Source: Physcomitrium patens (Eukaryota > Streptophyta > Bryopsida > Funariales > Funariaceae). From it: a stretch of 64,000 nucleotides of DNA. A program made the position numbers and the translations under genes. Shown in pieces: positions 1-64,000 of the stretch (position 1 is its first letter; each line of letters begins with the position of its first letter). Under the pieces are notes generated by a model, which did not search any database, was not told the DNA's origin, and saw only the letters and a list, made by a program, of their open reading frames with translations. The stretch is taken from the NCBI RefSeq assembly GCF_000002425.4, contig NC_037256.1, positions 16,960,830-17,024,829 on the forward strand. Direction: 5' to 3'.

Positions 1-2689
1 TTTCCAATCTAAAAATTGGAATTATTCTTAGATATATTAAACGTAAATATTATATCATAAAAAATTTCTAAAAAATAATACTTTTAAGAGTTATTTAGCA
101 AATAATTAAGTCTCATCAAATATACCTTCTAAATGCATATTTGTTTGTCAGCTTACATACTTTAATATAAGATCAAATGTTTGATTGTAGCAAAGAAGTA
201 TCTATATTGGTACCTTATCCTACATGATGAGAACTATCTTTCTTAACACATTTACATATGGTATATTCTTGCAATATTGCAAAACTAAAATGACATATGT
301 CAATCAACTTAAAATCAAAAAAATCTTTTTTATTTACAAATTAAATACATATGTAACAGATAAAAAAATTAGTGTGTAATAATTAAAACTATCAAAAGAA
401 CATGTAGTGATCTTTTTTTTTCAAAGTAAAATATAGATAATTTCACTTTCATGACGTTTATTTTTTCTTAGACAATCTCTTTTGCACCAACAATGCCAGA
501 AAATTATATTAAATATGACTTATAAAAATCATATGTAATGAAGGCATGTAGTTTTTAGAATCATTTCCTTACAAATGCTTTCTTTAACATGATGATTCAC
601 ACAGACTACTCTGTGTTTTTGCTTTGAAACAAACAAACAAACAATGCAAAGAGACTGGAATGAGGGTATGTAAATAAATTATATATTAATTTTAAGAATT
701 TTGGAAATAAAAATAAAAGAGTATATATGGGTTGTTTCTAATTATATAAAAAGTTACTGTAAAAGCAATTAGAAGTCTTATTGTTTGTAAAGTAAATGTC
801 CAAGTACTATTTGTGCTTTGCATTGACATATCTTATTGCTTAGATGCAATTTGGACTTGGACATAGATGTCGTGCCTTTGATAGTGAGAAGAAAAAATAA
901 AATAAAATAAATAAATGAATAAATAAAATAAAAGGCTCCTAAAACCAAAACAAACTTCTAAACTCAATATATTATTTTTAAGCATTTATTTATTTATTTA
1001 GTTATTTATTTTAGCATTATAGAATTGTTATAACATCAAGTGTTGTTTTTGTTAAGTTTTTTTTTTTTTTTTTTTTTTTTTTTTCATTTTTTTTGATACA
1101 TTGGTATGTTTTCTAGATCTTACTCAAGAAAAGAAGTCATTATTTTTTAGCCTTTTGGTTTATTTGTAAATAATTGACTAAGGCATCTGCACAAATTGCA
1201 AGGTGGTAATGACTGATAGAAAGAATCTTTTGTATATTAAGAATATCTTTCTAAAAGTTAATATGAGTATTCAACATGCATATTTTGATTTTTGATTTAT
1301 AAATGGTTGAGTTAACTCTACACTTTTGCTTCACTTTTGACAAAAACAATGATTCATGTAACCAATCAAAGAAGGTTTTTATCTCATCTTACTTATTTTT
1401 TAAAATTATTTTATATATAATAAAATTATATATGCCATTGATGGTTTTTAAAACTTTAATATTTTTAATATTTTTTATTTTTATATATTATTTCATTTAA
1501 ATATATAAAATATTAATATCTACTAAGATATTATTTAAAAGTTAAAAAGTTTATAATTCTAATTATTTGCAAGAATATTAAAGCAATCAATTTTTTTATT
1601 AAAAGAAGCTATCTATCATCACAATTTAAAAATATATATATACATATATCTTTAAATTTATCTCTCTACTATTGGATCTGCAATCAATAAAAATTAAGCA
1701 CATTCATCTGCAAATATGATTGCTTAATCTTCATCGTTGTTACCATTGTAGCTACCTCTATATGCCACAATCCTTCTTGATAGAATCATAATTATTGGTT
1801 TAAAAGAGAACTAATGATTCATTTTAGAATAGTCTCATTGTTTTGTTCCCACTTTGTAGCTCAAGTCTGCTTAAGTTCATTCAAGTCTACTCAAGTCCAC
1901 TTGAATCTTCTACTTATTATAGGCTTTATTATTTGCTTTGTTATTTGATCATTATCAATTGCTTGTTATTATGAGTAATGTTGTTTCTTTAGTGGTAATA
2001 TCGCAACAATGGAATATTGATCTACTAGCAATGCTCCATTCAAGAGTGAGTGCTTTACATCCCATGATAATCACATCCGCAATTGTTAAAATTGATGCTA
2101 TTGTATAAGCTAGTACTTCTAAAGTAATCAATTGCTGTAATATTACTTTACTTAAATGTTGTTAGTATACATTACAGATTAGTAAATTGTATCACAATTT
2201 GTATTACTTGTAGAATGGACTTGTCTCATCTTTCTTTATATTATTTAGTTCTAGTTCTATGCATTCTTATAAGAATCCTTGTCCTACTCAAAAGTCTTAT
2301 TTGCTTGCCATGATTTGACTTACAAATGATATTTTTGAATTATAGCATTCTATCTTTCATACATACTCATTATTTCTTTTCTTTTATTTTTTTGTGATTA
2401 TTTTTGTGTTTTTCTATTTTTTCCTTATGCTTTCATCTATGATCTTTTTAAGCCACTTAATTGAATTAATTGAAAAAGAATTTAGCAATGTGACATGATT
2501 AAGACTTTGAGTTGGTAGTGCAACTAAATAATTCTAATTTGATTTAGAATTTTGGTATTAAATAATCAAAGGTATGCAATGATATGTGAAGTAGGAGAAC
2601 AAAAAAGAAGGCAAAGAAATGGGAATAGACATTAATAAATAGATGGAAGCTTAGAGCATGCAAGTATACTAAAGCATCGATAGTAGCCA
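1..2689. other. AT-rich intergenic DNA, no gene seen
   Basis: This stretch is strongly AT-biased. It holds only short chance open frames, rich in Phe, Ile, Tyr and Lys, with no recognisable domain. It contains a 28-base T run at 1057-1084 and small TTTA/ATAAA-type repeats near 895-1010. I see no splice-bounded coding exons, RNA genes or intact transposon ends. Confidence 0.6.
1057..1084. repeat. Poly-T tract (28 nt)
   Basis: Uninterrupted run of 28 T on the plus strand inside AT-rich intergenic DNA. It could be a decayed retroelement poly-A tail on the minus strand or a mononucleotide microsatellite; there is nothing nearby to choose between them. Confidence 0.9.
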
Positions 2690-3470
2690 TTGTTATATTA
2701 CATATATTCTTGTTTGAGAATGCATTAGGCACCTAGCTATGGAAGGTAAGTAGAAATGCAATAATAATCCTATCAAGTCTAATAGAATTTGAAATAAACT
2801 TTAAATAATCCTTAATAAAATTTAATCAATCAAAAATAAATTTAAAAGAAGTTACAAAAGAAATATAAAAAATTCATAAATTAATCTAAAAAAAATAATA
2901 ATAAAATTTAAAGAAATATCAAAATATATCTTTAAAAAATATTAAAAATAGAAATATTAAATAAATTCTAATTTAATTCTAATTAAAATTATAATATATT
3001 TTAATCAAAATTTAGGTCAAATTTTAATTAAATATTAATTAAAATCTTAATAAAACTTAATCATATCTTAGATCAAATCTTAATAAAATCCAAATAAAAT
3101 CCAAAATTTCAACCAATTCTAATCAAATCCTAAAAAAATCTTAAATTCCAAATAATCCTAAGTGAAATCTAATTAAAACTTAAAACTTAAAAAAATCCTT
3201 AATAATTTTATAATAGATTTAAAATTTAATAATTAACAATTAAACCATTGATTTTAATTAATTTTTAAAAAAATTTATAAAAACTAAGTTATCAATAAGA
3301 AAAAAAGATTTGAAAAAGATTGCACATGTCAAATAGATGATATTTCTTAAACTTTACTTGAGTATCAGTTGGCTTCCTTCTTCAACCTTGATGTTGATAT
3401 TTCAAAGTTACAATCTCTTAATTTCACCATTCAATTGATTCCAAATTTTTTATAATTGATAGTAGTCTAG
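2690..3470 (+). repeat. Left arm of a long, diverged inverted repeat (outer part)
   Basis: This segment matches the reverse complement of about 6600-7490 over its whole length, at an estimated 65-80% identity by eye. The anchor is the block GAGAATGCATT..GCACCTAG..GAAGGTAA near 2716-2755, mirrored near 7440-7480. Internally it is a degenerate array of roughly 10-14 bp AATC/TTAAT-type motifs. The mirrored match continues inward through a GATGTTGAT...CATTCAATT block near 3390-3440. Likely origins are a long terminal inverted repeat of a foldback or MULE-like element, or two copies of one element in opposite orientation. Confidence 0.7.
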
Positions 3471-3479
3471 TTAACTACT

Positions 3480-4785
3480 ATTGAGTAAAACTTTTCATCA
3501 AACAAGCTAGTGGTGTTGTACTATAAAAGCTTATAGTATGTAAAAATTAGTTAAAATATATTATATGTTAATAAATCTAGATTTATGTTAAAATGGTTAA
3601 TAGATTAATTTAAAGAGAGTAGATTTAAGAAACTTTATTTTGAGTTTTTATTTTTTTATTTTTTTTATTTTTTATTATAGTATTTCAAAAAAATTATAAG
3701 ATCTAAATGTTTAGTATGAAGTCTTGAGAGGAGATTAGAGCCTAAAGAAGAAAATCTTAACTAGTAGGAGGCTTATTGGGAGGGATGAAAGCAAGGCATG
3801 GTTGGATGAAGGCAAGGAATGAGGATCTTCATTCCTATTGGTCGAAGGCCATGCCCAATGGGCTTCAAGGAGGCTGCCCGAGGCCTTATTAGGGATTAGG
3901 ATTTTTCTTTTGAGGTCATTTGAGCTTTAGAAGTTAGGATCATCAAGTTTAAGTTTTTGGGTACGGATTGGGTGCAAATTTTGTATGATTTGGAGTTTTT
4001 GTGAAAAAGTTATTGGCGCTCAAAGTTAAGGTGTCAATTTCATACCTATTATCACTCTTTGGAGTATAACATATGTTTACAAAGAGCAACAAAAGATCGG
4101 CGACTGAAGTTGGAGAAAGCACTTCTTCGACTACACTTTTTATATACTATTTAATGAATTTAGAGTTTGGATGAAGAAGTTATAGAGGGTTGAAGTCAGC
4201 ACATCCAAATTAAATGTAGTAAGTAATTGATTTTGTTCATAGTAATGGTTGGAGCCATATCTTAAGTTTTTCAAAGAATTTTTGGCTCAAACCTTTTGAA
4301 AAAGGTAGATAATTGTGTTAAAAAACTATATATACAAACTTTGTGGCATTTGGATGTTTAGTTTGTGAGATATAAAGAAAATTACACGTAGGTGTATAAA
4401 AACTAGGGTTTGTAGCTACTATTAGGGTTTTGATGATATCTTAAGATCTGCAACAAATTTGTAGTTGAAATTTTTTGTGATAGTTTTTAGAGGTATATTA
4501 GTACTTCATATAAAATTTTAATGTATTTGAAAGGTTCAATTGGAAGATATGAGTTTTTGAAGTTCAAAAATAATACCCTATAAGGATATACAAGGATTTA
4601 GAGTTTTTTTTAATCATATTTTGGATATTTTGGAAACTTAAGACTATATATTTGGTGTAATTGCTCTTAAAAGTATTATAAATATATACAAACTTGATCT
4701 TCTTTATCTCAAGACTTGATTGAGCAATTAGTGGCAATCAGAAGCTCAGTGCTTTCTTGAGTTAAACTCTCTCTACTACGACAAC
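3480..4785. mobile_element. Insertion in the left repeat arm, possible solo LTR or element remnant
   Basis: The left arm is interrupted here by about 1.3 kb with no counterpart in the right arm, so this is either an insertion in one copy or a deletion from the other. It is less AT-rich than its surroundings, especially 3730-4130, and has no coding capacity. Its 3' part (a chain of short A/T-rich statements followed by CTCTCTACTACG near 4770) recalls plant LTR ends, but I could not define TG...CA termini or a target-site duplication. A perfect 8-bp hairpin (ATAGTAGT/ACTACTAT) sits at its left junction near 3460-3485. Confidence 0.35.
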
Positions 4786-5135
4786 GGATTGACAGATATC
4801 TTAAAAAATCTCACTAATGCTTTAAATCCCAATTTCAAAGACTAAAATTAATAAAAACTCTTATACTCTTTGATCTAATTGCTTGATTGCTTTCACCTCT
4901 CTCACTTATATTTACAAAAAATATAATAAAAAAATACCAAATTTTCATCTATAAACATACTATAAAACTCATAAAATCTTAAATTTTTTAAACTTGTTTT
5001 TATTTTTCAAAATCTAAGACTACTAAGTATATCACTTCCTTTTAAAAATTCTTCAAAACCTCAATATTAATCCAAATGACATGAAATCAATTCTCAAAAA
5101 TTTCTTTACTATATATGGATAGAAATACTTTATTT
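4786..5135 (+). repeat. Left arm of the long inverted repeat (inner part)
   Basis: This is the continuation of the left arm beyond the 1.3-kb insertion. Bases about 4930-5110 match the reverse complement of about 6260-6440 closely. Shared blocks include TTTTTATTTTTCAAAATC, CCAAATGACATGAAA versus CCAAATCACATGAAA, and the AAACCTCAATAT / AAACTCAATATAT segment. The similarity fades near 5135, where the loop or hinge begins. Confidence 0.65.
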
Positions 5136-6239
5136 TTATACTTAGAATATTTATTAGTATTTTTTTTATTTTTTGTTATATTTTAGTGTGACACTCGTAA
5201 TGGTGTTTATTTTTTTTTATATAAGATTTTCATCTTAGTAGTAAAAGTTACTTTTGATAAGAGTTCAAAGTAGTGAATTATTATGGTTTTGGTTTTTATA
5301 AGTTTATTAAAGCTTCACCTTATCTTTCCTTAGAAACATGTTTCAAAAGATAAATAAGTATTTTAATGAGTTCAATAATAGCATAATTTGTCTTTTATTG
5401 AAAAAAATATTTGAATGACCAAAGATAATTGTAGTAGTAATAGAGATTGTTATTTTTCAAGTAATGGTAATCACAACTAAGAGCGGATAATTACAGATGA
5501 GAAGAAGATTTAAGATAAAAGACCTTCTAGGACTAAGTTTCTTTTGTCAAGGCATGCTAAAAGAGGGTTTAGCTTGTAGTTGTCAACAATGGATTGCAAT
5601 AGGTTGTATTTGTCTTAAAATCAAATTAGCACCACCTTGAACTTAATTGCTTCAACAAATATTTACATAACATCCAAACTTGACATGAAAATATGTCTAT
5701 TGGATACAATGAATTTTTTGCATTAATAGAGTTTAGATAGAGTGTTTTAAGTGATGGCATTGATTTCTATTAGAACCAAAGGCAAGGAAGTAGGCCATGA
5801 TTGGTCTTTTGGCAACAGAAGTGGTATTTTTTTTTTTAAAGATTCTTGAGCATGCTATCATATTGTAATATGGCTACTAGGTGAAAGAAGGAAGAAAAAA
5901 TTATTTTATAGAAGAGATTAAATAAAAATATTTTAAAGAAGTATCTTTAAAACATAAATAATAGACAAGGAAGTAGTAAAAATTAGTAAGTGTTAATATT
6001 ATCTTCTTATAAAAGAGGCTTCTACTTACTTTATAAGGCCTTAAATAAAAGAAAATAAATTAGATTAAGAAAAAAATCATATAAACAACTATAGGATGAA
6101 GTTAAAAAAAAAAAATTAGCAATATTTACTCCAAAATATCAAAAATCAATATCTAAAAAGGATCAATTGTGAATTAGAATCAAAATCAAATCCTAAGGCA
6201 CAAAACCATATACTTATAGTAATTCTAAGGTTCTTTGAT
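5136..6239. other. Hinge between the inverted-repeat arms, no gene seen
   Basis: About 1.1 kb of AT-rich DNA lies between the two arms. I see no transposase, no long reading frame and no clear internal symmetry. It may hold the decayed body of the element that carried the inverted arms. Confidence 0.45.
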
Positions 6240-7235
6240 TGATCAAAGAGTGGAATTTAAGCACAAATCAGTGAATTTTTTTTAGAAGTTGGTTTCATGT
6301 GATTTGGAGATATATTGAGTTTTAAGGGCTTTTCAAAGTAAGAAATGTACTCAATGGTTTTGGATTTTGAAAAATAAAAAGAAGATTCATAATTTTGAAT
6401 ATTATGTGAGTATTATAGCATATTTATAAGTAAAATTTTGTAAATTTTTTATTGTGTTTTTTTGCAATGTTTTCAAGAAATTTTATGTCAATTGAATGGT
6501 TAGATATTTCAAATTTAGAATCAATGAGAGTTTTTGTGATCTTAAAAAATTTGCTCATTAAATTGAAGTAAAAATTGGTGACAGAAATTTGGACTTAAAA
6601 ATCTACATACAAAAAAATATTTTGAAGGAATTGAATGATTTAGAAAGAAGGAAATATTGCTAAAAGATCAACATCCATATTGAAAATGGCAATAAATATC
6701 TAAGACGTTTAAAAGTTTTTTCTTTTGATTGGTGAGTGTAATTTTTTTTCAAATTTTTTATGCTTATTAATTTCTTAGAGATTGATATATGAATGAAATT
6801 TGAGTTAAGATTGATATTTTTAAAACAATAATAGGGATTGAATATGATTTAATTAAGATTTGATTAGGATTTGGTTAAAATTTGGGTATAATTAGTTTAG
6901 GATTATATTAAGTTTTTTCTAGAATTTATTTATGATTTCTTTAGGATTTTTTTAGGAGTACATTAAAATTTGATTAAAGTTGATTTGAAATTTTAAAAGA
7001 ATTTGATTAAGATTCATTAAGAATTTTATAAATGTTTTAGGATTTAATTAAAAATTAGTTAGAATTGATTTAAAGTTTGATTAGGATTGGTTTAGGATTT
7101 GGTTAGGATTTAGAATTTGATTAGAATTTGATGAGATTTATTTAGATTTTCATTGAGATTTGTTTAAGATTATATTAAGATTTGATTAGAATTTATTTAA
7201 GTTTTTTATTTTTAATTTTTCTTTATATTTCTTTA

Positions 7236-7278
<43 letters not shown>

Positions 7279-7490
7279 AAGATCAATTTATAATTTCTTT
7301 ATGTTTTTTTTGTGATTTCTTCAAAACTTCTTTGGATTTGATTAAAGATGGATTAACATGGTTAAGATTTAATTAGATTTTGTTTACGATTCTATTAGAA
7401 TTGTTAAGACTTTATTGTTGCAAATTCTATTTTACCTTCTACAACTAGGTGCTCAATGCATTCTCAAGCAAAGTTCACAATATACAATTA
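6240..7490 (-). repeat. Right arm of the long inverted repeat
   Basis: On the minus strand this segment aligns with about 2690-3470 and then 4786-5135. The outer part (6840-7200) is a degenerate array of GATTTGATTAGGATTT-like motifs, the mirror image of the left array. A (TA)n microsatellite at 7238-7275 has expanded inside this arm only, so the two arms have evolved independently for a long time. Confidence 0.68.
7238..7275. repeat. (TA)n microsatellite
   Basis: About 19 uninterrupted TA units inside the right arm of the inverted repeat; absent from the left arm. Confidence 0.9.
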
Positions 7491-8779
7491 CGTTGCTTAA
7501 CTTACAAGGATTAATCTGGACTTTTCTAAAGATTCTGTTTTATAATATTTAGAAGGATAACGACTTATTATACACTTTTAAAGTGTAATTCATGCCTCTT
7601 GAGGATATTGTATTGTACTAATATAACCCCTTTGATTTGATGAAAGTATGTAGTAAACAAACTTTAGTGGCTTTTTACAATTATTCCTAGTTCTTGAATA
7701 TTTGCAATGGTGTGGCCACATGTTTGTATGTAGAATTTGATAAGCAACAAGTATATTGGTGCAATTTGTGAAAAATTTGAAATGAGTATCAAGATCTATT
7801 GGTCCACCTTTCTTAGCAATAAATTACAATGCATCTAAGTAGAGGTAGAAGCAAGGCATCTATGTTGCAGTCACTTAAATCAATCAGGCTCGTAAATGTA
7901 CATTTAGTTGGCTTTGCTATTGAAATATTTTATTTCCTATATTTGTCATCTTATTCATGAATTTAATAGAACTTATTTCTTATTATGCTTAAAAATATTA
8001 TAATAGAATTATAATTAAAAATTAAATTTGTAATATTATGCTGAAAAAAAAATAGATAATTTCTTTTTGCATTACTTATCTTTTAAGTTGTTCAAAATTT
8101 TATGTTGTAAAGATGTTTTTCTTCTCTATTCTTGCAAGAGTATTATTTGGGAGGATCTTCTTTTGACAACTCTTTGCATCATGTGCAATAGCAGCTAATT
8201 AAAGGTCAAATATCTACATCTTATGTAGATTTAACAAGTTTTGAGATATTATGCACTATTGTTTAAAGCTTTCAATCAAAATTCTTTTTAGTGTTATATT
8301 AAATTGGATTCTTTTCAGTTTTTTTGATATAATTGGATGTTTTTGATAATACCTCATTTGATTCAAGTAGCTAAATCTAAAATAAATTATTAAATTGCAC
8401 GAAATAAATAGATGCTTTGTAATAAAAATCTTTAGTAGAATAAATTGCACTTAAACATACATAATGCACAATTCTTTAATATGCACTTTATTAATTAAAA
8501 ATATTATCTAATAAATAATCAATTGAAATTATTTAAATAATATATTAATATCTTATTTTATATACATCATTTCTATTAGCTTAAAACTATATATGAAGCT
8601 CTATTTATAATCCACTTATCAACAATTATGAGGAAAAAGTTATTCTTATAGGACATGTGGAAATATTATGCTCAATACATTTGTAGTTTTTGCAAAAATG
8701 TCTTTATGTTGTTGCTTCAACAGTTTTATATTGTAAAACAAAACGTTGTGTAGATGTCTTAGCATACATCTCAATTTTC
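7491..8779. other. AT-rich intergenic DNA, no gene seen
   Basis: This is the spacer between the inverted repeat and the transposase relic. It may include the 3' flank of the MULE relic. I could not identify terminal inverted repeats matching sequence beyond 10,450, and no coding region is supported. Confidence 0.5.
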
Positions 8780-9798
8780 AACTTGTTCCTTGTTCTATGT
8801 GGTCTTTTCTTTAGACAATTTACTTGAAGATTTTCTAATCTCATAGTAACTATTGCAAGCTCCACCAATTATTTAGACACTTTTTCTTGTTGGTAGAGAA
8901 GTAAATTATCAAATATACAATTAAAAACATTATAGAGTATGTGGAGAGTTTTGAGAGACACTCCAATTTGTGGTACTATTATAGCTAACTATTAAAAATT
9001 ACTCACCAAATGATATTGATGATGAAAATCAATAATGGTCAAATCACTACCAATCCTTAGTAAACTTCAAATATGATGCTTATATAGAAGACTTAATATG
9101 TTTTGTATTGTCTTTATGGAAGAGGAATTATAATCACTAATTTTTTCCTTTTGCATACTTATATTATTCAAAAATAAGGTTAAGAGCATATAAAGGGATA
9201 TATTTCAAAACATTGGTAAGGAAACTAATATTGTATTGATAAAAAATAAAAGTTTATTCTGAATTTTCTTAAGCCTTAAACTCTCTTATTGTATTCTCAA
9301 AAAAATAAGAGAGAGAAATTTGCACTTTTTAAAGGTCTTTGGTAGATACTTTTATATATGATTTCAATATTGGATTTTGACCCTTTACTTGTGATTTAGT
9401 AATATTTTTAAGATGAAGGAGATTATTTGTCCAATTTTTAAGAAATATTTTCTTGTGTGGTATCTATATATTCTATAAGTATATAATAGTTACATGAGAA
9501 ATAATAGGATGTACTTATTATAAAGATTAGTACATTTCAAATTAAAAAGCTCTTCAAAAGGTTTACTAAATACAATGGTCTTATCTACAAGAAATGAAGA
9601 CTACACTATTTCCACCTTATTTTAAAAATACTTTTTATAATTTGTTGACACATTTTTTTGAATATGCCAAATATAAAGTAACACATTTAAAGTAAAAAAT
9701 ACTAATTCAATGATATTTATTAATGCTAAATCCCTATCAACACCAATGCATATGAATCAAATATCTCCATACAATTGCAAAAGTTGTGTTAATACCTA

Positions 9799-9833
<35 letters not shown>

Positions 9834-10450
9834 GAAAAAAAAAACAATAATAAAAGAAGTATTTAAATTTTTTTATTTTGACAATATGCAATATAAGAAT
9901 TTTAAATCTATCTATTATATATGTACAATCTATAAAAATAAAAGAAATATATCTTTTTGCAAGTCCAATATAGTCAAAATGTGCAAAAAGTAGAGAAGTT
10001 ACCTTATTTTCTTTATTACATCAATAAATAAAATGATATTTAGCAACATGTAAAATTTTCATAAGATAGACAATAAAAGAATGTTCAACAAGTATAATAT
10101 AGCATAATTTTTGTTTCTCATTGTAAATAGTTTGAGCAATAACTTTGCTATTAAAATCAATCTCTTGTAAGACAATAACAATATTTTTTGGCAAAACTCC
10201 TTAGATAAGCAACCATAATGTCATTTCTTTCTTTGTTGATTGAAGACACTGAGCAAATGAACAATCTAAAAGAAAAGAAGAAGGTCCAAGATTATGAAGA
10301 CCATTTGAAAGACTCAAGTACCATTGTATACTATTCCTCAAACATCACATATGCAATACAAATGGACATCTAGTCAATCAACTTGCACTATTTTGTTGAT
10401 GAGTATGACAATTTTTTCTCACAATAAACTTATCTTCTATCACTCTTGAA
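8780..10450 (-). pseudogene. Decayed Mutator-like (MULE, FAR1-type) transposase
   Basis: Conceptual translation of the minus strand, allowing stops and frameshifts, gives the MULE landmarks in order. A FAR1-type zinc-finger remnant (CPF...W.L...HNLGPSS) lies near 10,290-10,372. It is followed by VTSLLFAHFDYIGLAKRY and DCTYIIDRFK, where the first catalytic Asp of the DDE core falls near 9928-9930. DRDLALINIIELVF..LLYIWHIQKNV follows near 9625-9750, then DFHHQYHL (the H-rich zinc-binding tail) near 9010-9035, and a KKRPHRTRNK basic tail near 8785-8815. A 30-base T tract at 9802-9831 splits the core. Intact enzymes of this class cut and paste DNA and are related to the FAR1/FHY3 transcription factors. 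Many in-frame stops show this copy is dead. No terminal inverted repeats were identified. Confidence 0.82.
9802..9831. repeat. Poly-T tract (30 nt) inside the transposase relic
   Basis: A run of 30 T on the plus strand, followed by AGG and a 10-base A run. It lies between the two best-preserved catalytic-core segments of the MULE relic. Confidence 0.9.
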
Positions 10451-12089
10451 ATCAATATAATCTTTGTCTAAGCAATGTTTACAAACGACATATCTTTAGC
10501 TGTATACAAATGCATTTATACTATCTTTCATCTCTTCTATACTTTTAAAATATTCCTTTGTTGGTGCAAACATGTGTGCTTTACTTTCCATTTCAAAATG
10601 CAAATAAAAAAAAAAAAAAAAAAAAAAAACTATAATATAGAATTAAAAAAAAAGATTGAATATATAAATACTAATATATGTAATAAGACAAGACAAATAG
10701 AAATAAATATTAATAATAGCTATTGAGAATCGTTGAGAACTATTGAGAACCACTAAAAACTATATAAAAAATCATGATTCTGTTTTTTTAAATGTGGATG
10801 ATGGTTTAATGATGAAGAAGATTTGTACAATCAAATTTATACTGATGAATGGATCGTTTTAATAAAAGTCTAGGTTGCTTTAATATTCTCCATTATTTAT
10901 TATCTTATTATAGAATAAAGAAATATAAAATACTTAATTATTTGAATTTATCTAATTTAAAAAATAAATGAATCAAAAATCACAATTTAATTCTTTTTAA
11001 AATATCTAAAATAAATAAAAGAAAATATATTTTTTAGTAAATAAATTATTAATTTTTATATAAAATGAGTAATTTAGGAATTTTTAGGAAGTTTAATTAG
11101 ATAACCATACTAATTTAATTATTTTTTATTAAATAAAATTAATTTTAAAATATTTTGGATAATTTTTTTTAATATGTATATTTTTAACATGTGTGTGTAT
11201 TTTATTTATTTATTAATTTTATATTTTAAAAATTATTAAATAAAAATTATTAAATAAAAATTATTAAATAAAAATTATTAATTAAAATTTATTAAATATT
11301 TTCGACAAAATTTTATATTTATAGTTTAACTCTTTAACAAAATGAGATAAATAAACCAAAAATCACACTTGTATATGCTTTTGAACAAAACAATTTTTGT
11401 CTTATTTAATAGATTTTTGTAATACTTAACTTATAAACATTACTTATTAAATTTCTAGTGAATTTAAATTAAAAACAACACATTTAAATTGACTTGGTTA
11501 AAAAATAATCAATTCTTTAAATAAGACGTATTTAAACCTTTAATAGAAAGAAGCAATGGTGTACATCTAAACTAATGTAAGATGCAACAACTTAATAAGA
11601 ATTAACATTGGTTGTATTTTGTTACAAATAATAAAATTTGTAATATAACTTATTGAAGAGGTTTGGGAGAGAGTGCCATCCAATATGGGAGATTGTGCTT
11701 GAGGCTCAATACACATTTGTTACCAAACACGATTAAATAAGAAACATATACACACATTCTCCAATACACATGGCTCCTCTAGCAAAGTGGTCCACATTGT
11801 ATACAGACAAAGAATTCAGTTTCGGTGGATTTGCTGTTTTGTGGTATTACTCTTTTCACGACAGCGAGGGGACAAAAATATGCAGTGAAATCCTTGACTC
11901 TTTCACATCTCGGACAGTGAGAGACAAGCTTGTGACAGTGGCCATCCTACAATTGCTTCGCTTCTGACCTCACAAGATCGACTGCAGACGTTGTTTACAG
12001 TGTGTCTTAACCTTCTGCGCTCAACCAAGCAAAACTTGTGGTCAGAGGGTGTTCAGATATTTAAACTATCCATAATCTCGGATACCTGT
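10451..12089. other. AT-rich spacer and 3' flank of the F-box pseudogene
   Basis: AT-rich up to about 11,640, with a 24-base A run at 10,606-10,629 and four tandem copies of an 11-bp AAATTATTAAA-like unit near 11,225-11,285. From about 11,750 the composition becomes balanced. This last part probably belongs to the 3' side of the minus-strand F-box pseudogene, but I see no defined exon in it. Confidence 0.5.
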
Positions 12090-13830
12090 TCATGTGGGTA
12101 GATTTAACAAGTCTGGAAATTGAGAATGTATAGGTTTGTATATGATTGTTGCAGTCAAGTTGAGTATGGTAGACGCGGTGAGCAGTTTCTCAGAATCTGG
12201 AGAAGTCGACGATGGCTTTGAACCGATTCTTCGTGTCCAGAATGTGGTCTGCTTTTCAAGACCAGGGTACAGATACATGGCCTCAACATCTGTAATAAAT
12301 TCTGAAATAAACGACTGGAATACTGACACACTGTGATTCCATTCGCTGAGGCACGTCGAACATCTGTTCAGTAACTTCGCAGATGGCAGATATCTCTGAG
12401 GTTGCTGCCAGGAGAAGTCAGCATTTATGGTGCCGCAAAACAGAAAAAAATATCTAAGTTGTGAGCGATCCAGGCGAGGTACCTGTGGGGACCTCACCAT
12501 CTCCCGGAGCATCTCCTCATTATCCTCAGTTGCTAAGTCCAGATCGGCAACCAACATCGAAGGAGCAGGTTTGGTGTGTGCACTGATCAGGTTAGCCGAC
12601 AAGCTGTTGCAATTACAGCTTGAGTTTCTGGGGTTTACCGATGCGTCTCCGTCCCATTATCTACTAAAAGCTGAGGGGAGCTTTGTGAGGGATCTGGAGC
12701 CAGCGACAGAGTCATGAAGGCACCCAACAACCCCGCCCTATCTGCTTCGAAATCCTTGTGACCCACGAGGCTGATCCCCTCCACTTGTTTGCACGCAACT
12801 CGTAGGTTACCATCTCGTCTGTCACTGTCCAAAAGTGGATGCAGGCCTTACAGCTCGCTGCTGCAATCAGGTTTGCACCCGTGCTGACGTGTTCGTGGTA
12901 AGGACTCCATACGCCACCGCCGGAAGTGTCTGTTTCAGGGAGCACATCTTTTCTTCCTCCACGACTAGAACAAGACCAAGCTGCTACTCGGCAACGTCGA
13001 TCTCTAAAATTGAAATTACCTCGCTGTTATAACGATGAAGAACGATTCGCCCAAATAGGTCATTTGTTGGGGAATGAAGGCATTTCCATACAGCTCCATG
13101 TCATTCCATCGGTCGCATTTTGTATCGTATGAGTAAATTGAATACTCCGGTTCAGGTGCCTGGCCAGCATCTTCTGCCATGTTGCAGAGAATTTTACACA
13201 AGATGGTGTCCACCCCAAGCATGGAACCTGGTATAACGGGTGCCATTTTCTCGCTATGGTGTTATAGACGAAGGAGAGTTTTCTTGCTGAGTTAATGCTG
13301 CACTCCTGAATTACAAATAGCTTGTAGCTCAGCATGTCGCCGCCTACAACCAACGCTGTGGCGGGGTTGAGGTATTCTCCACTGGAAATGGTGAAGGGCA
13401 GGGGAAGGTCCTCAGACGATTTCGTTACCGGATTGCACACAAGTATGACCTCGTCCTCCCCACTCCTCGTCATCCAGAGCACGACCAACAACCCCTTGCC
13501 TGCTGCAATTGTTGAGCGTAGGAAGCTGTCAGCCATTTCAAATCTTTAGTCCAGGCGGTCGCAGAAAAAGGTGTTAATGAGCAATCACAATTTTAGTTTG
13601 TCGGGTCGCTGATCTCGCAGCTCCATTCGTACTCGTAGGGCACGACAATGTCAGATGTTCGGAATAGATGCGCAGGTTTTCATGGCAACACCTTAGCCAT
13701 GACCTCTGGCTGTTTCATCAAAGCAACCCTCTCTAGCACACCAATCAGAGCCAACACAGTTCGGGAATCGACACTTAAAGTAACTCTATCTCCAGAAGCT
13801 CGCAGGGAAGTTCTCCTACATCACTCGATC
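12090..13830 (-). pseudogene. F-box protein pseudogene, kelch-like C-terminal region
   Basis: The minus strand encodes a protein resembling the large moss/plant F-box family whose C-terminal half binds substrates for SCF ubiquitin ligases. A degenerate F-box (ELPCELLE..L, followed by an in-frame stop) lies near 13,740-13,815. The body then runs through at least four reading frames: about 13,536-13,240 (GLLVVLWM, VCNPVT, FVYNTIARKW), 13,246-13,016 (EYSIYSYDTKCDRWNDM), 12,945-12,800 (VWSPYHEHVS..TYELRANKW) and 12,602-12,090. The repeated motifs of the type FVYNT..RKW, YSYDTKCDRW and TYELRANKW are those of kelch/FBA-like blades. Adjacent frames do not join with GT-AG signals, so at least three frameshifts plus the F-box stop make it a broken gene. 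Sequencing error is the alternative. Confidence 0.65.
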
Positions 13831-14640
13831 AATCACTCCAGGGCTTATTCTAACTGCTCAACAGCTCTTATATTTGCAAGCACACTGCAAACAGGAGAAC
13901 CAAGTGAAAACATAAAACAAAGCAAAAAGGAAAAGGAAAGGGAAAAAAAAAAAAAAAAAAAAAAAAAAAGGGAGAAAAGGAAGAACTCAACCAAACGAGG
14001 CCAGCACATGAAAGCCTCATTGGCTTCCTAAGCTCAAGGATCTAAGTCCAAAAACTTCAGAGAAGCTCTTTTGATTGTGGGTGAAGGCTTGAGCCAGATG
14101 CATTACACTCTGCTCTATGATAGTCACCATTGCAAAGTTCTGTTCTAGTCAGTGACTTCTACAGGCATATCACTATTTGATGGGATTGACACCGACGGGT
14201 TGCCTGAGCTTGACGTCGGCACTGCACAGGAAGACGGACCCAGTCATCTAAAAATTTGAAGCAGCTACATGTGACTAGAATTCTGGAAAAGAATTCCAAG
14301 TCTACTCCACTGCAATTCCCCGACATGCTGCGGGATGATGCAGGTTATCTCAAAGTGTCTAGTCTTGCGGTACATCTCAGCGTCGTCCATGATGCCGCAT
14401 TCCAATTCATTGGAATCTCTTTCGTAGCATCCTCACGACAACACTCAGCAGGATGTCGATGTCGATGTCGACGGGGGTCTCACTCCACCCATTAATTGCA
14501 TCCCCTCTTCTTAAAAGTCTTTGTTGTGCAGCTCTCCATCTTCGCACACTACCACAATTAATAAATACTTCACCTGCAGGAACTATCTCCTAAGAGACTC
14601 GAATTGAAATCAGAACCTTCGCCATCCCGGAGGATTGATG
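13831..14640. other. GC-balanced 5' flank of the F-box pseudogene
   Basis: This is non-repetitive, gene-like DNA upstream of the minus-strand F-box remnant. It includes a 27-base A run at 13,943-13,969 and three tandem GATGTC units near 14,454-14,471. The open frames present are short and match no family I recognise. It is probably the ancestral promoter/leader. Confidence 0.4.
13943..13969. repeat. Poly-A tract (27 nt)
   Basis: A 27-base A run flanked by GGAAAGGG-type purine sequence upstream of the F-box pseudogene. It could be the tail of an inserted retrosequence, but no body is visible. Confidence 0.85.
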
Positions 14641-14738
14641 TCATTGCCATCAGCTCTCCGGAGCTAATCGACCGCTAATTGGTAGATCACCACTACTTTA
14701 ATAAATACGTAAGATTTATTTATTTACTTATGTATAGG

Positions 14739-14776
14739 CACATAGAAGAAATGGATGTGTCTATTTCTTCTATGTG
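14739..14776. repeat. Perfect 14-bp hairpin
   Basis: CACATAGAAGAAAT (14,739-14,752) is followed after 10 bases by its exact reverse complement (14,763-14,776). It lies just where the GC-balanced island passes into AT-rich DNA. A short inverted-repeat transposon remnant is the simplest reading. Confidence 0.8.
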
Positions 14777-14779
14777 TCC

Positions 14780-16840
14780 ATCTTCCATTTCATCCGAATT
14801 TATTACTTAATTCTTGTCGAAATTAATAATTCGTAATTCGTGTTTAAATAAATGAAAAAGGTGGAAAAGTGGAAAGAGATTGAGATTGCATTATGCTAAT
14901 TGAAAATAAGAAGCCATGGTGTAACTGTTAATGTTTTGTATAATATGTCTAAATCCATGGTGATTCATAATAGAAACTATGCAAGCCTTGCCTAATAAAC
15001 TAAACTAGTTATGATCAATAAACTAGTCTAGCTATGATATCAAGGATTTTGGCAACACATGGTAGTCTTGTATTTATTTTAATTACTTAGAAAATTTACC
15101 ATTTTCTTAAAAATCATTAAAAGACTATTTGAAATGGCACATGTAACTTGTGATTGTAAAGTTTTAAAATTATTTTTGGTAGAAGTCTTATTTATACTAT
15201 ATTACACTTCTAAATTGTAAAAAATAAAAGTTGATAAAAATAATTGAGTAATTTAAAATAATATTAGAAAAGAATAAGATATAATATTCTTCTTATTATA
15301 AAAAATAAATTAAAAATAAAAATAAAATATTACATTATTATTGTTAATTCTAAAGAATTAATTTTATAAACTATAGTTTAGATTAATTACTAAGATATTG
15401 ACTTTTGATAATTTTGGAATAATACTATTTTAGTACAAAAAATTGCTTTATAGATGGAATATGAGTTGGATAGAAATCAAACAATAACAACAACAAAGAC
15501 TATATTATTAGTAGTCTCTTTGCAAGATATATTATAAAGTGGTTTTAGTACTATTATTATTGGTGGTGATATGTAAAAAATAACAAGGCATGAATTGGAT
15601 CTTTAAATATATTGTTATGTTTTTCTTGAATCAAATATAAATATCACAACTACTTTCTTGTAGTTTTATTAGTGCATGTTGCAACTTTTGATCTATCATC
15701 TCAAAAAAAAGGTCATCAAATATATCAATACTATATTGATTGTTATTTGAAGACAAAATATCATCAAAAAAGCACTAGAAAAAAATTCCTTATTCTTCTT
15801 GGTGATTTACAATATGAGAAAAAGTTTAAAAAAAATACTTAGTTGGTTTAATAAGTATTTTCATGTACCTTACTAAATTCAATTGAAATGAAAACTATAA
15901 CAGTGTTTGATTTGATACCAATTTTTTGCAAGAATGGCTTAACACAAAGACTTTATAGTAATAAATAACTTTGATTTACTCAACCAATTTAAATTAATTA
16001 ATTGTTGCAAATCTCATTGTGTATTCACTAAGAGATACCATTTGCAATCATTTTTTGTTTTATTTTATTTCATTTTTGTTAACATATATAGTAATGAGAT
16101 AAAAAAATAAAACTACCACATTGGATGTAAAACATATTAAGGTAGATATTAATATTGTGAAGTCTTTGAATAACAACAAGAAGTTGCAATTATCTTAAAT
16201 TTAAAATTACTTTTCTAATAATGTTTCACAATATAGTTCATTATTAAGAGCAAAAGTAAAAACAACAAAGTCTTCATGGCAATGTCACTTTAACTACATT
16301 ATCTTTCTAATGGCTTTTGGATAATAAAAGTACATGAAATTATTGTCCATGTACTATTCCAACATATTTCACAATCCAATTCTAGCATCTTATTTTTAAT
16401 CTTAAGGCTTGTTAAAATTATCTCTCAAAGCTTTTACAAACTTAGTAATTTTTTTTTTTTTAACAAATCTTAAAACATACCAATGGACTTATCAATTAAA
16501 TTTTTTGAACAATTGAATTAATTAACTTTGCATCTATATAGGACTTTTCATTAAGTGTAAAAAATCTTGTTATATTATATTTAAATTTTGAACTAATGAA
16601 ACCAAAAATATAATGTTGGAGCATTGTTTGATTTGTGGAAGACATTAAACATAGGTCAACATAATAGTTAAAAAGATAAATACAAAAATTAGAAGTATTT
16701 CAAAGTTTCCAAGTCAAATTCTTGTTTTTCTTTTTACAACAAAATAATCCATAAGTATTCAAGTTCCAAATTTCAAACATACTATGTATACCAAGAAAGA
16801 AGAGCTGATGGTCAGGACATAATTAAACAATCAATACATA
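14780..16840. other. AT-rich intergenic DNA, no gene seen
   Basis: AT-rich spacer with short chance frames only. Sequence near 15,600-15,900 on the minus strand translates into acidic, Ser/Asn-rich fragments, but with stops throughout and no recognisable domain. Confidence 0.5.
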
Positions 16841-17600
16841 ATCTCAGAAACCAGAAAGGACGGCATAAAACTTCACAAATGCGAGGCTGCGAAGGTTGAG
16901 CAAAGAGTATACAGAGGAGTACTCAAGTTCCAAATTTGTTGCAAAGTTGATGGATTTTTCAACAACATTCGACGACATATATATATATATATATATATAC
17001 ATATGTATAGTTTTTTCCATGAAAGTTTTGTTCTTGTTCTTACCGCAATTCCTCATCCAGATATGTGATCTCAAGTTTATCTTGGGAACGCCCCTGAGCC
17101 TCGACTCTGATTCGCAACAAATCATGTTGAGAAAAATTCAGTGATCGCTATCAACACAAAAAAACCCAAGTATTTGTTCATAAAAGTTCACTGTGATTTG
17201 TCCACTGGAGGGTGAGCGATTGTAGCTGGATACGAAAACTACAGAAGAAGCGGTTGTTCAATCATGTGACAATGCAGCAAAAAACAATTCATGGAAAAGA
17301 GTGCAGTGGCCAACTTCGTGCAAGGTTTTGAGTTTGACTTCAGGATGAGTTCTTTGATTCCTGTGGGCTCATCTTCAAATGAAGAAGAGAATGTAAGCAA
17401 TGACATTGAAGTGAAAAAAAAAACATTCAGCACTGAACTTGAAGAAGAAAGACGTTGAGTCAGAAGTGGTACCACTTTGGATCGTCTGGTCGAACCTTGC
17501 CAATACAAACGGCATTGGTGTGAAAAACAAGATAGATTTTTTTTTAGAAAATATCTTTGAGACAATAAGCTAGTTGGGTGGTTTTAAAACAAATAGTAAA
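16841..17600 (+). pseudogene. Gene-like island with a broken reading frame, unidentified
   Basis: A small GC-balanced island in AT-rich DNA. On the plus strand, about 17,290-17,590 reads as roughly 100 codons with a single stop (segments FEFDFRMSS, EEENVSNDIEVKKK, TELEEERR, then stop, then TTLDRLVEPCQYKRHW). The mix of acidic and basic residues looks protein-like rather than random. No domain or family is recognised, and neither flanking splice sites nor a start are convincing. A (TA)n run at 16,977-16,999 interrupts the island. It may be an exon remnant or chance. Confidence 0.25.
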
Positions 17601-19491
17601 GGGGATTTGAAAGCACTGGTTGCAACATCTGAGGGTTCTAATTGCACACCAAGTGGACATTTGAAACTAGGTTTGCTGTGACTTACATAAGGAATTGTAG
17701 CTAATCTAATTGTTTCTACAGCTGCTGTCTTGAGTTAATTTTCTCATGCCTAATTTCAAAGTCTAATCTGACGTCGTATACAATTCAGATTCATATCCAG
17801 ATTATAGCTGATTTAGAAGTTGAAGTCGCCGCAAACATTCAGGATGCGAAACCTTAAGTGCTTCTAAAAATAATATCCGTACTCAATTAAAGTACTTCTG
17901 GTATAAACTATTGGTATTTCTCCTAGATGAGCAAGAATAATTAGGGTTTTTAATTAGATAGAAAGAATAAAGAATGCATGGAAATACATACTAAAAATCC
18001 TAGACTTATATATGAAAAAATAATCTAAAAAACTTATTATCTTCAAAATAATAGCAAAAGTTGTATAAATTAATATCCATTTTCTATTCAAAAGTGGGCA
18101 ACTTGAAATGCTCCTTAGTTGGATTTAAAGTTTTTGAATGGTTCATTGTCTAGAATTGTTGGTTTCTTCTTTGCTATCTAGAATTATTTTGGATTTATTA
18201 TTTATTGTATGGAAATAAGAGAGGTAGATTATAGCCCTCATATAGCCCTCAATTCTTTGCTCTTCTTCAAGTTGCTCAAGTTTGCAATCTAACATGGATG
18301 ATTCTTCCACATGCACCACATAATAGCATTGACAAAAAAATTATATTCTACAACATAAGTCTACAGCAAGAGAGAATTGTAAATTTGCAATGGTGTGTAC
18401 ACATTCTATAATGGTGTGTGCACATATTTTATATACAAGGATATTGTTTAAGAATCAAGAATCATAAATCACATTTTTGTAAGCATATTTTATATTTTAA
18501 AAGAATCTTAAATTAATTTTAATTGATTTATTAAATGAGTCAAATTTCTTTAACTAATTTACTTTGACTTAGTTTAAACCAAAGTGGTTCAACCAATTCA
18601 AATTGGTCTTCAAAGATTTTTCAATTTTATTTAAAAAATTTAAGTCAAGTCTTCATTTATAGTTGTGGTTAAAGTTCTATTTAAAACTAGCTTCTATTTT
18701 ATAGCTATATTTGGTTTAGTTATTGTAACTCTAAATCTTATAATTTACTAATCTAATTATTTAATATCTAAAATTATTCAAATTAATTAGTTTATTTAGT
18801 ATTTAAAAGTATATATATCATCAATAAGATGTTTATTAAAACTAATTAATTTCTATGCCAAAGATAAAACAAAAGTCTTAAAAAAAATTTAAAATATCAA
18901 CTAAATCTATTGTTAATATTGATATGTTATAAAAATCGAATTTTTTTAATATTGGTTAATTATTTTTAGGTTATTATTACTAAAGAATTTTTTTTATTAT
19001 ATTATTATTTTATTTTACTTATAGAACCTTTAATTGTAAATTTTATTTTTTACAATTTTTTTGCAAAATAACTTTAGTATGGTGATAGGATGTCATGTTT
19101 TTTTGTGACTTTTTTATAAAAGTATTATATGTTTATTGATTATATTTTAAAATAATAATTATTTTTAATTAATTTATTATATAAATATTATGTAGTTATT
19201 TCCAATCTCTTTTCAAAATATGTAGAAAAAATCTGCCTCTACTCTATTTACACTTTTAGACTATTATTTTTATTAATGCAATATTTTTTAGAGAATAATT
19301 TTTATGCTACATCTCTAGTTGATATTGCTACACCCCACATGACCTCTACACAAGTGAAATTGACTAAAAAGTGTGTTTTTGTCCTTTATAGTCTAATATT
19401 TAATTCCAATATTGATTTAAAAAATAAAAATAATAAAAAAATATAAAACAAGATTTTTGGATTTTTGATAGCTAAAAAATTAAAAAATTAA

Positions 19492-19535
<44 letters not shown>

Positions 19536-22168
19536 CTTGTAACTTATATTTTCATAAAATATTCATTGTCACTCTTGCTCAACCACCATCATTTTTTAAA
19601 GTGAAGAAAGAAAATAATGAATAAAAGAAAGAGCCATATTATTAGTTAGTTATCTATGAGGAGGTCACATGGAATACAACTATATCAATTGAGAAAGTTG
19701 CATTAAAAATTCTCATATTTTATGTACTCTAATTCTATTTGGATTTAGAACATATCATAAAACTACTCTAATATATAAAATTTATCAACTATTTTTATTT
19801 TATTTTTATTTTTTAAAATTAATTATTTATTTGTTTTTAAATTTATACTTTTAAAAAATATAATATTATACCTACATCTATTATTATGGATATAGCTATA
19901 TGATTTAGTTTTTTTAATTAATATAAAACCTCTTAATTCTATAATATATGATATAGTTTTTTTTAATTAATAAAAAAACACATTATAACAATAGTATTTA
20001 AAATAATTAAGTTTTTTGAAAAATTTAGTACATAATTTTTTATAATCAACCTTTCAATACCTACTTATATTTTTATATCTTTAAAAATATCTGAATATTA
20101 ATCATTATTTATTAAGTCAAAGAATCGGATAGTCTTATACTTGGTATGTTTCTTAAGAGAGGAAATGCCTTTCAAATCAATTAAATAAACCTCTGCTATA
20201 TAAACCTTATCATCTATATTTTGGCTCAATTTCTCGAAGTGGATGAAATATATACAAACAACAACTAAATTCCCTAAGAATGTAGAAGGCAATTACTCAA
20301 GTATTGCTTATCTTACTATGTAATTGTGAACTAAATGCAAAGTAGTCATGTAATTCCAACAAAGATTCTTGTCTTTGTTTGTAATTTTTCTTGATAAAAT
20401 GAAGGTTTTTTTCTCATCTACAATTAATTCTAAAGCATCATAATAGAAATTAGTAACACTTACAAGTTTGGCTTACTTAATATTGTCAAATGTTATTGTG
20501 GTATTTTTAAGTCTATATTACAAGAGGCCACATTCAATTGCCTTCGTTTTTCTTTGTTAATAGTTTAGTATCATGTATTTTTTTCTAGCTAATCTTTTCT
20601 ATCACTACTTTCAACCATTATATATTGCATTTCTATTTTATTTACTTTCTACTTAGTAGATAAGCAATACAACACCAAATAGAGTGATTTCATTGTATAT
20701 ATATTTATTATTATTGTTATTCTTTTTATACTTAATGTTTTAATAAATACATTAGTAGCTAATACTTCCAATTCTTAGCTTTTGCTATGTAATAGAAATT
20801 TACAAACATGTGGTTTATTCATGTCTTATTTTATTTTTCACTTATTTTTAAAAACTCTCTAAGTAAGTTATCACCTACAATGCAATTTTTAGGAATTTAT
20901 TAAGATATTTTTTAATGTGATCTAGTGTGAGATTTTTAATATTCTTATTCTATTTGATGCATCTAAATCCTAAAATGCTTTAGGTCAAAGTTAGAACCCT
21001 AAAGCAAAAATATATAAATACTTAAAAAGTCATGTATGGAGATTATACCAATATATTTTGCAAAATTTTGAGCAAGTTTTTTTTAATGTAAAAACAATCT
21101 TTGTCAAAGTTACTTCGTACAATAGTTTGTACTAATATTTGTTTAAATAAACGTAATAAAAAATATAATTGTTTTAAAGAGAGATTTTCATGATAAGTTA
21201 ACAATCACTATATTTTATTTAGAAACTTAAATATTTCCTATACAATCCTCCTATTAAATTTTAATAAGTATAAATCTATTTTCATTTAAAAGAAACAATA
21301 TAACTTCAAGAATACAAGAAAAACTATTTTCATTGATGGTTTGCTTAGATGAATAAGAACAATATGATTGTTTATGTGACTCAAGGGTCATTATCATTAT
21401 GCAAACTTCTCTCAAATTTGTTAAAAAAAAAATCCAACCAATCTAGAATCTTCTTTTTAAAGATCTTCAATGCTCTCTCATATGTGCACATGCAATCACA
21501 TACCGTAAGTATTCATTTAAGCATGCTAAAAAATCCTACCATAAAAGAATTTTTATTTTATTTTTAATTTTTTTATTGTTATATAAAAAAAACTTAATTT
21601 TATGCACCATCTATTACTTAAATGCCATTTTTATACACCAAATGTAATCATTACAAAGTCCCTTGCACACATAGAACCTAAAACTCCCAAACATGGCATC
21701 AATTGTATCATTTCACAAAACCATAACTCCAAAAAGTATGACCTTTACTTTCCATGTACCTTATATAATTGATAGCTTTGCATTGACTTCCATCTAATAT
21801 TATTTTGTCACTCATACTTTAAATACTTCAATTCCAAATAACTATTTGATATATATATATATGTAGATAATATTTTATTTAATATAAAATATTAAATATC
21901 TATAAATATTTATAATAATAACAACAAAGATATAAAATAAATTAAACCAATTACAATGATAATTATTTTTTAATATTTACATCAACTACCAATTGTTGAT
22001 TTAGCTAAATTTTAATTTAGTATCATCTAAATTTATTATCTATCATTGAATCTACTTACTATTTTAAAAAAAATTGTTGATTTTTTATTTTTAATAACAA
22101 AAATCAACATACTTCAAGTTTTGATTATGTAATGATGAATCATTCTACAATATGTATGTATAAATATA
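17601..22168. other. AT-rich intergenic block, no gene seen
   Basis: After a short GC-balanced tail (to about 17,900) this is extreme AT-rich DNA with poly-A/T tracts and (TA)n at about 19,491-19,533. Translation of both strands gives only stop-riddled fragments. I could not attach any segment to a transposon family. Confidence 0.5.
19491..19533. repeat. (TA)n microsatellite
   Basis: Nearly perfect TA run of about 43 bases with one TACA interruption near its start. Confidence 0.88.
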
Positions 22169-22418
22169 GGATATTGCTAATGCCACCACAATTTTTGCTA
22201 CTCACTACAATTCAATATATATATATACATATTTTAAATTTCAATCACAAAAATTATAACTAAATTACACAATGTAAGTACTATCCAACTAAGAAATTAT
22301 TCGAATTAAAAAAATAAAAATAAATAAAAATAAATAAAAATAAATAAACATGTTGAATTGGAAGCAAGTTACATTAGTAGTAGCAAAAACTGTGGTGATA
22401 TTGATATTAGCAATGCCC
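22169..22418. mobile_element. MITE-like element with terminal inverted repeats
   Basis: A 250-bp non-coding element. The left end begins GGATATTGCTAATGCCACCACA and continues to TTTTTGCTACT. The right end, read on the minus strand, begins GGGCATTGCTAAT, then after a short insertion ACCACA and TTTTTGCTACT. The inverted ends are therefore about 34-40 bp long, with a 9-base indel. The interior is AT-rich with a short (TA)n and a (TAAATAAAAA)n stretch. The small size, lack of coding capacity and gene-proximal location (just downstream of SPIKE1) fit a miniature inverted-repeat element. No clear target duplication was seen, so the superfamily is open. Confidence 0.65.
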
Positions 22419-22439
22419 ATAACTGTATACATGTAACGT

Positions 22440-23330
22440 GCGGACTTCATTCAATACTGTTCCCTTTTCTTCAATTTCCGATCCACAACACAGGGCCCAA
22501 TTGTTGATCGACAATTTTACTCTTGATGCTCTACTCAAATTGAAACAAGTATGTCATCGTCACTGCCCTCATTGCTACTTTTTCAGTATCATATGCAAAT
22601 AACATGTAAAGATTACCGTTGTGTTTCTGATTATAATAGGATTTGCAATTGTACATATGACACTTACATCCAAGGGTCCCCTGGACCCACTTCGGCAGCA
22701 TACTCAAGACAGCATCTGCAAATGGCAGATTCTACACTGCCCGCCACCTGCCATAAGCTATCAAGGCCTAGCTAAACTCGGAAAAAAGGCCAAATACTAC
22801 CTCTATATTAAGTCCCAAAGTTGTGAACCAAATTCTGTAACCACTACCCACGAAGGAAACTATGCAACCCTGGAGGTTGCTGGCTTGCAGGCAAAGATTG
22901 GTGCAAGTTCAATCCACAGGTTGGGGCCAGAAAAGCGCAAAATCGAAGGTGGTTGTACATTAAGCCACGGTAGGAACCTTAGCCGTTCCATCAACGACCA
23001 ATTATACATGTGTGGCAAGAAGCTCGTCAAGGCAGGGATTCATCATAGGCAGGATAGTTTTAAACCCTGCTTGGTCCTCTCCAACCATGTCATGGAGACA
23101 GTTAAAAATTAGCTGCAGGCATGTCCACTAATTCTTCAGAATGTAATCACGTTCAGACGATCTGCAGCATGAAATACTGCAGTGATTATCTCACCTTCTC
23201 AAGCAACCTGATGAACCGGGATCACCAAGTATTTAAATTACCTACCTTGTCACAACCCTTGGATAGCAACTGATCCAAGTGACATCATAGTTTTCTTCTT
23301 AATGGACACATCCTATTACAGTTTTGGTGG
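22440..23330 (-). other. SPIKE1 3' flank / likely 3' untranslated region
   Basis: GC-balanced sequence directly downstream of the SPIKE1 stop codon, ending where AT-rich DNA and the MITE begin. It probably contains the 3' untranslated region of the minus-strand gene. The opposite strand carries a 151-codon ATG-started open frame (22,657-23,112) with no recognisable domain; I treat this as unproven. Confidence 0.4.
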
Positions 23331-26300
23331 TCACAAATCTGACGGGATGGAAGGAATGAAGCGTGAGAGCTCGGCAGTGAGAGATTGGAACCCAATCACA
23401 AGCTGCGAATGAAATTCTTGATCCTCCTCCCCAATAAGTCTTGCATGCACCCGTATAGCTTTCTTGCACACGGCCATGAACTCCAGAAGTGCTGCTATGA
23501 GCTGCTGAAGTTCCTGTGGCTTGAGTCTTGTTGCAGGCTCCCCAGATAAGAAAGCAGCACAAACTCCAAGCACTCCACTGTTCACCTGTAAGAAGACATC
23601 AGGACTGTCAATCGCGATAATATAACACCTCTCGATGGTAAATGTTTTTGGAGGAAATATGTAGAATCTTTTAAGAATTCACTCACATTCAGAACTCAAA
23701 ATGAGATTGCAGTAGGGGAAATAAAGAAAGTACAATGACCTACACTAACTGATACACAATATAAAGCATGCAATTATTGTTAAGGGCTGAGCACTCCCAA
23801 GATTCACCTGCACTGCGACACTTCCTTGCAGTATCCGTTGCAGACTTTGCAACCTAGGGAGATGGTCACCTTCATTCAAACGGTGGTCATCTAGCTCCCC
23901 TGCTAAGGCAGCTGTACGGGTCTCAATCATGCCTATCGCATTCTCAATTGGCGAAAATTCTCGAGACTCTGACTTCACAACTGTTAAACGGTTCACAAGA
24001 GCTGGGAAAGGACCTTCTGTCCAAAGAACTGTACGTCTTTTCCATTGGTCCTCTAGACCTCCTTGCGACCTGCCATTCTTCGTGAAAGGGGTATCAAACA
24101 GAAAACGGTTGTACACCCGAGCACTCACCGTTGCCGCAGATCTGCAGGACTGTCTCTCTCGTCTACATTCCAGGTCCTCATCCTCAGTAACAGGCTCAAC
24201 AGATGTGATTTGCAGGTAGCAGATCTCCGGTTGAAGATCATTAACCTTCACTTGCCGAGAGTCAGGAATAATATGCAAGGACTGTTTTCCATCAATCACT
24301 CTTGGCTCATAAATATTTCCCAAGCTTCTCATAATATCCCCCAATCGCACATCCCTTGCCTCCCTGTAAACATATTCCTTGCAGTTCAGGCTGCCAAAAC
24401 TTTTTCCGTAGAAACCCACACGATAGTAAGTTGCATCCGTAAAGGGGATCGGACTAGATTCTTGCTCTACTATGGCTTCGTAAATGCTGGTCAGAGAAGT
24501 ATGGCACTTCGAGAGTTGTCCGTATGCACGCCTTGCTTTATGAACAGGAATGATAAGCTCCAAAATACCTGAAGAAGAATTAAATTATTTCAGTCGAGCA
24601 CAAGGAATCAGTAGGTGTTGGAAGCAGATTAAATTTTAACATTAATTCTTTTAAAAGTTTGAAAGAAAAAGGAAAGAAAACAAGAGCAGGATAATTAGTT
24701 TGAAACAAAGGAGCTCGGCGTCCAACATCGAAAAGTACATGTCTTACCAGCACAAAAATGAAAAAGCTCTCCCTGAACAAAAAGTTTATTTGCAAGCTGA
24801 AGATACTTTACGGCTGACTCCACAGTAAGCTTAGATGACCCATAGCCCTCTATCTCTGCACTAGCAGCTTCTCCAAAGCTAGCACCGGTAAGCATTGGGC
24901 AGATTTTTCGCAATGCTTCGACATGTTCCTTGCCCCACATGTGATCTCCTTTACCCACAATAGCCTGCATATGAAAGTGCAAGCACTAAGATTACCATCT
25001 GAATATCAACGCAACTTCAGATAAGTACACTGAAACATGCACCTTCTACAAAGATAAGTCGCCCAACCTAAAACAAATAAATAAATACAAAATAAAAAAT
25101 TAGACGGGATCCTATTCGTAGAGACGATGAATCGGTTATGTAGTTCACAAACCGTCCTACAGAACCTTTAAAATATACAATCTTAAGACGTGATTAGAAA
25201 AACTCCAGCTATCAATGTTTGAGTCACACGAGGAAGACACTGCCAGACTTGCACTCTTTGCATTTGGCACAGGAGGAATCATTTTTTCGTTCAAAGGAGA
25301 GGACAAACATCACAGGACAGATATATGATCATTACCACTATTCAAGACCGCATCGACCTGAACATTATTCACATTTTCTCAATTGAAACAGCCAAAAACA
25401 TTGAAGTGAAAAATCAGAATAAAACAAAAACAAAGGACCAGAAAACTCATTAGTCCGAGTACCTGCATAATGACACCAGCAACAGCAACTGCACACTGGG
25501 CTGCTTCTGCATAAGACTGGTTGCCTTGATGAACTTCACATAGATAGAGAAGCCACATAATGTGTAGATCAGGAACGTTGGAGTATGCCCTAGCCAGACC
25601 ATAGTATGCCTCAGCAGTGGCATATTTGTCAGTGGTCATGACTTCTGGGCCCTGCAGTAAGCCAGGACAGAACAGTGAGAAGTCCGAAATCTTATGACCT
25701 TTAGGGCAACACAAAACATGGAAGACATTGTGGTATGAAAACAAAGCGCAAAGAAGTTCAGGACTTTAACAACTGCTGCTTAACTTCTACGTCAGGCTCA
25801 ACCACATAACCAAATATTGTGATAAATAATTAAATGATTGATGGGACACCATTAAAACAATTGTCAACTTCACTGAATAGAAAGGCCAAGTACCAGAAGA
25901 GCATGTCCAACAGCAGCCTCAACAGCTTTAAGCAAAGTGCTAGAGAGCTCGGCAACTCCTGTCCAGCTCCAACTTTGCTCAAACTCTCCCTCTGGCATTA
26001 TTGATAGTGTATCTTCAGGAAGTCCACATTCACGAAGAAGATCTGCATTAATGTTCTCCTGAGCGATTTGCCGCAGCGATCTACGAAGGCGTTGGGACTC
26101 ACCACTTTCTTCTAAAGATCCATCCATTCGATGTTGTGTCACTTGAACATCCGACATAAGCTCGGACAGCGTGATTGTGAGCAACACACGCAGACGAGAG
26201 AGCCCTTTGAAATATTGGAAAGCTGTCTGTAGAAAGTAGAAAGTTTTTCAAATTAACAGAGTAAAAATAATTCGTTATATTTACACTCCACAACTGAACT

Positions 26301-29300
26301 GAGATTTTACATAATAATAAAGACCACCTTAACTATACACATAGTTAAATAAGACATCTCATGCCACCAACCACCACTCATATACTGACAGGCGATTCAC
26401 AAACGTCAACGGTCAGATCGATTGCAAATTGCATCATAAGGACAGTCTGTGCTTATACGACTATTGAACCCGCTAAGAGTTTACAAGAGAATAACAAGAG
26501 AATGTAATTAATGTCTCATTCTGGAAAACTTTTAAACGTACAGGAGAAAGATACCACGAAAACACATGAGTGGCTTATAAAACTTACTCTCACAAGAATT
26601 AGAAGGCCCACAACAGCACGTTTTCGAATAGATTCATTACGAAAAACCCCTAGCCGTAGTAAATGAAACGCAACTTGTTTCAGAAACCTATCGTTGTCAC
26701 GGCTCATCAGAATAGCCCCATGTTGGGCAAACAAATTTTTAAACACGGGTAGGAAAGCTTTCCAAAACGGTAGGGGCTGACTACGCCCTAGAAACCCAGT
26801 TATGATGCTTGTAATGCAGTCAAGTCTTGAGTAATCCGTAGCAACAGCTTGGCCAGCTGTTGCCGCCATAAATTTCTCAACGATTTCGAGAAGTTGCAGC
26901 ATGACTGCGGCGCTGAGATTCTCTTCCCACAACTCCTGAGAGACAAATACAATCAAAACAGGATCTAAAGATGATTCTGATAACAGGATCCATTTCGACT
27001 TTGAAAAACTCAAGATCTTTTCAAATTCCACGTGCTGGAAGCTCAACGACAAAACAAAAAGCGATTCTCACCAGTTTCTGCCGCAGCATAGGATGTAAGC
27101 TCTCTCTAAGAGGCCTACCTCCCCCTCTTCCTGCTGATTGAGCTTGAGCCAAAGCTTCACGCAATGAATGCGGCTGACTTGGACTGCTTGAGCTGTTTGA
27201 AATCGGACTTACCCTCTTCCAAAACGTGCTGCTGTCTGGACTCGCTTGTTGCACTAACCACTGAGCACCAGGAGAGCTCTTGGTGAGCTGCAAAACGTAA
27301 AAGAAACAACTTGAGGTACTGGTACACGTAGGATGTACTGGATTATCAATTGCCCAAATACATACGCGTAAATCATCAAGTACTAAACTTAACGAATTGA
27401 AAAAAAATTAAAAATTAAAAACATATCATGGCATGGATTCGAAGATGTATGAATAATTTGAATTGACCGAATTGGTAAGAGAAAGCAAAAGAAGAAATGA
27501 AGACAGAAAAGGGAAATGTCGAAATTCGGAGGCTAGACCACCCAAAGGCAATCCACGCACCCTGACATCCTGTCGTGAAGCTTCAGCAAGAAAATGATTG
27601 ATTGCAGGAGATAGCTTCTCAGAATACTGAAGGGGCCCATCTCCTTGTTCGTTGGCGGGCATTGCACCCATCAAACCATCAGCTCCTGCTTTCTTATACT
27701 GCAGGAGTAAATCCGAAATCTAATGAGCGTGCACGACTAAATTGATCCAAGCAATACAAGTATTCAAACTTCAAGATTATATTTTCGATCAGCTTGCTTT
27801 TCTTTGACCATGATATTTGGCGTAACTGGAGCGATTATACATGAGGAGATAAAACATCAGATTATCATGGAAATTTCGCAAGACACCTGACTCCACTTTT
27901 AACTACCCAAATGCATTAAAAAGTTTTGATGATCTAAGAATTTTTAGATGTCGAGCTCTGCATACATTTAAGTGCTTGAAGCATATAGGTACAGTTGAGG
28001 ACATCGTCAAAGCCTAACCTCAAACAGCTCCTGACATTCTTCGAGTAATTTAAAAAATAGCCTTGTTCGAGCAACATTTTGTTGCCAAGCCTTCATAAGA
28101 GAAGCATCATCCAAGAAGCGCAAAATGTGGAGCACACACACCAAAACTTCACGCTTCTCTGCCGGGCTCAAGGCATAGAATACTGGCATCTCATCCAAAA
28201 TCTGTCAGGAACAGCCTCAACAAAGAATAAGCGTCTTCCAGGTATTGACTGTATCATTTAAAATCAGAAACTTGTCTGCGTGTCCAAGGATTTGACAACA
28301 CACGAAGCTATTGCTAACACATTGCTATACCATCACGCTATGGTATGGATTTTGATATAGATGTCCAACCAGTACCCACTATATGCATTTTGGTAAAGCA
28401 GATTGGTACATATCTTCAACTTACTACCTATTATGATCGAATTATTATGATGTTACATGATAGTATAACACTACTTTTCAGCTTACCAGTCCAATCAAAG
28501 GAAAGTAACGTTGTGAAATATACAATTTGTCATCCAGTGTTTGATACCGAGCATCATACTCATGCTTGCACAAGAGTTGAACAAAAATCCGACATGCCTA
28601 GAGAGCACGCAATAAAGACAACAATGTATTAGATATCGTCAATGCAAGCACGCTGATAGTTCTGCCAACCCGTCTATGTAAGATAACAATAATAGACAAC
28701 ACGGAAGATAACATATGTTCAAAATTTCCAGAGGTCGTACACACATGCGTTATGTGTTATTTTTGTCACCGCAAAGCAAAGCAAACTAAAGACTGTAGTT
28801 CCCATTCTTGTAGGCCATTAACGTCCACAATGCTTACCTTTGCCTTCAAGGCTGGGTCTTCATGGTCGAAAGTGATAAATAGCTCCTGCATCAACATCGA
28901 TGCCAAGTAATTCCTGCCATGTCCACATGTTAGTTCCAATCATACCAAAGCAACTCCTTTATTTACGCAACCAAATCAAAGAAAAATACAATAATTGCAT
29001 TCAAACTATAAATCAACTTCAAGAGAACAAGGTATTAATAGAAAACATTAAAAAAATTGCAAGACAAAAAAATTATAGCTTGAAAGAAGTTCACTGTCGA
29101 GAAGCATACATTTGAGGCAGATCGAGGCATACACACCTCTCCGACGGATCTCTACCAGGCATTTCAACAAACAAGTCGTGGTCACAGATGATACGTAGAA
29201 AAGTAAGTTTGTACTCATGCATTGCTGATAGACAAACTCCAGAAAATTTGTTGAAGTAGAGCGCAACCTAAAAATACAATCGAAAGTCACTATATCATTG

Positions 29301-32300
29301 TGATAGTACTGTGATGTATGATTGCATTGGTTTGCATATCATACAAATATGCAAACCAAATCGATCATTACTTTTACCGGATATCAGATCATCAAATGCG
29401 CAAGAGAGATTCTTCATACTTAGTCAACAAGCATGTGCCTAGTTGAGATTGTCAAGACTTCACATGCTAAAATACTCTGCATAGACTTGCTCACTGAAAT
29501 ACTAGCGCAAGGAAAAGTTTATACGTTGCGCTGTTCAGCACGCTCAAAAATCATATAAACAACTACAACAAACCCAAATGTGCAGGTATTGAACCACTCT
29601 AAAAGAAGCAACAACAGAGCTTGCTGGTAGATTGACTCACTAAATCAAAAACTTGCCGTGGTTCAATTACAGAGAGAAGATCGTAGCAGAAGAAGCCCAA
29701 ACTACTATTAAGTTTCTTGGCAAGAATCAAACCCTTCTTTCCTCGCTCCTGAACCTCCGTTAGCAAGCAATCATAAAGCTGCCCAATACTTTTAAAAACC
29801 TCATCATTGAGCTGCAGCGGCGGCAACTCTTCACCTGTGCAAAATCTTACAAATGCTTCAGAGAATCTCCATACAAGATATGATACCTCTGGTAAAGACA
29901 AAGTAGGGTTGATGGCATGGTTCATTTAATTCTGAGGCAAAGAAGTGGAAAACTTAGTAGATGATTTGATTTCAAATTTCAATCGATTAACCAGTCTCAT
30001 AAACAAAGAGAAGGCAATGATTGAGAATAAACCTGGAGGAACGGCCTCACAGTAGGACCGAGACTGTTCAAGTGCCATTGACTTTACGATCAACTCCAGG
30101 AAGAACCAAGCCATTGAGAGGACATCGTCATATACAGGTCCGACTCTATACCCTTTAGCCTGTGCCATATTAACACTGTTTAAAATATAATAATCGTCAT
30201 TATCATCATAAATAGATGAATAAATAAGTAAATGAATAAAAGGCCACCTAAGGGCACGTCCTCAAACAATCCTAAAAAATTACATTTATTGGGTTTGAAA
30301 CCATACCTTACTGCGGGCAAGACTACGCCAAACACTGCAGAGACCGGGATACACTGGATCATGGCGCCCACCAAAGTCATCGAAAGCAAAGTCTAAATAA
30401 TGAACAAGGTAACGATTGCGTTCAGCGCCATCGGATGTCTCTGCTTGTACCCTGCTAATAAGGTAACAATCATGAGATCAACGTAATAAAAAGAGCACCA
30501 AAACGCGGCAGTGATTGATACAACTTTGGACTAATGGTTGAGAAGACCTCGCACCTGGAGATTATACAGACCATTGATCGGAACGCAGCAACCTAGACAA
30601 GAAATTGAATAGTAACAATTATAACATTGTCAACAGAAGATAGAGATTATCTAATCAAATAATATAAGAACATTCATGGACCTAAAAATAACCCTGGAAT
30701 AAGAAATCCCTTGCTAGCGTTCAGATAATAAATACGATGTACTAGAATGCGTCTCAAAGTGAAATGGCTAGATGAACCACTACCATACCAAGCACAGCTA
30801 AAGCATTATCTACAAGGTTTCCAGGTGTTCTGCAGGAGAATAAATAAATAAATAAATTATAAGGATAATTGGGAGGAAGGTTTAGAAGACACAAAATACC
30901 TGCAACGTTTCTCCCCCATCACCAATCATGCGGAGTAGCATATTCAGACACGGTTGAAGAAACTGTAGCATAGCAGATGCTTCGACATGCTTCAATGCAT
31001 TGATTGCCTACAATAGTGCTTACTGACAAAGTTAGTAAATGATAAAGCACTTCGACAACGTCTCAAATCCAACAGTGATTGGCAGGATCATCTCGAACAT
31101 CTCAAATAAATAATAAATTTAAGAATCGTCGAACACAGGTACATAGACAATGCATCTCCTTTAGTGAAACTTTTTCGAGTTCCGACAATTTCGAAAAAAA
31201 CACGACGTAGAAAAGAGGAGCGACATAAAAGCTTCTACGTCAAGACCGTTGCGACGCATTTAAGGATAAATTTCAGAGAGTTGAATACCTCCATCAGTTC
31301 ATTACCCCAGGGACTTGTCCGCAATACATGGCGATCATACTCAGAAAAAAAATCCCGTATCCTTTCATTTACAGGGTAAAGAGATGAGCATAGACGAGAG
31401 CGCAGTTTAAATACTGTTCTACCATCATCAAGATATTCCAACCTATCCTGTACCAATCAAAGAAATTTTTTGTCAAGCCACAATACTAGAACAGATTAGA
31501 TATTGCAGTAAACTCGTGTATTTGCAAGGCAAATGTAATTGGGAGATTGAGCAAGATACTCTATGAAAAGCGTGGCCCGACTAACCTTCACATTATCTAG
31601 TAAATAGTTCGGATATAATTCCCTGGCGATTGGCAGAGTGCCGTCTAACCGAATAACCCTAAAGCCACAATATCATGGAACAAGGTAAGCAAGATACGTG
31701 TATACTGATTAACAGTTATATGCTGAATACTATATTTTATGTTTAGTAGTACTGACACACTGTCTAATAACCAAAACATGCTAAAATGTAAGACTTAATC
31801 GAAAAGATGTATGAAAGCTCAAAGATAAACATATGTGCAGAGTCCTCGCATACTAACAAAGGTAAAGTGAAAAGCACAACTGGGTATACATAATCAAAAT
31901 GCCAACTGGTGCCACAATGTCAGGAATGACGATTCAGGCACTCTGCTCGTAGAACATACTGACTGTCGTTGCAAAGTGAGACAAGGAAACTTACTGAGCC
32001 GCGAACAAGAGAGGAAGAACAGCGTATCCTACAACCACCTGCATTAGAGTCAAATTGAAGTACTGGTCAATCACTGCAAGTGGATTGACTATTTACAGAA
32101 AGAGAATAACATATATAGAAGGGAATATTAACCAGACAAAAGACTTCATCTGCTTCCAAAAGGTCGAGGATTTAGGTGATAAAGCAAAATAACTAAGTTT
32201 AATTGGTCCGAGAAATTAAAACAAAAAAATGGTGATATTGCCGAAGATAAGATTAAAGAGCAGAAAGTATCGTACTGGCTTTGGAGCTTCCAATTTCATC

Positions 32301-35300
32301 TGAAGATCCACATGGAAGAAAGTGAAGAGAAGGTGGTGTTCTCGTGACAATTTGGCAGGGAGTTGGACTTTGAATTCATCGTGAAAATGCACATTCTTAG
32401 TATTGGCATCAATCTGAGAGTGTGCATACTTCTGCATTGAGCTATCTGCATCCCTTGGATACAGAGCCTGTGATAACCATAAACAATTTGTCAAAAGCAT
32501 CTAGGTAGAGATTACATCAAGCATCAAGAAGCTCTAACAGCTATCACATTTAAACAATGGAATCGAATTCCCTTCATTAATAGAAACCATACCTCGAGAG
32601 GTGGCTTCCGAATATCACTGTCATCGTTTCTGAGCTCTATCCGAATGAAGAGATTTCGCTTCCGATTAAGGTTCACAGATTGAGGATAAACATACAGACA
32701 ATGCAATAGTTGAGGCAATGGCTCAGGTTTCAGACCAAGTCGAAATTCAACAGCGCGAAACTGTCACACCCACAATGAGGAAACTCATGATTAAATGTCA
32801 TCACCTTCTAACTTTGCCGCACGGATCACCAACCAAATGGTTCCTCTGTTTACACTTACTCCAAGATTCCTCAATAACTGCTTTTAGAAGAATGTGATGG
32901 AAGACTAAAGATCCTTCATTGATTCATAGGAATGTACCCTTCTAAGAAAGTAATCACATTAATGCTACGTTACATTGGGTATTTGAATGAAGAAGACTGC
33001 TGGATATTGCGACAACGTACCTCTGACCGCCCCAACTCAAGACTACTTCCACTGCTTGAATGAAGTTCACGATGCACAGGGCTGCCCTTCTGATGTCCAT
33101 TATACAACGCCTTCGTGAACTCTAGCCCTTGAGTAGAACGCCCTGATAATGAAGCTCCCCCTATTGAACGGGAATCAGCATCGTAGGAGCCGTTACCGAA
33201 GCTGCCACACTCAGAGATGCAGTCCGCCTCGTGATCATCATTGGACAGCCTTTCAATCTCAAGCCGTAGAGTTGCCTTCATTGGCTTGTGTACTTTGCGC
33301 TTAGGGTCCTGAACAAAAGAATATTTGATTAAACCGATAAAACTTCTATTCACCTCAAAACCCAGGGTCACTAGAATGTACGAACCTTGAACAATGATTA
33401 ATACGAGGGACCCCGCTTCACGACTGACGCTACATCTAATGATCTTTAATAAGCACATTACTGATGTGTGTACGACTGCTCCATCCACCTTATGCTAGAT
33501 GAAGTGTGAATATAAAGCCCACCTGAAGCATCTCTTCTGTATAATTCTCTTTTACACGATGAAGCCCTGGTACATCAACCAGAACTGGGACACTAGCAGA
33601 TTCGGTCTTGGAGTCAGCAATCAACTTGCCATCTGAATCAAGTGATGCCTCCATAAGAGCCGACCCCAAAATGCCCGGCGGCAGAGGACTGCTTGTTGGA
33701 GATGACGAGAAACCCCCCACACCTCCAGTTATATTAGCATCAAAAAGTGGTATAGTCGACCAAGAGAAAGGTTCGCGAAACGGCATCACTCTTGCCCATA
33801 CTTGCAATTTTTGCTTTTCTCTTTGAGTCAAATGTACCTTCAAACAACAAAACATACTATTATTTATTTGATGAAGATCAATGTTCAATCTATTTAGATT
33901 CGGAACAAAGTTTAAAACGTCCACGTAAGAAAGAGCACTATTAGGTAGCGGATTGAAGCAGATCATTTTTCTTTGAAAAGCACAGAGACTACAAACGATT
34001 TAATGACATTATTCCAAAGGTCCTTATCAACAACGCTGTACAACATGGAAGCGCAAACACACAAGACAACTTCGTATGTTCAATATGTAAGCTAGGCTCA
34101 AACCATGGAGACAAGAAAAATTGATAGTGCAGACCAGAGCGACCATCTCTGTCATTCTGAAGGATTCATTAATTGAGTTCCATCATTATGAGAATCAGGA
34201 ACTACGGTTAACAGAAGAAGCAATATTCGATGTTTTCACCAACTTCAAACGCCACAAAGCAAACTCACAGGCTCTTTACGCGTATAGACAGAAGGAGTAA
34301 CACCTCCTTCTTCTGTGACATGTTTCTCAAGCTGCACCAACAAGCAGATCGCTGGTGACGGTGCCTCAAGCGAGAAAATAGCTTTCCGTTGATAGCCACT
34401 AGCCTCCTGTAAAGACAATATATAAAAACCAACCAATTTGAGTGAACGTATCAAAATGATGATCACAGCATTGAAGTTTCAAAAAGATAAACAATACAAC
34501 CTCACTACAAGAACAAAAATTATAATGCACTCTTACATCTTGAAACTCTGCTGGTAAACATCGGAAGTGAAAATCCTCCGACAGTTTTTCTCGCTTTTCC
34601 CGGTGATACAAACACACCGTACCATACCACGGCTCTGTATTAAGCCACATTAGATTATTGTGGTAATCAAAATCCACAAATTCAAAACCGAATAGAATTC
34701 GATGTTGTACTAAATCAGAGCGATGAGCAACGAAGCCTTTGTAATGGAATCTTACCAACAAGACCAGCCTGAATATTTAGAGACACAACCTTCACAGAAA
34801 TCCTCAGCCCGCCACTGCATACATCGAGTCGCAGAGTTATTGTAGTGTAACTTAAGGCGCGTAAAGGGTCAGACCATGTAATTCAGATACACGTCGACAA
34901 GAAACATAACTCAGCACACAGAATATACAAGGTTTCCCTGCGTCAAGTCTGCAGACTTGTGAGCAACACGGTCACAAAATATATATAGCTCAAACAAGTT
35001 CAATAATAAGCGCAGATGACCTTGGTGATAGTGCTGATGGAATCTCAGGTGTCCTTTGACCATATACAGATCCCCTCGTTGCACGCCAATTGAAGACTGG
35101 CTCATATGGAGGGAGGGGAGCTCCACCATAGTGCTGCATCCATAACGCAAAACTTTTGCGTTAGGAAAATCGACAAACAATACTTGAATCATCCCAAAAG
35201 GTCTAGGCACCCTTACACAACCGCATACCAGTTTCATGAGTTTCCAAAATTCTCCGACCAAAAGTTTACAAGAATATATTAACGTTGGCAATAACAACAA

Positions 35301-36380
35301 GCAGAGCCGTAAGAAGTAGCGCACACAATAAACAAACTTTTGAAGATAAGTTTTTTGTAGTAGTGAACAACAACGTTCCCCATAATTAGGCATTGAATTT
35401 GTAATTTCGTTCATAACTCCCACTACTACCACACATATGCTTAGTATAAACAAAATCGAATATCAGTATACTTCCAAAGTTGGGTGAGAGGGAAATGACT
35501 TGGCCATTAGAACCTTCGGTGCTTTAGAAACAGTTGAATCTGGAACATCACTTGCTGTTGACCTTCCAGAAAATCGACCAGAAAATAATCCTTGAGAAAA
35601 CCTTCCTGAAGTTGTCGGATCTTCATCATTCGTGGCATCCCCATGCCTTCCAAGTCTTATATTTGAAAGGCGTAACTCTATAATCATAAAGTATATGTGA
35701 AACAGGGTATTGGAACTGCGCATCAAGTACATTACGGCAACCCAAAAACCAAAAAGAAAAAACCATCCAGTGAAATGAGAAACAAGCTGAAATTAAGCGT
35801 TCCTGCCTGTGACGTTCTAATCTAGCATCGCTATCTTCCCTAACGGCCCTATATTATGCTCCTACAGAAATGAGATAGTCAATACATAGAACACTGACCT
35901 GTCTCTACATCAGTGTCAGGCCCTTCAAAGATCTGGTTCTCAAACGTAGGGGGTGGCACACTTTCATAGCGTCCATACTTAAGTTCATCCTTTACCCATT
36001 CTGCAGTGTAGCTTAGAAGCAGCTCCTTTAAATGTGGCCATGGCTCCAAATTCCCATTTGACTGAAAGAGTTGACAGATGTGAAACAGCAGCATTGACGG
36101 AAGGGAAACAAGTCAGAACCTGTAAGGGTGTGTACTCAAATAAAAGACAGAAGTGACGCTGCTCAAACTAGGGATGGCATCAAGATATCTGTCAAACAGC
36201 AAGCTTGCAGAGAAGCCTACAAATGATCACTATACAACACAAATAGATGACATATTAAACCTACAAGCACGTCGAGAAACAAATCACGAAGCTCACCAAG
36301 AGCTCGAGGTCTGTTGACTGCAAAGAGTAAGGATGTGGGATACGCCTAAACCGATGCCCATTCAGGGCAATCTCACCCAT
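23331..36380 (-). CDS. SPK1: SPIKE1-like DOCK-family guanine nucleotide exchange factor (31 coding exons)
   Basis: Near-complete collinear match to plant SPIKE1, a DOCK GEF that loads ROP GTPases with GTP and acts upstream of SCAR/WAVE-ARP2/3 actin control and at ER exit sites. My model gives 1,889 residues (Arabidopsis about 1,830), and all junctions keep frame. The N-terminus carries EWVKDELKYGRYE and FEGPDTDVET. DHR1 (membrane lipid binding) is about residues 489-647 (HCLYVYP, RKRN.FIRIELR, HHLLFTFFHVDLQ). DHR2 (catalytic) is about 1,417-1,889 (YYRVGFYG, DTPFTKNG..GGLEDQWKRRTV, GDHLPRLQSLQRILQGS). Exons, high to low: 36380-36297, 36061-35899, 35677-35472, 35133-35021, 34814-34756, 34634-34537, 34406-34269, 33837-33523, 33308-33021, 32760-32593, 32467-32276, 32038-31995, 31658-31586, 31447-31289, 31007-30900, 30592-30555, 30451-30307, 30159-30033, 29834-29641, 29267-29137, 28913-28838, 28597-28487, 28201-28019, 27698-27561, 27287-27072, 26935-26588, 26226-25894, 25651-25463, 24964-24748, 24568-23808, 23585-23331. 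The start ATG at 36,380 follows an intron acceptor directly, so an upstream leader exon exists. Confidence 0.96.
29327..29359. repeat. Perfect 13-bp hairpin inside a SPIKE1 intron
   Basis: TTGGTTTGCATAT (29,327-29,339) pairs exactly with ATATGCAAACCAA (29,347-29,359) across a 7-base loop. Weaker pairing extends outward by about 10 more bases. It lies in the intron between the exons ending at 29,641 and starting at 29,267. It could be a tiny transposon remnant or a structured intron element. Confidence 0.8.
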
Positions 36381-37947
36381 CCCCTGCTAACAGATCCAAA
36401 TGGGGTCATGGTTAGTCAGAATGTTGAAAATTGCCAGTATTTGATAACAAAATAATTGAACACAATCTTAGTCTTGAAAATGGAGGATACATTTTGTATA
36501 TGCACGTTAGTAAACTAAGGTACCTACTTGATTGCTCGGACGTGGTTCAAAACTGCTCCAGGTTTATAACCCAGCTCGCATCCTTCACAGTCCTCTCTCT
36601 TTCCACTTGGTCCCCATAACCAAACTTTGCCCCTGGGTCATATTCAAGAGACTCGCAATCAAGTGTCCGCGACGGGAATCATAAGAGAGTGTGCCGCCAA
36701 ATTGATGCCCAGGCTGACGAGATGAAGTCCATCACCGGATCCACTACGCTGGATAGGTTTTGAACCATAACCTACTGATTCAGCAGTGACCAACTTCTCT
36801 TCGCATTCAGCCTTCAAATGCCAAAGGTCTGAGATGTGTGCATGAATCCTAGAGTGCGCTGAATCACTGGTATATCGCACCGTAGAAAGCAACTGAGCAG
36901 AATCAGTGAGTTTGAAATAATATTCCCCTGGCAAAGATGTTTTGTCCCCATGTCGAAATTTCTTCACCTATTCCTTTGTCGATACGATGAGCATTTTGGG
37001 AGCATTGCCTTCAGCAATCCATCCACGCACTCTACAAGAAGAAATATCCACTACACATCGACAGTTCCCTCCTGCACAAAAGTAGCAGCCCTTGTCTCAA
37101 CAATATGTTCTTGATCCTAAAAGCAAACCAGACTTGATAAAATGTAATATAGTCAGGTAAATAAGACCTGTAGTGAAAATTGAGATGACTCGCACACATT
37201 AACTTCTAGTGTTCCTCCGAAATAAATCAAGAAATTTCATTCCAATGAGCAAATAATCCGAAACAGAGACTAGAACGCATAAGATTGCTACATACACAAG
37301 ACCTTAGGGCTACAGTAAGTTTTTCCTTTTGCCTGTTCTGATGCAATGCATTTGACTCGGAATTAATACGCTTAGACAAGGGTGCACGAAGGTGCCGTCA
37401 AGGAACAAAAAGCCTTAGAATGAAAATACAGCGCGAGTACTCGACAACTTAAACAATTTCCTCAACTCATCCATAGAAATGTGACGCCTGTTAGAGGAGA
37501 CACCGGTCGCCACCTTCGAAAAGAACAGAAAACATGCGCTGGAATGAACAAAAAGAAAATAAAAAAAAACGCCGGGCTGAATTGGATTAATTCCAGATGA
37601 CAAGACTCCGTCAAATTCTCTTCAGATTCCTTTAGGTCATTTGCGTCAAGATTGAGCTATCAATAACTTTGAGAGAAACTTTGAATAAATCAATGCAACT
37701 AATGCAATTAAGCTATCGCACAGTCAAAGACAAGCGGGGTGATTAAAAAGCGAAAACGATCCCTAGTATCTAGATCAAAGAGGCCAAAGAGAGTCCAAAA
37801 CAGTAGTGTGAGGTATAAGGTTACTTGAAACACAACCCTGATGACAATAGCAGCTCCCACTCCTACGTACACAACAATTTCGTGATCACCAATACGAAAA
37901 TATTGGCGGACCTCAACCTTAAAGCAACAAACTAATGCACTTCATTC

Positions 37948-37976
37948 AAAACAAAACAAAACAAAACAAAACAAAA

Positions 37977-38014
<38 letters not shown>
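37948..38014. repeat. (AAAAC)n followed by poly-A
   Basis: Six AAAAC units run into a 37-base A run. This sits in the SPIKE1 leader region, between the candidate first exon and the first coding exon. Confidence 0.9.
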
Positions 38015-38017
<3 letters not shown>

Positions 38018-38163
38018 AAAACAGCAATACATGAGTCAAAGCCTAAGGCTCGAGCAACACTGAACAGGAACCCTAACTATCTAATGAAAATACACGGCCT
38101 TCGAAAACATCATACAGTCCTTCACGCATCCGACAAGCCCCTCAACACCGGCGGGGAGGGAAA

Positions 38164-38164
38164 T

Positions 38165-38206
<42 letters not shown>
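38164..38206. repeat. (TA)n microsatellite
   Basis: About 43 bases of TA repeat with two TACA interruptions at its left side, in the presumed first intron of SPIKE1. Confidence 0.9.
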
Positions 38207-38207
<1 letters not shown>

Positions 38208-38769
38208 TAAAACAGCCTCCCCATTTCCGTCCATGGTTCCAATGCATCACACCAAAAAATACGACCATACTAACACACACCTTGCTCCCCGCTTCAATAA
38301 ACCGCTCACACAAGAATGAAGCCTCTCCCACATTCCCATCCTCGCGAAGCGCCAATGATTCTCTTCTCAGCACCCGGAGCAGCAGCATTGGTGGAAGCGA
38401 CCTCAACTGCAATGCGACGCTAATGCTGCGGCGTCACGGGAAGACGACGCAGATCGGTGGCAGCTGGAAGGGGAAGTTAAAATTGCGAGGAGAGGCAGCC
38501 GTCCTTCCTTGCCTGGTATGGTACAGCGTATCTCCTCCTCCCTCTCCTGTGTCAATGGCGTGGGTGCGTGCGAGCGAGCGAGCTCGTCTCTCTCTCTCCC
38601 CCGCCCCGCGTCGCCATGCCTCGCTCGCTGCGAACCTCCTTCCCTACCCTCCTCCCTGGCCCCTCGATTCTCTGACGTGGATCACTTCAGGACTTGGATT
38701 TCCTTCCATGATCCGTTTCACACGGAGCAATTACTGTGCCCGCCATTTTCGGTTCCTACGGGACTTCGT

Positions 38770-39435
38770 GGTCGTGATTATTTGTTTTTAAGTTTGACAA
38801 TATTTCATGTGCTTTAATTAGTGAATACAAATCCTATGCAGTTATTATTTCTTTGACTGTGCGATAGCTTAATTGCATTGCTTTTTATGGTTGGTATTTG
38901 ATGATGATGATGATAATAATATTAATATTAATAATTCTAAATTTTGAGCTTAAAATTTAATATTGGTATTAATAAAAAGTAAGTGAGAAAAGAAGAGAGA
39001 AATGTCTACAGAGTTAATAAATTTCTACACCAATGAATTGTTCAAAATTTATTTGAAGAAAAAGTAAATATTCTCTTGTAGATTAAATTTCTTTTTCAAT
39101 AATGTTTTACACTAGTAGTGATGTTTTTAGACTGTTGAGAAATTTGTATGGATTGTAATAGAATGGTATATTCCATAATATAATTATTTAGCAATTTCTT
39201 AAATTATTCTCTTGATAATATTTCAAGCATGCTTTATTGGCTTTGATGACGATTCTGCACACACAGCTTTAATGCTGAATTCCCTTCAAAATATTAATTG
39301 ACAAGTGTCTTCAAGAACATATATATATATATATATATATGTATATTTGAAATTTTGGGTATAAGGTTTTTAAGCCTACATATCATGTCATATCTCATCA
39401 GTTTTATTTTACATATTACCAATCTTTAGGGTTTA
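38770..39435. other. AT-rich spacer, no gene seen
   Basis: AT-rich DNA between the SPIKE1 promoter side and the SPPL pseudogene. It includes (GAT)n/(AAT)n runs near 38,900-38,935 and (TA)n at about 39,318-39,345. No coding signal. Confidence 0.5.
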
Positions 39436-39439
39436 GGGT

Positions 39440-40389
39440 TTATGTTCTAGAAGGAGCTCCTTCTTTTAAGAGTGAGCATTTAATTTCATTAGCTTGGCAA
39501 ATTTGTGCACGATCAATGCAAAAGTTGAAGATTATGCATTGAAGCACTTCATCATTTTGTTCCAACGTACCAGATAGAGGAGAGTAGGGTGAGAGCGAAC
39601 CTGCAGCTAGAGCTGCAATCGTACCAATGGCATAGCCAAAACCCACAAATTGAATGTACTTGTTTCTTCTAGAAAACGTGCCCTCATTGTCATGTCCCAT
39701 TACCTTCCGATGATCAAAGCAGATCACCAGGGACAAAAGAATCCCTGGACTGGCCTGCAACCACATGCCCCAACTTCACCATCAATGGAAACAAATAATA
39801 ATGTTCAATCTCTACCGACATAACCTTGTCTCACTGTCATTCATCTGATGTTCGAGCTCGGGCAAATAGCCTTGGGATTCAGATAGTGGCAAAGCGCCTC
39901 ATGCACGTGAAACTGGTAAGGTCAATAAGATTGTGTTCCTGTAAGCAACTAAATCAATTCTCTGAGAACAAGAGCAACGTGAAAGTAAGAATTTACCGTA
40001 TCACCAAGATCGATCATAAGAAACTGGCCATCAAACACTCCAACGGACGCACCCCAGAACTAATCATAGGGGTCGGGGGAAAAGAAGCTTTTAATGCAAG
40101 TCCAGATGCTCGGCGACGATCTCAGTGATGATCATGGACACCGAGGAAAGAGATAGAACATGATGAGCATTAAGCAAGAACTTGTAATGGGAATGAGTAA
40201 CGCTTGTGTGGTATCGAGTGTAACCGCCACTACAGACTGATTTCTTTCTCCAGCATGGTCCCGTTGCTTCTCACCTTCCTTCTCAATTGGTAGACACAGA
40301 TGAGCGGAAGCCGTTACCACAGTCACTCTAGTTTTGAAAAACTCTAGAAACGCAGGTTTGAGCAAGTGAACTAGCCTTGATAGTTCCAT
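39440..40389 (-). pseudogene. Signal peptide peptidase-like (SPPL) pseudogene with internal deletion
   Basis: Two ends of a plant SPPL intramembrane aspartyl protease are present, but the middle is gone. The N-terminal block (ATG at 40,389) shows the first membrane region and the hallmark segment TLDTTQALLIPITSSC..LIMFYLF. It then runs into a stop at 40,134-40,132. In the same frame, about 40,095-39,997 matches the second active-site region and ends MIDLGDT, where the family has GLGDM. A conserved-position intron follows (39,996-39,755), and the next exon reads SPGILLSLVICFDHRK...GYAIGTIAALAAG. About 190 residues are missing, including the YD catalytic motif. The GxGD glycine is Asp, and a second stop lies near 40,054. 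The remaining C-terminus after about 39,560 is unlike the family. It cannot make a working protease. Confidence 0.8.
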
Positions 40390-42282
40390 ATTTTCGTAGT
40401 GGTATCAGCTGCCTAGGGAGTATTTCCTTGCTGTCCAAATTGCATTGCTGCAGAAGGAGCAAAGTTCGTGGAACATCAGGTTCTAGTGGCAGTCACACTG
40501 CATTATCAGAATGTTGCTAACATTCAGTATGCTTCAATGTGAAGGGAGGAAGAAAGACAGCTCCTTTTGAGACTTAAAGATTAGAATCTGTTAGAGTGAC
40601 CGAAATGGCCGACAACGAAGGGCCAAGATGGCCAAGTCTGGTGGAAGAATGTAATCTTGTCATCTACAGCATTGTAGGCCGAGCAGCCACAGAACGTGAA
40701 CCTGTAGTCACAGAAACAACAAAGTGGTTACACAATTCAAGAGCATATTGTAGAAGTTTCATAAATGGATTAGTTGGAATCCTTCGTAATCATATTTCTT
40801 ACGTGCGATCGGGTTCAGTTAACATCAAAATGAGCAATTAAATATGTAGCCCACCAGTTCTAATAAACCCTGCTCAACACAATTTTCACGATGATTCGCC
40901 AAGCCTGAAATATCAATGCTAAGAATTTAGCTATCGAGCTCATGCAAGCTCTGATATTCCTACACAAGCGTATTAAATGGAACGTTTCTGCGCAACGGTT
41001 TCACTGTGTTACGTGGGTAGCAGGGAGCAACGCCAAGGCTGATTTCAACCGCTTTACAGTAACTGCAGCAAGTCCTACTTCTACACAAGTAGGAATTCTC
41101 CAATTGGAAAGAACAATTTCACTTTTTTTTTCTTTGGCAGTTGCAACAGATAAATAAATCAGGAACTCGTGCACCAAAGGTCATAGTGCCTGTGTAGAAA
41201 TTCAAAATTACAGCGGATTCGCTAACCATCACCGACTTGGTTCCGGCTACGAGATCAGCAAAATGAGCTCGCTTTCTACCTTTTTGTCTACGAGATTGAC
41301 CTCCTAAATTCCCACACACAACACCACATCACAGTCTCAAACTTTGACGCCATACTTTCCCAGTAACGCTACATCTCGCAAGAAAGCAATTCCCTCAAAA
41401 ACTAGGTTCTGTACCAACACTGCATGCACCAGAAGCTTGCTCCTCAGCCACAACCACTGAGGATACACAACAGCTATGCACACTGCAAACCCCCGCCAGT
41501 GTCGGAGGAAGGAAGAAATCTTCGACTCTTGCCGTTCATAAAAGATCCGATATCTATCATCCGCCGACTCAGCAGACGGGTCCAACGCGCCTGACCCCGA
41601 TCCTCCAAAATGACGCTCCCCAGAAAAATCACACTTAGATGTAATTCAGATCCTGGAAAGCAGGAACACTTTGAGTTGACATCAAATAGTGGGTACCGAA
41701 CTTTTCCCCCATTGCACTAGCGGAGATACTGGCTTCGCAGCGATGTGGTGATATTCTCTATGAATAGATTAGTCTTCAAAATTCAGGTCTCCAGTACTCT
41801 TTCCGCAAGACGCAGTGCAAGTTGGGGACAATCTGTTGCCCCTGTTGATGTCCTGGAATCGAATGGGAAGGCACGAGAGCACTGACTTGACGAAGTGTCG
41901 CAGTGACTTGTGTCCCTCCAGTGGCCTCTCTCTCTCTCTCTCTCTCTCTTCCGCTCTCTACATGAATTTATTGCAGACTTGCTGTAATACTTTGTGTGGG
42001 TTGGTTCCAGCCATTTGGTTCTAGGTACCTCTTCGATAGTGTCAACGATCTTGCGTCTGGTGACTACAGGAGATGTATTAAATCTTCTGTTGCTTAGTCA
42101 AGCTTTCGGACCTGCGATTCAAGGAGGGCAGCGCAGTGCCATTTAAGCTCATTGACTACGCTATATATCATATGAGGTGCTATCATGTAGCTTACTGTTC
42201 AGAATGTCAGGAAGTTGTTAGGTCTTTATAGAGAAGCAATCGGAAGTTGTATCAAAACAGACAGCATTGCATCAAGAATATC
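40390..42282. other. GC-balanced region, no gene defined
   Basis: Gene-like composition upstream of the SPPL remnant, perhaps its old leader/promoter. Both strands contain frames up to about 80 codons without recognisable domains. A (CT)n tract lies at 41,926-41,949. I could not join frames by splice signals. Confidence 0.4.
41926..41949. repeat. (CT)n microsatellite
   Basis: Twenty-four bases of CT repeat. Such tracts are common near plant transcription starts, but no gene start was established here. Confidence 0.85.
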
Positions 42283-42287
42283 ACATT

Positions 42288-42312
42288 GAAAACTTCCCCG
42301 AAGGAAGTTTTC
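42288..42312. repeat. Perfect 10-bp palindrome next to the Gypsy PBS
   Basis: GAAAACTTCC and its reverse complement GGAAGTTTTC flank a 5-base loop (CCGAA). The inner block AAAACTTCCCCGAAG recurs at 42,342-42,356 within the LTR end, so a second, decayed piece of LTR may be involved. Confidence 0.75.
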
Positions 42313-42317
42313 ACTTA

Positions 42318-42329
42318 GCTCTGATACCA
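42318..42329 (-). other. Retrotransposon primer-binding site (initiator Met tRNA type)
   Basis: On the minus strand TGGTATCAGAGC follows the LTR end (TACA) after one base. This is the standard plant primer-binding site complementary to the 3' end of initiator methionine tRNA, used to prime minus-strand synthesis. Only about 30 bases of possible internal sequence follow before unrelated DNA. Confidence 0.88.
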
Positions 42330-42330
42330 A

Positions 42331-43203
42331 TGTAATACTCCAAAACTTCCCCGAAGCCTTGGGTATTTTCGTCACCTGCACCCAACCACCCCTCCCGGAT
42401 TAGCAGCTTCCTACTTACCTTCCGCATAGTAGTTGAGTCAGATGATCCTTCACTTGACGTGGCCTCTTGGTCCCCTGTACCGGGGAGTCTCTCACCGGCA
42501 CCCGGGACCAAGGTCACTTCTTGGTGAGAGGGGAGACTGTCGTCTCCCTCCCAGTGTTAGTCCTTTCCAGGGCGCCCCGCGCCCTGGCTAACACCCCCAT
42601 GGCACACTGGAAGCCAACCCAGCTGCCCCCCGACGCCCTGCGACGCGGTGGGGCCAAGGGAGTCCTCGCGAGCCTTCATGCTCGCGCGATCTCCCTCCCA
42701 AGTCATCATCTCCAAGTGCCCTGTGGGTCACTCGGAGGACTTGTCCTTACTTCTTAGGCCTTACTCACAATCACCACCCTATGGTGACCCCTTTTTGTGA
42801 GTCGCCTCCTAGCCACAACCTTTAGGGAGGTGACATTCTCCCCTACTTTGAACGTTAATGTCCGCATTAACACCAGTGTGCTAGGTAACTTGTTTATAGT
42901 CCTTCCCATTGGACTCCTTTTTGTCGAGAAGTCGCCACACCTCTCTTAGCGTACGCACACTTCTGTGCTAACGTGGGAGAATTCTTTCTTGTCACTTCTC
43001 CCAGCTCTTCTTTCTACCTCCGTTAGTTTGGTTTCCCTTCCAAAGCCCCGATCCAACTGGGTGTGCAATGAGCGGTTGCCGACTGTCAGGTCCGCATCAA
43101 GACTCGCCCTGCCTTGATCCTTGTGTTTCTTTCGGACGCGAGTAGCTACTTTGCGCAGAGTTTTCACTCATCACAAGCTAATCCTAATAAGGCCGGATTA
43201 ACA
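42331..43203 (-). mobile_element. Gypsy long terminal repeat
   Basis: Read on the minus strand, this starts TGTTAATCC just after a purine-rich tract (GGGACGGGGGCGAGAC, a plausible polypurine tract). It ends GAGTATTACA immediately before the primer-binding site, with TGT...ACA termini, and is about 873 bp long. An alternative start after AAAGTGGGGGAGAA would put the end at 43,381 (about 1,051 bp). No second LTR copy was found on the other side of the coding part. Confidence 0.65.
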
Positions 43204-43410
43204 GTCTCGCCCCCGTCCCGAGCGAGCTCTCTTACTTTACTTCGAGAGCTGACTTAGTGGCGCTCCTCCTTTCGATTACTTCCACTAACTTCGATCTTCA
43301 ACTGACCTCATCTCCAACTGGGATATTGGTTTCGCATTGCTAGCCTCTCTGTTCATACTCGTTGTGCTTGTGGGCCACGCATTCTCCCCCACTTTGGAGG
43401 CGCGATGTCC

Positions 43411-44810
43411 TCATCGTCTCAGAGGTTTTCGTTTAATGCTCCATTTTCCTTTGTCTGCGTCACTCACTCTTGCCTCATAGGCGTTAATGAGTGCCTTCAC
43501 ATGTTTCAGATAGCTGGCAAATACCCACTGGTATTCCGTAACCGGAAACCCCTCAAAGGTGCATTGATACACCAGGCCCTATTCCCGTTTTTTCTTCCCT
43601 ACAATTCCATTGACTTGCCCCAACTTCTTGTCCCAAATTCCGTATGATGGCTCTGGCCTCAATACTTGTTCGGGGTGGAGGTTGTCCTTGTCCTTGGAGA
43701 ATTTCTTCAACCCGGACAAGTGGAATACGGGATGGAACCTGCCTTTCTTTGGGATATCAATCAGGTATACATCCTTATGTATAACCTTCATCACCTTGTA
43801 AGGTCCTGCCCACTTCTATACCCATTTATGTGACAAGGAATTGAGGATTGGCAAGTTCGTGGTGTTTAACCACACCATGTCTCCTACTTTGTGCACAACC
43901 TCGCGCCGGTGTTTATCCGCCGCAAGTTTGTATTTCTTCTGAGCGCGCTCCAGAAAGTAAGTTGCTTTCTTTTGAATGTGTTCTCGCTCGGAGACCCACT
44001 TGGCCACTTCCTCAGAAAAGAAGGTGGACGGGGAATCCTCCTCCTTCTTGGCTAGCACTAGGTCAGTTGGTTTTAATGCATCAAACCCGTGAGCTACTTT
44101 AAACGGACTCATGCCGATGCTTGTTGAGTGGGTGGTGTTGTAGCAGAACTCCGCTTGTGGTAACACATTCACCCAATCATCGTGATCCGCCGCTATGTAA
44201 TTTCTCAAGTACATGTTGAGAGTAGCGTTCACGCGCTCGGTTTGACCATCTCCTTGCGGATGAAACGTGGTTGTTAGAATGAGTTTGGTTCCCGACTTGC
44301 TCATCAGGTGCTGCCAAAAGGCAGTCAGGAACTGTGCACCCCTATCACTCACTATGTCTTCTGGATAGCCCATTTTGCATATCCAATGTTCATAGAAGAG
44401 CCGCGCCGTTGCTTCGGCGCCATCACCCCATTTCGTCGGGATGAATCTAGCTTGCTTGCTAAACCTATCGACAACCACGAAGATGACGTCATATCCCTGC
44501 ACCACTGGCAAAGAAGTCATGAAATCCATTGAAAGACACCCGTAAGGTGCTTTCGGTATAGGTAAAGGACTTAGCAAGCCCATCGTCCTTTGAGTGTTTG
44601 CCTTGTTCGTTTGGCACTTGGCGCATGTGGACACATACTTCTCCACATCTCCTTTGAGATTCGGCCAATAATACTTTTTGGACAACTCCTTCGTTGTCAC
44701 TAGCACTCCGCTGTGTCCGCTGTGTCCCGCTCCTCGCGCGTCATGGAACTCCCTCATCATCCTCCTCAGCAGGCTTCCCTCGGGGAAGTGAAAACTCGGT
44801 GAGCTAAGTG
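43411..44810 (-). pseudogene. Gypsy (chromovirus) integrase and chromodomain fragment
   Basis: One continuous frame of about 460 codons carries the 3' end of a Gypsy polyprotein. It holds the H2C2 zinc finger (EFHDARGAGHSG..KYYWP..YVSTCAKCQ), then the integrase core: LSMDFMTSLP (first Asp), IVSDRGAQFLTAFW (second Asp) and HPQGDGQTERVNATL (Glu). The GPY-like segment WAGPYKVMKV..LIDIPKKGRFHPVFH follows, and finally a chromodomain (TFEGFPVTEYQWV). Two in-frame TAG codons break it, at 43,818-43,816 and 43,581-43,579. The first sits just before the conserved KW.GP motif. Protease, reverse transcriptase and RNase H are missing: homology starts abruptly at FHFPEGSLLRRMM near 44,805. No 5' LTR adjoins, so the element is 5'-truncated and inactive, though lightly decayed and therefore fairly young. 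Confidence 0.93.
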
Positions 44811-44819
44811 ACTAAATTC

Positions 44820-47280
44820 GGCAACCATAGAGCAAGTGGTATTGTAAGAAAGGAAGAGGATGAATGATCAGTGACGAATCAGTCAGACTTGCCTTGAATT
44901 CAAAGTTCAGTCAATAGAGCATTGAATTTGAGCCGGCCCAGCGACTTTTGAATTCCTCTCGCTTTTTCCTGCTGATAGAATTAAAGAGTTATCGTTTCAA
45001 GCACTCGATATGGCAGCTCGTACCGTATGCTGTTCGGCTGTAATAGTTGGAACAAGCATTGGAACAAGTGTTAAGCGTGAGGCGATTGGGACGACTCTCG
45101 CCTCTAGAAACTTTGCGGGCTTGGAGATGATGCCATCGCTGAGACAATCGTCTTTCGGTATGTAGGCGATGCCGGTAGACACATCGCCATTGCCGGATTT
45201 GGAAGTAAGCTCATTCGATCTGCAATTGAGTATGTATGCCGTCATACATGTTTGGAAATGTGATTGCGCTTGCCTGAGCCAGTCACGTTCATTTCAAATT
45301 GTGGTGCCTGTAATATCTTACATTAGCATGGCGTGTCATTCCATGATATTGCACTTCCCCTGCGTCATTACCCGGAGGTATATGGTTTTTGAACCCTTAA
45401 TTTTCACGCTAAGAACTTGTAACTTCATTTTTTCTGAGTTGCAGGCAATGGATCGGAGAGGGCAAGAATGTTTAGGAAGCCTACTGGGTAGCTAGTGATT
45501 AGACTACGAGATAACTAGCCTTCAACAAAGTTGGTGTCCAGGTCCATGACGAGGTAAGTCCCTCAGAATGCAACGTCTGTTTTTTTTTTGTGAGGTTTAT
45601 GGAATGGTCCTGCAGGAACAGATGTAGCATCAAGGCTGTCGCCTGTATTGCTTCATGCAAATCATGAATGAATTGGAGTTTCTTCTAATGAAGAATATGA
45701 ATGCTATTTGTGAAAGTGACGATACAAGATGGAGTCATTGTAGGAAGCCGTGAGTGTTCAATTGACGTTGAATGACCCCCGACTGTACTCCCAAATGATA
45801 TTGTTTGGTTTGGAGCAGATTAGCTGCACGAGATTCGCCACAAACAGGTGGACTGCTGACCTACAAAATTTCAGAGTAGAGCTAAAATTGCAACGGGTCT
45901 TTCAAGACTTCCCTCGAGAAAGATGCACTACTCGAACTAGTGAAACCCTGCTTGGCAATCTATCTGTGACCTCCGAATAACGACCTGTTCTACTAAATAA
46001 CAGAAAAACAAACTCTCACATGAAAAGGATTCAAAAAGGTCAGCCCGTGCTCCACAATGCACCAGGCAAATATAGTGTTTCTCTCCTCCAAAGGTGCTTC
46101 AGTTGAGCCAGCTGCAGATAGTTTGATTTTGCAGTTAGTTTGTTTCATCCTCAACTGAAAACTTGAAAAGGCCTTAGTGCTGTACAGATTCATATCAAGG
46201 CGCCGATTGTTCCTTAAATCATCGGTCTGTGGCTCAATGTGATGGACAAGGTCTTCGGAGAGGTCTTAAGACGTATGAAGAGATACTCTCATACGTGTAG
46301 AAAAGATCAAGGAGCACATGTCGAAGATAGAAGATAGCTCCCGCACGGATCATCTGAAGTGGCGTAAAGATACAGAGCAAGTGGGGGAGCAACTCCACGC
46401 CTTTGGTGACAACATACAACAGATAGAGTAACTAAGTTTTCCACGCTTTTCCACTCAACCAAAAACCTGAAAAATCTCACCAGTAAAAGCAACGCATCCG
46501 ATTCTCAATTTTGTTACGGCACACACCTAGATATAGCGCAATAATCTATGATTCTAAACGGCACAGAAACCTGAAACATTCCTCTCACAGACGAGCCACG
46601 CGTGCTGTCAGATAGCCTCGTACCTAATTCTCACACAATGTGAGTCAAGTGAGCAAACCATCAGCTTGCATGACAAGTTTTTCGAGGTGCGGTCTGAACT
46701 GGAGATGGCGAAACGGATACGGCTCAAAGCGTCAGAAACAGCAATATGAGGCACATCCAGCAGCACAAGGCAAAGCCATTCGTAAGTCACCGCAAGGCCA
46801 AGGTATCCTCGACTCCAACAGAAAACAAAAGGAGAAAAACAATGCAAGCACAGCCTAATAATACAAAACAAAAAAATATGTAAATATATAAAAACAACGT
46901 CATTCGGTGTCATTTTCAATTGTTTATTTTTTCTGCACAACCTGAAGGAGAGAATGAAAGTGTAAGTGGAGGATGCGAAGCTGTTGAAAGCAAAGATTCA
47001 CAACAACCATGTCAAGAGGAAAATGCAGGCTGCAAAAACACTCGGTGATGAAGCGCAGGGGCTGAAAGGTGACGAGTGGGTCACCGTCCCCTTTGGATCT
47101 GAGCTGGCAGTGCTAACCTGGCACATCATGCTCCAAGCAGCACTGCCTGATTTGGTTTAGATGCTATTTTTTGTGACATGGAACTTGAAGCACCCTCGGA
47201 TTCTTCAATTATAATTCCACCTAGTAACTAATATAACTAACCAATTATCATTACTGGTGACATTATCAGTTACTACGCGG
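44820..47280. other. GC-balanced region, no gene defined
   Basis: Non-repetitive gene-like DNA between the Gypsy fragment and NPL4. Open frames of 60-110 codons exist on both strands, for example minus 44,997-45,245 and plus 45,169-45,495. None shows a domain I recognise or joins to another by clear splice signals. A near-palindrome (ACGTATGA...TCATACGT) lies near 46,270-46,297. Decayed genes or non-coding transcripts are possible. Confidence 0.4.
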
Positions 47281-47737
47281 TGGTACGTTGAAAAGTAAAA
47301 GGTACGAGAGCGCGGGCTTGGGGTTCAGTAGTCGGGGGGGAGCTTTAGTGTCCAGGTCCAGGTGTCAAGACACGCGTTGCAACCCCACAAGGGAGGGACT
47401 CTGTGTAGAAAAGCAAGCCTTTAAGGTGGTGGAAGTACTTTTTAGGGCTAGGCTTCCAGATGGTTCTTAGGAGACCGGCTTTGGATTTCAATAGGCCACT
47501 ATTGTGTGCAGGGCCTCGCCATTGCTTAACTTTGTGCGAGTTAAGCTTTGATCGTGTTCTCGGATCGTCGTCAGCTCGCGCCGTGGTGGAGAGGTTTTCT
47601 CTACCCAAGCTTTGTTTTCAGCAATTCTGGTGAGTCCGTGAGGTGGATATTAGGTGTTTTTTGTGAGGTAGCGAGTAATTGATTGTTGAGCTTGGATATT
47701 GCGAAGGAGAGGAAGGAGAAGAATCGAGAGAGTAGCG
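47281..47737 (+). promoter_or_regulatory. NPL4 5' flank / leader
   Basis: GC-balanced sequence directly upstream of the NPL4 start codon, with GGGGGGG near 47,333 and a mixed pyrimidine-rich part. No TATA box was identified with confidence. The coding frame stays open for 13 codons upstream of the ATG at 47,738 but lacks an ATG there, so the start is well placed. Confidence 0.4.
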
Positions 47738-49461
47738 ATGTTGATCAGATTGAGGAGTCGGGATGGGTTGGAGCGGGTAACGTTAGCGAACAACGCGACG
47801 GTGGGGGATCTACAGGCGGCGATAGCGGAGAATCTGAATGTGCCCGTGAGCAGCCAGCTGCTGTCAAGGAACCAGGCTCTGTTGCTGAGCAAGGATCCCG
47901 TGAATGGGAAGGAGTTTGCGGACATGCAGGACTCGGGAGCGACGTTGTCGTCGTTGGGAATTGCGCATGGGAGTTTGTTGTACTTGTTTTACAGTGGGAA
48001 TAGAGTGGTGAAGGGACCTCAAGTGACGCCGTTTGGGGCGTTTGGGAGGAAGATGACCGTGGAGGATTTGATTGCCCGGCAGATTCGGATAGAAAGGCAG
48101 GAGAAGTCGCACTGCAGTGCGTTGTCGTTCGATCGGGAAGCTGCGAATGCGTTTCAGCTGTATGTGCATGAGAGCCTCGCGTTTTCAATTAAGAGAGGGG
48201 GGATCATGTATGGTTCTGTAAATGAGGCAGGCGAGATTAAGGTAGACGTTATTTATGAGCCACCACAGCAAGGGTCTGAGGAAGGCTTGCTCCTTATGAG
48301 AGATATGGATGAGGAGAAACGAGCTGACGTGATCGCTGCAGGATTAGGGTTACGGAAAGTAGGGTTCATTTTCACGCAGACAATAACCCAGAATCAGGGG
48401 GGGTACACATTATCAAACGCAGAAATACGGCAGACAGCTGAATTTCATGCCGAGTCGGACTTTGAGCAATGGGCCACAGCAATAGTGAAGCTTGAAGTCA
48501 ACGAAGATGGTGGTGCAGATGTTCATTTTGAGGCATTTCAATTAAGTGATCAGTGCGTGAAGCTATTCAAGGACGGTTTGTTTGAGGAGAATGTGCCAGA
48601 TCTGGACCCGAAGTTAACGAGAATGAAGAAAGAAGTTATAGTCCTTCAGAAAGACACTTTCGATGTTGACAACGACTTTTTCTTAGTTCCTGTGAAGATT
48701 CTTGATCATGAGGTATGTGTTTTAAGTTCCTCACCCTTCTTCTGGACCCGTTCCACGTTGTCTTGGAAAAATATTCTCCATGTGCTGTATTTGTTGTTGG
48801 AATTCCCACACTGTTATCTATGCACACGCTTCATCTGTGTAGAATTTGTTTGTTACAATGAATATAGTAATTTCATGGTTTATCCTCCGGTTTTTGGTAT
48901 AGTTTGCAGCCACATTCATAGATTCGAATCACTTGATGGACCCGGTCCTTGATATTGACTTTCTGTTTTGTTAGGATTGAACTTTTGTTTTATGTTACAT
49001 GTCTGATTTAAGGTTTGTCTTAATTTTCCTGTCCTTTCATTCGTTGGGTATCTTCTATGCTTTTCGGGAGCTGTTCAGTCATCATGTTCAATTGAAAACA
49101 GCATAGCACTTGGTTTGAGTGGCTACTTTAGTTCATACGTTTACTGGTGTTACAAGTGAATTGCAGAGGATATGATATCAATATTGATTACGTTTTCTAT
49201 TTGCAGGGCCCGATGACAACAACATTCCCCATTGAGAATAGAGCACCTCTCGCTACCCTTCAGGCTTTGAAGACTCATTTGGAGCGTCACAGGAATAAGC
49301 CCTATGTGAAGCGGATCGCTGACTTTCATCTTCTTCTGTTGTTGTCGAACTTCCTTGACATCAACACAGATGTTCCACAGCTGACGGAGGCTATTCGTAC
49401 AGAAGGCCCTGTACCAGAAGGGTACCAACTCATTATCGAGTCCATGGCGAGTAGTTTTTAG
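47738..49461 (+). CDS. NPL4: NPL4-like ubiquitin-recognition cofactor of CDC48
   Basis: Two exons, 47,738-48,712 and 49,207-49,461 (GAG/GTATGT donor, TTGCAG/GGC acceptor, phase 0), encode 409 residues, the usual plant length (about 413). With UFD1, NPL4 recruits polyubiquitinated clients to the AAA ATPase CDC48 in ER-associated and nuclear/chromatin protein turnover. Residues 1-75 form the ubiquitin-like fold (MLIRLRSRDGLERV). They are followed by FGRKMTVEDLIARQ..RQEKSHC and the catalytically inactive MPN region (FQLYVHESLAFSIKRGG, YGSV, VIYEPPQQG, GLGLRKVGFIFTQT, EFHAESDFEQW). Exon 2 encodes TFPIENR, LKTHLERHR, FHLLLLLSNFLD and VPEGY..IIESMA. As in other plants there is no C-terminal NZF finger. 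All conserved blocks are intact. The ATG at 47,738 aligns with the family start. Confidence 0.96.
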
Positions 49462-51541
49462 GCATCCTTACAAGAAGATAAAAGAAAGTAATCTGAGCAG
49501 GTTTATTTTCTGGTAAAATTTCTGTATATTCTCGAATTCGGGAGGTGAAATTGGTCGAACAATTTGTAACCATATTCTTGTACCCTTTTCACTTGAATGT
49601 GTATGTCTTCGATGAAGCCATATTTCTGCTTCTAGATTTCCTTAAAGGAGGCTGTTATCGTTGTTTTGAAATCACCTTGTAAGGTTCTGTGTGTTGTAGG
49701 TATATAAAGTCATCAGTTTTGCAAGATCATTACAGTCAGATATCGGAACAATTCAGGCTGTGTCTACTCCAATCACACTTCACAGGCGGAAGAACCCAGC
49801 AACCTCTATATTTTCCGTTGTAGATTGGCAGATTCCTTAATTTTAATTCTTGCCTAATCTGCATTTAATCGGTTGTAAATCTGGATTAGTTATCTTAGTG
49901 ATTCTTCACAGCATTTGTGAGGACCCACTTTCTTTTATGCTTCTTTCTCACAAGAATCCCCAATGCAACATGTAACACTTAGGAGCTTTTCTCGATTTGC
50001 TTGAGCAGGAATTATTTGGCACCGTTTTTCATATGAATAAATGGGTAACCATACAAGTGCTTTGTTTCAGTATAAAATATGTATATTTTGAAAGCACTTT
50101 TTAAACGATGGGTATTGATGGATGATAACCTTCAAAGTGGTTGAAACATTTAAACACAGTATTTGCTTCAAGATTAGTAATAGAATTTGGGCCGTATTCA
50201 TTCTTGGCATATGACACTCTGCTTTGAAACTAATTCTGTGTTAAGATCCAATACTAACGGTGATTATACATACATGATTTGGTATAATGACATGTATTGT
50301 ATCACTTATTTGTTTACAATATCATAGAATGTTTTTGAAATTTTGTATTCACTATGACAGAACTCATTTGTTTGGAAAATAAACTCTATAGATAGATAAA
50401 TGTGTGTGTAGATATATATATATATATAGATATATATTAACAATACACAAAAAATAAAATGGAGATAGTCGTGTCTAGAAGTAAATTAAAAATATCCACT
50501 CTCAATCTTTTAAGATCTTTATAAAATATCAAGGACTTTGAAATATCACATTTTTATAACACTCTTGTCTTATCATATAATTTTATTTTTTCAAAACTAA
50601 ATGTTGAAGTCTTAGAATTAATTTCAACTTCAGGTTTATAAAAAAATCAATAATATTCATTTTTGAAATTGAAATACACTGCTGTAGCTAAATATAATTT
50701 GTGCCCATTTTACTTTTTATATTATTAAATTACAATGTTAGGATTTTAATCGTATGTTAGTATTTTTTTCAATAAAAAATTGTGGAAATTTTGATACATG
50801 ATATGAATGTATTGAATATTACTTTCCAAATGACTTTTGGTAAAAATATCATATTTTCTAAATGTTCTAATTGTAAAACTACTTCAACTTCAAAAAACAG
50901 TAGGCTGTGTTTAGATTATTCTTACATTCATTTGTTTTTTAGAGTTTAATCTAATCATTATTTGGATATTTTTAACTAATAAAAATAATGTTATAATTTT
51001 ATTCAAGTGTCTTAATAAATTAGCTTTTTAAATTCCTTTCAGAGCCTAAGACAAGTCTGCAGTTCAAACAACTAATAAATACAAGTAAAAAATAATTACA
51101 AGAAAAATTACATGGCTGAACTGAAATCGGTCGCAGTGGCACCCAATCATGAGAAAATGTTTAAAATAGAAGAAATCTGACGAGAAAGATGGCAACTGAA
51201 ATAACATGTACTACTGGCTTGTATCAAGGACATTATGGTACAGGACCACAATATAGACATGATCTACTGTACAGAATGAGCAGAATTGTTACTATAGCGA
51301 CCCTAGAAGAGAACACTGGTTTAAAGGGGGACATTATACACAGGAGGAGGTCAAACTGACTCTTCCTCAGGTTGCCATTACTATGAATGCTGAGCTCTGC
51401 ATTATGAGGGGAAGGAAAACAAAAACAAAAAAAAACAAAAAAACAAAAAACCAGGAAAACAAAAAAAACAAAGAAAAGGAAAAAGAAAAGAAGCTGAAAA
51501 CGTGATTTCGTAGTCGCAAATGTTTTACACAGGAAGTTATT
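49462..51541. other. NPL4 3' flank, AT-rich spacer and 3' flank of the coilin-like gene
   Basis: 49,462-49,900 is the presumed NPL4 3' untranslated region. 49,950-51,050 is AT-rich with a short (TA)n near 50,414-50,445. 51,050-51,541 is the presumed 3' untranslated region of the converging minus-strand gene, with an AAAACA-rich tract at 51,415-51,500. No further coding region is seen. Confidence 0.5.
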
Positions 51542-54500
51542 TTACGAATTCTCCACCCTCGTGGCTTCAACCATGTAATCAAAATTTGAACAGTCAAACT
51601 TTGAAACAGCTCTGCCTGGAAGCCCACCCAAGGAAGCAATAATATCCTGATTCCACATGCTAAACTTATTTTTACCAACAGGCACTTTTGCATACCAGAC
51701 AACTTGATCGCTCCACTTGGGGAGGCTCTTGAGGAATAAGGGATGAGGTGCCGGCTCAGAGCCCAGCCAAATTGGTCGATGTGCCATTAAAACGTGGTAT
51801 GTCTCTAAAACATCAGTGATGTAGCACCTAATGGAATGACGTGGCTGGTTGTCAATATTGAGCTTCAAGTTCGCTCCCATGCCTCGCGTATACCTATATG
51901 TTCAGAATTTAAGGCAACAGATTAAATCTCTCCTCTTCCATGGGATAATATGACTGGCTTTCACAGGCTTCCGTGATTCACCATTAGCACAAGCACTGCC
52001 ATCAAGAGTAAACCATTCTTGGATCAGTCAAAATCGTATCGCCAAGGTAATATAATTTCAAAGTATATTAAGGTTCCACATTCTGACCTTAGGCACTCCC
52101 CATGTTCGTCAGTGAATAGTTCAAAATCAACGTCAGATAATTCTCGAAGTTCGCTTCGCCCTTTAACACAGAAGTCACGCAAACAGAAGTAGACGAACCG
52201 CCTATTGCATCCCTCTGGGTGTGTATTGGAGAACTTGCATTGACTTAACATGCCAATTTCATTCATAGGTGGGTGTACCTCCAGCGTCATAACTTCTTTT
52301 GCTGACTCTATTGCTGCAGACTTAGCTACGGCTTCCTCAACTGCCAGCTTCACTCTAAGAAACCGAGGATCACGGTAAATGCTGAACGGAACTTTGGCGA
52401 TTCCAGTCTCAGCCGTTCTTTGCAATTCGCGGGCTCTGATGATACGTCCTATGGCTCGCAACATTGCTTGGATACTGCAAATAAGAGCCATTCACATGCA
52501 TTAGTTAATGATGAAAAAGCCTGCAACCCAAAAGTTCCGTGCTATGATTACATCCAGTGGTAGAGATGACTTAAGAGATCCAATCTCAAGCTCAACCCAA
52601 CTCAGCACTTGTAGAGGAAATCAACGGTAACCTTTGATGAAAATTTCAACTAAATGTTGATCTAAAAAAAAAACTAACTAACTACACCTTTCAATACCAA
52701 GGCACAACCAAGAGCTAAGCAAAGATTAACAGGATGGGTTGATGTACAACCTGGCTGGTGGATACGACTGCCCATTCTGTTTTGTGAGTTGGGACATAAA
52801 CTCGCATAGCATATCAACTAGCGGCCTTACATCACATAGTTCAGACAAATCCTCAATTGAAAGGTCTGTACTGTGACCGTTTGCACTCCTCCATGCATCA
52901 AAAGCTTTCCTTGCCCACATTTCAGGGTAGTTTTTCTCACTTCTTTCTTTTGCTTCAGATTGTAATCTGTACTTCAAAGGCGACTTAGGCCGTGCTGTTC
53001 CAATCAACGCAGCTCTTAAAGCTGCGACACTTTTCATAGCATGAGGACCAATTATTCTTGTACGCTTGTATTGCTGAACGCCAGGCTCGAAGATAGTTGT
53101 GAACTTTCTTTTGTCTGGCAAGGGATTCCTGGTGACTATGTTTTGCAATTTCTCGGCACCGGGCTCGTCAGTATGAAGTACATTATTCTTCTCCTCCGTA
53201 TCCTCTTTTCCAGAGACAATGCTCTTCTCAGCAATACCATCCTCTGCAAGGACTTCACGATCACTTCCACTAACGTCAAGGACTCCAGGAACTGTCATCA
53301 TGGATGTATCGCTTGCATCTTCCTTCTCTTCTTCACTGTGCGGTACTTGCACCCCATTTTCTGGACCGGCCGCCTCCATACCACCAGTTTGAGTAGGCGT
53401 AGGAGGACAAGGTGCTTGTGGGGGTTGCGGAGCTGGAAGAGGCTGCGCATACTGCAACATTTGAGAGGTTGATGACGAAGTATGTACGGTGGCAAAAGGC
53501 CCTAAGAGCAAATTCAGAGGGTGATCAGCATGCTATAGATTAAAACTAATATACAAAAGTAAAGTTAACAATCTACCTTAGTGTAAGCCGATGGTCTGAA
53601 TGCTAGAAGATACCACTTAGAACATGTACCAAGAAAAACACAAGAAATAAACAAAGAAATAAATAATATAAAACTAAAGAAGCAAAGGTTATAGGGTCAT
53701 GATTGCGAATCCATAGTAACGTCCTCGACACATAACACAGATACATCTTGAGAGTTGATAAAAATAAAAATAAATAAATAAATAAAAATTACCTTTTGAC
53801 TCTTTTGTGATTGCTTTCAGGTTCTCTGGGAGGGCCTCTCTTGAATGCAATGCAGTTGATGGCGCTGGTGTCAAAGAGTCAACCTTCTTTTGCTTCTTCA
53901 CACTGCATTAACAAACCAACATAATAAGTTTGTGCAATCTATCCAAAAGGAGGGCAATAAGTGCAAACAATATCGAGGACCTCTACCAATTGTCTGTTCA
54001 CGGTACCAAACAACCTTAACTCCATACGTCTACACGGAAAAACTCTAAACAGGCATAAATTAGTCCATTCTTGACATTATCACGCATTTATAAAGCATCA
54101 GACCACAGAGTGTTTAACATTCTAATAGGAACGACGAACTCCCCACACAATCAATAGTAGCAATGCCAGGGACGGGTTGTTCGCATGATTATCTAAATAA
54201 ATGGTCACTCTCCAAGTTGAACAAAAGACGTAATGGTGCCGAGTGCGTAACGGCACGTGCAGGAGACATTCACATCGATAAATAAATGAAAAGGTATCGA
54301 ACAAACCTGACAATATCCGAATTCAGGAGAAGGCTTGCTAACTCTGTTGGAGGCAGAGCAAAACCATCCATCTGGAATTCCACATAATAACAAAAATCTC
54401 TTATATGTACGCAAGATTTCTAAACATTACCGTGCTGCAGAAAGCTATTCATGGGCATGAAAACTCACACTTTTGGCCGAGACGGTGATTACAATATTCA

Positions 54501-54966
54501 ACACATTCCGCTTCAAACGATTATGCCAGGGCATAGCACCGGAAATCAAGCCAAGCTTATACTTATGTCCCAGTATAAAGATTATGGTGTAAACCAAGCT
54601 GGATTGACATTTGGACTTAGACATACAGATTCACCTGCCATGACAGTCTTTCAAAGTGTACAAAAATCATCCGCTAAACTGGGACAGAAAAGAATCTCAT
54701 CGACAGCAATACACTAACTAGTATCTAAGACCTGGAGTACAGCGAAAGTTGTATCTTGGACTTTATACCTCAAGGGAAAGTCCTTCACGGCAAGAATGCT
54801 GAAGATCGAATTTGGCAGCGATATGAGCAGCAAGTTGGCCAATGGTAAGTATATAATTGTGTACAAGGATCCAACATTTGGACAGTCCTTGATCGACTTG
54901 CTGTGGAGTAAGAATGTCTGGATCGCCAAAACATAACCTAATCCTCACCCCTTTCTTCATGTCCAT
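51542..54966 (-). CDS. Coilin N-terminal domain fused to a Crypton/DUF3504-like domain
   Basis: Six exons (54,966-54,769; 54,371-54,307; 53,902-53,793; 53,501-52,751; 52,474-52,088; 51,893-51,542) join in frame with GT-AG introns of 194-404 bases. They encode 620 residues. Residues 1-95 match the plant coilin N-terminal self-association domain: GVRIRLCFGDPDIL, QGLSKCWILV, TIGQLAAHI..KFDL, EGLSLEMDGFALPP, LNSDIVSVKKQKK. Coilin scaffolds Cajal bodies. A Pro/Ser-rich and acidic linker follows (about 125-270). From about 300 the protein resembles the Crypton tyrosine-recombinase-derived domain of ZMYM2/QRICH1: WARKAFDAW, QNGQSYPPASIQAMLRAIGR, CNRRFVYFCLRDFCVKGRSE, RYTRGMGANLKL, PLFLKSLP..SDQVVWYAKVP. 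The normal coilin C-terminal Tudor-like region is absent. The catalytic part of the recombinase is degenerate or missing. An in-frame upstream ATG at 55,122 would add 52 residues. Confidence 0.78.
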
Positions 54967-56640
54967 CGTCGATCGAATATCCGTTTGGCCAGTAACTGCA
55001 TGCAGTGAAGATGATTGATTCCCAGTAGTACATTCGCCGCCATGCAAGCGTATGGAAGAGCTCTTCCCAGCTGATAATGAAGAACTCTTTCTGCAGGGCC
55101 TAATGGCCAATTGACGAAACATTGACACCCTTTGTTCCTCGGTTACCACGGTGTTGCGTGACTATCCTATCCGCACCTTAATTATGCCTTCGGTCACGTA
55201 CTAAGCCAACGTTTACTTCAAACGAAGTAGGATTACACTCCTGGCTGTGCACAAAATTTGACTCAATTCCTTCAGAACCATTATCCACATCAATCACCGC
55301 CAATCATTGGTGCTGTAGAAGCCTTAAGATTCCCACAAAAATTTCTACGCAACCCAAGACGCAATGCATAATGGTCAATTCAATGTACAGCACCAGTATT
55401 TTTAACATAACAAAAAAATTGATTCTGTAACAAAGGCAGCGAGGCCAACACAGACTGAGCAAAAATTGGAATTGCGGTCTGATGCAAGGAGGACCTACAT
55501 TCCATGTTCAGATACAGTCTTCACAGTGTATCAGACCAATAAAATTTAGGGGGCAAGAAATTTTTTTAAAGCCACGTCCTAAACTCAAATTTGTGGCTCC
55601 TACGTGGCAGCAATTTCTGCTGCTGAAGGGGATTAGCCAAGTTGTGAAGTACGAATACCACCAATTCTCGGATAATCCGATCAGAATTCAAAAAAGAGAA
55701 AAAACAGCGAACGATATCAACACGTTCTATACAACTGACGGCAAGTCCACCAGGATAGTTCCTTACAATAGAAAGGAAATAAGGTGCAGACCACTTGGCA
55801 GGCAGCGAAGTCTCCGTTGCTCACAAAAAACCTTTCTCCTACCCTCTCGCAAACTATCACTCCCATCTTCATTCCTAGACGAACCCCAACATAAAACCTC
55901 CACATAAACTCTTCTCTCACACCACTCACACAAAAATAGAAACAACAAAGAGCGTAAATCCAAACAACCGCAACAAACAATCACTCAACGCCACCAAACA
56001 TCACCCCTCATCACCCTCTAGACCTAAACTAAAACCACGACGAGGAAAATCCCAACCTCCTTAAACCCCAATTCTGCGACGCGCTCAAGTGACATAGTAG
56101 CTGAAGCAAACAGGCACCGGTCAGACTCTGACATCGACAACCGACACTCGACTCTCGCGACATCGTCAAAACCAAAATTACCCGGACCCGCAGCCGGAAA
56201 CCCAAAAAAAAACGAACAAACAGAACAAAAGGAGTAAAAAAAAAAGAAAAAAAAAATGTGAAAAGAAGAAGACGAAGAAGGAAATCCGATTCACTAAAGA
56301 CCTAATGAAGTTGTGCCTTTCCTTCCACCGCCCGATCGCTGGACCGCGAACGAACGTCGATCGCCTTTGCACGTGAGGGTGAATTGCCACCGACACAGAC
56401 TCTCGAAAGCTCCCCCCCGTAGGATGAGTTCCGCTTCATGCTGCCCGTGCCCCTGCCCCTGCCCTAACAGTCCTGCCCAAGGCAGAGGTAGACCACCTCG
56501 CTCTGCCCGGGCCCTTCCGGGCATGGGGGCCATTCTACCTGCGGGATTGAGAGTGGGTTCGGCCTGTAAGGAAGTGCCACGGAGGATGTTCCGGGGGAGT
56601 GAGAATCGCGAATGGTGAGGGATGTGAGTGCGAAATAAAT
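54967..56640 (-). promoter_or_regulatory. Coilin-like gene 5' flank / leader
   Basis: GC-balanced to GC-rich sequence upstream of the coilin-like start. The frame remains open to about 55,149, including an ATG at 55,122. 56,290-56,600 is the most GC-rich part of the window (CCGTGCCCCTGCCCCTGCCC repeats near 56,445-56,465) and probably marks a promoter. Open frames on both strands here are low in complexity (Pro, Gly, Arg) and are not called as genes. Confidence 0.4.
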
Positions 56641-57025
56641 ATGTTCTTCTTATTGAAGACTTATTCCGTGTTGGGTCTCTAACTACTTATTTATTTATTT
56701 TTATAATATTATTTAATTAAAAGTAAGAAGCAAGAAGATATTGGTGCATTTTCAATTGTAGTTTTCATACATGAATTTTGAACTTTTTTTACTTTCAAAT
56801 TGTGAATATTTGTGTTATGTCTTTAGGGTTGTCTTGGATCTTTATGGCAAATAATAATATGCCAAAACTGATCCTAGTACTTTGGAGATATTCTAAGAAT
56901 TTATTTTTGTTCGTCCTGACATAAATGGCACTTTTGTGTTGATGAAATCAAAAATCAAAATCAAAGTTTAATATATTAAATATTTATATTATTTACAAAT
57001 CAATGTGCATTCTTTATAATTTTTC

Positions 57026-57056
<31 letters not shown>

Positions 57057-57091
57057 TCACACACACGCACAATGTATATGTACATTCTAAA

Positions 57092-57125
<34 letters not shown>

Positions 57126-59250
57126 AACATATATATATGTATATACATACATATGCATATAGAAATATAAATTGGTTAAGACAAGTTTTAAAATTGTAAT
57201 ATAATAATAAATATAATATCTAAATAATAAAATATATACTTTAATCTAAGTTATAATTTTAATCCTTTGAAATACCAATGATCCTTGTAAAATAAATCAT
57301 ATATTATTTTAATGTTTGATAAGCATAATGTAATTTTTTTTGGCTAAAGATTAATATTTTATTTCAATTCTAGTTTTATATATATATATATATATATATA
57401 ATAGCTAAATTTAAATTAAAATAAAAATATGCCAAAAGATTAAATTATTTTATTATATATTTTAGTTGATTGGACATATGCTATTTATTTTTTAATTCAT
57501 TACTTAATAAGAATTGCATAATGTACTTAAAAATACAAAATTATGGTATTTATTGTGATCTTTCTTAAAAAAACAAACACCTTATTTTTTAAAAGCATTA
57601 AAGTATTATAAGGTTATAAATTAACTAAATGGATTTTTTCAATACCAATTTCTTTTTTCTTTTCTTGCTTATTGTAAGAGGAATTAAATGCTCATGAATT
57701 ATATGTCTAAAAATTGTGCTCATGAATTTATAGTAATTAATAATCTTGAATTGATTAATATGTAGTTATAGTCCAATCTAAGTTATTATTCTGTTGGTTA
57801 TTTAAGTTCCATATATCCATACAATCCACATTTATCATGATCTCTACAATAGATGTCATTCCAAATTTTTTCCATCCATAGAATATATTACATCAAATTA
57901 ATGACTTCATCTAATTATTATATTTATCCAAAACTTTGATTTTTTTTACTTAATTATTTATCTAAATATAACCTCTACACCCATTTTAACCTTCCATCTA
58001 GGAGTCATCCATAGCAATTAATTAATGAACTTACAAAACCATCCAACCAAAGAACCAAGGGATTTTGGTACTTCTAAACCTATTGTTGCACCCTCTTTTA
58101 CAAAATAGTGTTGTACATTTGCTAACAAGCAAACTTGAGTCTAATTAATCTTATTAGAAAGAAGACTTGAAAGTACATCCACTATTTAGAAATTTATCTT
58201 TAGGATTTTTTGAATGCATCTAAAGTTGTTCCTCAAAGTTGATGCTTTGATTTGTCGAGGTAACAAACCTTCTTCTATAAAACTAAGTACTAATGCATTA
58301 TCTTTGATTGCCTTTTATTAAACTTGAGTTATTAAAATCTTTACTTTAAATAACATCTTCTTTCTAAAAGCAAGTCTTTAGATTGCCTCAATCTTTTTAA
58401 TCTCACTCTCCAAAATTATATCTCCAATGAGTAGTTTGAATTTAAAGATAAGAGATCTTTTGCCACAAAAACCATCACTTTTTCTATATATTGGCTTCAA
58501 ATTTATTAATTCATAGGATTCTAGAAATTAGACTTCATCAACTTTTTAGAAAAATAATCTTATTGCTATCTAACTTGTGGAAAATAAAGAATACCTCTTT
58601 AAAATAGAGCTACCAAACTATGAAGATATTTTAGAACTTTTTACTAAATTGGATGTTTTTTCCTTATCCAAACTTTAAATATTAATATTTTTAAGTGTAC
58701 AAAATTGCAAAAACAATTCTTGTCTTTATATATGTTATAAGACCTAATTCTAAAATCTAAGAGAGAAAATTGACAAAGACCAAGGCCATTTACAAAAGCC
58801 TAAAGAGAATTTGGCATGACTTGCTTTAAGCACAAGAGAAGAGGTCTTACTCATAAGAACTCATGAAATTTCTTATGGTATTGACCTAAGACCTATAGGT
58901 ATTTGCCACATCCCCACCCTCATATTCCAAGGAGTCCAAACTAAGATCCATGACTTTAATTGATTAATCATCAAAGTCATAAATTAAGGCTGATGACCAT
59001 CAAATGAACTATATAAATATTTTTATTTTACCAGATTAACTACACATTAATATTTAAAACATATTCTCTAATTAAGATTGACTATTAACATATCTTGGTC
59101 CATAAGAAATTGTAACACTTATGAAATTAAATTACTCCTAATTTACTTCTAACTTACTTATGACATCGTTGTTACTATAATCAAATATATATATATATAT
59201 ATATATATGTTCAAAAATCATAACTAAATCATCCAATGAATTTTCTACAA
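56641..59250. other. AT-rich intergenic block, no gene seen
   Basis: AT-rich DNA with at least four (TA)n runs (57,031-57,056, 57,096-57,122, 57,376-57,400, 59,186-59,209). Translations on both strands carry frequent stops, and I recognise no transposon domain. The sudden change from the GC-rich island at 56,640 is striking. Confidence 0.5.
57031..57122. repeat. Paired (TA)n microsatellites
   Basis: Two TA runs (57,031-57,056 and 57,096-57,122) are separated by a 39-base spacer that includes CACACACGCAC. Confidence 0.88.
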
Positions 59251-60286
59251 ATAATTCTTGTACTACGGCTTCTACAAGACTGAATTTTATCCAACCTTCC
59301 AGGCATGTCACCAGCAACAACTTTTCTCGTAAAGTTACCATCGGCTTTCAAGCTTCTTCATTAGAAGCTTAGAGCCTTGATGCAGGAGACAATAATACAA
59401 AGGATGATGGGAGACATCTGCCCTCTGGGCAACCACAACTTCCACTAAATAACTACCCAACACATACAAACACAAGGCTCAACTCTAACATAAATGTGAA
59501 CACAATCAATCCAATTATGAAAATTACGCATTGTAGTTGCGATGGGGCAGGTCCGAGATGGTGGAAGTTGTCCTGGGCTTCCTTTTCAATTGGAGTGTTT
59601 CTCTCAACCTGATCCTCCAGCAACTTCTCCACTTGCACAACCACATCTAGACCTGATAAAATTAATCGTTGATCAGTCAGGACCATCACAAGAATGGACA
59701 CTGCTGAACAGTGTTTATGCATGAGCATGCTGCCTCCAGAATCGGTGCCTGAGAACTTTGACGAAGTCCCTCTAGGAGGTGTTTGTTGCCAGAGAGGCGG
59801 CAATCAACGCCGACATCAGTTTCTGAGGGTGCATAGAATCCAACGAGCCTTCCTAAATTCGACTGTTCAGTTTCTACTCTTGAAGCTTTGTTAGAGACCT
59901 TCACCACCGCTCCGACGATTAGTGCTGGCCTCCTTGATGCCTCAACTCCCAGACGATTGATACAGGGCACTTCTATGTACCATATAATGCAGGAAAGTTT
60001 GAATTGAATTGGACATTGTCGAGTCTTAAAAGCCAGATATGAAAACTGGTTTCCTGCTGCGTCTTAGATGCAAGATTAAGTGGCTGAATGAATAAAGTTT
60101 TTAAACTGCTACGGTCTACACTGGCGAGAGTTTTTGGAGTAGGTAGTAAGAGGTCAGTTGTTTACGTTGATGAGCTTGAAGCCCACATCAAGTCCACACT
60201 GCGGCAAACAAGATGACTGTCGTGATTAGTAGGACAAAAACTGAGCTGAAAGTTGTTTGTATTGTTGAGGATTTCTTCTTCATCAA
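59251..60286. other. GC-balanced region downstream of the ARGOS-like gene
   Basis: Probably the 3' untranslated region or 3' flank of the minus-strand ARGOS-like gene. Overlapping open frames of 90-115 codons occur on the minus strand (59,453-59,970), including a hydrophobic run IFIIGLIVFTFMLELSLVFV. Their ends do not join by splice signals and no family is recognised. A separate small membrane-protein gene cannot be excluded. Confidence 0.35.
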
Positions 60287-60616
60287 CTAAGGAGTAAAAG
60301 TGAGACGTATGACGTGAAATCTCATTGGCAATGAGATCTCTAAAAGATCCGGAACACGATATTTCCCATTTAGTATGACCACAAAATTTCGGCAATACAA
60401 AATCTGAGAAACCAATTCAAGAGTTACGATACCTTCCCGAGTCGCATTGAACCCGAGAGGTACAAAAGCGATGAGCACCAGCAAAATGATGGCCACAGGT
60501 GTAAGCATCAAGAACGGGGGCGGCGGAGGCAAGGGCGGCAGGACGACCGGAAGCACTAGTAGCATGAAGGTCAGGCTCAGTAGCAACACCACTGACAGCA
60601 ACGTGAAATTAACCAT
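60287..60616 (-). CDS. ARGOS/OSR-like small membrane protein
   Basis: An intronless 109-codon frame has the signature of the ARGOS/ARL/OSR1 family: two hydrophobic helices around a proline-rich turn. Residues about 5-25 form the first helix (LLSVVLLLSLTFMLLVLPVV). Then comes the diagnostic LPPLPPPPPF, and residues about 40-57 form the second helix (LTPVAIILLVLIAFVPL). In flowering plants these ER/membrane proteins enlarge organs and dampen ethylene signalling by acting with RTE1-type partners at the receptor. Unlike angiosperm members, which have an N-terminal extension of tens of residues, only about four residues precede helix 1; an in-frame stop lies 10 codons upstream. The tail of about 50 residues after helix 2 has no recognisable feature. 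A transcript could splice differently and change either end. Confidence 0.72.
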   Translation of the reverse strand: MVNFTLLSVVLLLSLTFMLLVLPVVLPPLPPPPPFLMLTPVAIILLVLIAFVPLGFNATREGIVTLELVSQILYCRNFVVILNGKYRVPDLLEISLPMRFHVIRLTFTP

Positions 60617-61870
60617 TAATCTAACCCACCTGCCCTGTTCGAATTAATTTCCTCTGAACTGTTGTGCCCTCGTTACAGCTACACAACCCGTTTAGAAACA
60701 GCTGCGATAAAGTTTGCCTGATCGAACTCCTTGCATGAATTCTTCAGGATGCCATGTTACAAAATGAGCCAAAAGAGAACAGCAGCAGGAACAGCTGCTC
60801 CACTGTTGGCTTCGGCCATTGAGTTGAGGCTCAAATTAAACCAATGATGAAATCAGCGATCACAGTTACAGAGGCTCTCCAAGACCGATGGCTCTTCTAG
60901 CAAACTAAAGTACCTCGCATATATTTCCAGGACTGTAATGGACTATGTTCGTCATCTCCGAGAGACCATGTGTTCGATAAAAAAGTTCGTGTAGCATACC
61001 TTCAAGGCTAGCATGGATGCAAATGAGTTTCTCACAGTCGCCGACATGGGTTCTGAACCATAGCATCGACGTAATCTTTCTCGCAGCTTTTTGTTGCTAA
61101 TGCGTGAACATTGCCCATGACGGACGTTCTATCCCAAGAGCTGGTCCCCACTAAAACCAAGCATTTTGGTCCCGAAAAGACTGAATTGAGTAACGAAAAT
61201 TCTCCCGACAGTTTTTCACCAGAAATTAGAGCAATTGTAAGAGGCTGTTTGGACGCAAGAGGGTGCATGAACCTCCTGTAGCTTCGCCAGAAGCCTTTCA
61301 ACTGCACTAAAACAAAAAGCAACCGAAAAAAATAAACTTAGCAATCACAACAAGCGACGCGTACTTCGATCGTCATTTCCACTGCACACCGCGCAACCTT
61401 CAGCCGATGCAACATATTGATCTAAACAATGACAGCTACTCCAACCCTCCACAAGTCAAATCAGGCAAAATCCAGGCACTACAGCAACCAACTAATTAAA
61501 TAAAACGAGGCATAAAAAAACAAACAAACACATATACAAACACACCGGACGATTCTTGGCAAGCTCTTGAAGGCCGAGACGCAGAGAGCACAAACGAATT
61601 GTGTGTGAAAGATAATATATAAGAAAGGCAGGGGGGGGGGGGGGGGAGAGAGACTGTCTACGGAGAAAGACACGAAGAAGGTCGGCTGGGAGGAAGGCGG
61701 CTGCGGGATGATAACATAAAAACAAAGATTGGCAGCTTGAAAATGGCCCACTCTGTCTATGACTGTACTGCTTGCATGCAAAATAAATGATGATTTCATC
61801 TAAATGTGCTGCAGCAGACTCAAATTTTGTCTGATCAAAAATAATTCGAAGTGGTGCCACTACTCTTTGT
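60617..61870 (-). promoter_or_regulatory. ARGOS-like gene 5' flank / leader
   Basis: GC-balanced DNA upstream of the ARGOS-like frame, probably a long leader and promoter, as is common for small growth-regulator genes. A 16-base G run at 61,631-61,646 followed by GAGAGAGA gives a purine-only strand here. The short ATG frames present are possible uORFs but have no conserved content that I can see. Confidence 0.35.
61631..61646. repeat. Poly-G tract (16 nt)
   Basis: Sixteen consecutive G on the plus strand followed by (GA)n. This is rare in such an AT-rich genome and is capable of G-quadruplex or triplex structure. Confidence 0.9.
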
Positions 61871-64000
61871 GAAATTTTGTCTTCGAAATCAGCTATCTAT
61901 CTCAGAGGCCATGCTTTGCATCTTGGTTCTGTACTGATGTCGCCTTTGAGAATTTTGCACTATCAGTGTCCACCACAAATGGCATTCACTGTGCCAAATC
62001 ACCAAGAACCTGTCCTGGTTTCTATTGTAATTTCTTCAGAAACGTATCATTGGCGAAGTGTAGGAATTCATTTTAGCATGACTGGACCAGGGCAGAACTA
62101 CCAACAGAACTCCTGCAGAATTTGCGAGGAAATCCATGGTGACCTCAACAAATCAAACTGTGATTTTTCACACACTTGAATGGCATGACTCGCTGGTTCT
62201 CAGCCACAGGGGCCAATCTCAAACACAATTTCCATAATTTCCATTGGGTTTCCATGATGCTTCAGGACGGCAAAAAGAATCCCTCATGTGTATGCCGTGT
62301 ATTCATTGGGGTGGCAAGAGAGGATACACGAAGATGCATTTGGCATGATAGAGATATGCTAGCATACGGAACAGTTGTCAATAAAGAGAAATTCGTCGAA
62401 GTTCGAAAAATTAATTAGAAGTGGAAAAACCCAAAAAATAATAAAAAAATAAAAGTAGAAGAGGAGGAGGAAAGAACTGCCTTAGCTAATACGCTCGAGT
62501 AAGTGAGTGTGTGTGTTTAGCGCCTTGCACTTGTGTTCTAGTCCAGTGTCGGTTAGGTCAGAAATTCCAAACCACGTCAAAAAAGATGGTGCAAAGGGTG
62601 AAAGGAGTTGCCATCCATCTCGATGGAGCTCTGATATATGTCGCCCTCCCCCCTGCCTCCATCTTCGTCTGCCTCGCGACACTGTTTCGACCTCGGTGAC
62701 ATTCTGCGTTATACTCTCCACGGCGTTGCTCCCTCGCAACCAACGTGTTGAAGTCCTCTATTCGACACATACACCTTTCCAACACTCTCCTGCTGCAGTT
62801 ACCCAACAATTAGGGTTCAAAGTCAAGTGGCCGATAGAACTGCTGAACAGGAAACTCTGTTCGAATGTTTTCGGGCAGAGGCACATCGCACCAAAACCAT
62901 GAAAGTTGCCGCTTGCAATCTACAATTCAATGAATTGCCTGTTAATTCTCTTTACGACAAAATTTAGATTTTGAATAGGCCAATGCTGTTAATGCAAATT
63001 CGAAAAGCTCAAAGTGCTCCTCCACTCAATACAATCCTCCAATGCTGAAGCAGTCTGTGATATGAGCCAAGTTCGGGAAAAATGGCTTCAGCTCTGTTCA
63101 CATCGATGTACACTCATCCGTTGTTCCTTTCGGCCTTGTTCGATCGTTCAGAATTCAGGGGAAGACAGCAGGAGAAGCATCGAATTCGCCGCACTGGGTG
63201 GACACAAAGCCGACGGCTCAGATGTGGCCTGGAACGCAAAGCCTGAAGTGAAAAGAAATTGTGGGTCCACGTTGGAGACACGATGGGCGTGGATGATTGT
63301 ATGTGGGGGACGGAATTCGATGCAACAGCCACACACACACATCTCCACATTCTTCTCATCCCAAACCTGGGCCTTCCCTTCACATCGACATTCATTTCAT
63401 GAATTTTTCAGAATCTGCAACAATTGTTTGTTTGCTTCATGATTTGTTGCACTCCCCATATCACTCTCGCTCTCTCTCTCTCGCTCTCTCTCGCTCTCTC
63501 TCGCTGTTTCACATGTAATGTATCTCCGTCCATCGCTTTCACTCTGTACATGTGAAAGTTAGTGACTGCAAATCTACATCTCTTCCATGAAAATTGTAGG
63601 CCCGTCTTTGAGTGGAAAGATATGATTGCTTGAAATAAGTCATGTAGATTGCATTAACATATATATATATATATATATATATAGATATATATTTTCCTCT
63701 TTGCATTGTGGTTGTTTGAACTTGTTATGTCATGGAACTGCTACCACCATTCTGGATTCTTTTTTTAAAGACCCCAAATTGACTTGCAAAATCTAGGATT
63801 GAAGGATGCAAGGCAATTGCAAAAACATTTTGTGGGGAAGTTGCTTTATTGTGGATTTCTCAAGTAGACAAAGCAAGGATTGTAGGCAAAGCAGTCAATT
63901 CCTTGGATTCATGCGACCATTTTCATGAAATAGTTGCTGATTGTGATTGAATGGCAAAAAGTCTCCTCCTAAGAACTCATTTTTAGGAGCACCATGAGTG
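61871..64000. other. GC-balanced region, no gene identified, ending in AT-rich DNA
   Basis: Several open frames of 60-140 codons occur on both strands (for example plus 61,877-62,179, plus 62,507-62,902, plus 63,014-63,442). I recognise no domain and found no splice signals linking them. A TC-rich tract with regular G interruptions lies at 63,463-63,504 and (TA)n at about 63,658-63,692. A non-coding transcript or a rapidly evolving gene is possible. Confidence 0.35.
63463..63504. repeat. CT-rich tandem repeat (CTCTCTCTCG-like unit)
   Basis: A roughly 8-10 bp unit of CTCTCTCG type is repeated about four times on the plus strand. Confidence 0.85.

Follow-up and report, generated by a model that had tools for sequence, protein, structure and literature searches.

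A moss gene that probably joins a coilin N-terminal domain to an inactivated recombinase-derived domain

Does a single moss gene join the self-association domain of coilin, a Cajal-body scaffold, to a domain derived from a tyrosine recombinase, and what might such a protein do? The question is raised by a six-exon gene on the minus strand (54966-51542) of a 64,000-nucleotide stretch of contig C4 in the 470-Mb genome of Physcomitrium patens, this whole stretch being referred to here as the window. The initial annotation had described five introns that keep one frame through phases 0, 2, 1, 2 and 2, and this description was reproduced: all five are GT-AG introns with those phases, and the model is a single stop-free frame of 620 aa. 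The coilin/recombinase-derived pairing in this gene looks real and selected. The parts of the locus, in window coordinates, are listed below.

54967..55122 (minus strand): in-frame stretch upstream of exon 1, with which the public model P0002 begins; likely to be 5' untranslated sequence
54769..54966 (minus strand): exon 1, first part of the coilin N-terminal domain, ending in phase 0; place and phase of intron 1 as in the coilin gene on contig C16
54307..54371 (minus strand): exon 2, second part of the coilin N-terminal domain, ending in phase 2; place and phase of intron 2 as in the C16 coilin gene
53793..53902 (minus strand): exon 3, closing part of the coilin domain plus a basic KKQKK stretch, ending in phase 1; the copy on contig C26 has an in-frame TAG here
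52751..53501 (minus strand): exon 4, linker bearing conserved basic motifs, followed by the first half of a putative recombinase-type core-binding (QRICH1-like) domain
52088..52474 (minus strand): exon 5, remainder of the putative core-binding domain and start of a DUF3504-like region; the public isoform P0002 results from an alternative end at 52279
51542..51893 (minus strand): exon 6, DUF3504-like region, stopping before the catalytic end kept by a Riccia relative

The public P. patens protein P0002 (505 aa) is identical to the first 441 residues of the model, a stretch that runs across the exon 3/4 join, and the join is thus present in the public gene model. The whole of P0002 can be reproduced without a mismatch from window DNA by starting at an ATG at 55122, leaving exons 1-4 unchanged, stopping exon 5 at 52279 and reading exon 6 in a different frame; with that exon 5 end, what has been annotated is a C-terminally truncated isoform. 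As residues 1-119 of P0002 hold 63% identity to the C26 copy while the coilin part alone holds 88%, and as the Ceratodon purpureus protein P0006 has no counterpart of the upstream extension, a translation start at 54966 seems likelier from the sequences than one at 55122.

The reading of exons 1-3 as the coilin self-association domain is borne out by Pfam, in which Coilin_N matches residues 7-122 of the window protein (E 2.3e-12; 47.4 bits, cut-off 32.9). The only other match at E values up to 10 is a weak one to the QRICH1 domain, and a Tudor-like C-terminal domain is absent from the protein by this search. It had further been suggested that the usual C-terminus of coilin was replaced in this moss, and that suggestion is not supported, as a coilin with Tudor_Coilin in its C-terminal piece (9.4e-26) is present on contig C16. 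The N-terminal piece of that gene, whose exons were joined by eye, matches Coilin_N at 3.9e-5, which is under the cut-off; its N-domain shares 49% identity with the C4 fusion and 54% with Ceratodon P0006, and the C16 and C4 genes agree in the places and phases of their first two introns. On sequence grounds the C16 gene is taken as the canonical coilin of P. patens, in which case the C4 fusion would be an added paralogue and no replacement. A Coilin_N search of the genome itself at the default E-value returned 0 matches, missing even the window copy and detecting 0 of 14 controls, and is therefore uninformative. Aligned with human coilin, the C4 fusion presumably retains the counterparts of R8 and D79, and the position taken to be that of human R36 is a leucine in the C4 fusion, in Ceratodon P0006 and in the C16 coilin. 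In human coilin, R8 and D79 are described as serving self-association and R36 as serving Nopp140 binding (PMC9556525). Compared with canonical plant coilin as outlined in PMC3539977, the moss fusion is alike in its N-terminal domain, its first two introns agreeing with those of the C16 coilin, and differs in having a recombinase-type domain in place of the Tudor-like C-terminal domain.

The explanation favoured here, and considered reasonably likely, is that the C4 gene is a moss fusion of a coilin 5' part with a dead DUF3504/QRICH1-type recombinase gene, with a proposed coilin-tethered binding role. A duplicated coilin 5' part (exons 1-3 with the coilin introns) would have become linked, by way of the phase-1 intron, to a recombinase gene that had been domesticated. 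When the same architecture was sought in other mosses, as had been proposed, it was found in Ceratodon purpureus, where P0006 has Coilin_N (3.6e-8, above cut-off) followed by a weak QRICH1 domain match (0.024), in the same order as in the fusion. The coilin part of P0006 is 46% identical to P0002 and 48% to the C4 fusion, and its recombinase part is 30% identical to P0002 over 107 residues. An alternative history has two separate fusions, in which P. patens and Ceratodon would each have joined coilin to a different member of one recombinase-derived family. Such a history fits the Ceratodon coilin part being closer to the C16 coilin (54%) than to the C4 fusion, and its recombinase part reaching 33% to a paralogue on contig C10 over 207 residues against the 30% to P0002, although P0002 does not have the later part and the two values are not like for like. 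It also fits the end branch of the Ceratodon recombinase part, which measures 1.56 changes per site in a 7-row tree; however, a branch of this length is too long for the tree to place the recombinase part, so that one fusion and two are indistinguishable by it. The same partners in the same order make a single fusion simpler, and two independent events are therefore regarded as unlikely.

The case for one fusion gene in P. patens can be examined further in the C26 duplicate, which has matches to all six exons of the C4 fusion and belongs to a block that shows collinearity to the window at five places between 39.4 and 46.4 kb. Between C4 and C26, dN/dS, which is an average over both lineages, is 0.06 (bootstrap 0.02-0.13; dS 0.69) for coilin exons 1-2, 0.10 (bootstrap 0.06-0.16; dS 0.65) for the recombinase domain and 0.39 (bootstrap 0.25-0.61; dS 0.51) for the linker, and the three introns compared hold 57-64% identity. 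These substitution rates indicate that the coilin and recombinase domains are under purifying selection since the segmental duplication. In exon 3 of the C26 copy (L018, from about position 2602) an in-frame TAG follows KKQ, between the two halves, and the copy as predicted would encode about 92 residues, comprising just the coilin N-domain. The C26 public protein P0001 begins within exon 3 and uses a different frame, and this start is counted together with the TAG against the fusion being essential. As a separate observation, the C26 stop contrasts with the purifying selection on exons 1-2 in the C4/C26 pair. Both the early TAG and the start of P0001 would also suit two neighbouring genes, one short and limited to the coilin N-domain, the other recombinase-like and starting within exon 3 or 4, joined by annotation or occasional read-through, and the public models of P. 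patens and Ceratodon could share a prediction bias. This arrangement is nevertheless improbable, as the C4 frame crosses the join without a stop, P0002 joins the exons identically, Ceratodon has both halves within one public protein, and the C26 copy retains the phase-1 donor of exon 3 towards exon 4, apart from the single stop. A single fusion gene on C4 remains the preferred reading.

The initial annotation assigned exons 4-6 to DUF3504 and the Crypton recombinases, an assignment that stands as kinship, by way of relatives and modelled structure, and does not stand as a significant score on the window protein by itself. In Pfam, the C-terminal half matches the QRICH1 domain PF25561 at E 0.11 (13.0 bits against a cut-off of 30.8), and PF12012 (DUF3504) gives no row at E values up to 10; taken alone, the protein thus comes close to scoring with no DUF3504/Crypton family, the counterweight being the paralogues and the structure. 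The C10 paralogue, which is 42% identical, matches DUF3504 at the corresponding place (1.2e-4; 22.7 bits, or 24.1 when trimmed, against a cut-off of 29.7), and among six trimmed family members the QRICH1 domain is matched by four and DUF3504 by two. Against the sequences of solved structures, the window protein returned just two weak RAD23B rows (residues 81-241, E 0.55 and 0.56), and a profile of the six trimmed members returned no match.

The relatives were gathered by protein searches that need shared words and missed the C16 coilin; 5 of 7217 candidates, 2 of 279 and at least 15 of 7996 were retained, and the named species among the matches are P. patens, Ceratodon purpureus and Riccia sorocarpa. 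Sixteen proteins were taken forward, with P0007 left out of alignment A2 and both P0007 and P0013 left out of A3, while A1 and A4 have six rows each; the trees have 7 and 13 rows. Among the matches listed, proteins from other contigs share 54-84% identity with the query along parts of exon 4 or 5. A basic linker stretch in exon 4 (DKRKF...YKRTRIIGPHAMKSVAALRAALIG; fusion residues 254-292; window 53020-53060 and the 52990-53000 region) is nearly unchanged in several of the proteins from other contigs, and could be a candidate nuclear localisation or binding motif. The pattern of the linker motif fits 6 of the 8 proteins tried, failing on P0014 and P0006.

The window protein terminates where its Riccia and C10 relatives continue into an arginine, a TGH-type and a tyrosine stretch, which are presumably the catalytic motifs of these relatives. 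It is not a complete tyrosine recombinase such as is found in an active Crypton transposon, as the catalytic end is absent, and no remnant of that end was found downstream of the fusion within the window. The catalytic end is accordingly read as lost from the protein, and the recombinase-derived domain is predicted to be inactive. In modelled structure, the first 16 VIA-align rows for the C26 paralogue comprise QRICH1 once and Cre/Tre 15 times, and the first seven for the Ceratodon protein are Cre/Tre; recombinase-fold chains rank above the next unrelated row in both models, which share most alignment rows and are not independent. QRICH1 is the nearest structural match of the modelled moss domain, and Foldseek alone gives no row at E 0.001. 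An unrelated helical domain resembling DUF3504 and recombinases by chance would agree with the missing significant scores in Pfam and Foldseek and with the profile that matched no solved-structure sequence, but is very unlikely given that C10 reaches DUF3504 at the matching place and that recombinase-fold chains head the rows of the two non-independent models. Kinship with the DUF3504/QRICH1 tyrosine recombinases is supported for the C-terminal half, as judged from its relatives and from modelled structure.

In functional terms, the coilin part probably lets the fusion protein join coilin assemblies, and the recombinase part is, by analogy, probably a binding module, the likely role being that of a coilin-tethered, QRICH1-like putative binding module. 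The coilin domain would co-assemble with canonical coilin and draw the module into Cajal bodies or their vicinity, a step proposed with some confidence; once there, the recombinase-derived domain may act as a DNA- or transcription-factor-binding module like QRICH1, which is a more tentative proposal drawn by analogy. A broader scheme, and a doubtful one, has the moss coilin paralogue with its recombinase-derived effector recruited by canonical coilin, linking Cajal bodies with specific genes or transcription factors in the style of QRICH1, with the C26 N-domain alone tuning coilin assembly. A selected Crypton-type relative on a Cajal-body scaffold domain in a model moss would be a testable case of tethering a new activity to a membraneless nuclear body, and Physcomitrium is a plant with easily targeted genes. 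QRICH1 is said to act with zinc-finger factors in the Zincore paper, going by its entry in a reference list. The title of PDB entry 9hjt likewise has QRICH1 acting with zinc-finger factors, and DNA binding or protein-protein interaction is proposed for DUF3504-type domains in the account of Kojima and Jurka (PMC3212892).

That account lists QRICH1, ZMYM2/3/4, WOC, KIAA1958 and KCTD1 as animal DUF3504 genes (Kojima and Jurka 2011, PMC3212892), and the domesticated Crypton recombinases it describes are from animals and fungi. As outlined there, the animal genes resemble the moss gene in having a Crypton-type recombinase domain minus its catalytic residues inside a longer host protein; in the moss, the partner is the coilin N-terminal domain and the catalytic end is missing altogether. 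KCTD1 isoform b, described in the same source, has DUF3504 followed by BTB, the domain order of the C10 paralogue, a likeness that concerns this paralogue and not the window gene and that depends on an approximate C10 exon model. The C10 locus itself (L013/L014, about 2038568-2042087) has a recombinase-type domain (DUF3504 1.2e-4) and then BTB (1.3e-8), the exon join to BTB being weakly supported, and a locus on contig C14 (L015, about 1737100-1739400) also has a recombinase-type domain and then BTB, in an order read by eye. Among plants, the ALOG regulators as described in PMC3537659 are a family whose DNA-binding domain derives from a tyrosine recombinase; unlike the moss gene, to which they are likened by description, they originate from DIRS1-type elements and have no coilin partner. 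No report of a coilin-recombinase fusion was found in the open-access papers searched, in keeping with the initial view that a coilin fusion in a plant is new.

Six open reading frames of the window were run against Pfam, and three of them gave no match. An NPL4 gene (47690-48952, plus strand; NPL4 3.2e-13, UN_NPL4 7e-9) lies some 2.6 kb downstream of the fusion, whereas the C26 loci searched yielded no NPL4 copy beside the duplicate. The window also holds a Ty3/gypsy-type integrase remnant (43816-44811, minus strand; Integrase_H2C2 3e-16, rve 3.5e-6) and a portion of a gene for a DOCK-type exchange factor (23745-24584, minus strand; DHR-2 lobe B 4.2e-21).
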